Of a stretch of DNA of 64,000 bases, positions 1 to 64,000 are shown in pieces. This stretch comes from Ichthyenterobacterium magnum (lineage in GTDB: Bacteria; Bacteroidota; Bacteroidia; Flavobacteriales; Flavobacteriaceae): NCBI RefSeq assembly GCF_003610635.1, contig NZ_RAQJ01000006.1, forward strand, positions 1 to 64,000, in the 5' to 3' direction. The position numbers and the translations under genes are program-made. The first letter of the stretch is position 1; every line of letters begins with the position of its first letter. A model generated the notes under the pieces. It did not search any database, was not told the origin of the DNA, and was given only the letters and a program-made list of their open reading frames with translations.

Positions 1-3000
1 TGAGTTAAATAATAACTCACTGAATAATCCGGATTGTTCCCCGTTATCTCTAAATTCTTTAACGTTAAATCTATACTCGTCAACCCATCTGGTACTCCAT
101 CATCACATACCTCTAATGCGGTTGGTGGGATTGCAATTACTGCTGGATGAACAGTTACAGACTGCATACTTGTTGAAGGACAAGCTCCATTAGTTGTATA
201 TTCTAAAGTATATACTGCATCAGAAGTTCCACCTGTAATTACTCCTGTAAGTGGGTTAACAGCAGCGGTATCACCAGGTAATGGATTAAATGCAAAAGTA
301 CCTCCTGAAAGACCAGTAACTGTTGAAATTCCTCCATCACAAGTTGGTGCTATTGTAAACGAAGCATCATCAGCAAGAAAAACATTAAAAGTTTCAGTAC
401 TTACTTCGGAACATACACCTGGAGTTGTATATTCTATTGTATAACTAGCACCTGAAGTGCCTCCAGTAACAGTTCCTGTAATTGGATTTATAGCAGCATC
501 CGTTGGGACAGGGTTTAAAGCAAATGTTCCGCCTAAAGTCCCTGTAATATTAACTGTAGCTCCATCACATGTTGGTGTAACTGTAAATGATGCATCATCA
601 GCAGCAGAAACAGTAACATTTTGAGTTGAATTTTCTGAACAAGACCCCAAAGTTGTATAAACAACTGTATATGTTACTCCTGATGTACCTCCAATTATAG
701 TACCTGTGCTAGCATCTATAGTAACTGGTAATCCTGGATCTGGGTTTAATGTAAAAACTCCTCCAGTATCTCCAGTAATTGTTGCTAAACCTCCATCACA
801 TGTTGAAGTCATTGTAAAACTAGCATCTTCAGCTGGTAAAACTGTAACATTTTGAGTAGTTGTTGAAGGACAAATTCCTACTGTAGTATACTCAACTGTA
901 TATGTAGCACTTGGTGTTGCTCCAGTAATAGTTCCTGTCAACGGATTAATAACCGCTGTATCTAAAGGTATTGGGTTAAAAACAAATGTCCCTCCAATTA
1001 CACCAGTAATGTTAGCTGTTGCGCCATCACAAGTTGGCGTTAATGTAAATGATGAATCATCTTCTGGTAAAACAGTTAATGTTTGAGTTGAAGTTGCTGG
1101 GCACGTTCCAGGAACTGTATACTCAATAGTATATGAAGCTCCTGAAGTTGCTCCAGTAACTGTACCTGTTGTTGAATTAATAACTGCTGTATCTGTTGGA
1201 ATTGGATTAAAAGCAAAAGTTCCACCAACATCTCCTGTAATAGTAGCTGTTCCACCATCACATGTGGCAGTCATAGTAAACGATGCATCATTAGCTGGAT
1301 TAACAATTAAATTAAAAAGCGGTGTAACTGACACATTATTACAAGCTGAATCACCAATAACTTGTACACGTACAAATATTGGTTGCGGACTACCTACATT
1401 ATTATAAGGGCTTGTTAAAGCACCAACATTCATGTCTGCATCATTAAACGATGTATGATATGTTACTATAAAAGTAGTATCAGACTGTGCACCAAGAATA
1501 GTTGCAGATTGCGACTCTAAGTTAAAAGGTTCTGTTCCATCATTAGATGAATCATCACAAACAACCATATCTCCAACAGGATTAATTGTTGGTTGAGACG
1601 TAATATTTAATGTAAATGTTTCAGACTCATAACATCCCGATGTTAAGTATTCTACTCTCACATAAATTATTTGACCATCAGTTCCTGTATAATTATCAGG
1701 ATTTGGAATTGGATTGACATCTCCATCTGCATCTGCTTGAGTTTCATGATAGGTTACATTTAAATCTCCAGCATTTGGTGATGGCGTTAAAATAATTGGT
1801 GTGTTTTCTGTTAAATCAAAAATATATGGTGGTGCACCAGGATTACATAAAAACAAATCACTTGGTGTATCGTTTATAATTTCTGGTAAAACTTCTACAT
1901 CAACATCATATGTATATTCACAACCAAAATCGTCTGTTACTCTATACGTATACGTATGTGTTCCAGCAGTAGGTGGTGCGACAGTAATTGTATTACCTGT
2001 AGTATTTGTTATTGTCGCATCTGTATCCCATGCTTCAGATGTAATGGTTGGTGTAAATGATAATTCTGGTGGCTGTAAAGCTGGGTCAAACTCTATTCCC
2101 CAAGAAAAAACATGTCCATTATCAGCAGAGATATTATCTACGATTCTAATCGTCCAATTCCCATTTAAAGGCGACCCTAAAAGACCACTTAACGGGTTAA
2201 GTGAACTATATGTTCCCGCAGGCACAAAACTATCTGTATAAGTTCCAGGTCCATCGCCATTAGTAAATGTTCCTCCGTTTTGTATTCCTCCAACTAAAGT
2301 AGGGTTTCCTGTATTGGGTTCAAAACAATAATCATAACCAACTCCCGGAGTTGTATTATTACTTTGCCCATCTACGGTTCCAGTAGCCCATGGTTCACCC
2401 AAATTAGCTGAACCACTTCCTTGTTGGTCATGTATTCTTACAACTTGTCCATTAGGAGAAATTATTTCAATATCTAAATCCCCTAAATAAGAATGCTCCA
2501 TATTAATACAAATATTGACTAATTGACCTATATTATCTAATGTTTGCGAAGAATCATAACAATCTACAGTGATAGACGTTTCATAAACAGCACCACTCCC
2601 ATCTGGCAAAAACGTAATACCACTTACAGGAGGTGTACAATCATTTAAAAACTCAACAGGGTTAACAACACCATCTATTGTTGTAGTATCACCAAAACAT
2701 AATGTAGGGTTAGCAGCCTGTGTTCCAGTAAAATCAGGTTCTGTTGCTACTTGTATCACTTGATTTATAAGATTATTATTTGTACATCCCAAAGGGTCTG
2801 TACCTGTATTAGTATCTCTTATATTTAGATTTACAATATAAACACCAGGAGTAGCATAAGAAAACGTAGCTGTTTGTCCTGTTATTGTATTACCATCTCC
2901 TAAGTCCCACTCATAGGTTGCTCCTGTACCATCTAAAGAAAACACGCCGCTACCTGTAAGTGTAACATCCTCGTTAGGGCAAACCCAAATATAGCCATCT

Positions 3001-3470
3001 CCATTAGGAGCAGGCGTAGCAGTATCTATTTGAGAGTTTATGGTTTGGCATGGCAAAAAACAAGAAATAGTTGCAGCCCATCCAGAAAACGTTCCAGAAG
3101 CATCAGAAGTAAACTCAACTGTTATACAACCAGATCCGTTATCTGACGTTGCTCTTACAGAAGGTGGTAACGTATTACCATCAAAAGTTCCAAAAGCTGG
3201 TGCTGCTGTACTATCTCCATTATAAATAGTCATTGAATCTGCTCCAGCTTGGATATTAAAATCAGTAAAATCTAGCTGCGAAAGTTCTCCTGGATTTTCA
3301 GGACAAATAGTAAACACTAGACTTTCACCACTAGAGTAATTTGCAAATTCTCCTCCAGAATCGTATAGTACACCAGAACATTGCGTTGCTGTTCCATTTT
3401 GCATTAAGATGTCTTGTGCAAATGTTACTGCAGAAGACATTAAAAAAAATATAAGTATAGCTTTTTTCAT
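1..3470 (-). CDS. Large secreted multidomain protein, 5' part (C-terminus beyond left edge)
   Basis: Open frame of 1156 codons from an ATG at 3470 to the window edge; the stop lies outside. A signal peptide (MKKAILIFFLMSSAVTFAQ) is followed by a CUB-like domain (about residues 20-125, ending GWAATISC), a PKD-like domain (about 140-220, core YEWDLGDG), a P/Homo-B (proprotein convertase P-domain-like) region (about 290-465, core HSYLGDLDIEIISPNG), modules with the core VTYHETQADAD...NPIPNPDNYTG (about 480-710), and five tandem 76-77-residue repeats opening DASFTxTPTCDG (about 710-1125). This architecture is usual for surface or secreted adhesin-like proteins of Bacteroidota, most of which carry a T9SS sorting domain; that end is not visible here. 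Domain names come from motif recognition, and the function as adhesin is inferred. Confidence 0.85.
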   Translation of the reverse strand, partial: MKKAILIFFLMSSAVTFAQDILMQNGTATQCSGVLYDSGGEFANYSSGESLVFTICPENPGELSQLDFTDFNIQAGADSMTIYNGDSTAAPAFGTFDGNTLPPSVRATSDNGSGCITVEFTSDASGTFSGWAATISCFLPCQTINSQIDTATPAPNGDGYIWVCPNEDVTLTGSGVFSLDGTGATYEWDLGDGNTITGQTATFSYATPGVYIVNLNIRDTNTGTDPLGCTNNNLINQVIQVATEPDFTGTQAANPTLCFGDTTTIDGVVNPVEFLNDCTPPVSGITFLPDGSGAVYETSITVDCYDSSQTLDNIGQLVNICINMEHSYLGDLDIEIISPNGQVVRIHDQQGSGSANLGEPWATGTVDGQSNNTTPGVGYDYCFEPNTGNPTLVGGIQNGGTFTNGDGPGTYTDSFVPAGTYSSLNPLSGLLGSPLNGNWTIRIVDNISADNGHVFSWGIEFDPALQPPELSFTPTITSEAWDTDATITNTTGNTITVAPPTAGTHTYTYRVTDDFGCEYTYDVDVEVLPEIINDTPSDLFLCNPGAPPYIFDLTENTPIILTPSPNAGDLNVTYHETQADADGDVNPIPNPDNYTGTDGQIIYVRVEYLTSGCYESETFTLNITSQPTINPVGDMVVCDDSSNDGTEPFNLESQSATILGAQSDTTFIVTYHTSFNDADMNVGALTSPYNNVGSPQPIFVRVQVIGDSACNNVSVTPLFNLIVNPANDASFTMTATCDGGTATITGDVGGTFAFNPIPTDTAVINSTTGTVTGATSGASYTIEYTVPGTCPATSTQTLTVLPEDDSSFTLTPTCDGATANITGVIGGTFVFNPIPLDTAVINPLTGTITGATPSATYTVEYTTVGICPSTTTQNVTVLPAEDASFTMTSTCDGGLATITGDTGGVFTLNPDPGLPVTIDASTGTIIGGTSGVTYTVVYTTLGSCSENSTQNVTVSAADDASFTVTPTCDGATVNITGTLGGTFALNPVPTDAAINPITGTVTGGTSGASYTIEYTTPGVCSEVSTETFNVFLADDASFTIAPTCDGGISTVTGLSGGTFAFNPLPGDTAAVNPLTGVITGGTSDAVYTLEYTTNGACPSTSMQSVTVHPAVIAIPPTALEVCDDGVPDGLTSIDLTLKNLEITGNNPDYSVSYYLT
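100..1315 (-). repeat. Five tandem ~231-bp coding repeats
   Basis: Inside the large secreted protein the 8-mer ccatcaca, which encodes the CDG of each repeat on the minus strand, starts at 334, 562, 793, 1024 and 1255, giving periods of 228, 231, 231 and 231 bp (76-77 codons). The units are diverged at the nucleotide level but keep the protein pattern DASFT..CDG...ITG..GG.F.FNP.P...I...TG...G.TSG..Y..EYTT.G.C. They are probably beta-sandwich spacer modules of a surface stalk. Confidence 0.88.
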
Positions 3471-3493
3471 CGTTAAAGTTTGATGTTATTATT

Positions 3494-3967
3494 TTATAAC
3501 TGTTGTGTTTTTATTATAATAAAATAGTTTGTGTTATCAGCACGATACATATGAGGCCCTCCAGAGAAAAATTTAAACATATATTTAAGAGGATTAAAAT
3601 TTCTAGGATTAAAAGAAGCATCTCTTTTTAAGTCTTTAACATAATTATCAAATAATGGTACTTGGGATAATAATGTACATTGCTTTTGATTCTTAGAATC
3701 TGAAACTAATTTAATTTCTATTCTGTTTCTTAATAGATGTTTAATATCTTTTAAACGTTGTGGTTTACTTAAAACATTATTTTGTAACTGGTTTCCATAA
3801 ACCTCTTTAAGCATTTTCATTTCATTAGATGTTAAAGGCGCTTTAACATTATCTGGATAATTTATGACTTTTGCAAGTTGGCTGTTGCTTATTGATTGTG
3901 TATAACCTTGACTTATAGCCAATAAAGCAAACACAAAGACTAAAGGGAGAAATAATTTTTTATTCAT
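3494..3967 (-). CDS. Small secreted protein of unknown function (157 aa)
   Basis: Begins MNKKLFLPLVFVFALLAISQGYTQ, a clear signal peptide with a cleavage site near residue 24. The mature part (~133 residues) is basic and has no motif I recognise; it contains the stretches LTSNEMKMLKEVYG and FNPRNFNPLKYMFKFFSGG. It lies 23 bp upstream (on the minus strand) of the start of the large secreted protein at 3470 and may be co-transcribed with it. Proteins of this size directly before a large adhesin are sometimes assembly partners in Bacteroidota, but nothing in the sequence shows that here. Function unknown. Confidence 0.8.
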   Translation of the reverse strand: MNKKLFLPLVFVFALLAISQGYTQSISNSQLAKVINYPDNVKAPLTSNEMKMLKEVYGNQLQNNVLSKPQRLKDIKHLLRNRIEIKLVSDSKNQKQCTLLSQVPLFDNYVKDLKRDASFNPRNFNPLKYMFKFFSGGPHMYRADNTNYFIIIKTQQL

Positions 3968-4103
3968 AGCGTTTTTACTCGATTTTAAAGACGTGAAAAT
4001 TAAGAAAATTTTAATAAATAAACTGTTAATCTAACAACAGAATTAAACTGTCTATCTATTTTATAGATATAACATTTTAAGTTAAAAAACTCCTACCTAT
4101 GTC

Positions 4104-4131
4104 TTTGACTTTTTTTAATTGCTTATCTTTG
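4104..4131 (+). promoter_or_regulatory. Bacteroidota-type promoter for folE
   Basis: TTTG at 4104-4107 and TATCTTTG at 4124-4131 fit the -33 TTTG and -7 TAnnTTTG elements, with a 16-nt spacer that is slightly short. A transcript would start near 4137, leaving a leader of about 60 nt. The leader contains a small hairpin (tttccg/cggaaa, about 4177-4194). Confidence 0.55.
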
Positions 4132-4199
4132 CATTTGATTAAAGCCAAATACTTTTAAAGTATAATTTAAAGAGATTTCCGCTTTGACGGAAAATAAGT

Positions 4200-4877
4200 A
4201 TGAAAATAGAAAAAGATATAAAAGATTTTGAATCTTTAGGAGATAACCACATAGGAACATCGGCAGAAACTCCTATGCGAAATGATGCCTTTAAGCTTAG
4301 CAATGATGAGAAAATTGACATTATTAAAGATGATGTACGTCATATTATGGAGACTTTAGGTTTAGATTTAAGTGACGACAGCCTTAAAGGAACGCCAAAC
4401 AGAGTTGCAAAAATGTTTGTTAAAGAAATATTTGGTGGCTTAAATCCAAAGAAAAAACCAAGTGCTTCTACCTTTGACAATAAGTACAAATATGGCGAAA
4501 TGCTTGTTGAAAAAAACATAACAGTTTACTCAACATGTGAGCATCATTTATTACCGATAGTAGGAAAAGCCCATGTTGCTTATATCTCTAACGGAACAGT
4601 TGTTGGTCTTTCTAAAATGAATCGCATTGTAGATTATTATGCTAAACGTCCTCAAGTACAAGAGCGTTTAACGATTCAAATAGTAAAAGAACTACAAGAA
4701 GTTTTAAACACTAAAGATGTTGCTTGTGTTATTGACGCAAAACATTTATGTGTTAACTCAAGAGGTATTAGAGATGTAGATAGTAGCACTGTTACTTCAG
4801 AGTTTGGAGGAAAATTTAAAGAAAAAGAAACTAAACGAGAATTTTTAGACTACATTAAATTAGATACAACGTTTTAA
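4200..4877 (+). CDS. folE: GTP cyclohydrolase I
   Basis: Converts GTP to 7,8-dihydroneopterin triphosphate, the first step toward tetrahydrofolate and, via QueD, toward 7-deazaguanines. At 225 residues it matches the type IA family: DSLKGTPNRVAKMF, the zinc/active-site segment STCEHHLLP near residues 111-119, GLSKMNRIVDYYAKRPQVQERLT, and the second metal segment with Cys in LCVNSRGIRD. The N-terminal ~40 residues are variable, as usual. It has its own promoter and a 13-bp inverted repeat downstream. A folD and a queE lie elsewhere in the window but not adjacent. The identification is firm. Confidence 0.97.
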   Translation: MKIEKDIKDFESLGDNHIGTSAETPMRNDAFKLSNDEKIDIIKDDVRHIMETLGLDLSDDSLKGTPNRVAKMFVKEIFGGLNPKKKPSASTFDNKYKYGEMLVEKNITVYSTCEHHLLPIVGKAHVAYISNGTVVGLSKMNRIVDYYAKRPQVQERLTIQIVKELQEVLNTKDVACVIDAKHLCVNSRGIRDVDSSTVTSEFGGKFKEKETKREFLDYIKLDTTF

Positions 4878-4894
4878 AATGTTAGATGTGTAGT

Positions 4895-4941
4895 TGTTTA
4901 GTTGTAAAGCCGTATTAAACAATCAGCATTACAACTAAACA
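4895..4941. repeat. 13-bp perfect inverted repeat downstream of folE
   Basis: tgtttagttgtaa at 4895-4907 and its exact complement ttacaactaaaca at 4929-4941 are separated by 21 nt. It lies between the folE stop (4877) and the four-helix-bundle gene (4960). No T-tract follows, so it is a poor intrinsic terminator. Related acaacta/aacaac words recur just after the four-helix gene (5336-5345), which hints at an insertion boundary. Confidence 0.6.
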
Positions 4942-4959
4942 AATCAACAACAAACCATT

Positions 4960-5322
4960 ATGCATTTATATTCATTTGAAAAATTGGAAGTTTGGGAAGA
5001 AGCGAAGAAATTAGCTATTAATGTTTACAAAATAACAAGAGAATTTCCCAATGAGGAAAAATATGGTCTTAAATCGCAAATGAGAAGATGTTCAATTTCT
5101 ATACCTTCAAATATTGCTGAAGGTACAGCTAGATTAACTAATAAAGACAAGGCTCATTTTATGACTGTAGCATATAGTTCTGCTATAGAACTGCTAAATC
5201 AAACAATTATTTCAAAAGAATTAAATTTTATTTCCGAAAAAAACTATAAAAATATTAGATTAGAAGTTGAATCTATTACTAATAAAATAAATTCATTACG
5301 TAATTATTTTTTAAAACCTTAA
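4960..5322 (+). CDS. Four helix bundle protein (S23 / 23S rRNA intervening-sequence protein family)
   Basis: A protein of 120 residues with the diagnostic N-terminal pattern FEKLEVWEEAKKLAINVYKITREFPNEE, then YGLKSQMRRCSISIPSNIAEG and a C-terminal helical pair ending INSLRNYFLKP. The family was first seen as ORFs inside intervening sequences of 23S rRNA and is widespread as single genes scattered through Bacteroidota genomes; the molecular function is unknown. Here it sits alone between folE and cysS, flanked by short repeated words. The start follows family alignment; both this gene and cysS begin with ATGCATTT, probably by chance. Confidence 0.92.
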   Translation: MHLYSFEKLEVWEEAKKLAINVYKITREFPNEEKYGLKSQMRRCSISIPSNIAEGTARLTNKDKAHFMTVAYSSAIELLNQTIISKELNFISEKNYKNIRLEVESITNKINSLRNYFLKP

Positions 5323-5356
5323 CAGCAGACAAATTAACAACTAACACTATTAGCCC

Positions 5357-6838
5357 ATGCATTTGTACCAAGAGCAAAAGATTCAAATTTATAATACGCT
5401 TAGCGGAAAAAAAGAAGCTTTTAAACCCATTGTAGATGGCTATGTTGGTATGTATGTTTGCGGACCTACAGTATATAGCAATGTGCATTTAGGAAACGTA
5501 AGAACTTTTATGTCTTTCGATATGGTGTTTCGTTATTTAAAGCATTTAGGCTACAAAGTACGTTACGTAAGAAATATTACAGATGCAGGACACTTAGAAA
5601 ACGATGCCGATGCTGGTGAAGATAAAATTACTAAAAAAGCACGTTTAGAAGCTATAGAACCTATGGAAGTAGTGCAACGTTATACTGTAGATTTTCATAA
5701 CATTTTAAACACACTTAATTTTCTTCCTCCTAGTATTGAGCCAACGGCTACTGGACATATTATCGAACAAATTGAATTAATCAAAAAAATTATAGATAAT
5801 GGTTTTGCTTATGTCGTAAATGGGTCAGTCTATTTTGATGTACATAAATTTAATGAAACCAATGATTACGGAATTTTAAGTAAGCGTAAGCTTGAAGATT
5901 TAATACACAATACAAGAACTCTTGATGGACAGAGTGATAAAAAGAATCCACAAGATTTTGCGCTTTGGAAAAAAGCAGAACCTCAACATATTATGCGCTG
6001 GCCATCACCTTGGAGTGACGGATTTCCTGGTTGGCATCTAGAGTGTACAGCTATGAGCACAAAATATTTAGGCGATAATTTTGATATTCATGGTGGTGGA
6101 ATGGACTTGAAGTTCCCACATCACGAATGTGAAATTGCGCAAAGCGAAGCTGCAATCGGGCAAGCACCTGTAAACTATTGGATGCATGCGAATATGCTAA
6201 ACCTTAATGGTCAACGCATGTCAAAATCAACAGGAAACACAGTAAATCCTGACGAATTACTTTCAGGAAATAATGCATTTTTTAGTAAAGCATATGCACC
6301 AAGTGTTATTCGTTTTTTTAATGCACAATCATCTTACAGAAGTATTTTAGACCTTACAGACGATGGTTTATTAGCTAGTGAAAAAGGGTTTTACAGATTA
6401 ATGGATGCCATTAATTTGTTAGACGATTTAAAACCAGAAAGCTCATCAACATTTAATGTTACCGACTGGAAACAAAAATGTTATGATGCAATGAATGATG
6501 ATTTTAATTCACCAATATTAATTGCACATCTTTTTGAGGCCGCAAAACAAGTCAACCAAATTAAAGATGGTAAAGCATCATTAACTTCTGAAGATTTAGA
6601 ACTACTCAAAAACACAATGAATGCATTTACATTTGATGTTTTAGGTTTAGTTAATGTTTTAAAAGCAGATACTGGCACAGATAAACTTTCTGGAGCTGTT
6701 GAATTATTAATACAATTACGTCAAGATGCAAGAGCCAATAAAGACTTCGCTTTATCAGATAAGATTCGTGATGATTTAGCTTCAGCTGGCATACAATTAA
6801 ACGATGGTAAAGATGGCACAACATTTACCACCAACTAG
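5357..6838 (+). CDS. cysS: Cysteine--tRNA ligase
   Basis: Class I aminoacyl-tRNA synthetase charging tRNA-Cys, cytoplasmic. Of 493 residues, it shows the zinc-binding/entry motif [13 protein letters not shown] (Cys35, with HLGN as the HIGH equivalent at 44-47), a further zinc-site segment [25 protein letters not shown], and the KMSKS loop as RMSKS near residue 290. The C-terminal DALR-type helical domain runs to the end. Length is normal for flavobacterial CysRS. The coding region ends 8 bp before a dispersed palindromic element, with yidD downstream on the same strand. Confidence 0.98.
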
Positions 6839-6846
6839 TTTATCAT

Positions 6847-6913
6847 GTCATTCTGCAGCAGATGCGGAATTCACTTATAAAACTTTAAAATAGATTCCTG
6901 CTTTCGCAGGAAT
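6847..6913 (+). repeat. Dispersed palindromic element, copy 1
   Basis: This 67-bp segment starts gtcattctgcagcagatgcgg and ends with the hairpin attcctgctttcgcaggaat. Read in reverse complement, 55149-55217 has the same order: gtcattcc, gatgcggaat, an AT-rich centre, aatagattcctgc, ttcgcaggaat. The two copies share most positions and lie in opposite orientation. It fills the cysS-yidD spacer and ends 8 nt before the yidD start codon, so its hairpin may affect yidD translation. Confidence 0.75.
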
Positions 6914-6921
6914 AATAAACA

Positions 6922-7158
6922 TTGAAAAAAATACTTACATACCCTTTTTTGTTTTTAATTAAAGTATATCAAACTTTAATCTCACCATTAACGCCTGCTA
7001 GTTGTAGATTTCAACCAACATGTTCTCATTATACTAAAGAAGCATTAGAAAAACATGGGTTATTAAAAGGCGGACAATTAGCAATACGACGTATTTTTAG
7101 TTGTCATCCTTGGGGACGAAGTGGATATGACCCTGTTCCAAAAAAGGATGACAACTAA
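6922..7158 (+). CDS. yidD: Membrane protein insertion efficiency factor YidD
   Basis: Small inner-membrane-associated protein (78 residues here) that assists YidC-dependent membrane insertion. The family core is complete: [28 protein letters not shown] then [35 protein letters not shown]. The start is TTG; no ATG is available in frame, and the reading begins where the family begins. The C-terminus KKDDN is unusual: it comes from sequence that is an inverted copy of upstream yidD DNA. A second tail reading [14 protein letters not shown] then stop, more like the family ending, lies at 7474-7518 after three 121-bp units. Confidence 0.93.
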
Positions 7159-7162
7159 AAAT
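7093..7162. repeat. 17-bp inverted repeat spanning the yidD stop codon
   Basis: atttttagttgtcatcc at 7093-7109 is exactly complementary to ggatgacaactaaaaat at 7146-7162, with 36 nt between. The right arm supplies the last three codons and the stop of yidD. The same right arm is repeated at 121-bp steps downstream. An arm copied in inverse orientation so close by is what a template-switch replication error leaves. Confidence 0.85.
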
Positions 7163-7518
7163 TTGCCAGCGCGATAACTCGCATGTCGCTAAAAATGTAC
7201 ACTGTACATTTTCTTTTTCGCTTCATCGCCTTGGGGACGAAGTGGATATGACCCTGTTCCAAAAAAGGATGACAACTAAAAATTTGCCAGCGCGATAACT
7301 CGCATGTCGCTAAAAATGTACACTGTACATTTTCTTTTTCGCTTCATCGCCTTGGGGACGAAGTGGATATGACCCTGTTCCAAAAAAGGATGACAACTAA
7401 AAATTTGCCAGCGCGATAACTCGCATGTCGCTAAAAATGTACACTGTACATTTTCTTTTTCGCTTCATCGCCTTGGGGACGAAGTGGATATGACCCTGTT
7501 CCAGAAAAGGAAGATTAA
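7108..7518 (+). repeat. Tandem 121-bp repeat, three full units plus the ancestral yidD tail
   Basis: The word ccttggggacg starts at 7108, 7229, 7350 and 7471, an exact 121-bp period. Each full unit holds the last ~50 bp of yidD, the inverted arm, then about 70 bp of unrelated, more GC-rich sequence containing the palindrome aaaatgtac-act-gtacatttt. The fourth copy diverges after gttcca and ends PEKED then stop. The units are identical as far as I can read, so amplification is recent. Units abut directly with no spacers, so this is not a CRISPR. It fills the whole yidD-lgt interval apart from ~65 bp. Confidence 0.95.
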
Positions 7519-7584
7519 AACTATCTTAAGATGCTTATTTAATTTGAGCATAAACAGTATATTTACCCAACAAAATAAATACCT

Positions 7585-8409
7585 ATGCATGCATTAGAAA
7601 TTGTTTGGAATCCTTCAAAAGGAATTGACCTTGGTTTTTTCACAATTCACTATTATAGTTTAATGTGGATTGTTGCCTTTTTATTAGGTTTTCAAATCAT
7701 GAAACGCATTTATAAAAATGAAAATCAAACCGACGAATCTTTAGATTCTTTATTTATCTATTCTGTTATTGGTATTATGCTTGGCGCAAGATTAGGTCAC
7801 GTTATATTTTACCAGTCAGAATTAATTACTCAAGATTTCTTTAGTATTTTTCTTCCGTTTCGATTTAATCCAGAGTTTGAATTTACCGGATTTCAAGGTC
7901 TTGCCAGTCATGGCGCAGCTATAGGTATGATTCTCTCAATGTACTTATACAATAAAAAAGTACTTAAAAAAAGTGTGATTTGGATTTTAGATCGTGTTGT
8001 CATTCCTGTTGCTCTTGGTGCCATTTTTGTTAGAATAGGAAACTTTATAAACTCTGAAATTATAGGAAAACCTACAGGTTCAGATTTTGGTGTTGTGTTT
8101 TCAAAATTAGGGGAAGATTTTGCAAGACATCCTGCTCAACTTTATGAAGCTACATGTTATGTTTTTGTGTTTTTAATTCTATTCTTTATTTACTGGAAAA
8201 CAAAAAAGAGAGAACAACAAGGCTTTTTATTTGGCTTGTTTTTAGTTTTACTTTGGACCGTTCGTTTCTTTGTAGAGTTTGTAAAAGAAGCTCAAAATAT
8301 TGAACGAGCAGAATGGTCTTTAAACACAGGTCAACTATTAAGTATTCCGTTTATACTTATAGGCTTGTATTTTATGTTTGTGTACAAACCAAAACACAAA
8401 TTAAGTTAA
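7585..8409 (+). CDS. lgt: Prolipoprotein diacylglyceryl transferase
   Basis: Inner-membrane enzyme that transfers diacylglycerol from phosphatidylglycerol to the lipobox cysteine of prolipoproteins, the first maturation step for the lipoproteins seen in this window. The 274 residues contain about seven hydrophobic segments, the early IHYYSLMWIVAFLLG, GARLGHVIFY, the HGAAIGMI segment, and the signature region RIGNFINSEIIGKPT followed by RHPAQLYEA. The start has IVWNPSKGIDLGFFTIHYYS as in family members. It is followed after 7 bp by a DUF192 lipoprotein gene, a likely two-gene operon. Confidence 0.97.
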   Translation: MHALEIVWNPSKGIDLGFFTIHYYSLMWIVAFLLGFQIMKRIYKNENQTDESLDSLFIYSVIGIMLGARLGHVIFYQSELITQDFFSIFLPFRFNPEFEFTGFQGLASHGAAIGMILSMYLYNKKVLKKSVIWILDRVVIPVALGAIFVRIGNFINSEIIGKPTGSDFGVVFSKLGEDFARHPAQLYEATCYVFVFLILFFIYWKTKKREQQGFLFGLFLVLLWTVRFFVEFVKEAQNIERAEWSLNTGQLLSIPFILIGLYFMFVYKPKHKLS

Positions 8410-8416
8410 CCATAAA

Positions 8417-8923
8417 ATGAAAAACATAACACTTAAAGTTATTGCCTTATCAATAACTAGTTTATGTTTTGCAAGCATTACATCTTGTAAAAAAGACAAG
8501 AAGGATTCAACTGTAAAACCTGTTGTAATTGTATTTAAAAAAGAAGGCTCGCTTCTGTTAAAAAAAGCAGCTACAGGTTCTATAATTTCAACTTTAGATA
8601 TTGAAATTGCTGATGATGCATACCAAACTCAAACTGGGTTAATGTATCGTGATAGCATGAAAGATAATCAAGGTATGTTATTTATATTTCCAAATTCTGA
8701 TTATAGAAGCTTTTATATGAAAAACACTAGAATACCTTTAGATATCATATACATTGATGAGGCATTAACCATTGTAAGTATTCAAAAAGATGCCAAACCT
8801 TTTAATGAAACTTCTTTACCATCTGAAGCTCCTGCAAAATATGTATTAGAAGTCAATGCTGGGCTAGCTGACCTATGGCGTTTAGGAAAAGGTGATGTGA
8901 TAGAATTCTCAAAGAACAACTAA
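8417..8923 (+). CDS. DUF192 family lipoprotein
   Basis: A 168-residue protein with a lipoprotein signal ending ITSC at Cys24, then a lysine/aspartate-rich linker. From about residue 55 it matches DUF192: IEIADDAYQTQTGLMYRDSMKDNQGMLFIFP, RSFYMKNTRIPLDIIYID and YVLEVNAGLADLWRLGKGDVIEF. The biochemical role of DUF192 is not established. It lies 7 bp after lgt, so its own maturation enzyme is encoded in the same unit. A strong bidirectional terminator follows. Confidence 0.92.
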   Translation: MKNITLKVIALSITSLCFASITSCKKDKKDSTVKPVVIVFKKEGSLLLKKAATGSIISTLDIEIADDAYQTQTGLMYRDSMKDNQGMLFIFPNSDYRSFYMKNTRIPLDIIYIDEALTIVSIQKDAKPFNETSLPSEAPAKYVLEVNAGLADLWRLGKGDVIEFSKNN

Positions 8924-8953
8924 CAAAAAAGTTAACTAATACACTTAAAAAAC

Positions 8954-8985
8954 AAAAAGCCATTTCTATTTCGAAATGGCTTTTT
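8954..8985. terminator. Bidirectional intrinsic terminator
   Basis: aaaaagccatttc (8954-8966) pairs perfectly with gaaatggcttttt (8973-8985) across a 6-nt loop, with A- and T-tracts on either side. It lies between the convergent DUF192 gene and secDF and can serve both strands. Confidence 0.92.
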
Positions 8986-9006
8986 GTTTTCAATAAAGAA
9001 TGGTTT

Positions 9007-12006
9007 TTAGTCTTCAGTTTCCTCTTTTGGAGGCGCAATCCCTTTATTCTTTAATGTATCATACATAATTGGAGTTGCAATAAATACAGATGAATATGTA
9101 CCAACTACCACACCAACAATTAATGCAAATAATAAGCCTCTTAATGAATCAGCACCAAAAATAAACATTGCTAAAAGCACCACTAAAGTTGTTAATGACG
9201 TATTTAATGTTCTACTTAATGTACTATTGATTGCCGAGTTAATATTTACACCACCTTTAAATCCTGCACGTTCTGCAAGTACTTCTCTAATTCTATCAAA
9301 TACAACCACGGTATCATTTAACGAGTAACCAATTACAGTTAATATAGCCGCAATAAATGCTTGATCAATCTCCATACTAAATGGCATAAACTTGTATGTT
9401 AATGAGAATACACCTAATACAATAATAACATCATGGAAAACCGCTGCAACTGCGCCAGTTGAGAATTGCCATCTTTTAAAACGTATTAAGATATATAAGA
9501 ATACTACAACTAAAGATCCTAAAATTGCCCAGAATGATGATTGTTTAATATCATCGGCAATTGTTGGACTTACTTTACTTGAGAGCATTTTACCAATCTT
9601 AGCATCACCAGAACCATCAACAAAAGCTTCGTAAGTCATTCCTGCTGGTAAGTAAGATTTTAAACCTTCAAATAACATAGTTTGAACTTCTTCATCTGCT
9701 TCTGCTGAGTTTTCGTCAACTTTATATTTTGTAGATATTTTTAATTGATTTGCATTACCAATAGTTTTGGCTTCTGCGCTTCCAAACACAGCTGTTAAGT
9801 CTTTAGTAATATCTTCTGGACTAACGGCTTTATCAAAACGCACTTGATATGTTCTTCCTCCAACAAAATCAATACCTTGATCTAATTTATTAGTAAATAA
9901 AGAAATTAAACTCACTACAACTAAAGCAGCAGAAACTACATAAGCAACTTTACGTTTACTAATAAAGTTAATTTTCATATTCTTAAATAAGCCTTTAGTA
10001 AGTGATGTTGAGAAATCTAATTTATTTCCTTTATTAACATACCAATCTACCAATAATCTTGTAATAAAGATTGCAGTAAATAGTGATGTTAAAATACCTA
10101 TTAATAAGGTTGTAGCAAATCCTTTAATTGGTCCTGTACCAAATACAAATAATATAATTGCAGTTAAACCTGTTGTAATATTTGCATCTAAAATAGAAGA
10201 TAATGCATTTGCAAAACCATCTTTTACAGCTTCTTTTTGCGATTTGCCTTTTCCTAATTCTTCTCTAATACGCTCAAAAATAAGAACGTTGGCATCTACC
10301 GACATGCCTATTGTTAACACAATACCAGCAAGGCCAGGAAGTGTTAGTACAGCACCTAAACCAGATAAAACTCCAAATATTAATAAGATGTTTAATAATA
10401 ACGCTATATCTGCAAAGATACCACCTTTACCATAGTAGAGAATCATCCAAATTAATACTAATGCTAATGCAATTAAAAATGATTTTGTACCACTTTCTAT
10501 TGCTTCTTGACCTAATGAAGGTCCAATTTCATCTGCTTGAACAATATCTGCAGAAGCTGGTAATTTACCTGCTCTTAAAACGTTAGCTAAATCGGTAGCT
10601 TCGTTAACAGTAAATGTTCCAGAAATTTCTGAATTTCCTCCTGCAATTGGTCCTGATGTAACTCCAGGTGCAGAGTATACAATATCATCTAGTACAATAG
10701 CAATCTGACTTTGCTGCGTATATGCTTTTCCAGTCATCGCTTCCCAAATCTTAGCACCTTTTCCGTTCATTTGCATGCTAACAGATGGTTCACTTCTTTG
10801 GTTATATGATTGTCTTGCATCTGTAATTACAGCACCACTTAATTGTGGTTCGTTATCTCTGTTTCCTACAAGCGCATAAACATCAACTAATTCAGTTCCT
10901 AATTGGTCATTTGCTACTGGCAAACCAAAAGCAAACTTTGTATAACGTAACTCTACTGGTAAATTAGCAATTACTTGAGGCATTTTTAAATATGATGCCA
11001 TCTTATCTTTATCTTCAACTTTAATAGCAAATAAAGCTGAAGGACTATTTTGACCAACTATTAAATCGAATAAAGGATTTACTTGAGTTGGTTGAATAGA
11101 GTCTGTTGATGTTTCTCCTAGAAGGTCATCAATAGTACTATTATCTGAATCTGTAGCAGAAGAATCTGCAGCTTCTACAACTTCATTCACTACTTCTTCT
11201 ATACCAAGAACATCTTTTAAGGTTTCGTTAGTTTTCAAGAAGAAGTCTCCTAATTCTTGTCCTTTTTGAACATCCCAAAACTCTAATTGTGCAGTACTCT
11301 GTAATAATTTTTTAATACGTTCTACATCTTTAGCTCCTGGTAATTCTACCAAGATACGTCCTGAGTTTCCTAACCTTTGAATGTTTGGAGATGTTACACC
11401 AAACTTATCAATACGCTTACGTAATACCTCGAAAGCAGATACGATAGACTCATCAACTTTTTTCTCAATTTCTGTTTTAACAGCATCATCAGACATTGAA
11501 ATATCAATAACATCATCTAAAGTTCTGTTTGCAAAAATATCTGGAGAGGCTAATTTTTGATCACCTTTTATAGCATCAAACGCTCTATAAAAAGACTCTA
11601 AGTAAGATTCTTGTGCATCTTTTTGGAGTTCTTCAGCATCAGCTAATGCTTTATTAAATAATGGGTCTTTAGTATTATTTGCTAATCCTGCTAAAATATC
11701 TTTAACAGAGATTTCTAAAATAACATTAATACCACCTTTAAGGTCAAGACCAAGGTTCATTGCTTTTTGTTTTACTTCATCGTAAGTAAACTTTGCAACA
11801 CCTATATTATAAACCTCTTTATTAGAAATAGAATCTAGGTAACGAATTTCATCTATTTTTTGTTCGTCAACATTTTGAAATTTACTAATAGCAATCTCTT
11901 TTGCTGTATCTTCAACTTGGTTGGCTTTGAATGTAAATGATAATTGATAAATACTTACCAATCCAAATAACACCGCAAACAACTTTACTAATCCTTTGTT
12001 TTGCAT
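9007..12006 (-). CDS. secDF: Protein translocase subunit SecDF (fused SecD-SecF)
   Basis: Proton-driven accessory of the Sec translocon that pulls exported proteins into the periplasm. At 999 residues it is the fused form usual in Bacteroidota. The SecD half has an N-terminal membrane segment, the D1 motif GLDLKGG at about 86-92, the P1 region with FEVLRKRIDKFGVTSPNIQ and ELPGAKDVERIKKLL, a low-complexity acidic insert around residues 275-305, and the TM cluster with GMSVDANVLIFERIREE. The SecF half begins after about 640 with GIDFVGGRTYQVRF near 710 and ends with GYSLNDTVVVFDRIRE and further TMs. A promoter precedes the ATG, and the unit ends at the 8954-8985 terminator. Confidence 0.98.
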   Translation of the reverse strand: MQNKGLVKLFAVLFGLVSIYQLSFTFKANQVEDTAKEIAISKFQNVDEQKIDEIRYLDSISNKEVYNIGVAKFTYDEVKQKAMNLGLDLKGGINVILEISVKDILAGLANNTKDPLFNKALADAEELQKDAQESYLESFYRAFDAIKGDQKLASPDIFANRTLDDVIDISMSDDAVKTEIEKKVDESIVSAFEVLRKRIDKFGVTSPNIQRLGNSGRILVELPGAKDVERIKKLLQSTAQLEFWDVQKGQELGDFFLKTNETLKDVLGIEEVVNEVVEAADSSATDSDNSTIDDLLGETSTDSIQPTQVNPLFDLIVGQNSPSALFAIKVEDKDKMASYLKMPQVIANLPVELRYTKFAFGLPVANDQLGTELVDVYALVGNRDNEPQLSGAVITDARQSYNQRSEPSVSMQMNGKGAKIWEAMTGKAYTQQSQIAIVLDDIVYSAPGVTSGPIAGGNSEISGTFTVNEATDLANVLRAGKLPASADIVQADEIGPSLGQEAIESGTKSFLIALALVLIWMILYYGKGGIFADIALLLNILLIFGVLSGLGAVLTLPGLAGIVLTIGMSVDANVLIFERIREELGKGKSQKEAVKDGFANALSSILDANITTGLTAIILFVFGTGPIKGFATTLLIGILTSLFTAIFITRLLVDWYVNKGNKLDFSTSLTKGLFKNMKINFISKRKVAYVVSAALVVVSLISLFTNKLDQGIDFVGGRTYQVRFDKAVSPEDITKDLTAVFGSAEAKTIGNANQLKISTKYKVDENSAEADEEVQTMLFEGLKSYLPAGMTYEAFVDGSGDAKIGKMLSSKVSPTIADDIKQSSFWAILGSLVVVFLYILIRFKRWQFSTGAVAAVFHDVIIVLGVFSLTYKFMPFSMEIDQAFIAAILTVIGYSLNDTVVVFDRIREVLAERAGFKGGVNINSAINSTLSRTLNTSLTTLVVLLAMFIFGADSLRGLLFALIVGVVVGTYSSVFIATPIMYDTLKNKGIAPPKEETED

Positions 12007-12040
12007 TACTTTATTTTTTAGTCAAATTTTTAAAAACGAG

Positions 12041-12071
12041 CAAATATAGAATTTACCGTAAGATTTGACAA
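12041..12071 (-). promoter_or_regulatory. Promoter for secDF
   Basis: On the minus strand TTG (12071-12069) and TATATTTG (12048-12041) are separated by 20 nt, an ideal Bacteroidota -33/-7 pair. Predicted start is near 12036, 30 nt before the secDF ATG. Confidence 0.7.
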
Positions 12072-12178
12072 TTATTTTTTATGATTATATATGTGATTTT
12101 TTATAGCTGGATAGCTATATATTACTTTCAAAAAAACAACATATATGTATCTCTGAAAGTACTTTATAATAAGTTAGT

Positions 12179-12805
12179 TTAGCTAAGAACTGGTCCAGCT
12201 CTAACCTCTGGAATCTTATATGAAGTATTATCTATTGCTATTGCAATATCTCTACGTAACTTGTAGGCTACTTTTATTATGCTTTCGTCTTCCTTATCAT
12301 CTGTCTCTTTAATAGACATAAATGTATTAGGATTGAAAAATCTATCGTTTCCTGTTTTTGACTCTAAGGCAAGTTTTCCTGATAAACCTGAAGCAATATC
12401 AGACCCATTATGAATTTCAAATACATCAAGATTATAAGAAACCGATTTGTTTTCTGAAGGAATTTTAGCTGGACTTTCTTCCTGATGCTTAGTAGCATCA
12501 TCAAATGCCAAGGTTTTATCTTTAGAAAATATCTTTTTTATACTAGAAATATCAGCATCACTATAGTAGGTAATTTTTAATTGCCCTTGTTCTAAATCTA
12601 GTATTTGAATATTATCAACTCCAATAGCTTCTAATTGCTCTTTAACTATTGTAATTGTATTTTGAGCTTCGTTTGATGTAACCTCATCATCATTAAACTG
12701 AAGTACTATTTCCTGATTAGGGACAGATGTTTGCTGTTGACTAGCAATTCCTCCTAATAAGGCAAGTATAATGATTAAAGTACTAAAGTACCATTTCGAG
12801 TTCAT
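12179..12805 (-). CDS. SecD P1-like membrane-anchored protein (208 aa)
   Basis: Starting at the ATG at 12805, the protein has one N-terminal hydrophobic segment (KWYFSTLIIILALLGGIA) and an exported remainder. Residues about 40-95 follow the pattern of the SecD P1 domain: VKEQLEAIGVDNIQI...GQLKITYYSDADISSIKKIF...LAFDD resembles LRKRIDKFGVTSPNIQ...GRILVELPGAKDVERIKKLL...LEFWD of the neighbouring SecDF. It lacks the GLDLKGG motif and the multi-TM part. An upstream in-frame start at 12838 is unlikely, because the -7 box TATATTTG lies at 12817-12810, between the two starts. It is on the same strand as secDF, 172 bp upstream. Function unknown; the relation to SecD is my reading. Confidence 0.75.
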   Translation of the reverse strand: MNSKWYFSTLIIILALLGGIASQQQTSVPNQEIVLQFNDDEVTSNEAQNTITIVKEQLEAIGVDNIQILDLEQGQLKITYYSDADISSIKKIFSKDKTLAFDDATKHQEESPAKIPSENKSVSYNLDVFEIHNGSDIASGLSGKLALESKTGNDRFFNPNTFMSIKETDDKEDESIIKVAYKLRRDIAIAIDNTSYKIPEVRAGPVLS

Positions 12806-12809
12806 GCGC

Positions 12810-12817
12810 CAAATATA
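12810..12817 (-). promoter_or_regulatory. -7 element decides the start of the SecD P1-like gene
   Basis: TATATTTG on the minus strand is followed by GCGC and then the ATG at 12805. The start of transcription would fall at or next to the A of the ATG, so the mRNA may be leaderless. It rules against the longer reading from 12838. Confidence 0.6.
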
Positions 12818-12951
12818 GAAAAAAAATAAAGACTGCATTTCTACAGTCTTTATTTTAATATTTATATCAAAATCGTTGAGTTTACTGTTTTTTCAAGAAT
12901 AACGATTTTATTCGAAACATCGAGACTATATCTCAATAAATTCTTTTTAAA

Positions 12952-13878
12952 TTATAGCTCTAATAAACCATTGGTTTTTTTAACGCCTTCTGCACTTTCT
13001 TGCATGTGAGCTTTTTCAGCATCGCTTAATTTAATATCAACAATACTTTCAATTCCGTTACGACCTAAAACAACTGGTACTCCAATACATAAGTCGTTTA
13101 AACCATATTCTCCATCTAATAACGTTGAGCAAGGGAATATTTTCTTTTGGTCACAAGCAATGGCTTGCACTAATCCGCTTACAGCTGCTCCTGGAGCATA
13201 CCAAGCAGAAGTGCCTAATAATTTTGTAAGCGTAGCTCCACCAACTTTAGTATCTTCTTTAACTTGATTTAATCTATCATCTGAGATAAATTGTGATACT
13301 GGAACAGAGTTTCTTGTTGCCAAACGTGTTAAAGGCACCATTCCTTTATCGCTATGTCCACCAATTACCATTCCGTCTACATCACTAATTGGAGCTCCTA
13401 AAGCTTCAGCTAATCTATATTTAAAACGAGCAGAATCTAAAGCGCCTCCCATACCAATAACTCTGTTTTTTGGTAGGCCAGTTGTTTTATGAACTAAATA
13501 GGTCATTGTATCCATAGGATTACTAACAACTATTATAATTGTGTTTGGAGAGTGTTCTATTAAACTAGACGATACCATTTTTACAATACCTGCATTAATA
13601 CCAATTAACTCTTCACGAGTCATTCCTGGCTTACGAGGAATACCTGAAGTAATCACACAAATATCACTATCTGCTGTTTTTGAATAATCGTTAGTTGTTC
13701 CTGTAATTTTAGTATCAAAACCGTTTAATGAAGCTGTTTGCATTAAATCCATTGCTTTACCTTCGGCAAAACCTTCTTTAATATCTAAGATAACGACTTC
13801 TGAAGCAAAATCTTTAATTGCAATATACTCAGCGCAACTTGCACCTACTGCTCCTGCTCCAACTACTGTTACTTTCAT
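12952..13878 (-). CDS. mdh: Malate dehydrogenase
   Basis: NAD-dependent oxidation of malate to oxaloacetate in the TCA cycle, cytoplasmic. The 308 residues have the LDH-like MDH layout: Rossmann loop GAGAVGASCAEYIA at the N-terminus, aspartate at the end of beta-2 (ILDIKEG), substrate loop with the arginines of GIPRKPGMTREEL, VVSNPMDTMTYLV, MGGALDSARFKYRLAEALG, and the catalytic histidine in VIGGHSDKGMVPL. It has its own -7 box and lies downstream of a terminator, so it is probably monocistronic. Confidence 0.97.
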   Translation of the reverse strand: MKVTVVGAGAVGASCAEYIAIKDFASEVVILDIKEGFAEGKAMDLMQTASLNGFDTKITGTTNDYSKTADSDICVITSGIPRKPGMTREELIGINAGIVKMVSSSLIEHSPNTIIIVVSNPMDTMTYLVHKTTGLPKNRVIGMGGALDSARFKYRLAEALGAPISDVDGMVIGGHSDKGMVPLTRLATRNSVPVSQFISDDRLNQVKEDTKVGGATLTKLLGTSAWYAPGAAVSGLVQAIACDQKKIFPCSTLLDGEYGLNDLCIGVPVVLGRNGIESIVDIKLSDAEKAHMQESAEGVKKTNGLLEL

Positions 13879-13913
13879 AATATTTATAATTTTATGTGTT
13901 GTTTTTAAGACCG

Positions 13914-13921
13914 CAAAATTA
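13914..13921 (-). promoter_or_regulatory. -7 element for mdh
   Basis: TAATTTTG on the minus strand, predicting a start near 13909 and a leader of about 30 nt before the mdh ATG at 13878. No clear -33 TTTG was seen. Confidence 0.5.
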
Positions 13922-13941
13922 CGAATTAATATGCTTTTAAT

Positions 13942-13978
13942 AAAAAAAAGCGCAAGATTAAATCTTGCACTTTTTTTT
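13942..13978 (-). terminator. Intrinsic terminator of the DUF6588 gene
   Basis: gcaaga (13952-13957) pairs with tcttgc (13963-13968). After one mismatch, g13950/c13970 and eight A/T pairs extend the stem. On the minus strand a run of eight T follows. It lies 21 bp past the stop of the DUF6588 gene and just before the mdh promoter. Confidence 0.8.
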
Positions 13979-13998
13979 ATCTACATTGTTTATTTCTA

Positions 13999-15048
13999 CT
14001 ATCTAAAGCTAAATGCAATTCCAGCAGATGCTGTGTTATACTCTTGCAATGTATAATCTGCAAATATTTTAAAGAAACCTAAATTTAAACGCGTACCTAT
14101 GGTAGCTCTCACACCATTAGCCTCAAAATCTAAGTTAATTGGATTACTAATTGTTTCACGTACAGATGGACCAGAAGGGTTTCCATTTTCATCTTCTACA
14201 TCATATGTTAAGGTATAATCACCTTTCATTTTTGCTGTGGTTTTACCATTATTGTAGCCTAAACTTCCGTAAAGTGTAATAATTTTAAAGTCTAATGAAG
14301 CTATAGCTTGTAGTGTCCATGTGTTCATTTTAAATTCTGCTTCGCCATTATTAACTTCAACATCATCAGTTGCGCTTTCGTCTTCTATTGCATAAGTGAC
14401 ATTCATATTAGTAAATGCGGCTAATACTGAAACATTAAGAGGTAGTTTTTCTAGTGGTCCAAAATATTGCATTAAATCATGTTGCAGACCAAAACCTATA
14501 AGGCTAGCTTCTACATTATCATCAAAATCTAGCTTTGGCACTAGCCTTAACTTAATATCTGTTTTATATGGCAAACCAAAACCTAGTTGAATCATTGGTG
14601 TTGGTACAGCATTTACTGGCAAATCTTCTGTTATACCACCTGGCATATTAAAACTTGCAACTTTAAAAGTACCATCTTCTCTTGGAATAGATATATCTAC
14701 TGTAGTTTCTGTATCGTTTTCACTCATCACTGTAGGTAATGAGGTTTCTCCATTTGGTAAATTTAAAAACATATAATCACTATCTATAAAAGAAAACATC
14801 TGTTCTTTATCTGGAACAAAAGATGCATTTGCATTTATTGTAATATCAAATCCAAACTTTTTATGTGTTTTTGCTGTAGTATACCAACCACCATTCATAC
14901 TATACATTAGTCCTTTCATTGCTGGATTAAGGTAGTTCTCGGTTAATTTGCTAGCATCATCTGCAGCTAATAAAATTGTTTCTAGTTCTTGAGCTTGCGA
15001 TAATTGGAATGTCAAAAAGAATGACATTATAATCCATGATTTTTTCAT
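13999..15048 (-). CDS. DUF6588 family protein, probable outer-membrane protein
   Basis: A 349-residue protein with a signal peptide (MKKSWIIMSFFLTFQLSQAQ). The mature N-terminus ELETILLAADDASKLTENYLNPAMKGLMYSMN is typical of a family common in Bacteroidota that I recognise as DUF6588. The rest alternates hydrophobic and polar residues, with the glycine/aromatic pattern of a beta-barrel (LQAIASLDFKIITLYGSLGYNNG), and ends in a strand with terminal phenylalanine-arginine (AGIAFSFR), consistent with outer-membrane insertion. Its own terminator follows. No function is known. Confidence 0.82.
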   Translation of the reverse strand: MKKSWIIMSFFLTFQLSQAQELETILLAADDASKLTENYLNPAMKGLMYSMNGGWYTTAKTHKKFGFDITINANASFVPDKEQMFSFIDSDYMFLNLPNGETSLPTVMSENDTETTVDISIPREDGTFKVASFNMPGGITEDLPVNAVPTPMIQLGFGLPYKTDIKLRLVPKLDFDDNVEASLIGFGLQHDLMQYFGPLEKLPLNVSVLAAFTNMNVTYAIEDESATDDVEVNNGEAEFKMNTWTLQAIASLDFKIITLYGSLGYNNGKTTAKMKGDYTLTYDVEDENGNPSGPSVRETISNPINLDFEANGVRATIGTRLNLGFFKIFADYTLQEYNTASAGIAFSFR

Positions 15049-15173
15049 AATGTGTAAGTTAAGGTTAGTGTAAAACTATATAAAAAATTTAAAAAAACAA
15101 CATTTAATCGATAAAAATTGCATTTTACCGATGTATTTATCTTTAAACTCTAATTTATTAGAAGTTACGGAAT

Positions 15174-15203
15174 AAAAAAATACCCAATTTTGGGTATTTT
15201 TTT
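15174..15203 (-). terminator. Intrinsic terminator of gyrB
   Basis: aaaaaaatacccaa (15174-15187) pairs with ttgggtattttttt (15190-15203) with a 2-nt nominal loop. It sits about 30 bp past the gyrB stop, with a T-run on the minus strand. The symmetry would also allow activity on the plus strand. Confidence 0.88.
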
Positions 15204-15234
15204 AATGATTACAATGTAATTGTATTTGAAAATC

Positions 15235-17184
15235 TTACGCATCAATGTTTGCATAAATAGCATTCTTTTCAATAAATTCTCTACGGGGTGGAACTTCGTC
15301 TCCCATTAACATAGAGAAAATACGGTCGGCTTCACTTCCGTTATCTATTTGTACTAATCGCATGGTTCTAAATTCAGGATTCATAGTGGTGTCCCAAAGT
15401 TGCTCAGCGTTCATTTCTCCTAAACCTTTGTAGCGCTGAATTTTTGAACTCTCACCAAATTCTGCTACAATTTCGTCTCGCTCTTTATCAGACCAGGCAT
15501 ATTGTTTTTTGGCTCCTTTTTTAACTAAATATAATGGTGGAGTTGCTATATAAATGTGTCCATTTTCAATGAGTTCTTTCATATATCTAAAGAAGAAGGT
15601 CAAAATTAAAGTTGCAATATGACTACCATCAATATCGGCATCACACATAATCACTACTTTATGATATCTTAATTTAGATAAATTTAAAGCTTTACTATCT
15701 TCTTCTGTACCAATAGTAACACCAAGTGCTGTAAAGATATTTTTAATTTCTTCATTTTCAAACACTTTATGTGTCATTGCTTTTTCGACATTCAATATTT
15801 TTCCTCGCAATGGAAGAATTGCTTGAAACGCTCTGTCACGTCCTTGTTTTGCTGTTCCACCTGCCGAATCTCCCTCAACAAGAAATACTTCACATTTTTC
15901 AGGGTCTTGTTCTGAACAATCACTTAATTTTCCTGGCAATCCACCAATACTCATAACGGTTTTACGCTGCACCATATCACGTGCTTTTTGAGCAGCATGA
16001 CGTGCTTGTGCGGCAAGTATTACTTTCTGAACAATGGTTTTAGCATCATCTGGATGCTCTTCAAGATAATCTGTAAGCATTTCAGAAACTGCCTGACTTA
16101 CAGAAGCCGAGACTTCTCTATTACCTAGTTTTGTTTTGGTTTGACCTTCAAATTGAGGCTCTTGAACTTTTACAGATATAATGGCTGTTAACCCTTCACG
16201 AAAATCATCACCAGCAATATCAAACTTAAGTTTGTCTAACATTCCTGAGCTATCAGCATATTTCTTTAAGGTATGTGTTAAACCTCGTCTAAAACCAGAT
16301 AGGTGTGTTCCACCTTCATGCGTATTAATGTTGTTTACATACGAGTGTAGATTTTCGGCATAAGAGGTATTATATATCATAGCAACCTCAACTGGAACGC
16401 CATTTTTTTCTCCTTCAAATGAAATGACATCTTTCATTAAAGGCTCTCTGTTTCCGTCTAAAAACTTTATAAACTCTTTTAAACCTTCTTCAGAATGGAA
16501 TGTTTCACCCTCAAAAGAGCCATCTTCCTTTTTATGTCTTTTATCTACTAAATGAACCGTAATTCCTTTATTTAAATAGGCTAATTCACGTAAGCGGCTT
16601 GCTAAGGTATCGTAGCTATATTCTAACGTTTGTGTGAAAATTGTTGGATCTGGTTTAAAGGTAACTGTTGTACCTCGTTTGTCTGTATCACCAACTTGCT
16701 TAACAGGATACATTGCTTTACCACGCTCATACTCCTGCTCATAAATTTTTCCTTCTCTAAACACTGTAGCTTTTAAGTGTTCAGAAAGTGCATTCACACA
16801 ACTTACACCAACACCATGCAGTCCGCCAGAAACCTTATATGAATCTTTATCAAACTTACCACCAGCACCAATTTTAGTCATAACGACTTCTAATGCAGAA
16901 ACGCCTTCTTTTTTGTGAAGACCTACAGGAATACCACGACCATCATCTTCGGTAGTGATAGAATTGTCTTCGTTAATAGTTACTGTGATATTATCACAAT
17001 GTCCAGCTAAAGCTTCATCTATAGAGTTGTCTACAACTTCATATACTAAATGATGCAGACCACGAGTACCAACATCTCCAATATACATAGAAGGACGCAT
17101 ACGCACATGCTCCATACCTTCTAAGGCTTGAATACTATCTGCCGAATAATTATGTTTGTTAAACTCTTCTTTTTTATCGCTCAT
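15235..17184 (-). CDS. gyrB: DNA gyrase subunit B
   Basis: ATPase subunit of the type II topoisomerase that introduces negative supercoils. The 649 residues show the GHKL ATPase segments (VVDNSIDEALAGHCDNI, DDGRGIPVG, GGLHGVGVSCVNALS), the transducer domain, and the TOPRIM domain with EGDSAGGTAKQGRDR near residue 438 and the metal-binding DADIDGSHI. The C-terminus ends with RREFIEKNA as in other GyrB. Length is typical of Flavobacteriaceae, which lack the long proteobacterial insert. No rho-type operon partner is adjacent; gyrA is elsewhere. Confidence 0.98.
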   Translation of the reverse strand: MSDKKEEFNKHNYSADSIQALEGMEHVRMRPSMYIGDVGTRGLHHLVYEVVDNSIDEALAGHCDNITVTINEDNSITTEDDGRGIPVGLHKKEGVSALEVVMTKIGAGGKFDKDSYKVSGGLHGVGVSCVNALSEHLKATVFREGKIYEQEYERGKAMYPVKQVGDTDKRGTTVTFKPDPTIFTQTLEYSYDTLASRLRELAYLNKGITVHLVDKRHKKEDGSFEGETFHSEEGLKEFIKFLDGNREPLMKDVISFEGEKNGVPVEVAMIYNTSYAENLHSYVNNINTHEGGTHLSGFRRGLTHTLKKYADSSGMLDKLKFDIAGDDFREGLTAIISVKVQEPQFEGQTKTKLGNREVSASVSQAVSEMLTDYLEEHPDDAKTIVQKVILAAQARHAAQKARDMVQRKTVMSIGGLPGKLSDCSEQDPEKCEVFLVEGDSAGGTAKQGRDRAFQAILPLRGKILNVEKAMTHKVFENEEIKNIFTALGVTIGTEEDSKALNLSKLRYHKVVIMCDADIDGSHIATLILTFFFRYMKELIENGHIYIATPPLYLVKKGAKKQYAWSDKERDEIVAEFGESSKIQRYKGLGEMNAEQLWDTTMNPEFRTMRLVQIDNGSEADRIFSMLMGDEVPPRREFIEKNAIYANIDA

Positions 17185-17225
17185 AAATTTTAATTTATTT
17201 TGAAATATCTAGTTAATTCACTTTA

Positions 17226-17244
17226 GTATAATTTTGAATTATAC
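17226..17244. promoter_or_regulatory. 19-bp palindrome upstream of gyrB
   Basis: gtataatt (17226-17233) and aattatac (17237-17244) form a perfect 8-3-8 inverted repeat, 42 to 60 nt upstream of the gyrB ATG on the minus strand. It could be an operator or overlap the promoter region. No TAnnTTTG box was found for gyrB. Interpretation uncertain. Confidence 0.4.
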
Positions 17245-17481
17245 GCCACATAAAAAAAGACGCTTAATAGCATCTTAGAACACTAACAAAGATACGAAAT
17301 TACAGAGCCTTTTAAAAGCATTTCATAGAATGAAAGCGATATTTATCAACATTTGTTAATTACTAAAAAAAGCTCTTAAATCGCTTAAAAATAGTCTTAA
17401 ATTAAATTTGATGTATATTTTATACAGCTTGTAAAACATTTTTTTATAAAAGTCTTTTAAAAGCTATAATTTGAAGCAGCA

Positions 17482-18291
17482 CTAGTTTAATTCTTTATCA
17501 ATTTTTAACTTATTTCTTCTATAATATTCTGTAAGTATTATTGCAATTATTAAAACAAAAAGCTGCATAAACAAACCAATATTTTCTGTTTGAGTTCTTA
17601 ATGATGGAGTAATATCTGTAGGAAATTCTAAATTCCATATAGCATGCCTCTCATCTTTTTGTCCAACTAATGCAAGTATAACATTTATAGCCATATGCAA
17701 CCCTGTTGGTAGTGCTATTCCTTTAGACCAGATTGCTGCAATTCCATAAATAAATGCCCAAATCCCTGGACCTAGTAATTGATTTAAAAAAGAAGCTCCT
17801 GTAAAATCATGATACCAAGTAAAAAGAAGAGCTAGTAAAATTTGAGCTGGCCAAATGCCAAATTTATTATTGATTTTTGTAAAAGCATAACCTCTAAAAA
17901 TAATTTCTTCCATGTATGCTAGTGGGAAAAATGCCAATAACCATAATAATACTGTTTGAATACTGGATTTTGAATTATAAGAAATTTCAAGGCTTGAAAA
18001 GCTAATTGATAATGCAAGCATTAAAGCAGTAATAACAAAACCAATGAGAAACCCAATAATAAATCGAGAAGGTGTTTTTCTGTCTAATTGAAATCCTATT
18101 TTTTTGAATGTTGTTTTATCTCTTATTACAGTAATATATGTTAACAAAAGTGCGATTACAGTCATCAGTAATCCACCAAGACCATATTTACTTATAGACG
18201 TTATTGGCACTGCATTTAAAATAATTAATATTATTATAAAAGAAATAGGTAAAATTAGGGCAGCAAGTATCTGCATGAATTTAGTTTTCAT
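17482..18291 (-). CDS. CPBP family intramembrane glutamic endopeptidase
   Basis: A 269-residue protein with about seven membrane segments. It contains the CPBP (Abi/CAAX protease-like) motifs: AYMEEIIFRGYAF (the EExxxR motif), FTWYHDFTG (histidine motif) and a downstream HMAINVILAL with the last conserved histidine/asparagine. Family members cleave membrane peptides or prenylated proteins; some act in bacteriocin maturation or immunity, but the substrate here is unknown. The gene follows an HTH regulator by 30 bp on the same strand, so the two are probably one transcript and the regulator may control the protease. Confidence 0.9.
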   Translation of the reverse strand: MKTKFMQILAALILPISFIIILIILNAVPITSISKYGLGGLLMTVIALLLTYITVIRDKTTFKKIGFQLDRKTPSRFIIGFLIGFVITALMLALSISFSSLEISYNSKSSIQTVLLWLLAFFPLAYMEEIIFRGYAFTKINNKFGIWPAQILLALLFTWYHDFTGASFLNQLLGPGIWAFIYGIAAIWSKGIALPTGLHMAINVILALVGQKDERHAIWNLEFPTDITPSLRTQTENIGLFMQLFVLIIAIILTEYYRRNKLKIDKELN

Positions 18292-18321
18292 AATGATAAA
18301 ATTTTAAAATTTAATATAGAA

Positions 18322-18891
18322 TTAACTCGTTTTCAGCTTCAAAAACGGAATCGATAAAGGATAATAATAGGTTTGAGAACTTAACGCAGACATTAAATTT
18401 TTAATACTAAAAATTAACCCAAATAGTACAATTGCTCCTGTGACAAAAAAGTTAAATCCAGGGAATAAAAAAAATGTCAATAGTGAAACTACAAATAGCA
18501 ATGTAATAGTGCAATGAAAATTTATTACAGCTCTACCATGAGCATCATAAACCTTATGGTCTTCAGCCTTATGAATCCATAGAAATAATGGAAATAATAT
18601 ATTAGCAAACGGAATTATTAAACCTAAAAAAGGAGAACCATGTAGCAACAACATCCACTTGCGTTTTATAACCTCCTCATTTGGATTATCAAGAACTAGT
18701 AAGTTATCAACTTCTATATCTAAACCAACAGCTAATAATTTTACAGTTTGTAAATGTGGTTGTACATCTCCTTTTTCAATTCGTTGAATGGTACGTACTC
18801 CAACTGTAGTTTTATCTGCAAGATCTTCTTGAGTATACCCCTTTAACTTTCGTTGATACACTAAATTTTCGCTTAAAGATTTTTTATTCAT
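18322..18891 (-). CDS. XRE-family regulator with C-terminal DUF4870-like membrane domain
   Basis: Residues about 8-62 form a Cro/CI-type helix-turn-helix (LVYQRKLKGYTQEDLADKTTVGVRTIQRIEKGD), and the C-terminal ~110 residues carry three to four hydrophobic segments with the DUF4870-like pattern (HGSPFLGLIIPFANILFPLFLWIHK, HGRAVINFHCTI). The 189-residue product is thus a membrane-tethered putative repressor. Such HTH-DUF4870 proteins are frequent in Flavobacteriaceae; the signal sensed is unknown. A TAnnTTTG box precedes the gene, and the CPBP protease gene follows by 30 bp. Confidence 0.9.
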   Translation of the reverse strand: MNKKSLSENLVYQRKLKGYTQEDLADKTTVGVRTIQRIEKGDVQPHLQTVKLLAVGLDIEVDNLLVLDNPNEEVIKRKWMLLLHGSPFLGLIIPFANILFPLFLWIHKAEDHKVYDAHGRAVINFHCTITLLFVVSLLTFFLFPGFNFFVTGAIVLFGLIFSIKNLMSALSSQTYYYPLSIPFLKLKTS

Positions 18892-18911
18892 GACTATGAT
18901 TTTTGTTGGTA

Positions 18912-18919
18912 CAAATCTA
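18912..18919 (-). promoter_or_regulatory. -7 element for the HTH-CPBP transcript
   Basis: TAGATTTG on the minus strand, 20 nt before the ATG at 18891, matches TAnnTTTG. The predicted leader is about 15 nt. Confidence 0.5.
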
Positions 18920-19034
18920 TAACGATATCTTGGTTTTTAACACGCCATTTAAATGTCACATATCTGTCACTTACAGTGTTTACAAGTTTTTTTTTAAGTG
19001 ATTCATCAAATATATTGTAAAAACAGAGAGATAC

Positions 19035-19064
19035 AAAAAAGACCAATTATAATAATTGGTCTTT
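19035..19064 (-). terminator. Intrinsic terminator of asnB
   Basis: aaagaccaatta (19038-19049) pairs with taattggtcttt (19053-19064), loop of 3 nt. On the minus strand the stem is followed by a T-run (complement of the A-run 19035-19040). It lies about 25 bp past the asnB stop. Confidence 0.88.
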
Positions 19065-19089
19065 ATTCTACTCATTAAATTTCAAATTG

Positions 19090-20754
19090 CTAATACGCAT
19101 CATCATGTACATGAGCAATAGCTCTACCAGAAGGTTCATTCATGTTTTTAAATGCTTCGTCCCATTCTAATGCTGTAGCTGTACTACATGCTACACTTGC
19201 TTCTTGAGGTACACTTAAAGCAGCTGTATCGCTTGGAAAGTGCGCTTCGAAAATTGACCTATAATAATACTCTTCTTTATTTTGAGGTGTTTGGATTGGA
19301 AACCTAAACTTAGCATTTGCTAGTTGTTCATCTGTCACTTCTTTTTCTACGATATCTTTTAACGTATCAATCCAACTATAACCAACACCATCACTAAATT
19401 GTTCTTTTTGTCTCCATGCTACACTTTCTGGCAGCATATCTTCAAAAGCTTTTCTAATGACCCATTTTTCCATGCGCTCTCCATTAATCATTTTATCTTT
19501 TGGGTTAATTCGCATTGCTACATCTATAAACTCTTTGTCTAAAAATGGTACACGACCTTCAATTCCCCAAGCCATTAAACTTTTGTTAGCACGCAAGCAG
19601 TCGTACATGTGCAGCTTGTCTAACTTACGAACTGTTTCTTCATGAAACTCTTGCGCATTTGGTGCTTTATGAAAGTATAAATAGCCACCAAAGATTTCAT
19701 CTGCGCCTTCACCAGACAAGACCATTTTAATTCCCATAGACTTAATAACACGAGCCATTAAATACATTGGTGTAGACGAACGAATTGTAGTAATATCATA
19801 CGTTTCAATATTATAAATAACATCTTTAATGGCATCTAATCCTTCTTGAATAGTAAACTTAATCTCATGATGAATCGTACCAATATGATCTGCCACTTTT
19901 TTAGCTGCTACTAAATCTGGAGAACCTTCCAATCCTACTGAAAAACTATGCAACTGTGGCCACCAAGCTTGTTCTTTATCATCAGCTTCAATACGTCTTT
20001 GTGAATATTTTTTAGCAATGGCAGATGTTACTGAAGAGTCTAAGCCACCAGACAATAACACTCCATAAGGCACATCGCTCATTAGTTGTCTATGCACAGC
20101 ATCTTCTAGAGCTTGCTTCACTTCTTCAATACTAGTTTGGTTTTCTTTTACAGCATCATAATCTTCCCAATCTCGCTTATACCATTTTACAAATTTTCCA
20201 TCACGGCTACTCATATAATGTCCAGGAGGAAACAATTCAATTTTAGTACAAATACCTTCTAATACTTTTAACTCTGATGCTACATAAAAAGTACCATGTT
20301 GATCCCAACCTATGTACAATGGGATAATTCCCATGTGATCACGTGCTATGAAATATTCATCTTTTTCTACATCATATAATGCAAATCCAAAAATACCATT
20401 CATATCGTCAACAAAACCAAGTCCTTTTTCTTTGTATAAAGCCAAAATAACTTCACAATCACTCTGTGTTTGAAATTGGTATTTGCCTTTAAATTGTTGA
20501 CGTAATTCACGATGATTATATATTTCTCCATTAGCTGCTAACACCAATTTTTTATCTTCACTAAACAAAGGTTGCTTTCCAGAAGCTGGATCTACAATTG
20601 CTAATCTTTCATGAGCCATTACAGCTTTTTCAGTACTATAGACGCCACTCCAATCTGGACCACGATGGCGAATCTTTTTTGCCATCTCTAATATTTGTGG
20701 TCTTAAAGTCTCACTCTTTTGTTTTAAATCAAACGCACATACAATTCCGCACAT
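19090..20754 (-). CDS. asnB: Asparagine synthase B (glutamine-hydrolysing)
   Basis: Makes asparagine from aspartate using glutamine nitrogen and ATP. The N-terminus MCGIVCAF exposes the catalytic Cys2 of the class II glutaminase after Met removal, followed by IRHRGPDWSG, the family ERLAIVDPASGKQPL and ANGEIYNH. The synthetase domain has the PP-loop SGGLDSS near residue 233, GEGADEIFGGYLYFHKAP, and LRANKSLMAWGIEGRVPFLD. At 554 residues it matches E. coli-type AsnB. Transcribed alone, with its own terminator. Confidence 0.98.
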   Translation of the reverse strand: MCGIVCAFDLKQKSETLRPQILEMAKKIRHRGPDWSGVYSTEKAVMAHERLAIVDPASGKQPLFSEDKKLVLAANGEIYNHRELRQQFKGKYQFQTQSDCEVILALYKEKGLGFVDDMNGIFGFALYDVEKDEYFIARDHMGIIPLYIGWDQHGTFYVASELKVLEGICTKIELFPPGHYMSSRDGKFVKWYKRDWEDYDAVKENQTSIEEVKQALEDAVHRQLMSDVPYGVLLSGGLDSSVTSAIAKKYSQRRIEADDKEQAWWPQLHSFSVGLEGSPDLVAAKKVADHIGTIHHEIKFTIQEGLDAIKDVIYNIETYDITTIRSSTPMYLMARVIKSMGIKMVLSGEGADEIFGGYLYFHKAPNAQEFHEETVRKLDKLHMYDCLRANKSLMAWGIEGRVPFLDKEFIDVAMRINPKDKMINGERMEKWVIRKAFEDMLPESVAWRQKEQFSDGVGYSWIDTLKDIVEKEVTDEQLANAKFRFPIQTPQNKEEYYYRSIFEAHFPSDTAALSVPQEASVACSTATALEWDEAFKNMNEPSGRAIAHVHDDAY

Positions 20755-20943
20755 AACTTTATATTTTTAATATTTTTACTACTAATTACATGACAAATAT
20801 GAATTTAAAGTTTCATAATTAAAACATAAAAACATTAATTAGTTATAATTTATAACTAAAAAACACATGTTTGATATTAAATAAAACTAATAGAATTAAA
20901 AATAGAATTTTAACTTAGTAAAGTGAAAGTAAAAAGTAATTTA

Positions 20944-22218
20944 ATGAAACTTATAAAGCTAGTATTAATCTTATCATACTTAAATTTATTTGCACAGCCA
21001 ACTTGGCAAGTAACTCCTAATATAATTTCAAACCCAAACAACCAACGCTTTGATGATGTTTTCTTTTTAAATGAAAATTTAGGTTGGGCAGCCAATGGCT
21101 ATTATGCATCTGTTTACAAAACTACAGATGGTGGATTAAATTGGACAGAACAAGTAAACGAAGCTAGCCTTGGTGGTAGTTTTTATTTTAGAAATATTGA
21201 GTTTTTAAATCAGAATGTTGGTTTTTTAGGAACTTTAAATGGCAAGTTTTTTAAAACCATTGATGGCGGCAGCAATTGGGTTGAAGTTACTAACATTTCA
21301 CCAAATCCAACAGCAATTTGTGGGTTAGACACTGTTGGCAGTTCAACAATTTATGGTTGTGGTGCCTATTTTACACCTGCACATATTATAAAATCTACAG
21401 ATAGCGGAAACACTTGGTCGTTTATAGATATGTCTAGTTATGCTAATGCTTTAGTTGAAGTTTTATTTTTAGATGAAACGACAGGATTTGTTTCTGGAAG
21501 AAACAATACTGGTGGATTAATATTAAAAACTACAGATGGTGGATCTTCTTGGACCGAAATATACAACACAAATAATCCTGGAGATTATGTATGGAAACTT
21601 CAAACTTTAGAAGGAAATAATAACATTATGTTTGGATCAATTGAAGCAGCAGGTCTCAATACCGGAAAATTAATTAAATCAACAGATGGCGGTGTTAATT
21701 GGAATAGCTATGATGCCCCTGAAAGAGTTATACAAGCGGTTGGTTTTATTACCGAAAACCATGGATGGATGGGCGGACACACTACTGGATTTTACGAAAC
21801 ATTAGATGGCGGACAAACATGGAACAATCTAAACATTGGGCATAACCTAAATAGAATTTTTATTATTAACTCAACTACAGCTTATGCTTCTGGAACTACA
21901 GTTTACAAATACACTAATGAAACTTTAAATATAGAAACCGTTAAAAACACAGATAAAACTCACTTAGATATAAAGATTCTTGAAAACCCAATAAAAGAGT
22001 ATCTAGAGTTTACAATTAACTATAAAAGTGATGACAATATTCTTATAGAATTATACGATGTAACTGGCAAATTTATAAAGCAATTAACCCGAGATATCAT
22101 TCCTCAAAACATAGTGAAAGCATATGCGTTTGACGTTAGTGAGTTATCGTCTGGTAGTTATATTATAGATTTTCATAATAATTCTGGTAGATCAATAAAA
22201 CGATTTATTAAAGAATAA
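20944..22218 (+). CDS. YCF48/BNR-repeat protein with T9SS C-terminal sorting domain
   Basis: Using the ATG at 20944 (an in-frame GTG lies 7 codons upstream), the protein has a signal peptide KLIKLVLILSYLNLFAQ and about 424 residues. The body is a beta-propeller of YCF48/photosystem-II-assembly type, with repeated blocks like YKTTDGGLNWTEQ, FKTIDGGSNWVEV, IKSTDSGNTWSF, LKTTDGGSSWTEI, IKSTDGGVNWNSY and YETLDGGQTWNNL. The last ~75 residues (IKILENPIKEYLEFTINY...ELYDVTGKFIKQL...SSGSYIIDF) are a Por-secretion type A tail that would be removed on export. Ligand and role are unknown; a short heptamer repeat follows the stop. Confidence 0.93.
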   Translation: MKLIKLVLILSYLNLFAQPTWQVTPNIISNPNNQRFDDVFFLNENLGWAANGYYASVYKTTDGGLNWTEQVNEASLGGSFYFRNIEFLNQNVGFLGTLNGKFFKTIDGGSNWVEVTNISPNPTAICGLDTVGSSTIYGCGAYFTPAHIIKSTDSGNTWSFIDMSSYANALVEVLFLDETTGFVSGRNNTGGLILKTTDGGSSWTEIYNTNNPGDYVWKLQTLEGNNNIMFGSIEAAGLNTGKLIKSTDGGVNWNSYDAPERVIQAVGFITENHGWMGGHTTGFYETLDGGQTWNNLNIGHNLNRIFIINSTTAYASGTTVYKYTNETLNIETVKNTDKTHLDIKILENPIKEYLEFTINYKSDDNILIELYDVTGKFIKQLTRDIIPQNIVKAYAFDVSELSSGSYIIDFHNNSGRSIKRFIKE

Positions 22219-22229
22219 TACTTTTCAAT

Positions 22230-22292
22230 ACTGAATACTGAATACTGAATACTGAATACTGAATACTGAATACTGAATACTGAATACTGAAT
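22230..22292. repeat. Heptanucleotide microsatellite (ACTGAAT)x9
   Basis: Nine perfect head-to-tail copies of actgaat occupy the space between two convergent genes, ending on the base before the queE stop codon. A copy-number change would not alter either reading frame, so effects would be limited to 3' ends or to strain typing. No terminator stem is visible here. Confidence 0.97.
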
Positions 22293-22925
22293 TTAAGGTA
22301 TATTTAAATACTTATGTGTTTGTAATGATACTTTCCATTTAGGATTTGCCATCACATAATCTACAATCTCAGGAACCACTTTATCACGCTTACTCCATTC
22401 TGGTTGTAAATATAAAATACAGTCCTTGTTTACTTTTGCAGCTTGCTCTTCAGCAAAACGAAAATCATCTTTATTATAGATAATACATTTTAGTTCGTGA
22501 GCTTCAGCATATACATCTTCTTTAGGTAATTTCATCTTCTTAGGTGATAAACAAATCCAATCCCAAGTACCAGATAAAGAATAAGCTCCCGACGTTTCAA
22601 TATGTGTTTGAACCCCTTTTGCTTTTAACTGCTCAGTTAATGGTCCCATATCCCAAGTTAATGGTTCGCCGCCAGTAACAACAATTGTATGACTATACCT
22701 TACAGCATTTTCAACAATTTTTTCTGTTTCAGTAGGTGGATGCAATTCTGCTAACCAACTTTCTTTAACATCACACCAATGGCAACCAACATCGCAACCA
22801 CCAATTCTTACAAAGTAAGCAGCAGTTCCTTTATGAAAACCTTCACCTTGAATTGTATAAAACTCCTCCATTAGAGGCAACAACAACCCCTTATCTAATA
22901 ACTCTTGTCTTTCACTTCTTGTCAT
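22293..22925 (-). CDS. queE: 7-carboxy-7-deazaguanine synthase
   Basis: Radical-SAM enzyme converting 6-carboxy-tetrahydropterin to 7-carboxy-7-deazaguanine for queuosine. The 210-residue product has EEFYTIQGEGFHKGTAAYFVRIGGCDVGCHWCD with a CX3CX2C cluster motif, ESW, the GGEPL segment (VTGGEPLTWDMG) and HIETSGAY. The ATG at 22925 is chosen over a TTG at 22934, because that TTG is part of a -7 promoter box (22939-22932). The gene is convergent with the YCF48-like gene and separated only by the microsatellite. FolE upstream in the window supplies the pathway's first step. Confidence 0.95.
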   Translation of the reverse strand: MTRSERQELLDKGLLLPLMEEFYTIQGEGFHKGTAAYFVRIGGCDVGCHWCDVKESWLAELHPPTETEKIVENAVRYSHTIVVTGGEPLTWDMGPLTEQLKAKGVQTHIETSGAYSLSGTWDWICLSPKKMKLPKEDVYAEAHELKCIIYNKDDFRFAEEQAAKVNKDCILYLQPEWSKRDKVVPEIVDYVMANPKWKVSLQTHKYLNIP

Positions 22926-22931
22926 AGGCGG

Positions 22932-22939
22932 CAAAGATA
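22932..22939 (-). promoter_or_regulatory. -7 element immediately before queE
   Basis: TATCTTTG on the minus strand is followed after 6 nt by the queE ATG (22925). Transcription would begin within about 0-2 nt of the start codon, so the mRNA may be leaderless. The box overlaps the alternative TTG start and excludes it. Confidence 0.6.
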
Positions 22940-23028
22940 GTTGACAGATTTAAGTTTCTTATTAAAATGTTGAAAAGATTTCCAGTGGATTAGCACAAGA
23001 TTAGTATTTTTATACAAAATTTTAATTC

Positions 23029-24558
23029 ATGAATAGAAGCGAAGATTTTTTCAATCATATTAAAGAAGGCAATACAAACAAAGGAGACTATATAACCTTA
23101 GGTTCTGCAATGTTAGATGGAGAAACAATAAAAGATGCCTATGTAAATGTGCCTTTAAAAACTATGAATAGACATGGTTTAATTGCTGGTGCTACAGGAA
23201 CCGGAAAAACCAAAACACTTCAAGTTTTAGCAGAAAATTTAAGTGAAAAAGGCGTGCCTGTAATACTCATGGATATTAAAGGTGATTTAAGTGGACTGGC
23301 ACAACCTAGTTCTGGACATGAAAAAATAGACGAGCGCCATGAGAAAATAGGACTACCATTTAATCCAAAATCCTTTCCTGTTGAAGTTTTAACGCTTTCT
23401 GAACAAGATGGTGTGCGCTTACGTGCTACAGTTAGTGAATTTGGACCTGTGCTTATCTCTAGAATTTTAGATTTATCTGAAACTCAGTCTGGTGTTGTTG
23501 CTGTTATATTTAAATATTGTGACGACAACAAATTACCCTTATTAGATTTAAAAGATTTTAAAAAGGTTTTGCAATACGCAACACAAGAAGGCAAAAAAGA
23601 ATTCACTGAAGCTTATGGTAGAATCTCAACCGCTTCAACTGGAGCAATCTTACGTAAAATTGTAGAATTAGAGCAACAAGGTGCTGCTCTATTTTTTGGA
23701 GAGACATCTTTTGAAGTTGATGACTTACTACGTGTTGATGATAACGGAAGAGGTTATATAAACATTATTAGATTAACAGATATTCAAGATAGACCAAAAC
23801 TATTTTCAACGTTTATGCTGAGTTTGTTAGCAGAAATATATTCTACTTTTCCTGAGCAAGGTGATAGCGGAAGACCAGAACTTATTATGTTTATTGATGA
23901 AGCGCATTTAATATTTAACGAAGCTTCTAAAGCACTTCTTAATCAAATAGAAAGCATTGTTAAACTAATTAGAAGTAAAGGTGTTGGCTTGTATTTTGTA
24001 ACTCAAAACCCAACAGATGTGCCAGAAAATGTTTTAGGTCAATTGGGATTAAAAGTACAACACGCACTACGTGCCTTTACTGCCAAAGACAGGAAAGCAA
24101 TAAAACTTACAGCTCAAAACTATCCAGATACAGAGTATTATGATACTGCAGATGTATTAACCTCTTTAGGTATTGGAGAAGCTTTAGTCTCTGCATTAAA
24201 TGAAAAAGGAAAACCAACACCATTGGCAGCTACAATGATGAGAGCACCAATGAGTAGAATGGATATTTTAACCGAGTCTGAACTTGGCAGCTTACTTTCA
24301 AAATCTAAACTTGTTAGAAAATACAATCAAGAAATTGACAGAGAAAGTGCTTATGAATTACTCAACAAAAAAATAGATGTTGCAGAAGCTGAAGAAGCAA
24401 AAGAAAAAGCTCGCAAAGAAAAAGAAGCACTCAAAAAAGCAGAAACTAAACAACGTACTCGAAGAGCAAGCACTAGACAAAATCCAATTATAAAAGTATT
24501 AAGTAGCCCAACAGTAATACGAAGTGTTTTAGGCATTTTAACTAAAATGCTTAAATAA
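23029..24558 (+). CDS. HerA-like ATPase, DUF853 family
   Basis: A 509-residue P-loop ATPase of the HerA/FtsK superfamily. Walker A GATGTGKT lies at 54-61, a DIKGDLSGL segment follows, Walker B FIDEAHLIF lies near 288-296, and SKGVGLYFVTQNPTDVP is the sensor region. The C-terminus is a charged helical tail rich in KEKARKEKEALKKAE. DUF853 proteins are annotated as HerA-like helicases/NTPases, but no substrate is established; no NurA-type nuclease is adjacent. It opens a same-strand run up to 28041 and is followed after 41 bp by a lipoprotein gene. Confidence 0.93.
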   Translation: MNRSEDFFNHIKEGNTNKGDYITLGSAMLDGETIKDAYVNVPLKTMNRHGLIAGATGTGKTKTLQVLAENLSEKGVPVILMDIKGDLSGLAQPSSGHEKIDERHEKIGLPFNPKSFPVEVLTLSEQDGVRLRATVSEFGPVLISRILDLSETQSGVVAVIFKYCDDNKLPLLDLKDFKKVLQYATQEGKKEFTEAYGRISTASTGAILRKIVELEQQGAALFFGETSFEVDDLLRVDDNGRGYINIIRLTDIQDRPKLFSTFMLSLLAEIYSTFPEQGDSGRPELIMFIDEAHLIFNEASKALLNQIESIVKLIRSKGVGLYFVTQNPTDVPENVLGQLGLKVQHALRAFTAKDRKAIKLTAQNYPDTEYYDTADVLTSLGIGEALVSALNEKGKPTPLAATMMRAPMSRMDILTESELGSLLSKSKLVRKYNQEIDRESAYELLNKKIDVAEAEEAKEKARKEKEALKKAETKQRTRRASTRQNPIIKVLSSPTVIRSVLGILTKMLK

Positions 24559-24599
24559 ACATTTAACAGCTCTCATAATCTAAAATTATTACAACAAAA

Positions 24600-25157
24600 A
24601 TGAACAAATCTATATTAAGCCTTATTACTCTTGCATTATTGATTGCAAGTTGTACTTCAGAAAAAAAACAAGACCCTTTTCAAGTTACCAAACATAATAT
24701 TGGTTTACTTACAGATTCTACACAAGTAAAAGATTTAAATACTATTTACAACAATGATTCAATAGTAAAATCTATTAAAGGAGATGAATTTATTAGTAAC
24801 GCTAATCAAATAGACATCTTTGATACAACTGGAAAAAAACTACTAGTACTTACACCAAGCCAAGCTTTAGATTCTACTTCGGTTATAGAAAGTGTTCAAA
24901 TTATAGATCCGCGTTATAAAACAGATAAAAACATAACCAAACTTAGTGTTTTTAAAGACATTCAAGATAATTATACAATCTCAAGAATTGATAATCTAAT
25001 TAATTCTGTTGTAATTTCTGTAAACGAAATTAATGCTTCGTTTACAATCGATAAAAAAGAATTACCAGCAAATTTACGCTTTGATATGAATTTAAATATT
25101 GACGCAGTTCAAATTCCAGATGGAGCAAAGATTAAGTATTTTATGCTGCATTGGTAA
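24600..25157 (+). CDS. Lipoprotein of unknown function (185 aa)
   Basis: Lipoprotein signal MNKSILSLITLALLIASC with the lipidation Cys at 18, then TSEKKQDPF. The mature protein alternates short strands and turns (TDSTQVKDLNTIYNNDSIV, IDIFDTTGKKLLVLTPSQALDSTSVIESVQI) and ends IQIPDGAKIKYFMLHW-like. No family recognised. It sits 41 bp after the HerA-like ATPase and 19 bp before the cupin gene, so the three are probably co-transcribed. Confidence 0.85.
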   Translation: MNKSILSLITLALLIASCTSEKKQDPFQVTKHNIGLLTDSTQVKDLNTIYNNDSIVKSIKGDEFISNANQIDIFDTTGKKLLVLTPSQALDSTSVIESVQIIDPRYKTDKNITKLSVFKDIQDNYTISRIDNLINSVVISVNEINASFTIDKKELPANLRFDMNLNIDAVQIPDGAKIKYFMLHW

Positions 25158-25176
25158 TAATACAAACACTAAAAGT

Positions 25177-25551
25177 ATGTCACAAGAAAACAAAAAATAC
25201 ACAATACAAAATTCTCCTTTTATTGTTCCTACTACAGACGGAAAAGTTATAAAAGAGCATTTTGGCATGGCAACAGATGGTAATTCTAAAGTAAGTATTG
25301 CTCATATGATTGCTCCTTCTGGTTGGAGCGAACCTTTTCAAACTCCAGAATTTGACGAATATACTTTTATTATTAGTGGCAAAAAACAATTTATTATTGA
25401 AGGTGACACAGTAGTTCTTGAAGCTGGTCAATCTATTAAAATAAAAAAAAACACAAGAGTACAATACTCTAATCCATTTTCTGAAGCTTGCGAATATATA
25501 GCTATTTGCAAACCAGCCTTTTCTATAGACTTAGTTAACAGAGAAGATTAA
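25177..25551 (+). CDS. Cupin-domain protein (124 aa)
   Basis: Single-domain beta-barrel protein starting MSQENKKYTIQNSPFIV. An in-frame codon 26 positions upstream would overlap the preceding gene and is not needed. Cupin features: WSEPFQTPEFDEYTFIISGKKQFIIEGDTVVLEAGQSIKIKKNTRVQYSNPF, with the G-x-P-like second motif. The metal ligands are weak: the first motif's histidines are not both present. Cytoplasmic, no signal peptide. It may bind a small molecule; the substrate is unknown. Confidence 0.87.
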   Translation: MSQENKKYTIQNSPFIVPTTDGKVIKEHFGMATDGNSKVSIAHMIAPSGWSEPFQTPEFDEYTFIISGKKQFIIEGDTVVLEAGQSIKIKKNTRVQYSNPFSEACEYIAICKPAFSIDLVNRED

Positions 25552-25559
25552 TAGTACAT

Positions 25560-26378
25560 ATGATTCCAAAAATTATTGGTTTTTTTATAAACGCCATAGG
25601 CGTGTGCTTTCCTAAAATTTCAGCTAGAATGGCAATCAAGTTGTTTTCTACGCCAAGAGAAGGCAAACCAACCAAACTTGAAGACAACTACTTAAATACT
25701 GCCTCAAAAAAGCGATTGAGCTATGAAAATGTTTCAATCATGACTTATCTTTGGGAAGGCAAAAAAGACACTATTTTATTAGCTCATGGCTGGGAAAGTA
25801 ATTCATTTCGATGGAAAGATTTAATTGAACATTTAAAGCCATTTAATTATAATATAATTGCACTAGATGCACCTGCACATGGAAACTCAAGCGGAAAACT
25901 ATTTAATGCATTATTGTATTCTGAATGTATCAATGTTGTTGCTAAAAGCTTTAAAGTAGATACAATTATTGGTCACTCGGTAGGCGGAATGGCTACTGTT
26001 TTCTTTCAGCATAAATATAAAATACCAACTATAAAAAAATTAGTATTACTTGGCGCGCCTTCAAATTTTTATGGTGTACTATATAGGTACAAGCAAATGA
26101 TGAGTTACAGCAACAGAGTTTCAAAACATATAGATAAGCTGGTTTTAAAACGCTTTAATCATAAACCAAACCATTTTGATGCTGCTAAGTTTTCAGAAAA
26201 CATAAAAACTAAAGGCTTAATTATCCATGATAAAAAAGATATGATAATTCCTTTTAAAGATGCTTTAAACTTTAATGAAAAATACATCAATTCAAAGTTA
26301 ATTACAACAAGTGGATACAATCATTCTTTAAGGTCTCTAGAAGTAAATCAGCATATTTTAGACTTTATAAATGATTAG
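25560..26378 (+). CDS. Alpha/beta hydrolase
   Basis: A 272-residue alpha/beta-hydrolase-fold protein. It shows LLAHGWESNSFRWKDL (oxyanion HG motif), IIALDAPAHGNSSG, the nucleophile elbow GHSVGG with Ser as nucleophile, GLIIHDKKDMIIPF with the acid Asp, and the final SGYNHSLR with catalytic His. The first ~30 residues are hydrophobic/basic (IIGFFINAIGVCFPKISARMAIKLF), as in family members that act on lipids or esters. It is 8 bp after the cupin gene. Substrate unknown. Confidence 0.92.
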   Translation: MIPKIIGFFINAIGVCFPKISARMAIKLFSTPREGKPTKLEDNYLNTASKKRLSYENVSIMTYLWEGKKDTILLAHGWESNSFRWKDLIEHLKPFNYNIIALDAPAHGNSSGKLFNALLYSECINVVAKSFKVDTIIGHSVGGMATVFFQHKYKIPTIKKLVLLGAPSNFYGVLYRYKQMMSYSNRVSKHIDKLVLKRFNHKPNHFDAAKFSENIKTKGLIIHDKKDMIIPFKDALNFNEKYINSKLITTSGYNHSLRSLEVNQHILDFIND

Positions 26379-26385
26379 TTTATTG

Positions 26386-26393
26386 TACTTTTG
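26386..26393 (+). promoter_or_regulatory. -7 element immediately before rluF
   Basis: TACTTTTG followed after 5 nt by the rluF ATG at 26399. It would place the transcription start at or beside the start codon. The gene also lies only 20 bp past the hydrolase stop, so it may additionally be read from upstream. Confidence 0.5.
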
Positions 26394-26398
26394 AAGTT

Positions 26399-27151
26399 AT
26401 GGCACAGAATTTAAAACGAATTAATAAATTTTTAAGCGAAGTAGGTTATTGCTCACGTAGAGAGGCAGACAGACTTATAGATGCAGGTCGTGTAACTATA
26501 AATGGAGTCGTGCCAGAAATGGGAACTAAAATTGCGCCAAACGATGAAGTTCATGTTGATGGACAACTTATAAAAAACACTAAAGAAAGCTTTGTATATC
26601 TAGCTTTTAACAAACCTATTGGTATTGTTTGCACGACAGATACGCGTGTTGAAAAAGACAATATTATTGATTTTATTAATTACCCTAAACGTATTTTTCC
26701 TATAGGTAGATTAGATAAACCTAGTGAAGGTCTTATACTTTTAACTGATGATGGAGATATTGTAAACAAAATATTGCGAGCTAGTAACAATCACGAAAAA
26801 GAATATATTGTTACTGTAGACAAACCAATATCCCAAACGTTTATTGAGCGCATGGCTGGCGGAATTTATATAGAAGACTTAGATAGAACAACTAAAAAAT
26901 GTGAAGTTAAAAAGTTAGGAACTTATGAGTTTAAAATAATTTTAACTCAAGGTCTCAATAGGCAAATTCGTCGTATGTGCGAATATTTAAACTACGAGGT
27001 ACAAACCTTAAAACGTGTTAGAATTATGAATATAAAACTAGACGTGCCTATTGGCGAATACCGTGAATTAACAAACGATGAATTAAAATCGCTCCAGGTT
27101 TTAATTGAAGATTCTGTAAAAAATTATATTCCAAAACCATCTAAAAAATAA
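26399..27151 (+). CDS. rluF: 23S rRNA pseudouridine synthase, RluF type
   Basis: Isomerises a uridine in 23S rRNA (U2604 in E. coli). The 250-residue protein has an N-terminal S4 RNA-binding domain (RINKFLSEVGYCSRREADRLIDAGRVTING), the catalytic GRLDKPSEGLILLTDDGD with the conserved Asp, ILRASNNHEKEYIVTV, and GLNRQIRRMCEYLNYEVQTLKRVRIMNI. The sequence around VNKILRASNNHEKEY and MAGGIYIED favours RluF over RluB/RluE. Its precise target in this organism is inferred. Confidence 0.92.
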   Translation: MAQNLKRINKFLSEVGYCSRREADRLIDAGRVTINGVVPEMGTKIAPNDEVHVDGQLIKNTKESFVYLAFNKPIGIVCTTDTRVEKDNIIDFINYPKRIFPIGRLDKPSEGLILLTDDGDIVNKILRASNNHEKEYIVTVDKPISQTFIERMAGGIYIEDLDRTTKKCEVKKLGTYEFKIILTQGLNRQIRRMCEYLNYEVQTLKRVRIMNIKLDVPIGEYRELTNDELKSLQVLIEDSVKNYIPKPSKK

Positions 27152-27168
27152 AGAACACTTATTGAATA

Positions 27169-28041
27169 ATGTTTAAGCTCTTTAAAAGCATATCAAATTC
27201 AAAGCAAAGCATTATCATCATTGCTTTAGTGTTAACTATTGCAATTATTTTTGAAACATTTCAGCAACTGTATTACATCAAAAGGTTTACTATAGCAGAT
27301 GATGTTACTTTCTTTTCCATTTTAAAGAACCAATCTTATAGATGGATTATTTGGATGCTCTTATCTTTTCCTCTTATTTGGTATATAAAATCTATGGCAA
27401 CAAAAATTGTTTCTTTAGTCAGACTATCAAAGCTTTTATTAGTCATTTTTGGTCTTGTCTTTATAAATATTATAATAATTTCAATAAGCCAAATATATAC
27501 TTCAGGTGATTCTTTTTCTTTATTAAGTTTATTTTTAGATTATGCTCCATTTTTTATGTATCAAAAAGCACCTATTTATACGCTTGGCTATATTGCTATT
27601 GCCATAATTTCATATTTGTTTTTTATAAATGAAAAATTACAAATTGAAGTACAAGAACTTGCAGAATTAAAATTAACTAACAAAAAATTGTACACGCAAT
27701 TAAGCTCAAACATAAACGATGAAGCAAAAATTTTGAATATTAAAATAGGAAACAAACGTAAAATAATTCCTGTTGAAAACATTTGCTGGATTGAAGCTGA
27801 CGATTATTGTGTAAAAGTACACACTACTACAAATGAAACTTATACAATGCGAAGCTCACTAAAAGCTCTTGACGAAAAACTGAGTCATCATTTTTTAAGA
27901 GTACATAGAAAAGCTATCGTTAACATGAAACTAGCCAAAGAGTTAAACTTAGCCAGCACTCCAAATCTTATTCTTAAAAATAACACACAAATACAAGTCT
28001 CTAAAAGTAATCTCAAAACTGTAAAAGACTTTCTAAACTAA
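27169..28041 (+). CDS. LytTR DNA-binding regulator with membrane N-terminus
   Basis: A 290-residue protein with four hydrophobic segments in residues ~15-165 (SIIIIALVLTIAIIFETFQQ, WIIWMLLSFPLIWYI, LLLVIFGLVFINIIIISISQ, TLGYIAIAIISYLFFI), a short coiled linker, and a C-terminal LytTR domain (about 195-288) with IPVENICWIEADDYCVKVHT, MRSSLKALDEKL and FLRVHRKAIVNM. No receiver domain is present, so a signal would come through the membrane part or a partner. It is 17 bp after rluF. Confidence 0.93.
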   Translation: MFKLFKSISNSKQSIIIIALVLTIAIIFETFQQLYYIKRFTIADDVTFFSILKNQSYRWIIWMLLSFPLIWYIKSMATKIVSLVRLSKLLLVIFGLVFINIIIISISQIYTSGDSFSLLSLFLDYAPFFMYQKAPIYTLGYIAIAIISYLFFINEKLQIEVQELAELKLTNKKLYTQLSSNINDEAKILNIKIGNKRKIIPVENICWIEADDYCVKVHTTTNETYTMRSSLKALDEKLSHHFLRVHRKAIVNMKLAKELNLASTPNLILKNNTQIQVSKSNLKTVKDFLN

Positions 28042-28155
28042 AATATTTGGTTTTCTTTAACCAAGCTTACTGCAAATAAAACTGTACTCTCTGCAATTAT
28101 CTAGCATTATGTGTAGCTTTTATGTTGATTTGAATTCAACTTAAAACTATATATT

Positions 28156-28719
28156 ATGAAAAGTTTACTCTTATGTTTTGCCTTAACAATGTCTTCGTTT
28201 GTATTTGCTCAATATAATTACGATGCCTCAGAACAACTACCATTTGGAAAAGCAAATCCAAAAGCACCTGAACAAATAAAAGATTACCAAGCTCTAATTG
28301 GTTTGTGCGAGTGTAAATCAACAACTCGAAAACAAGATGGTACATGGAATGACCCTATTGATATGATTTGGCGATGGAAATATATTATGAACGGAATGGC
28401 TATACAAGACGAAACACTTAAAGCAGATGGAACACATTCAGGTAGTATTAGACAATTTAATACAGATAGTAGCAAATGGTATGTTCACTTTTTTTCTAGC
28501 AAAGGCATACCTAATACACTTCCTACTTGGACAGGCAACAAAAAGGATGGAAAAATCATTCTATATAAAGACCAAAAAGCTCCTAACGGTACTGAAGGTT
28601 TTTTTAGATTAACATTTTATGATATAAGTAAATCAGGCTACAAATGGATTGGTGAATGGGTAGATAAAACTGAAACTATTGTTTATCCTACTTGGAAAAT
28701 TGATTGTAAAAGAAAATAA
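28156..28719 (+). CDS. Secreted protein, DUF1579-like (187 aa)
   Basis: Signal peptide MKSLLLCFALTMSSFVFAQ, then a ~168-residue mature domain. The pattern YQALIGLCECKSTTRKQDGTWNDPIDMIWRWKYIMNGMAIQD...SIRQFNTDSSKWYVHFFSS...GTEGFFRLTFYDISKSGYKWIGEWV resembles calycin-like DUF1579 proteins, which bear a WxW-type start and a closing WxGE strand. The assignment is by fold-like pattern only. Probably periplasmic or outer-surface. It stands alone before a terminator-like hairpin. Confidence 0.78.
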   Translation: MKSLLLCFALTMSSFVFAQYNYDASEQLPFGKANPKAPEQIKDYQALIGLCECKSTTRKQDGTWNDPIDMIWRWKYIMNGMAIQDETLKADGTHSGSIRQFNTDSSKWYVHFFSSKGIPNTLPTWTGNKKDGKIILYKDQKAPNGTEGFFRLTFYDISKSGYKWIGEWVDKTETIVYPTWKIDCKRK

Positions 28720-28840
28720 GCTAAACCATTATGCACACAAGAAGCATTATTACCATAAGTATAGCCGTAATTTTCACATAAGTTTTCGCTATTTACACTA
28801 TAACAAAGAAAAAAGATTAAAAGAAAATATTATAATAAAC

Positions 28841-28870
28841 AACACCTTTAACCAAATGGTTAAAGGTGTT
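28841..28870 (-). terminator. Terminator hairpin of the 2239-residue protein gene
   Basis: aacacctttaacca (28841-28854) pairs exactly with tggttaaaggtgtt (28857-28870). On the minus strand it is followed by gtttattat, a weak T-rich tract, 32 bp past the stop of the large gene. It could also stop transcription coming from the plus strand. Confidence 0.72.
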
Positions 28871-28901
28871 GAAAACTGCTATTAAATCAATGATTTTACA
28901 T

Positions 28902-31900
28902 TTATTTATCTAATACAACTTTCTTAATTACAGTTCCGTTATCAGTTACTATTTTAACATAATACAACTGGCTAGGGAATTTAGAAAAATTAATTTTCAA
29001 TTCTTCGCCATTAAAATCTGAGTAATCTTTATTATACATTACTCTACCCATTAAATTGTATACCTGAACATTCATTTTAGCATTAATCTCATGATTAAAC
29101 TTAATGTTTAAAACATCTCTTACTGGGTTTGGATATACAGTTAAAGAGCTTTGTTTAAATTGAGCTTGAGTGTTAGAGCCATCAATAGGAGAAAAATCAA
29201 AAAATGATGAACTAGAGGTTCTTACTGATTTCTTCTTACATCCTGAATCAACTTGAATTGTGCATTCTGAAATACATCCATTATCATCAACTATTGTTAC
29301 CTTAAATATTGCAGTTCCTAACCCTGGTTTAAAATAAACTATAGATTCTGTTTCATCTGATGTAATTGACCATGAATTACTCAAAGCAAACAATTCCCAT
29401 AAATAAGTTACATTTCCATTTCCTCCATTAAATAATGCTGTTAAATATGTTTCTGATGTTTCTACACATTCTAAATCACTCATATTAAAATTAGCATCAA
29501 TTAAGCAAGTCAGTTCTGCTGGTTCTGAAATAGTTACTATTCTTGTTTTACTACAAGGTGTAACAGCTCTTAACTGGTAGCCGTTAGCTATAATTGTTTC
29601 AGATTCTGGATCTGGTAACGTTGCTTCAATAATATAAGTTCCAGGGCTCAAATCTTGCCCATTTAAATTTGGTCCTAAGCCATTTAACTTTATTGTTAAT
29701 TCAGCACCTTCACTTAAATTAGTTACTGTTATTGAACCGTCATTTGCTCCATAACACGTTATATCTGTATAAGAGAAATCAAAACCTACTTGTACTGGCT
29801 CTTCAATGGTAATCGTTCTTTCAATAATACATCTATCGTCTGTATTCTCTTTAAATTGAGCAATAATAGTATAAACACCTGGTCCATAAGAATAACTATC
29901 AGTAAACTCATCATATGTCACGCCATTTATAGTTATAATAGCTCCAGGAGTTACATAGTTAATAACTATGCTTCCGTCATTCTCACCATAACACGACACA
30001 TCTGTATATGTAAAATCTAATTCAATACATATGCAATTTGGCGCTTCTACTAATATTGTGCTCATACAACCAACTGCTGTTGTTGCCTTGATATTAATTG
30101 GCGTATCTACTGGAATCTCACTTATTGTCCAAGTTCCATTATTATTATTTGTAGCTACTGCTTCTATTATATCAGTTGTTACATTACCTTCTGATACATT
30201 AACAACTACAGAGTATGTTCCAAAAATTTCATCACATACTGGAGCTTCAGCTTCTACCTCTGGTAAATCATTTACAAATATGATTTGTGTTTGCGTATCT
30301 GATGCATTACCACAACTATCTACAGCTGTCCATTCTCTAACAATATTGTAACCATTTTCTAAGTTAACTATTTCCTGTGTAGGACTAACTATTATCTCTC
30401 CATCGCAATTATCAAATGCTGTTAAATTTTCCTGAGCAGGAATTGCATCATTAGCACAAATACTCAAGCTTCCTGGAGCAGATGGTATAAGCGGTGCTGT
30501 TTTATCTGTATCATACGAGAAAGTCGACGTACATGATACTCCATTTGGATTACATGCATCATAAGCCGTTAAGGTAAATGATAAATCTACATCTACTCTA
30601 CACTCATAAGCTGGAAGTGCTGGTATATCTGCAATATTTGATGTTGGATTATCGCCATCATTTACACCAAAGCCTGATTTCCATGTATTATATGCTAACA
30701 AAATATCTGCCGCACTTGTACATGCTGGTAAATCAACATTTGTTGGACATGCTACTGTTAATCCTGTTACGCCTGGTACAACAAATGTTGAACTACAGGT
30801 TACCCCATTTGGATTACACCTATCTGTTGCTATATAATCAAAACTAATGTTCACTCCTGTTCCACAATCATACGAAGGTAATGGTGGAATAGAACCTATA
30901 TTATCATCTACTTCACAGCCTCCTGTATACTCAAAGCTATCCTTCCATAAATTATAAGACGCTAATATCTCTGCTTCTGATGATGACGAATCTAACAACA
31001 CACCTGTTGGACAACTCACCTCTAATACTGGTGATGGTACTATTTCAAAACTCGCTAATTCTTCTTGAGTTTCACATAAATCTGTAACGGTATACTTAAC
31101 ATTTACGGTTCCGCCTGTACATAAGTCTGGCGCCAAATATTGTGACTCAAATCCTTCTGTTGCATCACAACCTCCTGTGTATCCAAACTTATCTAAGAAA
31201 TCTTGGAATGCTGCATCTAATTCAATCTGTGATGCATAATCACATGATGGATACGATTCTGGAGCTACTTCATCTAAAACTAAAGTAGATTCAAATGCTC
31301 TAACTGTAAAACTACATGTTGTTACTGAGGTCTCTCCACAATCATCAGTTGCTTTAACATCTATCGACACTACTTGATCCACAGCACCACATTGTGTTGG
31401 TGCTTGTAACGCATCTACATCTGTTATATATTCTACATCTGCATTACAACCGCCTGATGCACTAAAGCTAGATAACACTGCTGTTCTCCATATATCAAAT
31501 GCTATTCCTATCTCTACGTTGGTAGAACAACCATCTACTTCATTGTCTGTTGGACAATCTCCTACTAGTGCTAAATCATTTGTGTAAGCTGGAACTGTAA
31601 AGGTTGCTGTTACTGGTAAAGTCTCACCACAATCGTCTACTGCCTTTATATCTACTGTCACTACTTGAGGGGACGTATTACAATACCCTAAAACTGAAAG
31701 TGTTGTTAAATCTACTGAATACTCAACATCGGCATTACAACCGCCTGATGCTGTCATATTTTCTAGTGCAAGTATCCATGCTGCAAACTCATCTGCTGGA
31801 TTTACACAAGCATCCGTTATTACATCGTCTGGCTTTGTACTTAATGCTAATGCATCTGCTGCTCCTACTTTAAACGTTGATGTACAACTTACTCCATTTG

Positions 31901-34900
31901 GATTACATGCATCATAAGCCGTTAAGGTAAATGATAAATCTACATCTACTCTACACTCATAAGCTGGAAGTGCTGGTATATCTGCAATATTTGATGTTGG
32001 ATTATCGCCATCATTTACACCAAAGCCTGATTTCCATGTATTATATGCTAACAAAATATCTGCCGCACTTGTACATGCTGGTAAATCAACATTTGTTGGA
32101 CATGCTACTGTTAATCCTGTTACGCCTGGTACAACAAATGTTGAACTACAGGTTACCCCATTTGGATTACACCTATCTGTTGCTATATAATCAAAACTAA
32201 TGTTCACTCCTGTTCCACAATCATACGAAGGTAATGGTGGAATAGAACCTATATTATCATCTACTTCACAGCCTCCTGTATACTCAAAGCTATCCTTCCA
32301 TAAATTATAAGATGCTAATATCTCTGCTTCTGATGATGACGAATCTAACAACACACCTGTTGGACAACTCACCTCTAATACTGGTGATGGTATAAGCGTG
32401 AATGTTGCCAAATCATCTTGGCTTCCGCAATCATCTGTAACTGTATAAGTAACTGACACAGAATTACCACCATCTGAAGGTGCTTCTAGCGTTTGTCCTG
32501 AGTTTAAACTTCCTGGGCTTTCTGCTGATGGTCCTGACCATGCAAAATCTGCTCCTGCACTTCCAGTTCCTGTTTTTTGTAAACTCTCTCCTTCTGGTGT
32601 CGATCCAGGCTCTGTAACACCTATATCTGTTGATGACATACCATTTGCATTTCCGCTAGTAGCCATAAATGAACCCTCATAACTTATAAATTCTATTACT
32701 GAATTATCTGGAGCAATTAAAGCCATGCCATCTGGTGCTCCATTTTGTATACCTGCTCTTAAAAACGATAACGCTCCAAAACCTGAAGCTTCATCATCTA
32801 TAATTCCAGTAAGAGCTAATGTTGGTGTATATAATGCGCCTCCATTTCCATTGTAAAACTCTACTGAATAACCAGTTAAATCTAAACCTGCAGTTCCAGC
32901 AATCTCAACAAACTCTCCTGTATCACCTCCATCGTCATCATAATGAAGTTCATTAATCCAAACTTGTGTTGCTGGTGTTGAGCTATCACTTGGGCATAAG
33001 CTTGGTGCTGTTAAGCCTTCTAAACCTGTTGCTTGTGGATTACAGCCTCCTATATATCCAAAACCTTGTAACCATAACGCAAATGCATCATCTAATTCTT
33101 GCTGTGTCTCATAAAGACATGCATCTACATCTGTACTTTGTACATCACTCACACTCAATGGTGTTGATGCTGCTACCTTAAAGCTTGAACTACATGTTAA
33201 TGGTGTTGTATTACAATCGTCTGTTGCACTTAACTCAAAACTAAAGTCTAATCCACCACCACATACAAATGCTGGTAAAGATGGTAACTGTGCTAAATTT
33301 GAATCTGCATTACAACCACCGTTAACTGTAAAACCTGCTGCCCATGTTGCATAAGCATTTGCTATTTCTTGCTCTGTACTACATGCTGGTAAGTCTACAT
33401 TGTTTGTTGGACAGCTCACACTCAATGGTGTTGCTGCTGCTACTTTAAAGCTTGAACTACATGTTAATGGTGTTGTGTTACAATCGTCTGTTGCACTTAA
33501 CTCAAAACTAAAGTCTAATCCACCACCACATACAAATGCTGGTAAAGATGGTAACTGTGCTAAATTTGAATCTGCATTACAACCACCGTTAACTGTAAAA
33601 CCTGCTGCCCATGTTGCATAAGCATTTGCTATTTCTTGCTCTGTACTACATGCTGGTAAGTCTACATTGTTTGTTGGACAGCTCACACTCAATGGTGTTG
33701 CATTGAAAACAAAATTTCTTGGACATTCTGCTATATTTTGTCCATCATCTGTTAAATAATATGTTCTTGTAATTGTAGCTCCTGAAGCACAAATATCACC
33801 TGAAGAGTTAGAATCTAAATGTGTAATTCCTGGGGTTCCACAGGTTGTTACACCTGAGAATATATCTGCGATTTCTGCATCTGTGTTTCCTGCATCATAT
33901 TCTGAAGGAATCGTTGCTAAGCAACTCTCAATTAGTACATCTGCTAAACTATTACACGTAGCTTCTGGGTTACACAATGACTCTGTTACCTCAGCTGAAC
34001 TACTATCACTTAAAGGAGCACCTCCTGGAGTTTCTCCTGTTACATTTGCCGTATTATTGAAAGGGAATATTTGATTTACTGGTAATGTAGTTGGATAATA
34101 ATATGTTTTTGTTTGACCAGAAGTCATCGTAGTTAAAAATGGTCCGTTTAATAAATTATTTTCATCTATATTAATATCTAAATCACTAAAATCTATATTG
34201 CTAATGGTTTGCTGACCAGCATTTGTAATTGTAAAGCAATAGGTTACTTTAGAATCGTTAGGATTAGGAATTGTTTTTAACCCATTACATCCAGAGCCAT
34301 CTCCATCATGGCCAGCATATACTGTTTTATCTAATTGTAAATCGTTATTACAAGAGTTTTGTGCTATATCTAAAAAACAAGCTGTTAAATCACCAGAAGA
34401 AATTAACCCATAATCTGCTGTTAATGGTGTTTCTGTTGGATCACCTGGTCCATCATCAAGAATTGGTCCTGTAACTGCTATAAGATTATTAGTATTAATA
34501 TTTGCTCCAACACCTAAAGCGAATAAATGTGCTCCAGATTGTTTTAAAGTACAAGCTTCATCTACAGCATCAAGAACGTGATCTCCTGAAGTAGTAGGAT
34601 CACCACTACCATTGACAGATCTATTAGGATTTCCATCAGTCATAAATAACACAATATCTGCTGTCATTGTATTGTTAAGCGTGACTGCTTTTCTTAAGGC
34701 ATCTTCCCAATTAGTAAATTCACCTGTTGTATTAGAGCGATCTCCAAAACTAGCTACGATACCTGTTGAAGGATGGTTTAGACCATCTATATATGCTTGG
34801 TTCACTAAATTATAACCTGTAAAGCCACCATAAGTTGGTATATCTGCGGATGTTGCAAATTCTACAAAAGCTAATTGTGCTCCTGTATCTTTTAAAGCAT

Positions 34901-35621
34901 TAGCTAAAGCTAATGCAGCGGCTTCTACATCTCCTTGAGCACTATCAATTGAACCCGATTCATCTAAAACTACAATAACTTTAAATGCATTACAAGAAGG
35001 CGACTCATTTATTGGATTGGCACAATCATTTTCTAAAATATTAAGTGAGTAGTCTTCAACCTCACCATCAAAATCAGTATCACAAGCGTCTGGATTAGTA
35101 TTATATCTTGTAGAAATTCTCATTCTAGTTGACCCAAGAGCTGCATTATTGGGTACAGTTATAGACAAAGGCACTAATGAAACAGGTTCATTCCCATTAT
35201 TATCATCAGCAAATCCGAGGTCGTACGTTTCTCCTGAGTCATTGAAATCTCCATCTTGATTCCAATCTATCCAAGCAAAAGAATGAACAGTAAAATCACC
35301 GTCTGTATTTACATTAACCGTTAATTCATATGTAGCTGATTGTGAAACATCTGTTGACATTCCTGTATAATCAGAATAATCGTTATCTACATTAGGAGAA
35401 GGATTATTAATGGTATTAAATTGAACCAGTCTAGTTAATGTAAAATACCCATCAGTAGCATCTCCAAAAGAATTACAGTACTGAGCGTTAACATAAGACC
35501 CAAATAAAAACAAAAAAGTCAAAAAGAACAGTAACTGTTTTTTGACTTGAATTAAGGATACAAAAGAATTTGTACAACATTTTAATAAGTTTTGACATGA
35601 AGTAATAGCAAAGTTGTTCAT
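28902..35621 (-). CDS. Giant T9SS-exported protein with GEVED, vWA and lamin-tail domains (2239 aa)
   Basis: Starts with an extended N-region and a signal segment (KKQLLFFLTFLFLFGSYVNAQ). Then: a GEVED domain (about 75-195, WIDWNQDGDFNDSGETYDLG...DGEVEDYSL); a von Willebrand A domain (about 212-415) with MIDAS motif DESGS; a DUF11-like segment (about 425-545); many Cys-containing ~85-90-residue repeats (VSCPTNVDLPACTS...GG.N...S....LP.Y.C); a lamin-tail domain (about 885-1040, VWINELHYDDDGGDTGEFVEIAG) inside the repeat array; HYR/SprB-like modules; and a Por-secretion tail (last ~80 residues, ending YYVKIVTDNGTVIKKVVLDK). Probably an adhesin. A -7 box lies 26 nt before the ATG. Internal duplications are nearly identical in DNA. 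Confidence 0.93.
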   Translation of the reverse strand: MNNFAITSCQNLLKCCTNSFVSLIQVKKQLLFFLTFLFLFGSYVNAQYCNSFGDATDGYFTLTRLVQFNTINNPSPNVDNDYSDYTGMSTDVSQSATYELTVNVNTDGDFTVHSFAWIDWNQDGDFNDSGETYDLGFADDNNGNEPVSLVPLSITVPNNAALGSTRMRISTRYNTNPDACDTDFDGEVEDYSLNILENDCANPINESPSCNAFKVIVVLDESGSIDSAQGDVEAAALALANALKDTGAQLAFVEFATSADIPTYGGFTGYNLVNQAYIDGLNHPSTGIVASFGDRSNTTGEFTNWEDALRKAVTLNNTMTADIVLFMTDGNPNRSVNGSGDPTTSGDHVLDAVDEACTLKQSGAHLFALGVGANINTNNLIAVTGPILDDGPGDPTETPLTADYGLISSGDLTACFLDIAQNSCNNDLQLDKTVYAGHDGDGSGCNGLKTIPNPNDSKVTYCFTITNAGQQTISNIDFSDLDINIDENNLLNGPFLTTMTSGQTKTYYYPTTLPVNQIFPFNNTANVTGETPGGAPLSDSSSAEVTESLCNPEATCNSLADVLIESCLATIPSEYDAGNTDAEIADIFSGVTTCGTPGITHLDSNSSGDICASGATITRTYYLTDDGQNIAECPRNFVFNATPLSVSCPTNNVDLPACSTEQEIANAYATWAAGFTVNGGCNADSNLAQLPSLPAFVCGGGLDFSFELSATDDCNTTPLTCSSSFKVAAATPLSVSCPTNNVDLPACSTEQEIANAYATWAAGFTVNGGCNADSNLAQLPSLPAFVCGGGLDFSFELSATDDCNTTPLTCSSSFKVAASTPLSVSDVQSTDVDACLYETQQELDDAFALWLQGFGYIGGCNPQATGLEGLTAPSLCPSDSSTPATQVWINELHYDDDGGDTGEFVEIAGTAGLDLTGYSVEFYNGNGGALYTPTLALTGIIDDEASGFGALSFLRAGIQNGAPDGMALIAPDNSVIEFISYEGSFMATSGNANGMSSTDIGVTEPGSTPEGESLQKTGTGSAGADFAWSGPSAESPGSLNSGQTLEAPSDGGNSVSVTYTVTDDCGSQDDLATFTLIPSPVLEVSCPTGVLLDSSSSEAEILASYNLWKDSFEYTGGCEVDDNIGSIPPLPSYDCGTGVNISFDYIATDRCNPNGVTCSSTFVVPGVTGLTVACPTNVDLPACTSAADILLAYNTWKSGFGVNDGDNPTSNIADIPALPAYECRVDVDLSFTLTAYDACNPNGVSCTSTFKVGAADALALSTKPDDVITDACVNPADEFAAWILALENMTASGGCNADVEYSVDLTTLSVLGYCNTSPQVVTVDIKAVDDCGETLPVTATFTVPAYTNDLALVGDCPTDNEVDGCSTNVEIGIAFDIWRTAVLSSFSASGGCNADVEYITDVDALQAPTQCGAVDQVVSIDVKATDDCGETSVTTCSFTVRAFESTLVLDEVAPESYPSCDYASQIELDAAFQDFLDKFGYTGGCDATEGFESQYLAPDLCTGGTVNVKYTVTDLCETQEELASFEIVPSPVLEVSCPTGVLLDSSSSEAEILASYNLWKDSFEYTGGCEVDDNIGSIPPLPSYDCGTGVNISFDYIATDRCNPNGVTCSSTFVVPGVTGLTVACPTNVDLPACTSAADILLAYNTWKSGFGVNDGDNPTSNIADIPALPAYECRVDVDLSFTLTAYDACNPNGVSCTSTFSYDTDKTAPLIPSAPGSLSICANDAIPAQENLTAFDNCDGEIIVSPTQEIVNLENGYNIVREWTAVDSCGNASDTQTQIIFVNDLPEVEAEAPVCDEIFGTYSVVVNVSEGNVTTDIIEAVATNNNNGTWTISEIPVDTPINIKATTAVGCMSTILVEAPNCICIELDFTYTDVSCYGENDGSIVINYVTPGAIITINGVTYDEFTDSYSYGPGVYTIIAQFKENTDDRCIIERTITIEEPVQVGFDFSYTDITCYGANDGSITVTNLSEGAELTIKLNGLGPNLNGQDLSPGTYIIEATLPDPESETIIANGYQLRAVTPCSKTRIVTISEPAELTCLIDANFNMSDLECVETSETYLTALFNGGNGNVTYLWELFALSNSWSITSDETESIVYFKPGLGTAIFKVTIVDDNGCISECTIQVDSGCKKKSVRTSSSSFFDFSPIDGSNTQAQFKQSSLTVYPNPVRDVLNIKFNHEINAKMNVQVYNLMGRVMYNKDYSDFNGEELKINFSKFPSQLYYVKIVTDNGTVIKKVVLDK
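30538..31039 (-). repeat. 502-bp intragenic duplication, copy A
   Basis: Matches 31891-32392 at an offset of exactly 1353 bp (451 codons). The one difference I see is C at 30960 against T at 32313, a synonymous Ala change. It encodes two Cys-rich repeat modules (ATDRCNPNGVTCSSTF...TAYDACNPNGVSCTS). Matches end abruptly on both sides. Confidence 0.9.
31891..32392 (-). repeat. 502-bp intragenic duplication, copy B
   Basis: Partner of 30538-31039. The near absence of even synonymous change means a recent duplication or continuing gene conversion between the two blocks. The 851 bp between them encode different repeat modules. Confidence 0.9.
33145..33684 (-). repeat. Tandem 267-bp duplication (2 units) in the giant gene
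   Basis: The word aagcttgaac recurs at 33181 and 33448, and acactcaatggtgttg at 33151, 33418 and 33685, giving a period of 267 bp (89 codons). The two units differ at only a few positions (for example ctacc/ctact and gtatt/gtgtt). Each encodes one module TPLSVSCPTNNVDLPACSTE...CNTTPLTCSSSFKVAA. Confidence 0.92.
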
Positions 35622-35916
35622 AATGATTGGATTTAATTAATAAAACCAAACATAATACGGTTACATTGTTAGTGTAAACTTGGGTTGATATAGCTATTAA
35701 TCAACCAAATAAAATGCTATTATATAAAATACTTAAGGGAATGCAAATTGTACTTTACAGTTTTAAAGTTACATAAAAAAAATAGATGAAATTATTGTTT
35801 TAGCTCATTCACAAAAATTTAAGTTGAAGAGATTTTAGTCGTAGTACTAATCCTACTTTTTTAATTTCATAGAATTTTAATCATTTATAATTCAACTAAC
35901 TAGAGTAATTCAGGTT
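35622..35916. other. Non-coding interval between the giant gene and a TIGR02206 gene
   Basis: About 295 bp of AT-rich sequence. It holds the -7 box TATGTTTG (minus strand, 35654-35647) of the giant gene. I see no other gene, strong hairpin or repeat. Confidence 0.6.
35647..35654 (-). promoter_or_regulatory. -7 element for the giant T9SS protein gene
   Basis: TATGTTTG on the minus strand predicts a start near 35642 and a leader of about 20 nt. This supports the ATG at 35621 despite the long N-region before the hydrophobic signal core. Confidence 0.5.
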
Positions 35917-36645
35917 TTAATGCAATTTACTCTGCTTTTTAAAGATATAAAATGGCAAATAAATAAGCATAAAAAGTGGAATTACAATAATTTGCACTAC
36001 AATTATATAATATGGCCAATCGCCAAAATAATCTAATAACGACGCCGATTCCGGCTTTTTATTTAAGTAAAAATAATTAGCATCTAACATATAATTGGTA
36101 GCTATTATAATAAGCACATAAAATTGAAGTACAAAAAATGATTTAAAGACACTTTTAAACTTTGGTTTCATTTTAAAAACGAAAATCGCATAAAAAATGA
36201 TGATTAGAAGTCCTAAGTGGACTACCCAATATCTAAAATAATCGAAACTAGGAAAGCCTTCTGGAATATCTGGTGTTATGACACCTTGTAAAGTCCCTGA
36301 AATTATTAAGAATACTAAAACCTCAAACATCCAATACTTTCTATAGTATGTAAAAAGAGGAATCAGTAATGCTAACAGACTACATAAATATAAAGGTAAA
36401 TCTGTTTTTACATTATAATTGGTATTAAAGATTTGATACAAATGAAAACATACAACAGTTAGAGATACACCTATTGCAAACCAATGTAAATTTTTTTGTT
36501 GCTGGTCTAAGCTTTGAAGTTTTTTAGCTCTCCTAATAAACCAAATTGAGAATAAGGCTGCAACAATTATTGGTGTCAGATGTTCTAAACTACCAATGCT
36601 TACTCTTTGTAATAGAAAAAATCTAGAAATTGCTATCATCTGCAT
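35917..36645 (-). CDS. TIGR02206 / YwaF-like integral membrane protein
   Basis: A 242-residue protein with about seven hydrophobic segments. It has the family landmarks TDLPLYLCSLLALLIPL, LVFLIISGTLQGVITPDIPEGFPSFDYFRYWVVHLGLL and ATNYMLDANYFYLNKKPESASLLDYFGDWPYYI. An ATG two codons in (36639) is an equally good start. Function of the family is unknown. It follows folD by 26 bp on the same strand, so it is probably in the folD transcript. Confidence 0.87.
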   Translation of the reverse strand: MQMIAISRFFLLQRVSIGSLEHLTPIIVAALFSIWFIRRAKKLQSLDQQQKNLHWFAIGVSLTVVCFHLYQIFNTNYNVKTDLPLYLCSLLALLIPLFTYYRKYWMFEVLVFLIISGTLQGVITPDIPEGFPSFDYFRYWVVHLGLLIIIFYAIFVFKMKPKFKSVFKSFFVLQFYVLIIIATNYMLDANYFYLNKKPESASLLDYFGDWPYYIIVVQIIVIPLFMLIYLPFYIFKKQSKLH

Positions 36646-36671
36646 ATTGCAATATAGCTATTTATAAAAGA

Positions 36672-37547
36672 TTACATTCTTTGCTCACGTGCAAGTAATG
36701 TGTTTTTAAGTAGCATAGCAATAGTCATTGGTCCAACGCCACCTGGTACTGGAGTTATATAGCTTGCTTTTTTACTTACAGCATCAAAATCTACGTCTCC
36801 AGTAATAATATATCCTTTAGGAGATGTTTCGTCTGGAACTCTCGTAATACCAACATCTATAATTATAACATCATCTTTTACCATTTCTGCTTTTAAGAAA
36901 TTTGGTACTCCAAGAGCCGAAATTATGATATCTGCTTGCGACGTAATTTGAGTAATATTTTTTGTGTGACTATGGGTTAAAGTGACTGTTGAATTTCCCG
37001 GAAACCCTTTTCTTCCCATTAAAATACTCATTGGTCGTCCAACGATGTGGCTTCTTCCTATAACTACTGTATGTTTTCCTTTGGTTTCCACACCATAACG
37101 ATCTAAAAGTTCTAAAATACCAAAAGGTGTAGCAGGAATAAATGTACTCATATCTAATGCCATTTTTCCGAAGTTTTCAGGGTGAAAACCATCTACATCT
37201 TTACTTGGGTCTACAGCCATTAATACTTTTTGCGTATTTATTTGTGGTGGCAATGGTAACTGAATGATAAATCCGTCTATATTATCATCTACATTTAATT
37301 CTTCAATTTTATCTAACAATTCTATCTCACTAGTTGTATTAGACAAACGCACCATTGTAGACTCAAAACCAACGCGTTCGCAAGCACGTACTTTACTAGC
37401 AACATAGGTTAAACTTGCACCATCATTACCAACAATTACTGCAGCAAGATGTGGCACTTTTTCGCCTTTAGCTTTCATTTTTTTGACTTGTTCGGTAATT
37501 TCATCTTTAATGTCATTACTTACTTTTTTTCCGTCTAAAATTGTCAT
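36672..37547 (-). CDS. folD: Methylenetetrahydrofolate dehydrogenase / cyclohydrolase
   Basis: Bifunctional cytoplasmic enzyme interconverting 5,10-methylene-THF and 10-formyl-THF. The 291 residues show LAAVIVGNDGASLTYVASKVRACERVG (with the catalytic Lys in the YxxxK segment), GFIIQLPLPPQI, DVDGFHPENFGKM, the NADP loop VIGRSHIVGRPMSILMG and the C-terminal TPVPGGVGPMTIAMLLKNTL. It lies after ffh on the same strand, but a terminator sits at the end of ffh, so it likely has its own promoter; no clear TAnnTTTG box was seen. Confidence 0.98.
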   Translation of the reverse strand: MTILDGKKVSNDIKDEITEQVKKMKAKGEKVPHLAAVIVGNDGASLTYVASKVRACERVGFESTMVRLSNTTSEIELLDKIEELNVDDNIDGFIIQLPLPPQINTQKVLMAVDPSKDVDGFHPENFGKMALDMSTFIPATPFGILELLDRYGVETKGKHTVVIGRSHIVGRPMSILMGRKGFPGNSTVTLTHSHTKNITQITSQADIIISALGVPNFLKAEMVKDDVIIIDVGITRVPDETSPKGYIITGDVDFDAVSKKASYITPVPGGVGPMTIAMLLKNTLLAREQRM

Positions 37548-37571
37548 GGTTTTGTATTGTGTTGTTAGTAT

Positions 37572-37602
37572 AAATAAAAAAGCATGAGATTTTATCTCAT
37601 GC
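37572..37602 (-). terminator. Intrinsic terminator overlapping the ffh stop codon
   Basis: gcatgaga (37582-37589) pairs with tctcatgc (37595-37602) across a 5-nt loop, and on the minus strand the stem is followed by TTTTTTATTTA. The loop contains the ffh TAA stop (37594-37592), so the upstream arm is formed by the last codons of ffh. Confidence 0.85.
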
Positions 37603-38920
37603 CTTTCATAGCTTGCATCATTGCTTTTCCTTTTCCGCCTTGCATCATCTTCATCATTTTGCTCATTTGGTTAAATTGTTTTAGAAGTTGATTTACTTCT
37701 TGAACCGAAGTTCCTGAACCTTTACCAATTCGCTTTTTTCTGCTTGCGTTTATAATTGAAGGATTTGTTCTTTCTGAAGGTGTCATTGAATGAATAATTG
37801 CTTCAATACCTTTAAAAGCATCGTCATCTATATCGACATCTTTTAACATTTTTCCAGCTCCAGGAATCATGCCCATAAGGTCTTTCATGTTTCCCATTTT
37901 CTTGATTTGTTGAATCTGTTTTAAAAAATCATCAAATCCAAACTGGTTTTTGGCTATCTTTTTTTGAAGCTTTCTAGCTTCTTCTTCATCAAACTGTTCT
38001 TGAGCTCTTTCTACAAGAGATACAACATCTCCCATCCCAAGAATACGATCTGCCATACGTGACGGATAAAAGACATCTATTGCCTCCATCTTTTCACCAG
38101 TACCAATAAATTTAATTGGTTTATTTACAACAGATTTAATTGAGATTGCTGCTCCACCACGTGTATCACCATCTAATTTTGTTAAAATAACACCATCAAA
38201 ATTTAAGATATCATTAAAGGCTTTTGCTGTATTTACAGCATCTTGACCTGTCATAGAATCCACAACAAATAATGTTTCTTGTGGTTGAATTGCTTTATGA
38301 ACGTTAGATATTTCGTCCATCATGGCTTGATCAACAGCTAAACGACCTGCTGTATCAATAATCACTACATTATGACCATTAGCTTTTGCGTGAGCAATAC
38401 CAGCTTGTGCAATAGCTACAGGATCATTATTACCTTTATCACTATAAACCTCGACATTAATTTGTTCTCCAACAATATGCAATTGATCAATTGCTGCAGG
38501 ACGATACACATCACAGGCAACTAATAAAGGTTTTTTTGTTTTTTTATTTTTAAGATAATTAGCAAGTTTACCAGAAAAGGTTGTTTTACCAGAACCTTGC
38601 AAACCTGACATTAATATGACACTTGGTGTACCAGAAAGATTAATGCCTTCTGCATCTCCTCCCATAAGCTCTGTAAGTTCGTCTTTAACAATCTTAACCA
38701 TTAATTGTCCTGGCTGTAAGGTTGTTAATACGTTTTGACCAAGTGCTTTTTCTTTTACTTTATTAGTAAACTGCTTGGCAATTTTAAAGTTAACATCGGC
38801 ATCTAAAAGCGCTCTACGTACTTCTTTTAAAGTTTCTGCAACATTAACTTCTGTTATGCTACCATGTCCTTTTAATACATGTAGGGCTTTATCTAACTTA
38901 TCACTTAAATTATTAAACAT
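37592..38920 (-). CDS. ffh: Signal recognition particle protein Ffh
   Basis: GTPase that delivers nascent membrane proteins to FtsY and the Sec translocon. The 442 residues comprise the N domain (LSDKLDKALHVLKGHGSITE), the G domain with P-loop GLQGSGKTTF near 107-116, DVYRPAAIDQL, DTAGRLAVDQ, TKLDGDTRGGAAIS, and the methionine-rich M domain (MGNMKDLMGMIPGAGKMLKDV...KMMKMMQGGKGKAMMQAMKGMR). Length and order are standard. A TAnnTTTG box lies upstream and a terminator overlaps its stop. Confidence 0.98.
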   Translation of the reverse strand: MFNNLSDKLDKALHVLKGHGSITEVNVAETLKEVRRALLDADVNFKIAKQFTNKVKEKALGQNVLTTLQPGQLMVKIVKDELTELMGGDAEGINLSGTPSVILMSGLQGSGKTTFSGKLANYLKNKKTKKPLLVACDVYRPAAIDQLHIVGEQINVEVYSDKGNNDPVAIAQAGIAHAKANGHNVVIIDTAGRLAVDQAMMDEISNVHKAIQPQETLFVVDSMTGQDAVNTAKAFNDILNFDGVILTKLDGDTRGGAAISIKSVVNKPIKFIGTGEKMEAIDVFYPSRMADRILGMGDVVSLVERAQEQFDEEEARKLQKKIAKNQFGFDDFLKQIQQIKKMGNMKDLMGMIPGAGKMLKDVDIDDDAFKGIEAIIHSMTPSERTNPSIINASRKKRIGKGSGTSVQEVNQLLKQFNQMSKMMKMMQGGKGKAMMQAMKGMR

Positions 38921-38945
38921 ATTTTAATTTAAATTTTGAAAGTTG

Positions 38946-38953
38946 CAAAGTTA
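38946..38953 (-). promoter_or_regulatory. -7 element for ffh
   Basis: TAACTTTG on the minus strand, 25 nt before the ATG at 38920. The predicted leader is about 20 nt. No clear -33 element. Confidence 0.5.
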
Positions 38954-39001
38954 AAGAATTGTGATGTATTTATAAAGTTAAGTCTCATAAATTAAAGCAT
39001 A

Positions 39002-39036
39002 AAAAAAGGGTTGCTATGGCAAAGCAACCCTTTTTT
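39002..39036 (-). terminator. Intrinsic terminator of the repeat lipoprotein gene
   Basis: aaaaaagggttgct (39002-39015) pairs with agcaaccctttttt (39023-39036) across a 7-nt loop. On the minus strand a T-run follows the stem. It lies about 50 bp past the lipoprotein stop at 39084. Confidence 0.9.
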
Positions 39037-39083
39037 AACCAACTAAAAACTAAAACTAAAACTAGCGGTTCAGTTTTAATGAA

Positions 39084-41180
39084 TTAATTACAATCTCTCT
39101 CTAAGACCATGATATCATTATTTCTGTGTAATTCAAATCTATCTTCTTCGCATTCTACAACTAACCAATTACCTGTTATAGCTTGTATGTTTGCACCTGC
39201 TACATTTGAAAACTCTACAATAACACCATCATTAGATTGTGATGTAGACCAAAATGCATCAATTGTTTCTGTAGCTGTATAAATTACGACGATACCTGAA
39301 TTGGTTTCGAAATCTAAATTATACATTATAAAATCATCACTTCCGTTGTAGTTTACAATATTCCAAATGCAATCGTATAAAAAGGCGTCAACATCTGTTT
39401 CACTACAACTTGTGTTACAATTTTCTGCTATTAATTGTATTTCAAAAATTCCAACTGCATCACCTATTTCAACTCTTACATAAATAGTTTGAGGGTTTGT
39501 AGTATTTGTATATGCTTCTGGATTAGGTATTGGATTTACATAAATTTGAGCATCTTGCAATGTTTCATAATAGGTTACAACATCTGCTTCAGGTGTACAA
39601 TTAGCATAAGCTACAGTAAGATTAAATAGGGCATGACCATCGTTATTATCGCTACAAGCAACTAGTTCTGCGTTAAAACTTTCAAAGCATTCAAAAGGGT
39701 TTGTTGTAACTTCTACTTCACATTCGCAATTTGCATTAATAACACCTTGTTGATTTTCGACATAACAAACATCGCCTATATTAGCTTGTAAGTTTTCACA
39801 ATCATACATAGCAACATTACAATCTCTTTCAAAAACCAAATGGTTAGCTTCGTTATGCATTTCTATTCTATCTTCTCTACACTCAACAACCAACCAATCT
39901 AATGAAATTACATTATAAGGTTCTGGTAGATCTAGGGCAACAAAAACACCTGATCCTGTTAAAATTACTGACCATGTTCCTGTTAATTGTTCGCTTGATT
40001 GAGGATTAGTAATAACGACAATACCATCTTGAGTAAACTCAAAAGTATCTGCTATTATATTATCATATAAGTTTGTACCTGCATACCAAATACATTCTTG
40101 TAAATACGCGCTAATTTCTTGTGCGCTACAATCGATATCGTCTTCACACTCTTTTTCTAATACAATTGTAGTTGTGTTTCCTTCAGTTTCTCTAATAAGT
40201 TCAAATCTATCATCATCACATTCAACTACAATCCAACTTCCTTCTAAATCTTCAGAAAAAGCAGTTAAGTTACTAATTACCAATTCTGGATAACCGTTGG
40301 CACTTAAAGATGTTTCCCAGTTTCCGCCTATAGCAACTGTTGTATCACCATTGATGATTTGAAAAGTTCCGTTTTCATTAAAATGGAATTCATACTCTAA
40401 ATAATTATCATCTCCATTAAAAGAAACTAAGCTCCAAAAACACTCTTGCAAATACATTGAAAGCTCATCTTCAGTACAATCATTTTCTTGTATTTCGCAA
40501 TCGTCTTCTGCTTCATTAATAGCAGTTTCAAGCTCTTGATTATTATTTACTTCTAATGTTTCTCCATTTGCATAAACTAATGTTACTGGAAAGTTTAAAC
40601 TTGCTAATACTACGCCATCATTATCATCATCTAATCCGTTTAAAAAAGTATATAAGGCTTCGTCATTTTCAATAGTGATTGTATCAATAATTTGAAATTC
40701 AGAATCGTAAATAGAAAATGAAATTGGATACTGAAAATCGACACATTCTATCACTTCTACTTCTTCTGAGCAATCTTCAATAAAAACGTTTAATTGCTCT
40801 TCATTTTCAATAACAACTTCTGTATAGTCATTTAAAATTATAGTAATAGGAAACAAAAATTCTAGAGTATCTACATCATTTTCAAATTCATTATATAATG
40901 CTTCAATAAGTTGTAAGTCTTCTAGTGTACTAATTGTAATTGTTATACCATTAACGACTATGGTTACTGGTAAGTTAATTGCTAAACAATTAGCATTGTC
41001 TAATACATCATCAAGTGAACCATCGTTTGCAGATGCATAAAGCATTAGTTCTGTTAATGCAGAGTTAGCAACAATAATTTCTTGCTCGTTTGGATTATCG
41101 TTAAATACAGCTTCATCTTCACACGAAGTAAAAATAAAAAGGGCAAAAAAGGTAAGTAGGTAAATTAATTTCGTTTTCAT
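39084..41180 (-). CDS. Repeat-built surface lipoprotein (698 aa), unknown function
   Basis: Lipoprotein signal ending FTSC (Cys20) followed by the acidic EDEAVFND, the sort of post-Cys sequence seen on surface-exposed Bacteroidota lipoproteins. Residues ~60-230 hold four repeats of the form FPVTIVVNG...I...LEDLQ. Three longer C-type repeats (about 240-335, 350-460 and 590-698) share L..YLQECFW...FNGDD...F.F...G...I......GTW........V.........I.G.WLVVECEDDRFEL. Between the second and third is an SprB-like module (VTYYETLQDAQIYVNPIPNP). It is transcribed divergently from an ECF sigma/FecR/TonB-receptor set, 95 bp away. I know no named family; a partner or target of that system is conjecture. Confidence 0.85.
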   Translation of the reverse strand: MKTKLIYLLTFFALFIFTSCEDEAVFNDNPNEQEIIVANSALTELMLYASANDGSLDDVLDNANCLAINLPVTIVVNGITITISTLEDLQLIEALYNEFENDVDTLEFLFPITIILNDYTEVVIENEEQLNVFIEDCSEEVEVIECVDFQYPISFSIYDSEFQIIDTITIENDEALYTFLNGLDDDNDGVVLASLNFPVTLVYANGETLEVNNNQELETAINEAEDDCEIQENDCTEDELSMYLQECFWSLVSFNGDDNYLEYEFHFNENGTFQIINGDTTVAIGGNWETSLSANGYPELVISNLTAFSEDLEGSWIVVECDDDRFELIRETEGNTTTIVLEKECEDDIDCSAQEISAYLQECIWYAGTNLYDNIIADTFEFTQDGIVVITNPQSSEQLTGTWSVILTGSGVFVALDLPEPYNVISLDWLVVECREDRIEMHNEANHLVFERDCNVAMYDCENLQANIGDVCYVENQQGVINANCECEVEVTTNPFECFESFNAELVACSDNNDGHALFNLTVAYANCTPEADVVTYYETLQDAQIYVNPIPNPEAYTNTTNPQTIYVRVEIGDAVGIFEIQLIAENCNTSCSETDVDAFLYDCIWNIVNYNGSDDFIMYNLDFETNSGIVVIYTATETIDAFWSTSQSNDGVIVEFSNVAGANIQAITGNWLVVECEEDRFELHRNNDIMVLERDCN

Positions 41181-41275
41181 AATATTTGGGTTGTCAATTT
41201 ATTAATGAAACAATCAGAAATAAAAAACTCCTACCTTAGCCTCTAATTTTTTAACTTAGCCCCAAGTATTAAAAC

Positions 41276-41791
41276 ATGTCAAAACCTATAAAAGATAATA
41301 TATGTGAAGAACGGTTATTTTCATCGTTGTTTAACAAATACTCTAAAGATTTGCATGACTTTTTACATTATAAATTTGGAAGTCATTTAAATCCAAAAGA
41401 CAAAGTTCAAGAAGCATTTGTAAAACTTTGGCAAAACTGCAAAAAGATACCGCCAAATAAAGCAAAAAGTTTCTTGTTTACTGCAGCAAACAATCTAATG
41501 CTTAATGAGATAGCACATCAAAAAGTAGTCTATAGACATCAACAAACAAAACCTAAATCTTATACTAATGAAACACCTGAGTTTGTTTTACAAGAAAAGG
41601 AATACATGCAAAAACTAGAAAATGCTATAGCAAATCTAACCGAAGCACAGCGCGTTGCTTTTTTAATGAATCGTGTTGAAGGGAAACGCTTTAAGGAAAT
41701 TGCTCAGCTTTTAGATATCTCTACAAAAGCAGTAGAAAAACGTATTTATGGCGCCTTAAAAAAGCTTAGAAAAGATATAGAAAATCTATAA
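41276..41791 (+). CDS. ECF-type RNA polymerase sigma-70 factor
   Basis: A 171-residue sigma factor of the Bacteroidota FecI-like group. Region 2 is seen in FNKYSKDLHDFLHYKFGSHLNPKDKVQEAFVKLWQN and AKSFLFTAANNLMLNEIAHQK; region 4 in LENAIANLTEAQRVAFLMNRVEGKRFKEIAQLLDISTKAVEKRIYGALKKLRKDI. It is followed by a FecR-type anti-sigma gene (48 bp gap) and a TonB-dependent receptor, the order of cell-surface signalling systems. It is probably held by the FecR protein until the receptor engages ligand. Confidence 0.95.
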   Translation: MSKPIKDNICEERLFSSLFNKYSKDLHDFLHYKFGSHLNPKDKVQEAFVKLWQNCKKIPPNKAKSFLFTAANNLMLNEIAHQKVVYRHQQTKPKSYTNETPEFVLQEKEYMQKLENAIANLTEAQRVAFLMNRVEGKRFKEIAQLLDISTKAVEKRIYGALKKLRKDIENL

Positions 41792-41839
41792 GGGTAGGAA
41801 TTATCACGTATTAACTGTTATATAGATGTAATACATAAA

Positions 41840-42736
41840 ATGAAAAGAGAAGAACTCATACAAAAATGGTTAGACCATAGCTTAAATGCTGAGGAATTGG
41901 ATGCTTTTAAAAAGCTTGAAGATTATGATGCGTTAACCAAACTAGACACTAACTTAAAACATTTTAAAGCTTCAGACTATAACACAGAAGAAGCTTTAAG
42001 TAAGGTATTACATACTATAAAAACGCCACAAAAAGCATCTAATAATTGGATGCAAGCTGCAATTAAAATTGCTGCAATTTTTGTACTTTGTTTTGGTGCA
42101 TATTATTATACAACAACCTTAGACACATCGGTACAAACTTTAGTAGCTCAAAAACAAGTTATTGAATTACCAGATGCTTCTAGTGTAAACTTAAATGCTT
42201 TATCCACACTAACCTTTAATAAAAGTAGTTGGGATAAAAACAGAGAAGTTACACTTGATGGCGAAGCCTTTTTTAAAGTTGCTAAAGGCTCAAAATTTGA
42301 TGTAAAAACAGAAACAGGCACAGTAACCGTTTTAGGAACTCAGTTTAACATAAAACAACGTGACAACTATTTTGAAGTAATTTGCTACGAAGGTCTTGTT
42401 GGCGTTTTATATAAAAACAAACAAACCAAATTACATCCAGGAGACACCTTTTTAATAATAGATGGGAAATACATTGCAACAGAAAAAGAAAATCAATTAA
42501 ACCCTTCTTGGTTAAATAATCTAAGTCGTTTTAAAAGTTTGCCTTACAAAGAAGTTCTTAAAGAATTTGAGAGACAATACAATGTCTCAATTAAAATGCA
42601 AGGCATTGATGATTCACAATTATTTACAGGAAGTTTTACGCATAATAATATAGAAACTGCGTTAAAATCTATTACTTTACCTTTACATTTATCGTATAAT
42701 AAAACGGACCATACCATTACACTAAAGAGTGAGTAA
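41840..42736 (+). CDS. FecR family anti-sigma / sigma regulator
   Basis: A 298-residue protein spanning the inner membrane once. The cytoplasmic N-part (EELIQKWLDHSLNAEELDAFKKLEDY) should bind the sigma factor; the membrane segment is near residues 73-92 (AAIKIAAIFVLCFGAYYYT). The periplasmic FecR domain has IELPDASSVNLNALSTLTFNK, VTLDGEAFFKVAKGSKFDVKTETGTVTVLGTQFNI, and the C-terminal ~70 residues (FKSLPYKEVLKEFERQYNVSI) form the STN-like domain that contacts the receptor. Its last 8 bp overlap the receptor gene's GTG start, indicating translational coupling. Confidence 0.95.
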   Translation: MKREELIQKWLDHSLNAEELDAFKKLEDYDALTKLDTNLKHFKASDYNTEEALSKVLHTIKTPQKASNNWMQAAIKIAAIFVLCFGAYYYTTTLDTSVQTLVAQKQVIELPDASSVNLNALSTLTFNKSSWDKNREVTLDGEAFFKVAKGSKFDVKTETGTVTVLGTQFNIKQRDNYFEVICYEGLVGVLYKNKQTKLHPGDTFLIIDGKYIATEKENQLNPSWLNNLSRFKSLPYKEVLKEFERQYNVSIKMQGIDDSQLFTGSFTHNNIETALKSITLPLHLSYNKTDHTITLKSE

Positions 42737-45050
42737 AAAAGGTGTCTTATATCTTTTTGTTTTTTTATTTTTTTGTAATGTTTGTAGTGTTATCGCTCAA
42801 AACATTTCTAAAGAAAAACAACCTCTTGCCAAAATATTAAACTACATAGAAGGTAAATACAAAGTCAATTTCACCTATGTTGATCAAACCATAAAAGATA
42901 AAGAGTTACAGCTTCCTAAAGAATTTTTAACCCTTGCTGAATTAATTACTTTTTTAAAAAAAGAAACCAATTTAGATTTTATTCTTTTAGAAGACAATAA
43001 CATCGTTATATCAAAACGTATAAACCCATTAAGTAGTTTTATTACTCAAAAGCTGGAAGAAATAATAATTACTAATTATTTAACCAAAGGTATTTTTAAA
43101 AAGAGTGATGGGAAAATTGTTATTGAAACTGAAAAGTTTGGAATTTTACCTGGTCTTATAGAACCAGATATTTTACAAACCATACAAGCGCTTCCTGGTA
43201 TTTTGAGTGTTGATGAAACCGTATCAAATATTAATGTTAGAGGCGGAACACATGATCAAAATTTAATTCTTTGGGACGGAATTAAAATGCATCAATCTGG
43301 ACACTTTTTTGGCCTAGTATCTGCATTTAATCCTTATCTAACAAAATCTGTTAATGTATCTAAAAACGGAACTAGTGTTAAATACGGTGATGGTGTTTCT
43401 AGTGTTATAGATATTCAACAATCCAATAACTTAGACCAAGAAGCTAAAGCAGGAGCTGGTTTTAATCTAATTCATGCAGACGGATTTGCAAAAATTCCCT
43501 TAAACAATAAAACAGAACTGCAAGTTTCTGCTAGACGTTCTATTACAGACTTTATATTTACACCAACATACGATCAGTATTTACAACGCGTGTTTCAAGA
43601 CTCAGATTTTTCTAACAATCAACAAAGTACTAATAATATTGTTTCAAGCAACGAAGAGTTTTATTTTTACGATATAGCTACAAAATTTTTGTACGATATA
43701 ACAGATACAGACCAATTGCGTTTTAATTTTTTAACCATAAATAACAATCTGAGTTACGACCAAAAATCGATTGAGAACAATACAGATAATGTTTTTAAAA
43801 ATAAATTAATTCAAAACAATTTGGTCTCATCAATAGAATATTTAAAATACTGGAATAGCACTCTCACCACAACAGCTCAAGTCTATCTTTCTAATTACGA
43901 TTTAAATGCTACAAATTTTGATGTAATTAATGCGCAACGTTTAAATCAAGAAAACGAAGTAAAAGATTTAGGTATAAAAATTAATGCTACAAACCATGTA
44001 GACGAAAACCTAAAACTGCATGGTGGTTATCAATTTAACGAAGTTATTGTAAGCAATATTGAAGATGTAAATACACCTAGTTTTAGAAGTGTTGTAAAAG
44101 AAGTTAATAGAACCCATTCTATTTATGGTGAAGCCGAGTTTACATCTGCTAACAAAAACACTTATGCAAGAATTGGTATTAGAACAAATTATATTGAAAA
44201 ATTTTCTGAATTTTTTACAGAGCCAAGATTATCTGTTAGCCATAAATTAGACAACAATTTTAGACTAGAGTTTTTGGCTGAATTTAAAAGTCAAACAACG
44301 TCTCAAATTATTGATTTACAAAATGATTTTTTAGGTATAGAAAAACGCCGTTGGATACTCTCAAATAACGATGATGATGTTCCTATTATAAAAAGCCAAC
44401 AAGGTGCAGTTGGTATTCATTACAACAAAAACAAGTTATTAATTAGTGCCGAAGCTTTTATTAAAAATGTAGAAGGCATCACAACCAGAAGTCAAGGCTT
44501 TCAAAATCAGTTTCAATTTGTAAATGCTATAGGTAAGTATCAAGTAAAAGGAATTGATTTTTTAATTAATAAACAATTCAAAACCATAAGTACGTGGTTA
44601 AGTTATTCTTTCAGTAAAAACGATTACAAATTTGATAACTTAAACAATGGTAATTCTTTTGCAAATAACTTAGATATACGTCATGCACTAACCTTTGCAG
44701 GCACGTATACTTTAGATGATTTAAAATTAGCTCTTGGTGTAAATTGGCACTCTGGGAAACCAACTACAACGCCTTTAGAAAACCAAAACACTACAACTAA
44801 TCTCATTGAATACAACACTCCAAATAACGAACGTTTAAAAGATTATTTAAGAACCGATTTATCTGCTACTTACGAACTACAGTTTAGTAAAACTGTTGAT
44901 GCTTCAATTGGAGTTTCAATATGGAATCTTTTAGACAAAAAAAATAGTATCAATACTTACTATGTAACTGATGATGACAATACCATTAATAAGGTTGAAA
45001 ATCGCTCTTTAGGTATTACTCCAAATGTTAGTTTTAGAGTGAAATTTTAA
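42729..45050 (+). CDS. TonB-dependent receptor with N-terminal STN signalling domain
   Basis: A 773-residue outer-membrane receptor. It starts at GTG inside the fecR-like gene; the signal peptide is GVLYLFVFLFFCNVCSVIAQ. Residues ~30-95 are an STN domain (PLAKILNYIEGKYKVNFTYVD...LDFILLEDNNIVIS) as used to signal through FecR. The plug follows (LIEPDILQTIQALPGILSVDETVSNINVRGGTHDQNLILWDGIKM), then a 22-strand-type barrel ending SLGITPNVSFRVKF with terminal Phe. The usual carboxypeptidase-like regulatory domain is absent, and no SusD partner follows, so a non-glycan ligand such as a siderophore or peptide is plausible but unproven. Confidence 0.95.
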   Translation: MSKKGVLYLFVFLFFCNVCSVIAQNISKEKQPLAKILNYIEGKYKVNFTYVDQTIKDKELQLPKEFLTLAELITFLKKETNLDFILLEDNNIVISKRINPLSSFITQKLEEIIITNYLTKGIFKKSDGKIVIETEKFGILPGLIEPDILQTIQALPGILSVDETVSNINVRGGTHDQNLILWDGIKMHQSGHFFGLVSAFNPYLTKSVNVSKNGTSVKYGDGVSSVIDIQQSNNLDQEAKAGAGFNLIHADGFAKIPLNNKTELQVSARRSITDFIFTPTYDQYLQRVFQDSDFSNNQQSTNNIVSSNEEFYFYDIATKFLYDITDTDQLRFNFLTINNNLSYDQKSIENNTDNVFKNKLIQNNLVSSIEYLKYWNSTLTTTAQVYLSNYDLNATNFDVINAQRLNQENEVKDLGIKINATNHVDENLKLHGGYQFNEVIVSNIEDVNTPSFRSVVKEVNRTHSIYGEAEFTSANKNTYARIGIRTNYIEKFSEFFTEPRLSVSHKLDNNFRLEFLAEFKSQTTSQIIDLQNDFLGIEKRRWILSNNDDDVPIIKSQQGAVGIHYNKNKLLISAEAFIKNVEGITTRSQGFQNQFQFVNAIGKYQVKGIDFLINKQFKTISTWLSYSFSKNDYKFDNLNNGNSFANNLDIRHALTFAGTYTLDDLKLALGVNWHSGKPTTTPLENQNTTTNLIEYNTPNNERLKDYLRTDLSATYELQFSKTVDASIGVSIWNLLDKKNSINTYYVTDDDNTINKVENRSLGITPNVSFRVKF

Positions 45051-45069
45051 AATCAAAATGCTTTTGCGC

Positions 45070-45077
45070 TATATTTG
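45070..45077 (+). promoter_or_regulatory. -7 element for the PagL-like gene
   Basis: TATATTTG starts 20 bp past the receptor stop and about 50 nt before the GTG at 45126. It suggests the gene is transcribed separately from the sigma/FecR/receptor unit. Confidence 0.45.
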
Positions 45078-45125
45078 TAAAAATCAATCTTTGTACTGAC
45101 TACCAAACATTTCATACTAAAGCAT

Positions 45126-46364
45126 GTGTTTTTGTTATTTCTATGTTTTATAGAAATGCATACATATTGTCAAGAAAAAGAAACTACAGCTTTCTTTATT
45201 ACTTCAGAAATTTTAATAGGAGAAACTCTTGAAGCCAATACAAATTTTCCAGAAACAAACTTACAAAAGGCTTTTGTTTTAAACCTTGGTAAATATCATT
45301 TTAGTAATGAAAAAGAATGGTATTATAGATTAAAATATCCTAAAACAGGAATTTCTCTAGCCATAATAGATTTTGGTAATACTCAAAAAATAGGCAAAGC
45401 ATATACTATAATGCCATTTATTGAATTTGGTCTATTTAGAAAAAAAAGTCAACGTTGGAACTTATTTTTGGGTGCTGGTGGATCCTATATGGACACTCAA
45501 TTTGATGCTACCACAAATGCAAACAACCAAGCCATAACCACAAAGTTAAATTGGTCTTTTAGATCATTTATGTATTATGATATTTATAAAAACAAAAAAA
45601 TTAATTGGCGATTAGGTTTAGGTTACTTTCATCATTCAAATGGGCATACTCGTTTACCAAACCAAGGGCTTAATTCGATATTAGCAAGTGTTTCAGCTCA
45701 GATTAACACAAAACCAAAGACAAATAAAACTCTTGAAAATCCTATAAAAATTAAAACACACCAAACCTACTTTTCTATAAGAGCTGGTGTTGGTCAGAAT
45801 GTATTGTCAGAAACTTTTAACGCTAAGAGAGAAGTATTTTCTGTAGCTATTTCAGCAGGTAAAATAATAAATAAAACCTTTAAACTTGGTGGCGGTTTAT
45901 ATTACCGATATTATGAAAACTATTATGACTATATAAAAAAAAGCGAATACTTAATTGAAGAACAAGTACCACATTTTAGAGATAACCCTTATAAATATGC
46001 AACAAATTATGGTATTTTTGGTTCAGCAGAGTTATTACTAGATCACTTTGGTTTTGAATTTGATATTGGTATTAGTTTTTATAAACCTTTTTATAAAATT
46101 GACTGGCAACTTAATCAAGGATATTCTTTTCAAAATGCAAATGGAGAAACCATTGAAGTACTAGGAGAACTTAATTCTTATTATAAATTAAAAAAAACAG
46201 TGCCAATAAGAGCTGGTCTCAAATATTATTTGTTTTCAAACAATACATGTCCAAAACATAACTTATATATTGCTGCACATATAAATGCAAATCTAGGTCA
46301 AGCAGATTTTACCGAGTTAAGCTTAGGTTATGTATATAGATTAAATCTTAAAAATAAAGAATGA
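45126..46364 (+). CDS. Acyloxyacyl hydrolase (PagL-like lipid A deacylase family)
   Basis: A 412-residue predicted outer-membrane barrel with a short signal peptide (FLLFLCFIEMHTYCQ) after a GTG start. The hallmark is YFHHSNGHTRLPNQGLNSI near residues 167-185, matching the PagL His-Ser-Asn active-site motif. Surrounding strands (WNLFLGAGGSYMDT, INWRLGLGYFHHSNG, FKLGGGLYYRYYENYYD) and the terminal LSLGYVYRLNLKNKE fit a barrel. It is about twice the length of proteobacterial PagL; the extra C-terminal half looks like more barrel. Probably removes a 3-O-acyl chain from lipid A or related lipids; the substrate here is not shown. It overlaps the next gene by 4 bp. Confidence 0.83.
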   Translation: MFLLFLCFIEMHTYCQEKETTAFFITSEILIGETLEANTNFPETNLQKAFVLNLGKYHFSNEKEWYYRLKYPKTGISLAIIDFGNTQKIGKAYTIMPFIEFGLFRKKSQRWNLFLGAGGSYMDTQFDATTNANNQAITTKLNWSFRSFMYYDIYKNKKINWRLGLGYFHHSNGHTRLPNQGLNSILASVSAQINTKPKTNKTLENPIKIKTHQTYFSIRAGVGQNVLSETFNAKREVFSVAISAGKIINKTFKLGGGLYYRYYENYYDYIKKSEYLIEEQVPHFRDNPYKYATNYGIFGSAELLLDHFGFEFDIGISFYKPFYKIDWQLNQGYSFQNANGETIEVLGELNSYYKLKKTVPIRAGLKYYLFSNNTCPKHNLYIAAHINANLGQADFTELSLGYVYRLNLKNKE

Positions 46365-46909
46365 TAACTGATAAATTGTATGCTCTTAAATTTCCGATAG
46401 GTGAATTTAAAACTCCAGAAATTATTACTAGTAATCAAATAGAAACTTGGATTGAAGATATTGAGCGTTTTCCAGAAGAAGTAGAAAACACAACAAAAAA
46501 ATTAAGCCAAGAAGAGTTAAACTGGGTTTATAGACCTAATGGCTGGAATATAAAACAGGTAGTACATCATTGTGCAGATAGTCACATGAATAGCATTATT
46601 AGATTTAAACTAGCTTTAACTGAAGACTCACCAACTATTAGACCTTATTTTGAAGACCGTTGGGCAATGTTAGTTGATAATAATGATAATGATTTATCAA
46701 GTACTTTGTTGCTCTTAAAAGGGCTTCACGCAAAACTAGGCAAGCTATTAAGAAGCATTAAAGAGAGTGAATTGTCAAGCGAATTTATACACCCAGAATA
46801 CGGCAAACGTTTTAGACTAGATGAAACTATAGGTGTTTATGCATGGCACGGCAATCATCATTTAGCTCACATTAAACAAGCTTTAAAATATAAAGGTAAA
46901 TTTATATAA
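46361..46909 (+). CDS. YfiT-like bacillithiol transferase (DinB superfamily)
   Basis: A 182-residue four-helix DinB-fold protein. It starts LYALKFPIGEFKTPEIIT and has the metal-site segments VVHHCADSHMNSIIRFKLALTE (around residue 69) and AWHGNHHLAHI (around residue 162), all strongly like Bacillus subtilis YfiT. YfiT-type proteins are annotated as metal-dependent hydrolases or bacillithiol S-transferases that attach the thiol to xenobiotics. No bacillithiol-synthesis gene is in view. ATGA overlap with the PagL-like gene implies translational coupling. Confidence 0.93.
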   Translation: MITDKLYALKFPIGEFKTPEIITSNQIETWIEDIERFPEEVENTTKKLSQEELNWVYRPNGWNIKQVVHHCADSHMNSIIRFKLALTEDSPTIRPYFEDRWAMLVDNNDNDLSSTLLLLKGLHAKLGKLLRSIKESELSSEFIHPEYGKRFRLDETIGVYAWHGNHHLAHIKQALKYKGKFI

Positions 46910-46918
46910 CTTTACCAT

Positions 46919-47287
46919 ATGCAATTTTTAAATAAAAAATACACATTAATAGCTACGCTAGTATTAGTGGCAAGCCTTATTTCTTTTTCAGGTTTTGCAA
47001 ATACACCAACTACATCAATAATAAAAACCGAATTAGTTGTATCTACTTTTAAAAATGATAAAAAAGCGATTAATTATTTTGATGCTTTAAAGTCAAACAA
47101 AGCACAACCTTTTAATCATTTCTATTCTTTAAGTTTTAAATCTGCATTAATCAATTATCAAAAACTTAAAACCAAAAGCTACTCTATTTTAAAAGTAAAT
47201 TTTTTGACTTATAAATCTAAAATTGAATTAACAGTTTTAGGCTTTTCTTCATTCAAAAAAGATAATCAATCATTCTCCATCAGATAA
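46919..47287 (+). CDS. Small exported protein of unknown function (122 aa)
   Basis: Starts MQFLNKKYTLIATLVLVASLISFSGFANTPTT, a signal peptide with probable cleavage after GFA. The mature ~95 residues are basic (FKNDKKAINYFDALKSNKAQPFNHFYSLSFKSALINYQKLKTK) with no cysteines and no motif I recognise. It is 9 bp after the YfiT-like gene on the same strand. Real-gene evidence is the signal peptide and spacing; function unknown. Confidence 0.72.
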   Translation: MQFLNKKYTLIATLVLVASLISFSGFANTPTTSIIKTELVVSTFKNDKKAINYFDALKSNKAQPFNHFYSLSFKSALINYQKLKTKSYSILKVNFLTYKSKIELTVLGFSSFKKDNQSFSIR

Positions 47288-47363
47288 TCACTTCTATCTA
47301 TTTACAAAACCTTTATTAATGGTGAACATCATATTAAATGATGCTTCACAAAATTGATTATTC

Positions 47364-47540
47364 ATGAAAATAAAAAAAGTATTAAGGCTCATTGCCTTAG
47401 TCTTCTTTATTGCTATTGCTTCAATAATACCTGTTCCTATAACATTTTATAAAAAAGATAATTTACCAAAACATCTTATTGAGCAATTAGAAACAAAGGA
47501 AGAAGATTCTGAAGAAGACAATATAAAAGAGTTGTTTTGA
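47364..47540 (+). CDS. Small single-pass membrane protein (58 aa)
   Basis: ATG at 47364 gives 58 codons: a basic start (MKIKKVLRLI), one hydrophobic segment (ALVFFIAIASIIPVPITF), then a highly acidic tail (QLETKEEDSEEDNIKELF). The arrangement (basic, TM, acidic) and the neat fit between two genes argue that it is real. Topology would leave the tail outside the cytoplasm or, if the segment is a signal anchor, inside. No homologue recalled; function unknown. Confidence 0.65.
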   Translation: MKIKKVLRLIALVFFIAIASIIPVPITFYKKDNLPKHLIEQLETKEEDSEEDNIKELF

Positions 47541-47593
47541 CATGCGTATAAAAACAATTACCTTAGTTAACTCATTTTTTTTACAAATTACAG

Positions 47594-48034
47594 ATGACAG
47601 ATAAATTTTTACAAGCAGCCATAGACGAAGCAAAAAAGGGTTATAATGAAGGTGGCATCCCAATTGGCTCTGTAATCGTTTATAAAAACAAAATTATTGG
47701 TCGCGGTCACAATAAACGCGTACAAAATGGGTCTGCAATTTTACATGGCGAAATGGATGCTCTAGAAAACACTGGCAGACTAAAGGCATCTGTTTATAAA
47801 GAATGTACATTATACACAACGCTATCACCTTGCTCAATGTGTTCTGGCACAATCTTACTCTATGGTATCCCTAAAGTTGTTATTGGTGAAAACAAAACTT
47901 TTATGGGCGAAGAAACACTTTTAAAATCAAGAGGTGTAGAACTCATTATTGCCAACAATCAAGAATGCCAAGATTTGATGACAAAATTTATTGCTGAAAA
48001 ACCAGATTTATGGAATGAGGATATTGGTGAATAA
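47594..48034 (+). CDS. Nucleoside/cytosine deaminase
   Basis: A 146-residue zinc hydrolase of the cytidine deaminase-like superfamily. Zinc ligands and catalytic Glu are in HGEMDA (His51, Glu53) and PCSMC (Cys80, Cys83). The sequence around GGIPIGSVIVY, GRGHNKRVQNGSAILHGE, LENTGRL, LYTTLSPCSMC, YGIPKVVIGEN and DLWNEDIGE follows, as I recall it, the fungal cytosine deaminase Fcy1 very closely, more so than TadA. It would convert cytosine to uracil for pyrimidine salvage. A tRNA adenosine deaminase role is unlikely given the short C-terminus and motif spacing. Confidence 0.9.
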   Translation: MTDKFLQAAIDEAKKGYNEGGIPIGSVIVYKNKIIGRGHNKRVQNGSAILHGEMDALENTGRLKASVYKECTLYTTLSPCSMCSGTILLYGIPKVVIGENKTFMGEETLLKSRGVELIIANNQECQDLMTKFIAEKPDLWNEDIGE

Positions 48035-48048
48035 ATAATCTTTAAAAC

Positions 48049-49827
48049 TTACATGCGCTCAGGAACGTTAATTCCTAACAAGCCAAATGCATTTTTTATA
48101 ATGTTTGCTACTGTACTTGACAACTGAACTCTAAATACTTTTTCATTAACATTATCTGCACCAAGTATAGATACATTTTGATAAAATGAATTAAACTCTT
48201 TTACCAAATCATAAGTATAGTTTGCAATTAATGCAGGACTATAATGCTCTGCAGCGTTTTTTATTACTTCAGGAAACAATTGTATTTGTTTTAAAAGTTC
48301 TTTCTCTTTTGTATGAAGTGATAGATCTGAAGCATTAAATGTTGCCTCTAGATCTGCTTTGCGTAAAATAGATTGTATTCTTGCGTAAGTATATTGAATA
48401 AAAGGGCCTGTATTACCTTGAAAATCTACAGACTCTTTTGGGTCAAATAAAATTCGTTTTCTAGGGTCAACTTTTAATATATAATATTTTAATGCGCCTA
48501 AACCAATGGTTTTATATAACTCCAGCTTTTCAGCATCAGAATAACCATCAAGCTTACCAAGTTCTTTAGAAATCTCTCCAGCTGTGTTAGCCATTTCGTC
48601 AATTAAATCATCGGCATCAACAACAGTTCCCTCTCTACTCTTCATTTTTCCTGAAGGCAAATCAACCATTCCGTAACTTAAATGATATAAGTTTTCTGCC
48701 CAATCAAAACCAAGTTTTTTAATAATTAAAAACAACACTTTAAAATGATATTCTTGCTCATTACCAACAGTATAAACCATACCGCCAACATCAGGAAAAT
48801 CTTTAACACGCTGTATAGCTGTACCAATATCTTGCGTCATGTATACTGCAGTTCCGTCAGAACGCAATACAATTTTCTCATCCAAACCATCTTCAGTTAA
48901 ATCACACCAAACCGAACCATCTTCTTTCTTAAAAAACACACCAGACTTTAAGCCTTCTGCAACAAACTCTTTTCCTAATAAATAGGTTTCACTTTCGTAA
49001 TATAAAGTATCAAAATCTACTCCTAAGTTTTTATAAGTGATATCAAAACCATCATAAACCCATTGATTCATCGTTTTCCAAAGCGATACAACTTCATCAT
49101 CTCCAGCTTCCCATTTTAAAAGCATCTGCTGAGCTTCTAATAAAATTGGAGCTTGTTTTTTTGCGTCTTCTTCAGTACGACCCTGAGCAATTAACTCTTG
49201 AATTTCCTTTTTATATTCTTGGTCAAACTTTACATAATAATTACCTACAAGCTTATCACCTTTTAGTCCTGTACTTTCTGGAGTTTCGTTATTCCCAAAA
49301 CGTTTCCAAGCCAACATACTTTTACAAATATGAATACCTCTATCGTTTATAATTTGTGTTTTATAAACATTCTTACCAGAGGCTTTTAAAATCTCTGAAA
49401 CACTATAACCTAACAAGTTATTTCTAACATGCCCAAGATGTAAAGGCTTGTTTGTGTTTGGTGAAGAATACTCTACCATTACTGACTTATCATCAGCATT
49501 TGGCACTACAAAACCATACGATTTATTATCTTTTATTTCATTAAAAAAGTCAAGATAATAAGCATCAATAATTTCTATATTTAAAAACCCTTTTACAACA
49601 TTAAAGGCTTTTACAGCTTCTGCATTAGCAACCAAATATTGTCCAATTTGCTCTCCTATTTGCACAGGGTTTCCTTTAACAACACGTAACATAGGAAACA
49701 CAACAACTGTTATATCTCCTGCAAACTCTCTACGAGTCGCTTGAAACTCTACAGTTTCTAATTCAGCATTAAAAATTGCTTTTACAGCTTGTTTTACGTG
49801 ATGTGCTAAAGTCTCTTGGAGATTCAT
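48049..49827 (-). CDS. argS: Arginine--tRNA ligase
   Basis: Class I synthetase charging tRNA-Arg. The 592 residues include the N-terminal Arg-tRNA recognition domain, the HIGH motif in EYSSPNTNKPLHLGHVRNN near residue 125, GMVDLPSGKMKSREGTVVDADDL (KMSK-like loop), and a C-terminal DALR anticodon-binding domain (TGPFIQYTYARIQSILRK...ALIANYTYDLVKEFNSFYQ). The end at INVPERM is standard. It is convergent with the deaminase gene (14-bp gap) and has a TAnnTTTG box 21 nt upstream. Confidence 0.98.
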   Translation of the reverse strand: MNLQETLAHHVKQAVKAIFNAELETVEFQATRREFAGDITVVVFPMLRVVKGNPVQIGEQIGQYLVANAEAVKAFNVVKGFLNIEIIDAYYLDFFNEIKDNKSYGFVVPNADDKSVMVEYSSPNTNKPLHLGHVRNNLLGYSVSEILKASGKNVYKTQIINDRGIHICKSMLAWKRFGNNETPESTGLKGDKLVGNYYVKFDQEYKKEIQELIAQGRTEEDAKKQAPILLEAQQMLLKWEAGDDEVVSLWKTMNQWVYDGFDITYKNLGVDFDTLYYESETYLLGKEFVAEGLKSGVFFKKEDGSVWCDLTEDGLDEKIVLRSDGTAVYMTQDIGTAIQRVKDFPDVGGMVYTVGNEQEYHFKVLFLIIKKLGFDWAENLYHLSYGMVDLPSGKMKSREGTVVDADDLIDEMANTAGEISKELGKLDGYSDAEKLELYKTIGLGALKYYILKVDPRKRILFDPKESVDFQGNTGPFIQYTYARIQSILRKADLEATFNASDLSLHTKEKELLKQIQLFPEVIKNAAEHYSPALIANYTYDLVKEFNSFYQNVSILGADNVNEKVFRVQLSSTVANIIKNAFGLLGINVPERM

Positions 49828-50252
49828 TAAGTGTATAATTTAAGTGTGCAAAGATAAGATTTTTATTCTTTTTTTGTAATCAAAATACAATCTCATAATT
49901 ATCTTATTAAAAAACATAAGATACTGAAAACAAGTGTTTTAATTGCTACATGCATTTCATCGACAAAAGTGTAGTTTTTCTATGTTTTTTACCTTTTATC
50001 GATATAGCATTTTTTTTATCGAATTCATCTATCACTTTATCTAATTTTTAGGTAATAAAACCTATAAATTAGCTTTTCATGAGTCTTTTATTGATTTTTG
50101 GTAAGCTATTAATCAAAGTCCCAAACGTTGATGATACTTAATATTCAACCTTTAACAGGATTGTTATTGTATTTTGCATTCTTGCTTATCCTCTCCCTCA
50201 AGGTAAGTTTGCGTTCAAACGGCATTACAATTTGTAACATAACTAAAGAACT
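49828..50252. other. Divergent intergenic region, argS / TPR histidine kinase
   Basis: 425 bp, AT-rich. It contains the argS -7 box (minus strand, 49856-49849), a one-mismatch hairpin (ctaatttttaggt / acctataaattag, 50041-50072) and a 41-codon ORF (50131-50256) overlapping the kinase start. No other gene recognised. Confidence 0.6.
49849..49856 (-). promoter_or_regulatory. -7 element for argS
   Basis: TATCTTTG on the minus strand, 21 nt before the argS ATG at 49827. Predicted leader about 16-18 nt. Confidence 0.5.
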
Positions 50253-50256
50253 ATGA
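50131..50256 (+). CDS. Possible 41-codon ORF coupled to the histidine kinase
   Basis: ATG at 50131 opens 41 codons with a hydrophobic core (GLLLYFAFLLILSLKV) and stops with TGA overlapping the kinase ATG in an ATGA junction. It could be a membrane peptide or a leader that couples translation. With so short an ORF, chance is a serious alternative; no homologue recalled. Confidence 0.25.
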   Translation: MILNIQPLTGLLLYFAFLLILSLKVSLRSNGITICNITKEL

Positions 50257-52307
50257 AACAGTTAATTACTTTAGCTGTTTTATGTTCTGCTCTTTTTTGT
50301 TTTTCGCAAACAAACGAGATAGATAGTCTTGCCATACAATTAGCATATCAAAAACAAGATTCTACCAAAGTAGATACGTCTTTGCATTTGATAAAAGCTT
50401 TGTATAAAGCAAACGATTTCACAAAAGCACTATTGTACATTAACCAAACCGAACGTCTTTCAAAATCTTTAAACTACACTCAAGGTATTGCAGACGTAAA
50501 CTACCACAAAGCTTTAATATACTCACAAAGAGACGATTACTACAATGCTATAGATGGTTATAATAAATCACGAAAATATTACAAACAGCTAAAAGACACT
50601 TTAGGGATTGCTAAGGTTAATAATAGCATTGGTCTTATAGAAATTAAACGCGGTAATTATAGTGTTGGTTTAGAGCATTCACTTTCTGCCATTCAAACTT
50701 TTGAAAACAGAAACCTTCAAGACGAACTCAGCTCTGCCTATAACAACTTAGCCGAAGCTTATTACAATACACATCAAATTGATAAAGCTTTAGAGTTTAA
50801 TTTTAAAGCACTAAACGTAAGAGAACATTTAAGAGATAGTGCCGCAATAAAAACCTCAACAAAAAATATTGCTTTACTTTATTCTGAAAGAAAAGAACAC
50901 AGAAAAGCTATTGAGTACTACGAAAAAGTACTCGACTTATTAAACCCAGAAAAAGACCAAGTTTTAAAAGGTGAAATATTACCACGAATTGGTGATGAAC
51001 ATCTACAATTTAAAGACTACAATAAAGCTTCAATGTATTTGCTTGAAGGCTTAAAGTTTAATAGAGATACTAAAAATGAAGATGGTATATTAAGATCATT
51101 AAATTCTATTGGAAATTTAAACTTGCAACTAAAGAAAGTTAGGCTTGCAGAATTTCAACTAAATGAAGCTTATGCTTTGGCAAAAAAAATAAATAACAGA
51201 ACGGAGTTATTAAAAAGCTACAGATTACATAAAGAGCTCGATTCTACAAATGGAAGGTTTCAAAACGCATTTTTCTGGCAAAGCAAATACTACGACTTAA
51301 AAAACGAAATTGACGCAGAAAACCAACCAAAAATTCCAGTAAAGACAACCTCAATAAAAAATGAGCAAACTAATGACACAAAAGAGGATTTAGATAAAAT
51401 AAACCAAGAAAAAGAAACACTTAAAAATAATCAGCTTAAAAAATTAAAACTAATATCTTATATACTAGTTGGTGCCTTTATTGCTGTATTAACCATTTTA
51501 TTATTAATTTATTTAAAACGAAAAAGCACACTTAAATATAATGAGGAGCTTGAAAGAAGAAATCAAGAAATTCAACTTCAAAATGAGATATTCTCAAAGC
51601 AAACTCATGATTTAGAAGAAACCAATAAGGTAAAAGACAGGTTGTTCTCTATTGTGTCTCACGATTTAAAAGATTCTATTTCTTCAATAAAAGGTTTTAT
51701 TGATCTTTTAAGAGAAGATAGTATTTCTCGTGAAGAGTTTTATGATTTAGTCCCTGAGTTAAGTGAAAATGCAGATAATGCTTCTTCTCTTCTCTTTAAC
51801 CTATTAAATTGGTCTAAATCGCAAATGCAAAACCTAAAACCTAAACCAGAATTATTCAATATTCAGGATGTGTTTCATAATAAAATGTCTCTGGTTGAGC
51901 AAAAAGTAGAGCAAAAGCGTATTGTTTTAATAGATGAGTCTCATCGTGATTTTGTTTATGCAGATAAAAGCATGACAGAAATCGTTGTACAAAACCTACT
52001 AACCAATGCTGTAAAATTTAGTCGTGTTGGTGATATAATTACAATCTCAAATAGAGATTATAATGGTAAATCTTTAATTTGTGTAGAAGATACAGGTGTT
52101 GGTATTTCTAAAGACAATATTGACAAACTTTTTAACAACGGTACCTTCACAACAATAGGTACAAAAAACGAGAAAGGCACTGGCTTAGGACTTTCTATTT
52201 GTAAAGAATTAGTAGAACTAAACAATGGTCGTATTTGGGTAGAAAGTACTCTAAACGAAGGCAGTAAGTTTTATGTAGAACTTCCAAAAATTAAGCCAGC
52301 TGAGTAA
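50253..52307 (+). CDS. TPR-containing sensor histidine kinase
   Basis: 684 residues. A signal peptide (KQLITLAVLCSALFCFSQ) leads to a periplasmic region with about seven tetratricopeptide repeats (for example ALLYINQTERLSKSLNYTQGIADVNYHKALIY, SSAYNNLAEAYYNTHQIDKALEFNFKAL), a coiled linker, one TM near residues 398-420 (LISYILVGAFIAVLTILLLIYL), then HisKA with the phosphorylated His in SIVSHDLKDSISS (near 470) and a HATPase domain with NLLTNAVKFS, DTGVGIS and GTGLGLSI. No receiver or output domain is fused and no response regulator is adjacent, so its partner is elsewhere. The ligand of the TPR part is unknown. Confidence 0.95.
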   Translation: MKQLITLAVLCSALFCFSQTNEIDSLAIQLAYQKQDSTKVDTSLHLIKALYKANDFTKALLYINQTERLSKSLNYTQGIADVNYHKALIYSQRDDYYNAIDGYNKSRKYYKQLKDTLGIAKVNNSIGLIEIKRGNYSVGLEHSLSAIQTFENRNLQDELSSAYNNLAEAYYNTHQIDKALEFNFKALNVREHLRDSAAIKTSTKNIALLYSERKEHRKAIEYYEKVLDLLNPEKDQVLKGEILPRIGDEHLQFKDYNKASMYLLEGLKFNRDTKNEDGILRSLNSIGNLNLQLKKVRLAEFQLNEAYALAKKINNRTELLKSYRLHKELDSTNGRFQNAFFWQSKYYDLKNEIDAENQPKIPVKTTSIKNEQTNDTKEDLDKINQEKETLKNNQLKKLKLISYILVGAFIAVLTILLLIYLKRKSTLKYNEELERRNQEIQLQNEIFSKQTHDLEETNKVKDRLFSIVSHDLKDSISSIKGFIDLLREDSISREEFYDLVPELSENADNASSLLFNLLNWSKSQMQNLKPKPELFNIQDVFHNKMSLVEQKVEQKRIVLIDESHRDFVYADKSMTEIVVQNLLTNAVKFSRVGDIITISNRDYNGKSLICVEDTGVGISKDNIDKLFNNGTFTTIGTKNEKGTGLGLSICKELVELNNGRIWVESTLNEGSKFYVELPKIKPAE

Positions 52308-52314
52308 TTTTGAT

Positions 52315-53250
52315 TTAAGCTTTAGGCAAAAACACTTCAGCCATCATACAACGTGCACTTCCGCCACCACAAGCTTCAATTGTATCTAACGAGCTAGACA
52401 AAATCTCACAATGACTTTCAATAATCTTAATTTGTGCCTCGCTTAAACTATCATATGCAGCTTGACTCATAATTAAATATAGTTTATCATCTTTTCCTTT
52501 TACTTGTAACATATTACCAGCAAAATTATTGACTTGCTTTTCGTTTATAATAATGACTTGCTTACCATCTTCTTCAAGATGTTTAATCACATTTTTACGT
52601 TCTTTTTTATCATCAATACATTCTAAACAAATTACAGCAAAAGTTTCACCAAGACACATCATAACATTTGTATGGTATATGGCTTTACGTTTTCCATCAA
52701 CAGTTTGATTGGCCGTAAAAACAACTGGCGTATACTCAAAATCTTCACAAAACTCAATAAACAAATCTTCGTCTGCTCTTGGTGATAATGCGCAATATGC
52801 CTTTCTGTTTACACGGTCTAAAAGCAAACTCCCTGTTCCTTCAAGAAAAATAGATTCATCTTCGGCGCTTGTATAATCAACAATATTATTAATCTTAAAA
52901 CCAAGTTCTTCTAACTTAAATAAAACATCTTCGCGACGTTCATGTCTTCTATTTTCTGCAAACATTGGATACAAGCCAACATTACCATTCTCGTGAAACG
53001 AAATCCAGTTATTAGGAAAAATAGAATCTGGCGTATCATACTCTTTAGTGTCGTCTACAACTACAACATTCACGCCAATATTTCGCAATTTTTCTACATA
53101 AGCATCAAACTCTTGTTGTGCTTTTACATTTACAGTTTCTGGCAATAAATTATCAATTACTTTTTGATAATAATTATTTACAGCGGTTTGTTCATTCATC
53201 CTAAATCCTATAGGACGAATCATTAAAATTGTATTTGTAGTTTGTTGCAT
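52315..53250 (-). CDS. ctlX: Citrulline/arginine-modifying hydrolase, CtlX-like (amidinotransferase fold)
   Basis: From the ATG at 53250, 311 residues of the guanidino-group-modifying superfamily. Landmarks: TILMIRPIGFRMNEQTAVNNYYQ at the N-terminus, DSIFPNNWISFH with the substrate Asp, YHTNVMMCLGE with the catalytic His, and SSLDTIEACGGGSARCMMAEVF with the Cys nucleophile near the C-terminus. I recognise it as the family named citrulline utilization hydrolase CtlX. A TTG 7 codons upstream is rejected, since it lies in the -7 box. It is convergent with the kinase gene, 7 bp apart. Confidence 0.88.
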   Translation of the reverse strand: MQQTTNTILMIRPIGFRMNEQTAVNNYYQKVIDNLLPETVNVKAQQEFDAYVEKLRNIGVNVVVVDDTKEYDTPDSIFPNNWISFHENGNVGLYPMFAENRRHERREDVLFKLEELGFKINNIVDYTSAEDESIFLEGTGSLLLDRVNRKAYCALSPRADEDLFIEFCEDFEYTPVVFTANQTVDGKRKAIYHTNVMMCLGETFAVICLECIDDKKERKNVIKHLEEDGKQVIIINEKQVNNFAGNMLQVKGKDDKLYLIMSQAAYDSLSEAQIKIIESHCEILSSSLDTIEACGGGSARCMMAEVFLPKA

Positions 53251-53268
53251 TTTATATGTATTGAATTG

Positions 53269-53276
53269 CAAAATTA
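53269..53276 (-). promoter_or_regulatory. -7 element for ctlX
   Basis: TAATTTTG on the minus strand, 18 nt before the ATG at 53250, leader about 14 nt. It overlaps the in-frame TTG at 53271, which supports the ATG as start. Confidence 0.5.
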
Positions 53277-53359
53277 AGATTTTTAAAAAAGATGTTTAAT
53301 AGTTAGTCGAATAATTATTTATTATAATTTAATTAAGTTTGATGTATAATCATTTCATC

Positions 53360-55090
53360 ATGAAAAAACTCGTTATTCTTTTACTATTAATCTCATCTTG
53401 TACTTCTGACAAAAATAAAGAACCATACAACTTTACTATAGCATTTGAAGACAGTAAAGGTACAGAAACTGCTACTTATGAAGAGGTTATAACATTCTAC
53501 ACAAATTTAGCCGATGCCTACTCAGAAGTTAACATAGAAACTATTGGTGAAACAGATTCTGGTAAACCGCTACATATGGTCACTCTTAATCCAGATTTAA
53601 AATTTGACTATAACAAGATTAGAGAAAACAAACGCATCATTTTAATTAACAATGGTATTCATCCTGGTGAATCTGATGGTATTGATGCTACTATGATGCT
53701 TTACAGAGATATAGTTCAAGAAAAAATTGAAACCCCAAAAAATACTATATTAGTTACTATTCCTGTCTATAATATTGGAGGTAGTTTAAATAGAAATTCT
53801 ACAACTAGAGCAAATCAAAATGGACCAAAAGAATATGGTTTTAGAGGTAATGCTCGCAACTACGATCTTAACAGAGACTTTATTAAATGTGATACTAAAA
53901 ATGCGAGGACTTTTACTAAAATTTTTCATATAATTCAACCAGATGTATTTATTGACAACCACGTAAGCAATGGAGCAGATTATCAATATGCACTTACCCA
54001 TTTATTCACACAACATAATAAACTTGGTGGTGATTTAGGTAGTTATTTACATACTGAAATGATGCCAAAATTAGAGCAAAAACTAGCGACAAAAAATTGG
54101 GACATTACGCCTTATGTAAATGTTTTTAATCAAGTTCCAGAAAAAGGGTTTTCACAATTTATGGATTACCCAAGATATTCAACAGGCTACACAACACTAT
54201 TTAACACACTAGGCATGATGGTAGAAACACATATGCTTAAGCCTTACAAGCAGCGTGTTGAAGGTACTTATGAGTTAATGAAAAGTATGATTACTATTGT
54301 AGATGAAGATACTAATGCCATAAAAACTCTTCGTGAAAATTCATTCAATTTAAACCCAGGCGAACTATATCCTCTAGACTGGAAAATAGATTCTACAAAA
54401 ACTACAGTCTTAAATTTTAAAGGTTATGAAGGTTCTTTTATCCCTAGTGAAATTACAGGAGCACAACGCTTAAAATATGATAGAACCAAACCTTTTACAA
54501 AAAAAGTAACGTATCAAAACTATTTTAAGCCTAGCAAAAGTATTGTTATTCCTCAAGCTTATATTATTCCTCAAAGCTTATGGAATGTTATAGACTTATT
54601 AAAACTCAATAATGTAGAAATGACTCAGTTTAAAAAAGACACAATCATAACAGTTGAGTCATACAAAATTAAAGACTATGAAACCCGAGCACAAGCTTAC
54701 GAAGGTCATTATCAACATTACAACACCAATGTATCTACAAACATTAAAGCATTAAAATTTATTGAAGGTGATTATTTAATTAAAACAAATCAAAAAGCAA
54801 TACGCTATCTTATAGAAACTTTAGAACCTCAGGCACCAGATTCATTTTTTAATTGGAATTTTTTTGATACTATTTTACAGCAAAAAGAATACTTTTCACC
54901 TTATGTTTTTGAAGAGACAGCAAAAAAGATTCTCGCAACAAATCCTGAACTTAAAAAAGAATTCGATTTAAAAAAATCTCAAGACGCTACCTTTAAAACT
55001 AATTGGTACGTGCAACTAGATTGGATTTATAAACACTCCAGTAATTATGAAAAAGCACATTTGCAATATCCTATTTATAGAATAGAGTAA
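53360..55090 (+). CDS. M14 family zinc carboxypeptidase, lipoprotein
   Basis: From the ATG at 53360 (a start 7 codons upstream would spoil the signal), MKKLVILLLLISSC is a lipobox with Cys14. The 576-residue product has the M14 zinc site INNGIHPGESDG (HxxE), the Asn-Arg pair NRDF within ARNYDLNRDFIKCD, the third ligand His in IDNHVSNGADYQY, and the likely catalytic Glu in MMVETHML. The C-terminal ~200 residues are an accessory domain without a clear name. Probably a periplasmic or surface peptidase releasing C-terminal residues or acting on cell-wall peptides. Confidence 0.92.
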   Translation: MKKLVILLLLISSCTSDKNKEPYNFTIAFEDSKGTETATYEEVITFYTNLADAYSEVNIETIGETDSGKPLHMVTLNPDLKFDYNKIRENKRIILINNGIHPGESDGIDATMMLYRDIVQEKIETPKNTILVTIPVYNIGGSLNRNSTTRANQNGPKEYGFRGNARNYDLNRDFIKCDTKNARTFTKIFHIIQPDVFIDNHVSNGADYQYALTHLFTQHNKLGGDLGSYLHTEMMPKLEQKLATKNWDITPYVNVFNQVPEKGFSQFMDYPRYSTGYTTLFNTLGMMVETHMLKPYKQRVEGTYELMKSMITIVDEDTNAIKTLRENSFNLNPGELYPLDWKIDSTKTTVLNFKGYEGSFIPSEITGAQRLKYDRTKPFTKKVTYQNYFKPSKSIVIPQAYIIPQSLWNVIDLLKLNNVEMTQFKKDTIITVESYKIKDYETRAQAYEGHYQHYNTNVSTNIKALKFIEGDYLIKTNQKAIRYLIETLEPQAPDSFFNWNFFDTILQQKEYFSPYVFEETAKKILATNPELKKEFDLKKSQDATFKTNWYVQLDWIYKHSSNYEKAHLQYPIYRIE

Positions 55091-55148
55091 GCCATAATGG
55101 ATTTGAAATCTGTAGTTTTGAAAAAGATTTCTAAAAAAATAAGTATCT

Positions 55149-55217
55149 GTCATTCCTGCGAAGGCAGGAATCTATTAATAAAATCAAAGGTGTATTCCGC
55201 ATCAAGTACGGAATGAC
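55149..55217 (-). repeat. Dispersed palindromic element, copy 2
   Basis: Reverse complement reads gtcattccgtacttgatgcgg, AT-rich centre, then aatagattcctgc and ttcgcaggaatgac. It matches 6847-6913 in order and sequence and is bounded by gtcattcc/ggaatgac, nearly complementary ends. It occupies the gap between the convergent M14 and NUDIX genes. The form is that of a miniature palindromic (REP/MITE-like) repeat. Confidence 0.78.
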
Positions 55218-55263
55218 AAAATATCCTACAAGGTTCAACCTTTAATTTAAAAATAAATAGAAA

Positions 55264-55845
55264 TTAAACTAATAATTTAATATTGGCGTAGCTATTCTCT
55301 AAAGCTTTTTGGCTTTGAGTTTCATTTAGCCATTCAACTTTAGTAATACCTTCATCTAACTGAGGCCATAAATTGCCAGCAAACTCTGTTTTCATTTCAA
55401 ACCAATAAGTAATTTTTATTTTATACTTACCATTACGCTTAAAAATATGATATGTAGTCTCTAAAGGTTTAGTGATTTCAAGTCCGTTAACACCTGTTTC
55501 TTCAGAAACCTCTCTAATTGCTGTAGCTTCTATAGATTCGTTACCTTCAACTTTTCCTTTAGGTAAATCCCATTTATCATTTCTATAAATAAACAGAACG
55601 TCACCTTTTACATTATATACTTTTCCACCACCAGCTACAACATTGGGTAGTTTTTTAAGAAATTTTTTAAGAAGCTTATCTTCTTGCTTACCAATAAGTC
55701 TAACTTCATTTAAAGACGTGGTATTTAAATCTTTAATAATCTTACCTATATTAACCGAATCTAACAGATAATTTTTAAAATTAATCTCCTCAGAAATTTT
55801 AGTAGTTAACACTATAGGCTTATCATTAACAAAAACGTAATACAT
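55264..55845 (-). CDS. NUDIX hydrolase
   Basis: 193 residues. A complete Nudix box spans residues 97-119 (G97...E103...REVSEETGV), followed by ETTYHIFKRNGKYKIKITYWFEM. The first ~75 residues are an unassigned N-terminal region (YYVFVNDKPIVLTTKIS...LNEVRLIG). The family hydrolyses nucleoside diphosphates linked to other moieties, but the substrate is not predictable here. It is divergent from pyrE, with ~100 bp between the starts. Confidence 0.93.
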   Translation of the reverse strand: MYYVFVNDKPIVLTTKISEEINFKNYLLDSVNIGKIIKDLNTTSLNEVRLIGKQEDKLLKKFLKKLPNVVAGGGKVYNVKGDVLFIYRNDKWDLPKGKVEGNESIEATAIREVSEETGVNGLEITKPLETTYHIFKRNGKYKIKITYWFEMKTEFAGNLWPQLDEGITKVEWLNETQSQKALENSYANIKLLV

Positions 55846-55932
55846 GTTAGGCTATATAAGTTTTGAATGGTAAAAATATCATTTTTTGATTCATATTATG
55901 AGTTTTTAAAATTTAATTGCAACAAAAATGTG

Positions 55933-55940
55933 TAATTTTG
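55933..55940 (+). promoter_or_regulatory. -7 element immediately before pyrE
   Basis: TAATTTTG ends 4 nt before the pyrE ATG at 55945. With the usual start 4-8 nt after this box, the transcript would begin at or just inside the start codon: a leaderless mRNA candidate. Confidence 0.6.
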
Positions 55941-55944
55941 CAGC

Positions 55945-56589
55945 ATGATTTTTGACAAACAAACCGCAAAGAAAACTGCCGAGGTTTTATTAGAAGTAAA
56001 TGCTATAAAACTTCAGCCAAAAAACCCTTTTACTTGGGCATCAGGATGGAAATCTCCAATATATTGTGATAATAGAATAATACTATCGTTTCCTCACATT
56101 AGAAAGTATATTAAAGAAACAATGGCAAACCATATTGTATCTCATTACGGAAAACCAGACGTTATTGCTGGAGTAGCTACTGGCGCAATTGGTATTGGTA
56201 TTTTAGTGGCAGAATACTTAGACCTACCTTTTATTTATGTTAGACCAGAAGCTAAAGGTCATGGTCGCCAAAACCAAATTGAAGGTTATATAGAAAAAGG
56301 TCAAAATGTGGTTGTGGTAGAAGATTTAATAAGTACAGGAAAAAGTAGTTTAAACGCTGTAAAAGCTTTGCGAAAAGCCGAAGTAGATGTAAAAGGAATG
56401 GTTGCTATTTTCTCTTATGGATTTGAAGTTGCTTCAAGTAATTTTAAAGACAAAGCTGTTAATTTAAACACTTTAGGAAACTATGAAAGTTTATTAGAAC
56501 AAGCTTTAGATACTAACTACATCACATCAAAAGAACAAGACATTTTAGCACGCTGGAATGCCAATCCAAGTGAATGGAACGCAAATTGA
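55945..56589 (+). CDS. pyrE: Orotate phosphoribosyltransferase
   Basis: Forms orotidine 5'-monophosphate from orotate and PRPP in pyrimidine synthesis. The 214 residues contain NPFTWASGWKSPIYCDNRI (orotate pocket), GVATGAIGIGILVA, YVRPEAKGHGRQNQIEG (catalytic flexible loop) and the PRPP loop VVVVEDLISTGKSS. The start MIFDKQTAKKTAEVLLEV matches family N-termini, so the very short distance to the promoter is not an artefact of a wrong start. An SRPBCC gene follows after 85 bp. Confidence 0.97.
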   Translation: MIFDKQTAKKTAEVLLEVNAIKLQPKNPFTWASGWKSPIYCDNRIILSFPHIRKYIKETMANHIVSHYGKPDVIAGVATGAIGIGILVAEYLDLPFIYVRPEAKGHGRQNQIEGYIEKGQNVVVVEDLISTGKSSLNAVKALRKAEVDVKGMVAIFSYGFEVASSNFKDKAVNLNTLGNYESLLEQALDTNYITSKEQDILARWNANPSEWNAN

Positions 56590-56674
56590 TATAATCACGT
56601 TAATATGTTTAGTTATGATTGTTATCACTTTCATTACCTCTAAACAAATAACAACAAATAAATAAATTTTTATA

Positions 56675-57070
56675 ATGAATTTAGAATCTCCAAAAGTAAC
56701 CGTAAATAAATCACCTCAAGATACTTTTAATTTTTTATCTGATGTCAAAAACTTCGAGCAATTAATGCCAGAAAACATTAGCAAGTTTGAAGTATTAGAA
56801 GACGACAAATTTTTATTTGCGCTTAAAGGAATGCCAGAAATAATTTTGAAGAAAAAAGAAGCTATAGCGCCTAACAAAATTGTACTTGGTGCTGCTGGCG
56901 GAAAATTAGATTTTTCTTTAACAGGTAATATTACTGAAATAAATGCTAACACTAGCGAAGTGCAACTTGCTTTTGATGGTGAGTTTAACACCATGATGGC
57001 AATGATGATTAAAGGCCCAATTGGTAAATTTATTGAAACATTAGCAACAAATATGACTACTGCTGTTTAG
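56675..57070 (+). CDS. SRPBCC / polyketide-cyclase-like protein
   Basis: 131 residues with the START/SRPBCC layout: an N-terminal strand (LESPKVTVNKSPQDTFNFLSDVKNFEQLMPENISKFEV), central strands, and a long C-terminal helix (MMAMMIKGPIGKFIETLATNMTTAV). It has a hydrophobic ligand pocket by family; the ligand is unknown. It is found after pyrE here; its last 4 bp overlap the convergent birA gene. Confidence 0.9.
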   Translation: MNLESPKVTVNKSPQDTFNFLSDVKNFEQLMPENISKFEVLEDDKFLFALKGMPEIILKKKEAIAPNKIVLGAAGGKLDFSLTGNITEINANTSEVQLAFDGEFNTMMAMMIKGPIGKFIETLATNMTTAV

Positions 57071-57798
57071 TATAGTAATGTCACTTCTTTTAAATCAAAT
57101 TCTTTTATAATATCATCTTCAAGACGTATTTGAAGATTCCCTGAATTTGAAACACCTTCAATAAACCCAGAAAACAAAACACCTTCAGTATTTTTAAATG
57201 TTGAAGGTTTGTTTTTTCTAAACAAGTGGTCTTGGTACGTTGATATTAAAATATCAAATTCACCTTCTTTCAATAAAAAAAAGTAGTATTTCATTTTACT
57301 TAAAACTAAATGCAATACCTCATCTAAATCAAACAACTTACCAGATATAAGATGTAATGACGATGCGTTTGGTAAATTGGTAAATTCTTTTTGGTTTACG
57401 TTTATACCAAACCCAATAATAGAGCCTTGCATTTGGTTTTGTTTAATGACATTTTCAATTAAAACACCTGCAATTTTTTTGTCTTCTGACAAAATGTCGT
57501 TAGGCCATTTAACTTTTAATTTTTTAATATTAAAGCTTTTTAAAGTATCATATATAGAAAGTGACACAACAATACTTATGTAAAAATGATAATCTACATC
57601 TAAAAATGAAACATCTTTAAACACACTAACCATAAGATTTTTAGAGTCTTGAGATTGCCAATGCGTTCCCATTTGACCTCTACCATTGGTTTGGTGTTTA
57701 GCCACTACAACAGTATAATCATCTAACGGCACATTAGTACTCAAAGCTCTTAAATAAGAGTTGGTAGAGTCAATGGCATTAAGTTTGATTATATGCAT
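57067..57798 (-). CDS. birA: Biotin--[acetyl-CoA-carboxylase] ligase
   Basis: Attaches biotin to the carboxyl-carrier protein via biotinyl-AMP. The 243 residues show LNAIDSTNSYLRAL, VVVAKHQTNGRGQMGTHWQS (the GRGRxG-type biotin loop), LKVKWPNDILSEDKKIAGVLIE and IGFGINVNQ, then a C-terminal SH3-like domain (GVLFSGFIEGVSNSGNLQIRL). The N-terminal HTH of repressor-type BirA is absent, so it is the monofunctional form. It is divergent from rsfS with ~95 bp between starts. Confidence 0.96.
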   Translation of the reverse strand: MHIIKLNAIDSTNSYLRALSTNVPLDDYTVVVAKHQTNGRGQMGTHWQSQDSKNLMVSVFKDVSFLDVDYHFYISIVVSLSIYDTLKSFNIKKLKVKWPNDILSEDKKIAGVLIENVIKQNQMQGSIIGFGINVNQKEFTNLPNASSLHLISGKLFDLDEVLHLVLSKMKYYFFLLKEGEFDILISTYQDHLFRKNKPSTFKNTEGVLFSGFIEGVSNSGNLQIRLEDDIIKEFDLKEVTLLY

Positions 57799-57865
57799 AT
57801 AAATGGCAAATATTAATTTATAAATTTCTTAAGAGAAATAAGACTCTAAAGAACTAAAAAAATAA

Positions 57866-57873
57866 TAACTTTG
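57866..57873 (+). promoter_or_regulatory. -7 element for rsfS-ftsH
   Basis: TAACTTTG, 20 nt before the rsfS ATG (57894), leader about 15 nt. -33 element not evident. Confidence 0.5.
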
Positions 57874-57893
57874 CACAAAATTAAATCAATTTA

Positions 57894-58265
57894 ATGGCGA
57901 AAAAAAATACGAATGCTGACCAACTAATTACTACTGTATTAGCTGGTATTGAAGATGTAAAAGGAAAAGAGATTACAATTCTAGATTTAAGAGACATAGA
58001 AAATACAGTTTGTGATTATTTTATTATATGCGAAGGTACTTCTAACACACAAGTAAATGCCATTGTAAATTCAATTCAAAAAAAGGTAAGTAAAGAACTC
58101 AAAGATAATCCTTGGCATGTTGAAGGAAGTGATAATGCAGAATGGGTTTTAATTGATTATGTTAATGTTGTTGTACATGTGTTTCAAAAACATGTAAGAG
58201 AATATTATGATATAGAAAGCCTTTGGGGAGATGCTAAAACAACTACTATAGAAACTAGTTACTAA
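57894..58265 (+). CDS. rsfS: Ribosome silencing factor RsfS
   Basis: Binds ribosomal protein L14 and blocks subunit joining when nutrients are low. The 123 residues show the family pattern GKEITILDLRDIENTVCDYFIICEGTSNTQVNAIVNSIQKKV, WHVEGSDNAEWVLIDYVNVVVHVFQKHVREYYDIESLWGDA. It precedes ftsH by 10 bp, an arrangement usual in Bacteroidota and indicating one transcript. Confidence 0.97.
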   Translation: MAKKNTNADQLITTVLAGIEDVKGKEITILDLRDIENTVCDYFIICEGTSNTQVNAIVNSIQKKVSKELKDNPWHVEGSDNAEWVLIDYVNVVVHVFQKHVREYYDIESLWGDAKTTTIETSY

Positions 58266-58275
58266 AAAAACATTA

Positions 58276-60201
58276 ATGGCAAAAGACAACAAAAACATAA
58301 ATAAAAAACCTAAGTTTAGTCCGTATTGGATTTACGGAATAATAATAGCTGCTTTTTTAGCAATACAACTATTTTCAGGACTTGGAAGCCAAGCATCTGG
58401 AAAAACAACACCTACAGAATTTTTTACTTTTTTAAGAGATGGTGATGTCGATAAACTTCAAATAATAAATAATAGAGAAGCAAGAGTTTTTTTAACTAAA
58501 GAAGCGCTCGAAAAAGAAATACATAAAAAAACAAAGCCAAATAATATTTTACCTTCTGTTAGCCCTCAAGCCAACTATACTTTTGAGTTTGGTGACTTAA
58601 AATTATTTCAAGAAAAATTAGCTAATGTTGAAGCAGAAAATAATTTAAACGTTCCTGTTTCCTTTAATACTGAGGAAAACCTTTGGGGCAATTTTATATT
58701 TTCATTACTCCCTTTTATACTAATTATTGGTGTATGGATTTTTATTATGAGACGTATGTCTGGAGGTGCTGGTGGTGGTGCTGGCGGACAAATTTTTAAT
58801 ATCGGAAAATCTAAAGCAAAGCTTTTTGACGAGAAAACAGATATTAAGACTTCATTTCGTGACGTAGCAGGATTAGAAGGTGCAAAAGAAGAAGTACAAG
58901 AGATTGTTGATTTCCTAAAAAATCCAGAAAAATACACCTCACTTGGTGGTAAAATACCAAAAGGCGCATTATTAGTTGGACAACCAGGAACAGGAAAAAC
59001 ATTACTAGCTAAAGCCGTTGCAGGTGAAGCAAAAGTACCTTTCTTTTCTTTATCTGGCTCAGATTTTGTTGAAATGTTTGTTGGTGTTGGAGCATCAAGA
59101 GTGAGAGATTTATTTAAACAAGCAAAAGAAAAATCACCAGCTATTATTTTTATAGATGAAATTGACGCTATAGGTAGAGCTCGTGGTAAGAGCAATTTTT
59201 CAGGCTCAAATGACGAACGTGAAAATACACTTAATCAACTTTTAACAGAGATGGATGGGTTTGGTACAAATACTAATGTTATTGTACTAGCTGCTACAAA
59301 TAGAGCAGATGTTTTAGATAAGGCACTTATGCGTGCAGGACGTTTTGATCGTCAAATTTATGTTGACCTTCCAGATGTTAGAGAGCGTAAAGAGATTTTT
59401 GAAGTTCATTTAAGACCAATTAAACAATCAGAAAAATTAGATGTAGATTTTCTAGCCAAACAAACGCCAGGCTTCTCTGGTGCTGATATAGCCAATGTTT
59501 GTAACGAAGCTGCATTAATTGCTGCTCGTAATGGTAAAAAAGCTGTAGATAAGCAAGATTTTCTTGACGCAGTAGATAGAATAGTTGGTGGTTTAGAAAA
59601 GAAAAATAAAATTATTACACCAGAAGAAAAACGTGCAGTTGCTTTTCACGAAGCTGGTCATGCAACTATAAGCTGGATGCTTGAACATGCTGCACCTTTA
59701 GTTAAAGTAACTATTGTGCCTAGAGGACAGTCTCTTGGTGCAGCTTGGTATTTACCAGAAGAACGTCTTATTGTTCGTCCAGAACAAATGCTAGACGAGA
59801 TGTGTGCTGCACTTGGTGGTAGAGCTGCTGAAAAAGTAATTTTCGATAAAATATCTACTGGAGCTTTAAGTGATTTAGAAAAAGTAACTAAACAAGCAAG
59901 AGCTATGGTTACTATTTATGGCTTAAGTGATAAAGTTGGAAACTTAACGTATTATGACTCTTCTGGTCAGTCTGAGTATGGCTTCACAAAACCTTATAGT
60001 GAGCAAACTGCTGAGTTGATTGACAAAGAAATTTCAGATATTATAGAAAAGCAATATCAGAGAGCCATTCAATTATTAGAAAAGAATAAAGATAAGCTTA
60101 CAGAATTAGCAGAAGTACTTCTCGAAAAAGAAGTGATTTTTAAAGACAATTTAGAAAAGATTTTTGGAAAGCGTCCTTTTGGTAAAGACGAAGAAGAATA
60201 A
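58276..60201 (+). CDS. ftsH: ATP-dependent zinc metalloprotease FtsH
   Basis: Membrane-bound AAA+ protease removing misfolded membrane and some cytosolic proteins. The 641 residues have two TM segments (about 17-35 and 139-158), a periplasmic domain between them, a glycine-rich linker (GGAGGGAGG), Walker A GQPGTGKT at 235-242, Walker [12 protein letters not shown], the second region of homology ([22 protein letters not shown]) and the protease zinc motif HEAGH at 458-462 with a downstream Asp ligand. Normal length. A strong terminator follows. Confidence 0.98.
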
Positions 60202-60225
60202 ATAATTTTCTATCAACAATCTTAT

Positions 60226-60264
60226 AAAAAACTTAAATTAACTAATCATTAATTTAAGTTTTTT
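60226..60264 (+). terminator. Intrinsic terminator of rsfS-ftsH
   Basis: A 15-bp perfect stem, aaaaaacttaaatta (60226-60240) with taatttaagtttttt (60250-60264), loop 9 nt. The T-run runs directly into the -7 box of the next gene. Confidence 0.88.
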
Positions 60265-60272
60265 TATATTTG
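60265..60272 (+). promoter_or_regulatory. -7 element for the LUD-cdsA-psd-ACBP run
   Basis: TATATTTG begins on the base after the ftsH terminator stem. The predicted start is near 60278, with a leader of about 36 nt before the ATG at 60314. The terminator's right arm occupies the -33 zone. Confidence 0.5.
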
Positions 60273-60313
60273 ATAAATACTATAATTAATATAGGTTAAT
60301 AGCTATTCCTTAA

Positions 60314-60919
60314 ATGAGTCTATTTCGTAAAATCTTTGGTCTTAAAGACAGTACAGAAGATAACATAAAAAGCGAAGAGAGAGGCAAGTATATGCCTGAT
60401 ATCAAGTTACCTATAGACGAACGTTTTACAATAAACTTTAAAGCAAATGGTGGTAAATTTTTGTATTGTGAAAATATACAAGAAATTTATAATAGCTTAA
60501 AAGAGATTTTAAAAGAAAATCAATGGCAAAATAATCAAGCATTAATTTTTGATGAACGCTTAAATGAGCTTTTTAAAGATTTTAATTTAAAAGCAACAAA
60601 ACAAATTTCAGAAAGCACCTATTTTTTATCCACTTGCGAATATTTAATTTCTAATGACGGTTCTCTTTTAATATCATCTAACCAAATTGCTGAAAAAAAA
60701 CTTAAAGAATTACCTACAAACTTTATTATATACGCAACCACAAGTCAGTTTGTAGAAAATATTGGTGAAGGCTTAAGAGGTATTAAAGGAAAAAACAGAG
60801 ATAAGATTCCTACTAACATTACAACCATAAAGCACTTTAAAACTGCCGAAGATAAAGACTTCCTTACTTACGGAAGTAGTTCAAAAAACTTATATTTGCT
60901 TCTTTTAGAAGATTTATAG
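60314..60919 (+). CDS. LUD-domain protein
   Basis: 201 residues of the LUD (LutB/LutC, DUF162) fold: NFKANGGKFLYCENIQEIYNSLKEIL, ISESTYFLSTCEYLISNDGSLLISSNQIAEKKL, NFIIYATTSQFVENIGEGLRGIKGK and the closing LYLLLLEDL. It resembles the LutC-type subunit of lactate-utilisation complexes, but no LutA/LutB genes are adjacent, and stand-alone forms are common in Bacteroidota, so the role in lactate use is uncertain. The stop codon abuts the cdsA ATG, implying co-translation. Confidence 0.88.
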   Translation: MSLFRKIFGLKDSTEDNIKSEERGKYMPDIKLPIDERFTINFKANGGKFLYCENIQEIYNSLKEILKENQWQNNQALIFDERLNELFKDFNLKATKQISESTYFLSTCEYLISNDGSLLISSNQIAEKKLKELPTNFIIYATTSQFVENIGEGLRGIKGKNRDKIPTNITTIKHFKTAEDKDFLTYGSSSKNLYLLLLEDL

Positions 60920-61741
60920 ATGAAAGAACTTGGTACACGAGCACTATCAGGATTATTATACATTGCATTATTAATTGGTTCGTTATATTCTAAATATGCT
61001 GTAATCGCTCTTTTTTTTGTGTTCGGTATTATCTGTATGGCTGAATTTAAAAAACTCATTCAATTAAAAAGCTTTTTTCCGTATGTTGCTTTTACTATTC
61101 TTTATCTAGGATTTGCTTATTGGTCTATCCTTTCTCCAGTAAACACTGGAGTTAATGAAGCACTTCAAATTTTATTAGTCATCACTATTTTTGTTCAGCT
61201 ATTTTTAATAAAAGATTTATTTTCAGAGAAAACCATTCCTTTATTCAGTTCAAAACGATTTATTGTAACTACATTCTATCTTACAACTGCATTTATATTT
61301 TTAATATCAATTGCAAATTTTGACAATACATTTACGCCATTACTTTTACTAGGCGCTTTTATTTTAGTTTGGATAAACGATACTGGCGCATATTTAGTTG
61401 GCAAAAATTTTGGAAAACAAAAGCTATTTCCAAGTGTATCACCAAAAAAGACTGTTGAAGGCTTTCTTGGAGGCTTATTTTTTTCGTGCTTAGCTAGTTA
61501 TTTTATTACTCATTTTACTGGCACATTAGACTTTACAAATTGGTTAATATTAAGTATTATTGTAAGTGTATTTGGTACACTTGGCGATTTAATAGAGTCT
61601 AAGTTTAAAAGGCAAGCAAATGTAAAAGATAGCGGTGTTATTATGCCAGGACACGGTGGTTTGTTTGACCGCTTAGATAGCGTTATTTTTGCTGCACCAT
61701 TTATTTATTTATTTTTAAGACTAACAACCTATGTTTCATAA
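60920..61741 (+). CDS. cdsA: Phosphatidate cytidylyltransferase
   Basis: Makes CDP-diacylglycerol from phosphatidic acid and CTP in the inner membrane. The 273 residues carry about eight hydrophobic segments, WINDTGAYLVGKNFGKQKLFPSVSPKKTVEGFLGG, and the signature FGTLGDLIESKFKRQANVKDSGVIMPGHGGLFDRLDS near the C-terminus. It begins on the base after the LUD stop and overlaps psd by 11 bp, so it sits in a phospholipid operon. Confidence 0.97.
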   Translation: MKELGTRALSGLLYIALLIGSLYSKYAVIALFFVFGIICMAEFKKLIQLKSFFPYVAFTILYLGFAYWSILSPVNTGVNEALQILLVITIFVQLFLIKDLFSEKTIPLFSSKRFIVTTFYLTTAFIFLISIANFDNTFTPLLLLGAFILVWINDTGAYLVGKNFGKQKLFPSVSPKKTVEGFLGGLFFSCLASYFITHFTGTLDFTNWLILSIIVSVFGTLGDLIESKFKRQANVKDSGVIMPGHGGLFDRLDSVIFAAPFIYLFLRLTTYVS

Positions 61742-62384
61742 AGAAGGCCATAAAATAATTTTTATAACACTAGTAATTGTAGTGCTTTCAGTATTTTTAA
61801 TTGACTATTTTGTACAATTATCATGGTTACGCACACTGTTAATGCTTACAATGGTTGTATTTTTGGTGTTAATTCTTCAGTTTTTTCGAAACCCTAAACG
61901 ACATACTCAAACAAATCCTAATAATGTAGTTTCTCCTGTTGATGGTAAGGTTGTTGTTATTGAAGAAGTTTTTGAAAAAGAATTTTTCAACGATAAACGT
62001 CTACAAGTTTCAGTATTTATGTCTCCATTAAACGTACATGTAACACGCTACCCTATTGCTGGAAATGTAGTTTTTAGTAAATATCACCCAGGAAAATATT
62101 TAGTTGCATGGCACCCTAAAGCTAGTGAAGAGAATGAGAGAACAACTGTAGTTGTAGAAAATTCAACTTTTGGTCAAGTACTCTATAGACAAATTGCTGG
62201 AGCTTTAGCAAAGCGTATAGTTAATTATGCTAAGGTAGACGATAAAACAATACAAGGAGCAGACTCTGGATTTATAAAATTTGGATCTCGTGTGGATTTG
62301 TTTTTACCACTAGATGCAAACATTAAAGTAACTCTTAATCAAAAAGTAAAAGGAGGCGAAAGTATTATTGCTACTAAATCATGA
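61731..62384 (+). CDS. psd: Phosphatidylserine decarboxylase (short PSD-B type)
   Basis: Pyruvoyl-dependent enzyme yielding phosphatidylethanolamine. The 217 residues start with two hydrophobic segments (IIFITLVIVVLSVFLIDYFVQL, LLMLTMVVFLVLILQFF), then FRNPKRHTQTNPNNVVSPVDGKVVVIEEV, VFMSPLNVHVTRYPIAG, and the self-cleavage site in FIKFGSRVDLFLP, where the serine becomes the pyruvoyl group. It is the shorter bacterial form. It overlaps cdsA by 11 bp and the ACBP gene by 4 bp. Confidence 0.96.
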   Translation: MFHKEGHKIIFITLVIVVLSVFLIDYFVQLSWLRTLLMLTMVVFLVLILQFFRNPKRHTQTNPNNVVSPVDGKVVVIEEVFEKEFFNDKRLQVSVFMSPLNVHVTRYPIAGNVVFSKYHPGKYLVAWHPKASEENERTTVVVENSTFGQVLYRQIAGALAKRIVNYAKVDDKTIQGADSGFIKFGSRVDLFLPLDANIKVTLNQKVKGGESIIATKS

Positions 62385-62647
62385 CACCCGAGGAGTTAGA
62401 CATAGAATTTAAAGATGCTGTAAAGCGAATTAATGGACTTGAAGGACCTTTTCCAGCAGATTTCCTGCTACGCCTTTATGCCTATTATAAAAAAGCAAGT
62501 GATGATTATGGAAGACCAAGTAGTAGCAAACCTATTATTAATGCGTTTAAAACCAACGCGCTTTTTCAAGTAAAAAATGTTTCTCAAGATGAGGCCAAAC
62601 GTATTTATATTGATTTAGTTAACAACTACTTTTTATATCGCAAATAA
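62381..62647 (+). CDS. Acyl-CoA-binding protein
   Basis: A protein of 88 residues with the four-helix ACBP pattern: LDIEFKDAVKRINGLEGPFPADFLLRLYAYYKKASDDYGR, then KTNALFQVKNVSQDEAKRIYIDLVNNYF. ACBPs bind long-chain acyl-CoA in the cytosol and are mainly eukaryotic, though known in some bacteria including Flavobacteriia. The canonical W in the KWDAW segment is replaced (NAFKTNALFQ), which may weaken ligand binding. ATGA overlap with psd suggests supply of acyl-CoA to phospholipid synthesis. Confidence 0.9.
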   Translation: MTPEELDIEFKDAVKRINGLEGPFPADFLLRLYAYYKKASDDYGRPSSSKPIINAFKTNALFQVKNVSQDEAKRIYIDLVNNYFLYRK

Positions 62648-62676
62648 TCCCATCTCAAATTAAAAATATAAAATCT

Positions 62677-62684
62677 TATTTTTG
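62677..62684 (+). promoter_or_regulatory. -7 element for the M28 peptidase gene
   Basis: TATTTTTG, 24 nt before the ATG at 62709. Predicted leader about 20 nt. Confidence 0.5.
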
Positions 62685-62708
62685 CCATCAAAATAAATTA
62701 ACTGAATC

Positions 62709-63878
62709 ATGAAACACCTACTTCTTAATGCAATTCTATTAGTGTTTTTTACAACAAGTTTTACTACTAGTGGTCAAACTTATAAAGCTTTTTATGGTGA
62801 CATTGTAAGTAATGTATCGTCTACTAATATTCTAAATGACTTAACAACATTTGAAAATTTTGGAATTAAAGATGTTGGATCTACAGCACTTACAAATGCA
62901 GAAAATTGGATTATATCTCGATACCAAACTTTAGGGTATACAAATGTTGCTACACAATCTTTTACATATTCTGCTGGTACAAGTAATAATATTATTGTTA
63001 CTAAAACTGGTACGCTATACCCAAACACTTATGTGATTATTGATGCACATTATGATACTATAAATGGTCCAGGAACCAATGACAATGGAAGCGGTACTGT
63101 GTTACTTATGGAAATAGCACGTTTACTTAAAGATGTCGATACAGAATATTCTATTAAATTCATTCATTTTAGTGGTGAAGAAGATGGACTTATAGGAAGC
63201 AACTATTATGTAAATAATACTGTAAATCCTCAAAACCTAGACATTAAAGTCGTTTTTAACATTGATGAAGTTGGAGGTATTAGCGGACAAACTAATGACA
63301 CAATAGTTTGTGAAGAAGATAGAAGCAATCCGCCTGCTAACAACTCTCAATCGTCGACCATGACTGCAATATTGGCTACAACAATTGGGTTATATTCTAA
63401 CTTAAATACAGAAATTTCTTTTGCCTATGCATCAGATTATATTCCTTTTGAAAATAATGGCGAAATTATCACAGGTCTTTATGAAAAAAACGAAACGCCA
63501 TATGCTCATACGGCAAATGATTTGTTAGTAAATATGGATCCTAATTATGTGTTTGAAGTGACTAAAGGTTCTTTAGGAGCATTAATGGAATTTGCAGGTG
63601 CATTTGATACTTTAGGAATCGATGCTCAAACTTTAGAATCTGAAATCTCAATGTATCCAAATCCATCAAACGGAAATATAAATATTGCATTTAAGTCAAA
63701 TTTTGACGGCAATACTACTCTTTTCACACTTTATGATGTTCTAGGTAAACAAGTATTTCAGCAAAACCTAATACAACAGAATACATCAGTTAATTTACAG
63801 GCTCTAAATAAAGGCATGTATATGGCTGTTTTTCAATCTGGACATACAAAAACTGTAAAGAAATTAGTGCTAAACTAA
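62709..63878 (+). CDS. M28 family zinc aminopeptidase with T9SS sorting tail
   Basis: A 389-residue secreted peptidase. Signal peptide KHLLLNAILLVFFTTSFTTSG; the catalytic domain has the dizinc ligands in IDAHYDTINGPGTNDNGSGT (His, Asp), FSGEEDGLIGS (Glu pair) and FNIDEVGG (Asp), plus YASDYIPF and a late His in PYAHTANDLL. The last ~80 residues (EISMYPNPSNGNINIAFKSNF...TLYDVLGKQVFQQNL...LNKGMYMAVFQSGHTKTVKKLVLN) are a type A sorting domain. Exported by T9SS, probably releasing N-terminal amino acids for uptake. Its stop overlaps the next, convergent gene by 4 bp. Confidence 0.95.
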   Translation: MKHLLLNAILLVFFTTSFTTSGQTYKAFYGDIVSNVSSTNILNDLTTFENFGIKDVGSTALTNAENWIISRYQTLGYTNVATQSFTYSAGTSNNIIVTKTGTLYPNTYVIIDAHYDTINGPGTNDNGSGTVLLMEIARLLKDVDTEYSIKFIHFSGEEDGLIGSNYYVNNTVNPQNLDIKVVFNIDEVGGISGQTNDTIVCEEDRSNPPANNSQSSTMTAILATTIGLYSNLNTEISFAYASDYIPFENNGEIITGLYEKNETPYAHTANDLLVNMDPNYVFEVTKGSLGALMEFAGAFDTLGIDAQTLESEISMYPNPSNGNINIAFKSNFDGNTTLFTLYDVLGKQVFQQNLIQQNTSVNLQALNKGMYMAVFQSGHTKTVKKLVLN

Positions 63879-64000
63879 TCTCTAATTAGTGGCATAGTAG
63901 AACAGCGTAATAAACCTTCTTGTTTAGCGATTTCTGCATATGGGACTTCTTCAACTGTAAAGCCTTGTTCACGTAACCATGTGTTTAAACGTGTGAAATT
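63875..64000 (-). CDS. Dimethylarginine dimethylaminohydrolase / amidinotransferase-type enzyme, 3' end
   Basis: Only the last 41 codons are in the window, entering from the right edge: LNTWLREQGFTVEEVPYAEIAKQEG, then LLRCSTMPLIRD and TAG. The RCSTMPLIR ending places the nucleophilic Cys eight residues from the C-terminus, as in arginine deiminase/DDAH-type enzymes. The fragment is distinct from the CtlX-like protein at 52315. It overlaps the convergent M28 gene by 4 bp. Confidence 0.75.
   Translation of the reverse strand, partial: NFTRLNTWLREQGFTVEEVPYAEIAKQEGLLRCSTMPLIRD

Follow-up and report, generated by a model that had tools for sequence, protein, structure and literature searches.

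REPs and REPINs are short extragenic hairpin repeats that are dispersed through genomes, often near the ends of genes and sometimes in clusters, and RAYT is TnpA_REP, a Y1 enzyme. Rickettsia palindromic elements (RPE) are palindromes that can sit inside reading frames. PMC3733652 mentions RPE and likewise describes REPs and REPINs as extragenic hairpin repeats that are dispersed, lie near gene ends and are sometimes clustered. According to the same paper, REPs with a CGTC tag are found in Bacteroidetes too and have no dedicated transposase; they combine a stem of 8-9 bp, a loop of 4-5, the CGTC tag and a CCA-like tail, and G. forsetii is among the CGTC-positive species (PMC3733652).

Here, we describe a short hairpin repeat at the 3' end of yidD in Ichthyenterobacterium magnum, within a window of 64,000 nucleotides (contig NZ_RAQJ01000006.1, positions 1 to 64,000), the window being the whole stretch of DNA that was analysed. 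Its core resembles REPs and REPINs in being short, hairpin-forming, dispersed and near gene ends. However, it lacks a GTAG-type tag and has TTCGCT before and CTTTACGCTC after the stem (consensus of the 31-carrier alignment), and although a Y1 transposase (PF01797) was present in 6 of 20 picked core-bearing genomes, none of the 14 Y1 loci had a core within ~1.5 kb. Identity with REP/RAYT was thus ruled out, there being no cognate Y1 flanked by the repeat, and Y1 transposases, the enzyme family searched, yielded no trans-acting gene for the core. The yidD element further departs from REP/RAYT in having duplicated DNA of the host on its flanks and an inverted arm that matches the host. With the CGTC-tagged REPs the core shares the build of a small palindrome without a known transposase, but its stem is 9-10 bp (AAAATGTAC/GTACATTTT), its loop 1-3 bases (ACT between these two arms), and no CGTC tag adjoins it. 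G. forsetii, which we take to be a Gramella, presumably belongs to the Flavobacteriaceae.

Comparison with other small elements gives a similarly mixed picture. The core is like RPE, as generally described, in lying in frame within what we take to be recombinase-like genes (L112, L119). The yidD element is like MITEs in being short, non-coding and flanked by a target duplication, but that duplication is long and variable (~40 bp at yidD, variable elsewhere) rather than of fixed short length, and no parent transposon with the same ends was seen within ~2.5 kb downstream of empty yidD loci. The family uses the same kind of site as integrative elements at tRNA and tmRNA 3' ends, in some cases with the gene end repeated beyond the insert; unlike them, the insert is short and gene-less, and the repeated yidD end is mostly the host's own. 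Inspection by eye gave no match to R and L boxes of the attC type (integron cassettes). In the open literature, including the accessible portions of PMC3733652, PMC2864250 and PMC6006769, no description of this repeat was recognised. The repeat behaves as small palindromes of the REP or MITE-like sort do, yet it fails testable defining features of the named kinds. We propose that the array is, on balance probably, a yidD-dedicated member of a family of short non-coding hairpin repeats with a core of ~66 bp that has spread through the Flavobacteriaceae and arrives in a homing-like manner. In this reading, the repeats of the family are small, palindromic and site-preferring and expand as tandem units, and the family is apparently undescribed.

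Anatomy of the array at the end of yidD

The present yidD reading frame occupies 6922-7158 on the forward strand (TIGR00278, 87.6 bits against a cut-off of 40). A reading made from the sequence alone had described three 121-bp units and a partial fourth copy at 7108-7518, and this description was borne out by TRF, which reported a single array at 7108-7511 (period 121, 3.3 copies, 99% matches, score 801), and by a repeat search of the window, which returned copies at 7108, 7229 and 7350 with 100%, 100% and 99% identity; the exact number of three comes from one draft assembly. The units (7108-7228, 7229-7349 and 7350-7470, all forward) each consist of B, ~40 bp of yidD tail, then A', a 19-bp inverted stretch of yidD, and then the 66-bp core. 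Unit 1 divides into B at 7108-7147, A' at 7144-7162 and core at 7163-7228; after B, units 2 and 3 have A' at 7265-7283 and 7386-7404 and core at 7284-7349 and 7405-7470. A' is an inverted copy of yidD sequence that overlaps the beginning of B and extends before it: the host arm A (7093-7111, forward, the IFSCHP codons) is 100% complementary over 19 bp to 7144-7162 and again to 7265-7283 and 7386-7404. The inverted arm had been seen before, together with its role in ending yidD, and only its length needed correction, from 17 to 19 bp. The last residues of the present frame, KDDN, and its stop are encoded by A', which agrees with the earlier proposal that the inverted piece supplies the stop. 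AAGG/CCTT is present at the ends of B. The fourth tail (7471-7518, forward) ends in PEKED and a stop, its final codons being GAA GAT TAA and its last base 7518, and the next gene, lgt (7585-8409, forward; ORF list and profile search), lies in the flank outside the element.

The sequence-only reading had also seen in the insert an inverted yidD piece joined to DNA other than yidD, and this stands: the 66-bp core is not yidD sequence, and the sequence of the yidD insert contains no gene. That reading missed a near-palindrome of 21 bp, AAAATGTACACTGTACATTTT, within the part it called foreign (7163-7228). The palindrome lies at 7192-7212 (forward) in the first core and recurs at 7313-7333 and 7434-7454, and its pairs are kept by paired changes across copies of the family. 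As a single strand, 7093-7228 has a folding energy of -43.9 kcal/mol; shuffled versions average -24.2 (z -6.5), and none of 200 does as well. In the genome of the window (3.0 Mb, 16 contigs), blastn and patterns with up to three mismatches found no copies of the insert besides these three and no second core that could serve as their source. A comparison of 6800-7700 with Rfam returned two rows only, both far under gathering (E 0.37 and 0.64).

The insert at yidD in other flavobacteria

The insert occurs in the same place in 22 of the best 80 yidD loci among 496 confirmed relatives (one genome per species), a proportion that is not a family-wide frequency because it covers the best 80 of the 496 only. 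These carriers, 20 with a complete core and two (L062, L069) whose contig ends inside the insert, belong to genera across the Flavobacteriaceae: Psychroserpens, Bizionia, Lacinutrix, Xanthomarina, Formosa, Hanstruepera, Flavivirga, Algibacter and Arcticiflavibacter, and they also include Winogradskyella aurantia and other flavobacteria. The order at the carriers is A-B-A'-core-B. Since many flavobacteria carry it there, each beside a duplicated piece of its own gene, the yidD insert looks like a recurring small mobile element, found at the same spot in many marine flavobacteria, rather than one odd mutation.

That the segment is an insertion, as first suggested, is supported by empty relatives, which have one tail where carriers have one or more extra. 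Empty relatives of the Psychroserpens group (L026, L028, L030, L046) have ..GAAGATTAAAACTAT.. directly after their one tail, and the window and other carriers (L016, L022, L032, L034, L080) have it after the last tail copy. Hence copy 4 in the window, which matches the single tail and downstream context of these empty loci, is the displaced original end, in agreement with the earlier reading. One unit is present in 24 carriers, two in 3 and three in 4 (n=31), so the length of the locus varies between species. The core is absent from 54 of the 97 yidD loci analysed; the pattern failed to match at 59, of which L062, L069, L096, L097 and L103 are carriers that are cut off or were missed. At empty yidD loci there was no second tail copy within ~2.5 kb downstream, the two matches (L097, L103) being such missed carriers, and therefore no larger element with tail copies as its ends. 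Seven loci were dropped as lying on the same contigs as others (L095, L096, L098, L102, L104, L105, L109), and L090, a near copy of L088, was left out of the tests of arm, tail and 66-nt yidD windows and of the reported core-host correlation. In Lacinutrix himadriensis (L023, 2641-3540), further tail-like pieces joined to another palindrome (GAGATTCCTCC..GTCGGAATGACA) are repeated beyond the yidD element.

The tails on either side of the insert mostly match each other within a host. Of 30 loci, 20 have tail copies that share no fewer than 27 of 30 bases, as against only 23 of 465 comparisons between loci. The sequence-only reading depends on relatives with the KDDN tail also keeping a displaced tail, and as a rule they do: 27 of the 30 scored carriers have a second copy that agrees in 23 bases or more out of 30. 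A KDDN-type tail without a recognisable second copy occurs at L021 (11/30); L088 (19/30) also has no clear second tail, the copy at L099 (20/30) is diverged and that at L113 is cut short. Agreement falls below 27/30 in 10 of the 30 loci, and at L099 (20) and L106 (23) it is no better than that of the average pair of tails from different loci (0.77).

The inverted arm is likewise matched to its host. Across 31 carriers, the arm fits its own host better than it does others (summed exact length 407 against 371.7 +/- 9.1 when permuted, p ~0.0006), and an arm of at least 11 nt is perfect in 25 of 31 carriers and present in 30 of 31 if a single mismatch is tolerated. Paired changes are visible in the arm of L018, where TAGCTGTC stands opposite GACAGCTA, and at L080 and L093, where ATATTTAG stands opposite CTAAAT. 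In the 31-carrier alignment 97.2% of cells pair, a value that none of 500 shuffles reaches and that drops to 38-46% when the partners are slid. Five pairs have changed on both sides, three of them in the A-A' helix (shuffled mean 1.1, 0 of 500 shuffles; kinship may inflate this count), and the count of further pair types was matched by 87 of 500 shuffles. The inverted arm beats all 50 shuffles in 31 of 32 yidD copies as against 4 of 83 non-yidD copies, and at RNA-gene sites it beats 95% of shuffles in 2 of 16 (L180, L190). We had tried A-B-A'-core-B as a general rule for all sites, from inspection of L117, L156, L180 and L190 by eye, and these two tests (4/83 and 2/16) rejected it; we therefore claim the inverted arm for the yidD lineage only.

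Was the insert inherited or did it move? Mapped on a CysS tree made from 93 loci, the presence of the insert at yidD takes a minimum of 22 changes, and branches with good support force 11 of these. With shuffled labels the figure is 28.4, and 2 of 500 shuffles were as low as 22, so that carriers are somewhat clustered. The ratio of 35 carriers to 58 other loci on this tree is not a frequency, since the carriers beyond the best 80 were picked for having the core; L062, L069, L097 and L103 were entered as carriers by hand, because a contig end, an indel or an N run hides the pattern in them. Core distance does not follow CysS distance between hosts (r 0.13, p 0.12, n 30 carriers; with L090, r 0.108, p 0.15, n 31), and its correlation with yidD DNA distance is as low (r 0.13, p 0.16, n 32). 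In yidD itself, a 150-nt window follows CysS distance with r 0.67 and 66-nt windows with r 0.47-0.62; a 30-nt tail window does not (r 0.04), and very short windows thus lose power. The low correlation of core with host could also stem from constraint on the core, if the few positions left free in it are saturated.

The yidD cores are a type of their own: a variable stem pair is A:T in 32 of 32 yidD cores and in 13 of 83 elsewhere. In each of three genomes that also have a core at another site, the yidD core is on average nearer to the yidD cores of other genomes than to that other core, two of the three cores compared (L194, L212) being of the TPP-side form described below. Dedicated to its site, patchy, with host-matched flanks and off the host tree, the yidD lineage is best described as homing-like.

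The chief rival, which would explain part of these data, is one old insertion in an ancestor of the family that was inherited vertically, lost without scar between the tail copies in many lineages, and kept host-matched in tails and arms by turnover of the array. The two direct tail copies permit exact loss, the yidD carriers have the same junctions and cores of one type, and their partial clustering on the tree (22 changes against 28.4) points the same way; with regard to the junctions, a single origin fits as well as a site-specific process. At L099 and L106 the tail copies are well diverged, which favours some insertions, at least, being old, and because of this we slightly lowered our confidence in the homing-like reading. 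Against a single old insertion stand the at least 22 changes that it requires on the CysS tree, core distances that do not follow host distances (r 0.13) where equally long yidD windows do (0.47-0.62), and the single-unit carriers L032, L107 and L110, now without an array to turn over, whose tail copies are identical at 30 of 30 bases. We regard this history as rather unlikely.

Cores at other sites

Related cores were found in genomes of the family; plasmids, phages and viral contigs gave no source. With one core as query, blastn found matches in 105 of 397 Flavobacteriaceae genomes, and a 28-base core pattern with up to three mismatches matched 95 of 397 (yidD sites included), with 0 for the reversed-pattern control. 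In a phylum-wide draw of 296 genomes seven matched, 4 of 30 within the family and 3 of 266 outside it, the three outside all being in one other family of the class. In the central stem, pair 14:20 is formed in 73 of 74 distinct copies, where its columns predict 38.5, and this is not forced by the search pattern, since the pattern allows both letters on both sides there. The insert matched phages and plasmids no better than chance (best E 2 and 0.4), a second core had no match in them at E 1, and two exact core patterns matched no viral contig.

For the surroundings of the cores, we hand-picked 60 non-yidD regions from 38 genomes among the matches listed, six each from G312 and G118; the strand of the near-palindromic core was set by its best pattern match and is rough. 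In 20 of the 60 regions a core follows a tRNA or tmRNA gene at a distance of at most 400 nt, in 16 of these on the same strand, and in one further region it is on the upstream side; the background, 60 yidD loci without any tRNA gene, is a weak one that amounts to a single syntenic region. A direct duplication of the flanks is stronger than in every one of 30 mismatched controls for 32 of 83 non-yidD copies (~3 expected) and for 30 of 32 yidD copies; in the other 51 of the 83 it is not significant. These 83 copies represent 68 loci, with arrays counted more than once, and the right-flank rule left out 22 of 137 core hits. At the 16 RNA-gene sites the longest exact shared runs range from 7 to 49, the short ones being at chance level. 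Split by eye, the gene's own end is repeated beyond the core at five of the 16 (L156, L161, L176, L180, L182; for example 23 nt in L156 and 17 nt in L161), sequence just beyond the gene end is shared at four (L169, L174, L190, L207), and nothing is clear at seven. Tandem cores occur away from yidD at L156, L157, L190 and L209.

Some sites are of other kinds. At L117 the core lies at the 5' end of what we take, from its sequence, to be argB. In L112:617-1618 and L119:609-1598 (reverse strand) it lies in frame near the start of a gene that is presumably recombinase-like, judging from its sequence, where it adds ..RAERKENVQCTFLANEPAGA.. between two similar stretches, in L112 YEHYLEKNGY and YTHYLEKNGY. 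At L155, L158, L167, L171, L194 and L202 a core-like hairpin adjoins a TPP-riboswitch-like sequence on the opposite strand, at the position expected of an expression platform, and in several of these TPP-side loci the left half of the core departs from its usual form. A separate, well-conserved context, ..ATATTTTAGGCTATAC[AG]AAT..TTA[GA]CTAAAAATGTACACTGTACATTTT.., occurs in five genomes (L164, L195, L200, L203, L211); the ATATTTTAGGCTATAC/CTAAAAATGTACACTGTACATTTT context is found twice in G005, 6.6 kb apart, and looks like another repeat that shares the palindrome.

In another conceivable origin, the repeats are remnants or minimal cassettes of integrative elements of the tyrosine-recombinase type: tRNA, tmRNA and yidD 3' ends would be attachment sites, the tails attL and attR, and the core a recombinase-binding region. 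Cores downstream of tRNA and tmRNA genes, some with the RNA gene's own end copied after the core, and the cores within the presumed recombinase-like genes (L112, L119) are consistent with this. However, most yidD tail copies are host-specific and not carried, one type of core serves unrelated sites, empty yidD loci have no second tail within ~2.5 kb downstream, plasmids and phages gave no significant match and viral contigs no exact pattern match, all of which makes such an origin improbable.

We are equally doubtful that a function in RNA is what keeps the repeats, although this would be compatible with the other explanations. The repeat would then act as a stable 3' hairpin of the yidD mRNA (elsewhere, of RNA genes and riboswitch leaders), as a terminator, stability element or expression platform. 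The strong fold (z -6.5), a helix kept by paired changes and the TPP-riboswitch-like neighbours argue for it; the latter were found at 6 of 6 loci picked for that look (E 1.5e-6 to 0.084), all below the Rfam gathering score, and in 20 core loci compared with Rfam only tRNA, tmRNA, rRNA and Flavo-1 reached gathering. But the core is absent from 54 of 97 yidD loci, a terminator scan found no intrinsic terminator in the array, and the patchy presence and tandem spread look selfish.

Last, a one-off template switch with foreign DNA followed by amplification, as the sequence-only reading supposed, would produce the A-B-A'-core-B anatomy, with AAGG/CCTT at the ends of B as a possible primer, but as a two-step mutation private to this lineage it is already contradicted by the same junctions and core in 22 of the best 80 yidD loci across many genera and by the dispersal of cores beyond yidD (95 of 397 family genomes, yidD sites included), and it survives, with very little probability, only for the origin of the very first yidD element.

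Possible movement of the element, and other repeats in the window

In light of the yidD array being probably a homing-like repeat, how might it move? At yidD, insertion came with a duplicated target and with a host-matched inverted arm, and the number of units differs by species. The element may reach yidD, and pass between genomes, by a homing-like, non-autonomous process that duplicates its target. The inverted arm at yidD may have been copied from the host at insertion, by snap-back synthesis, or it may be kept matched later by selection or by hairpin-mediated correction. The 121-bp units would be gained and lost through slippage or unequal recombination between the direct repeats, and recombination between the outer tail copies would delete the element and leave no scar. 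For yidD we expect a mild effect, EKED-stop becoming xKDDN-stop, with the original end and the lgt side kept downstream.

In its most specific form, which we put forward as a speculation more apt to prove wrong than right, this would be a homing non-coding element without a gene of its own that has one fixed site in yidD, re-makes its arm from each new host by snap-back, duplicates its target, and has sister lineages at the ends of tRNA and tmRNA genes. If this is true, a homing element rewrites the end of yidD using the gene's own sequence.

With these findings, what was a curiosity of a single genome becomes a family whose members can be counted over hundreds of genomes: a hairpin element of 66 bp with lineages dedicated to their sites, host-matched flanks and an insertion that is, in principle, reversible without a scar. 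It offers a clean natural setting in which to study the movement of very small non-coding repeats that lack their own transposase, and any part that snap-back copying of host DNA has in it. For annotation, the element accounts for the two endings, EKED and KDDN, of yidD proteins among related flavobacteria.

The window contains other repeats. A perfect 7-bp tandem repeat, AATACTG x 9.4, lies at 22227-22292 between an ORF ending at 22218 (forward) and a converging ORF at 22293-22934 (reverse), and is likely to be length-variable. At 33148-33701, inside an ORF of 2239 aa (28902-35621, reverse), a 267-bp tandem repeat (2.1 copies, 98%) is a recent duplication within a very large protein. Finally, a 120-aa ORF at 4960-5322, between a folE-like gene and cysS, looks, from its sequence, like the four-helix-bundle proteins of 23S intervening sequences.
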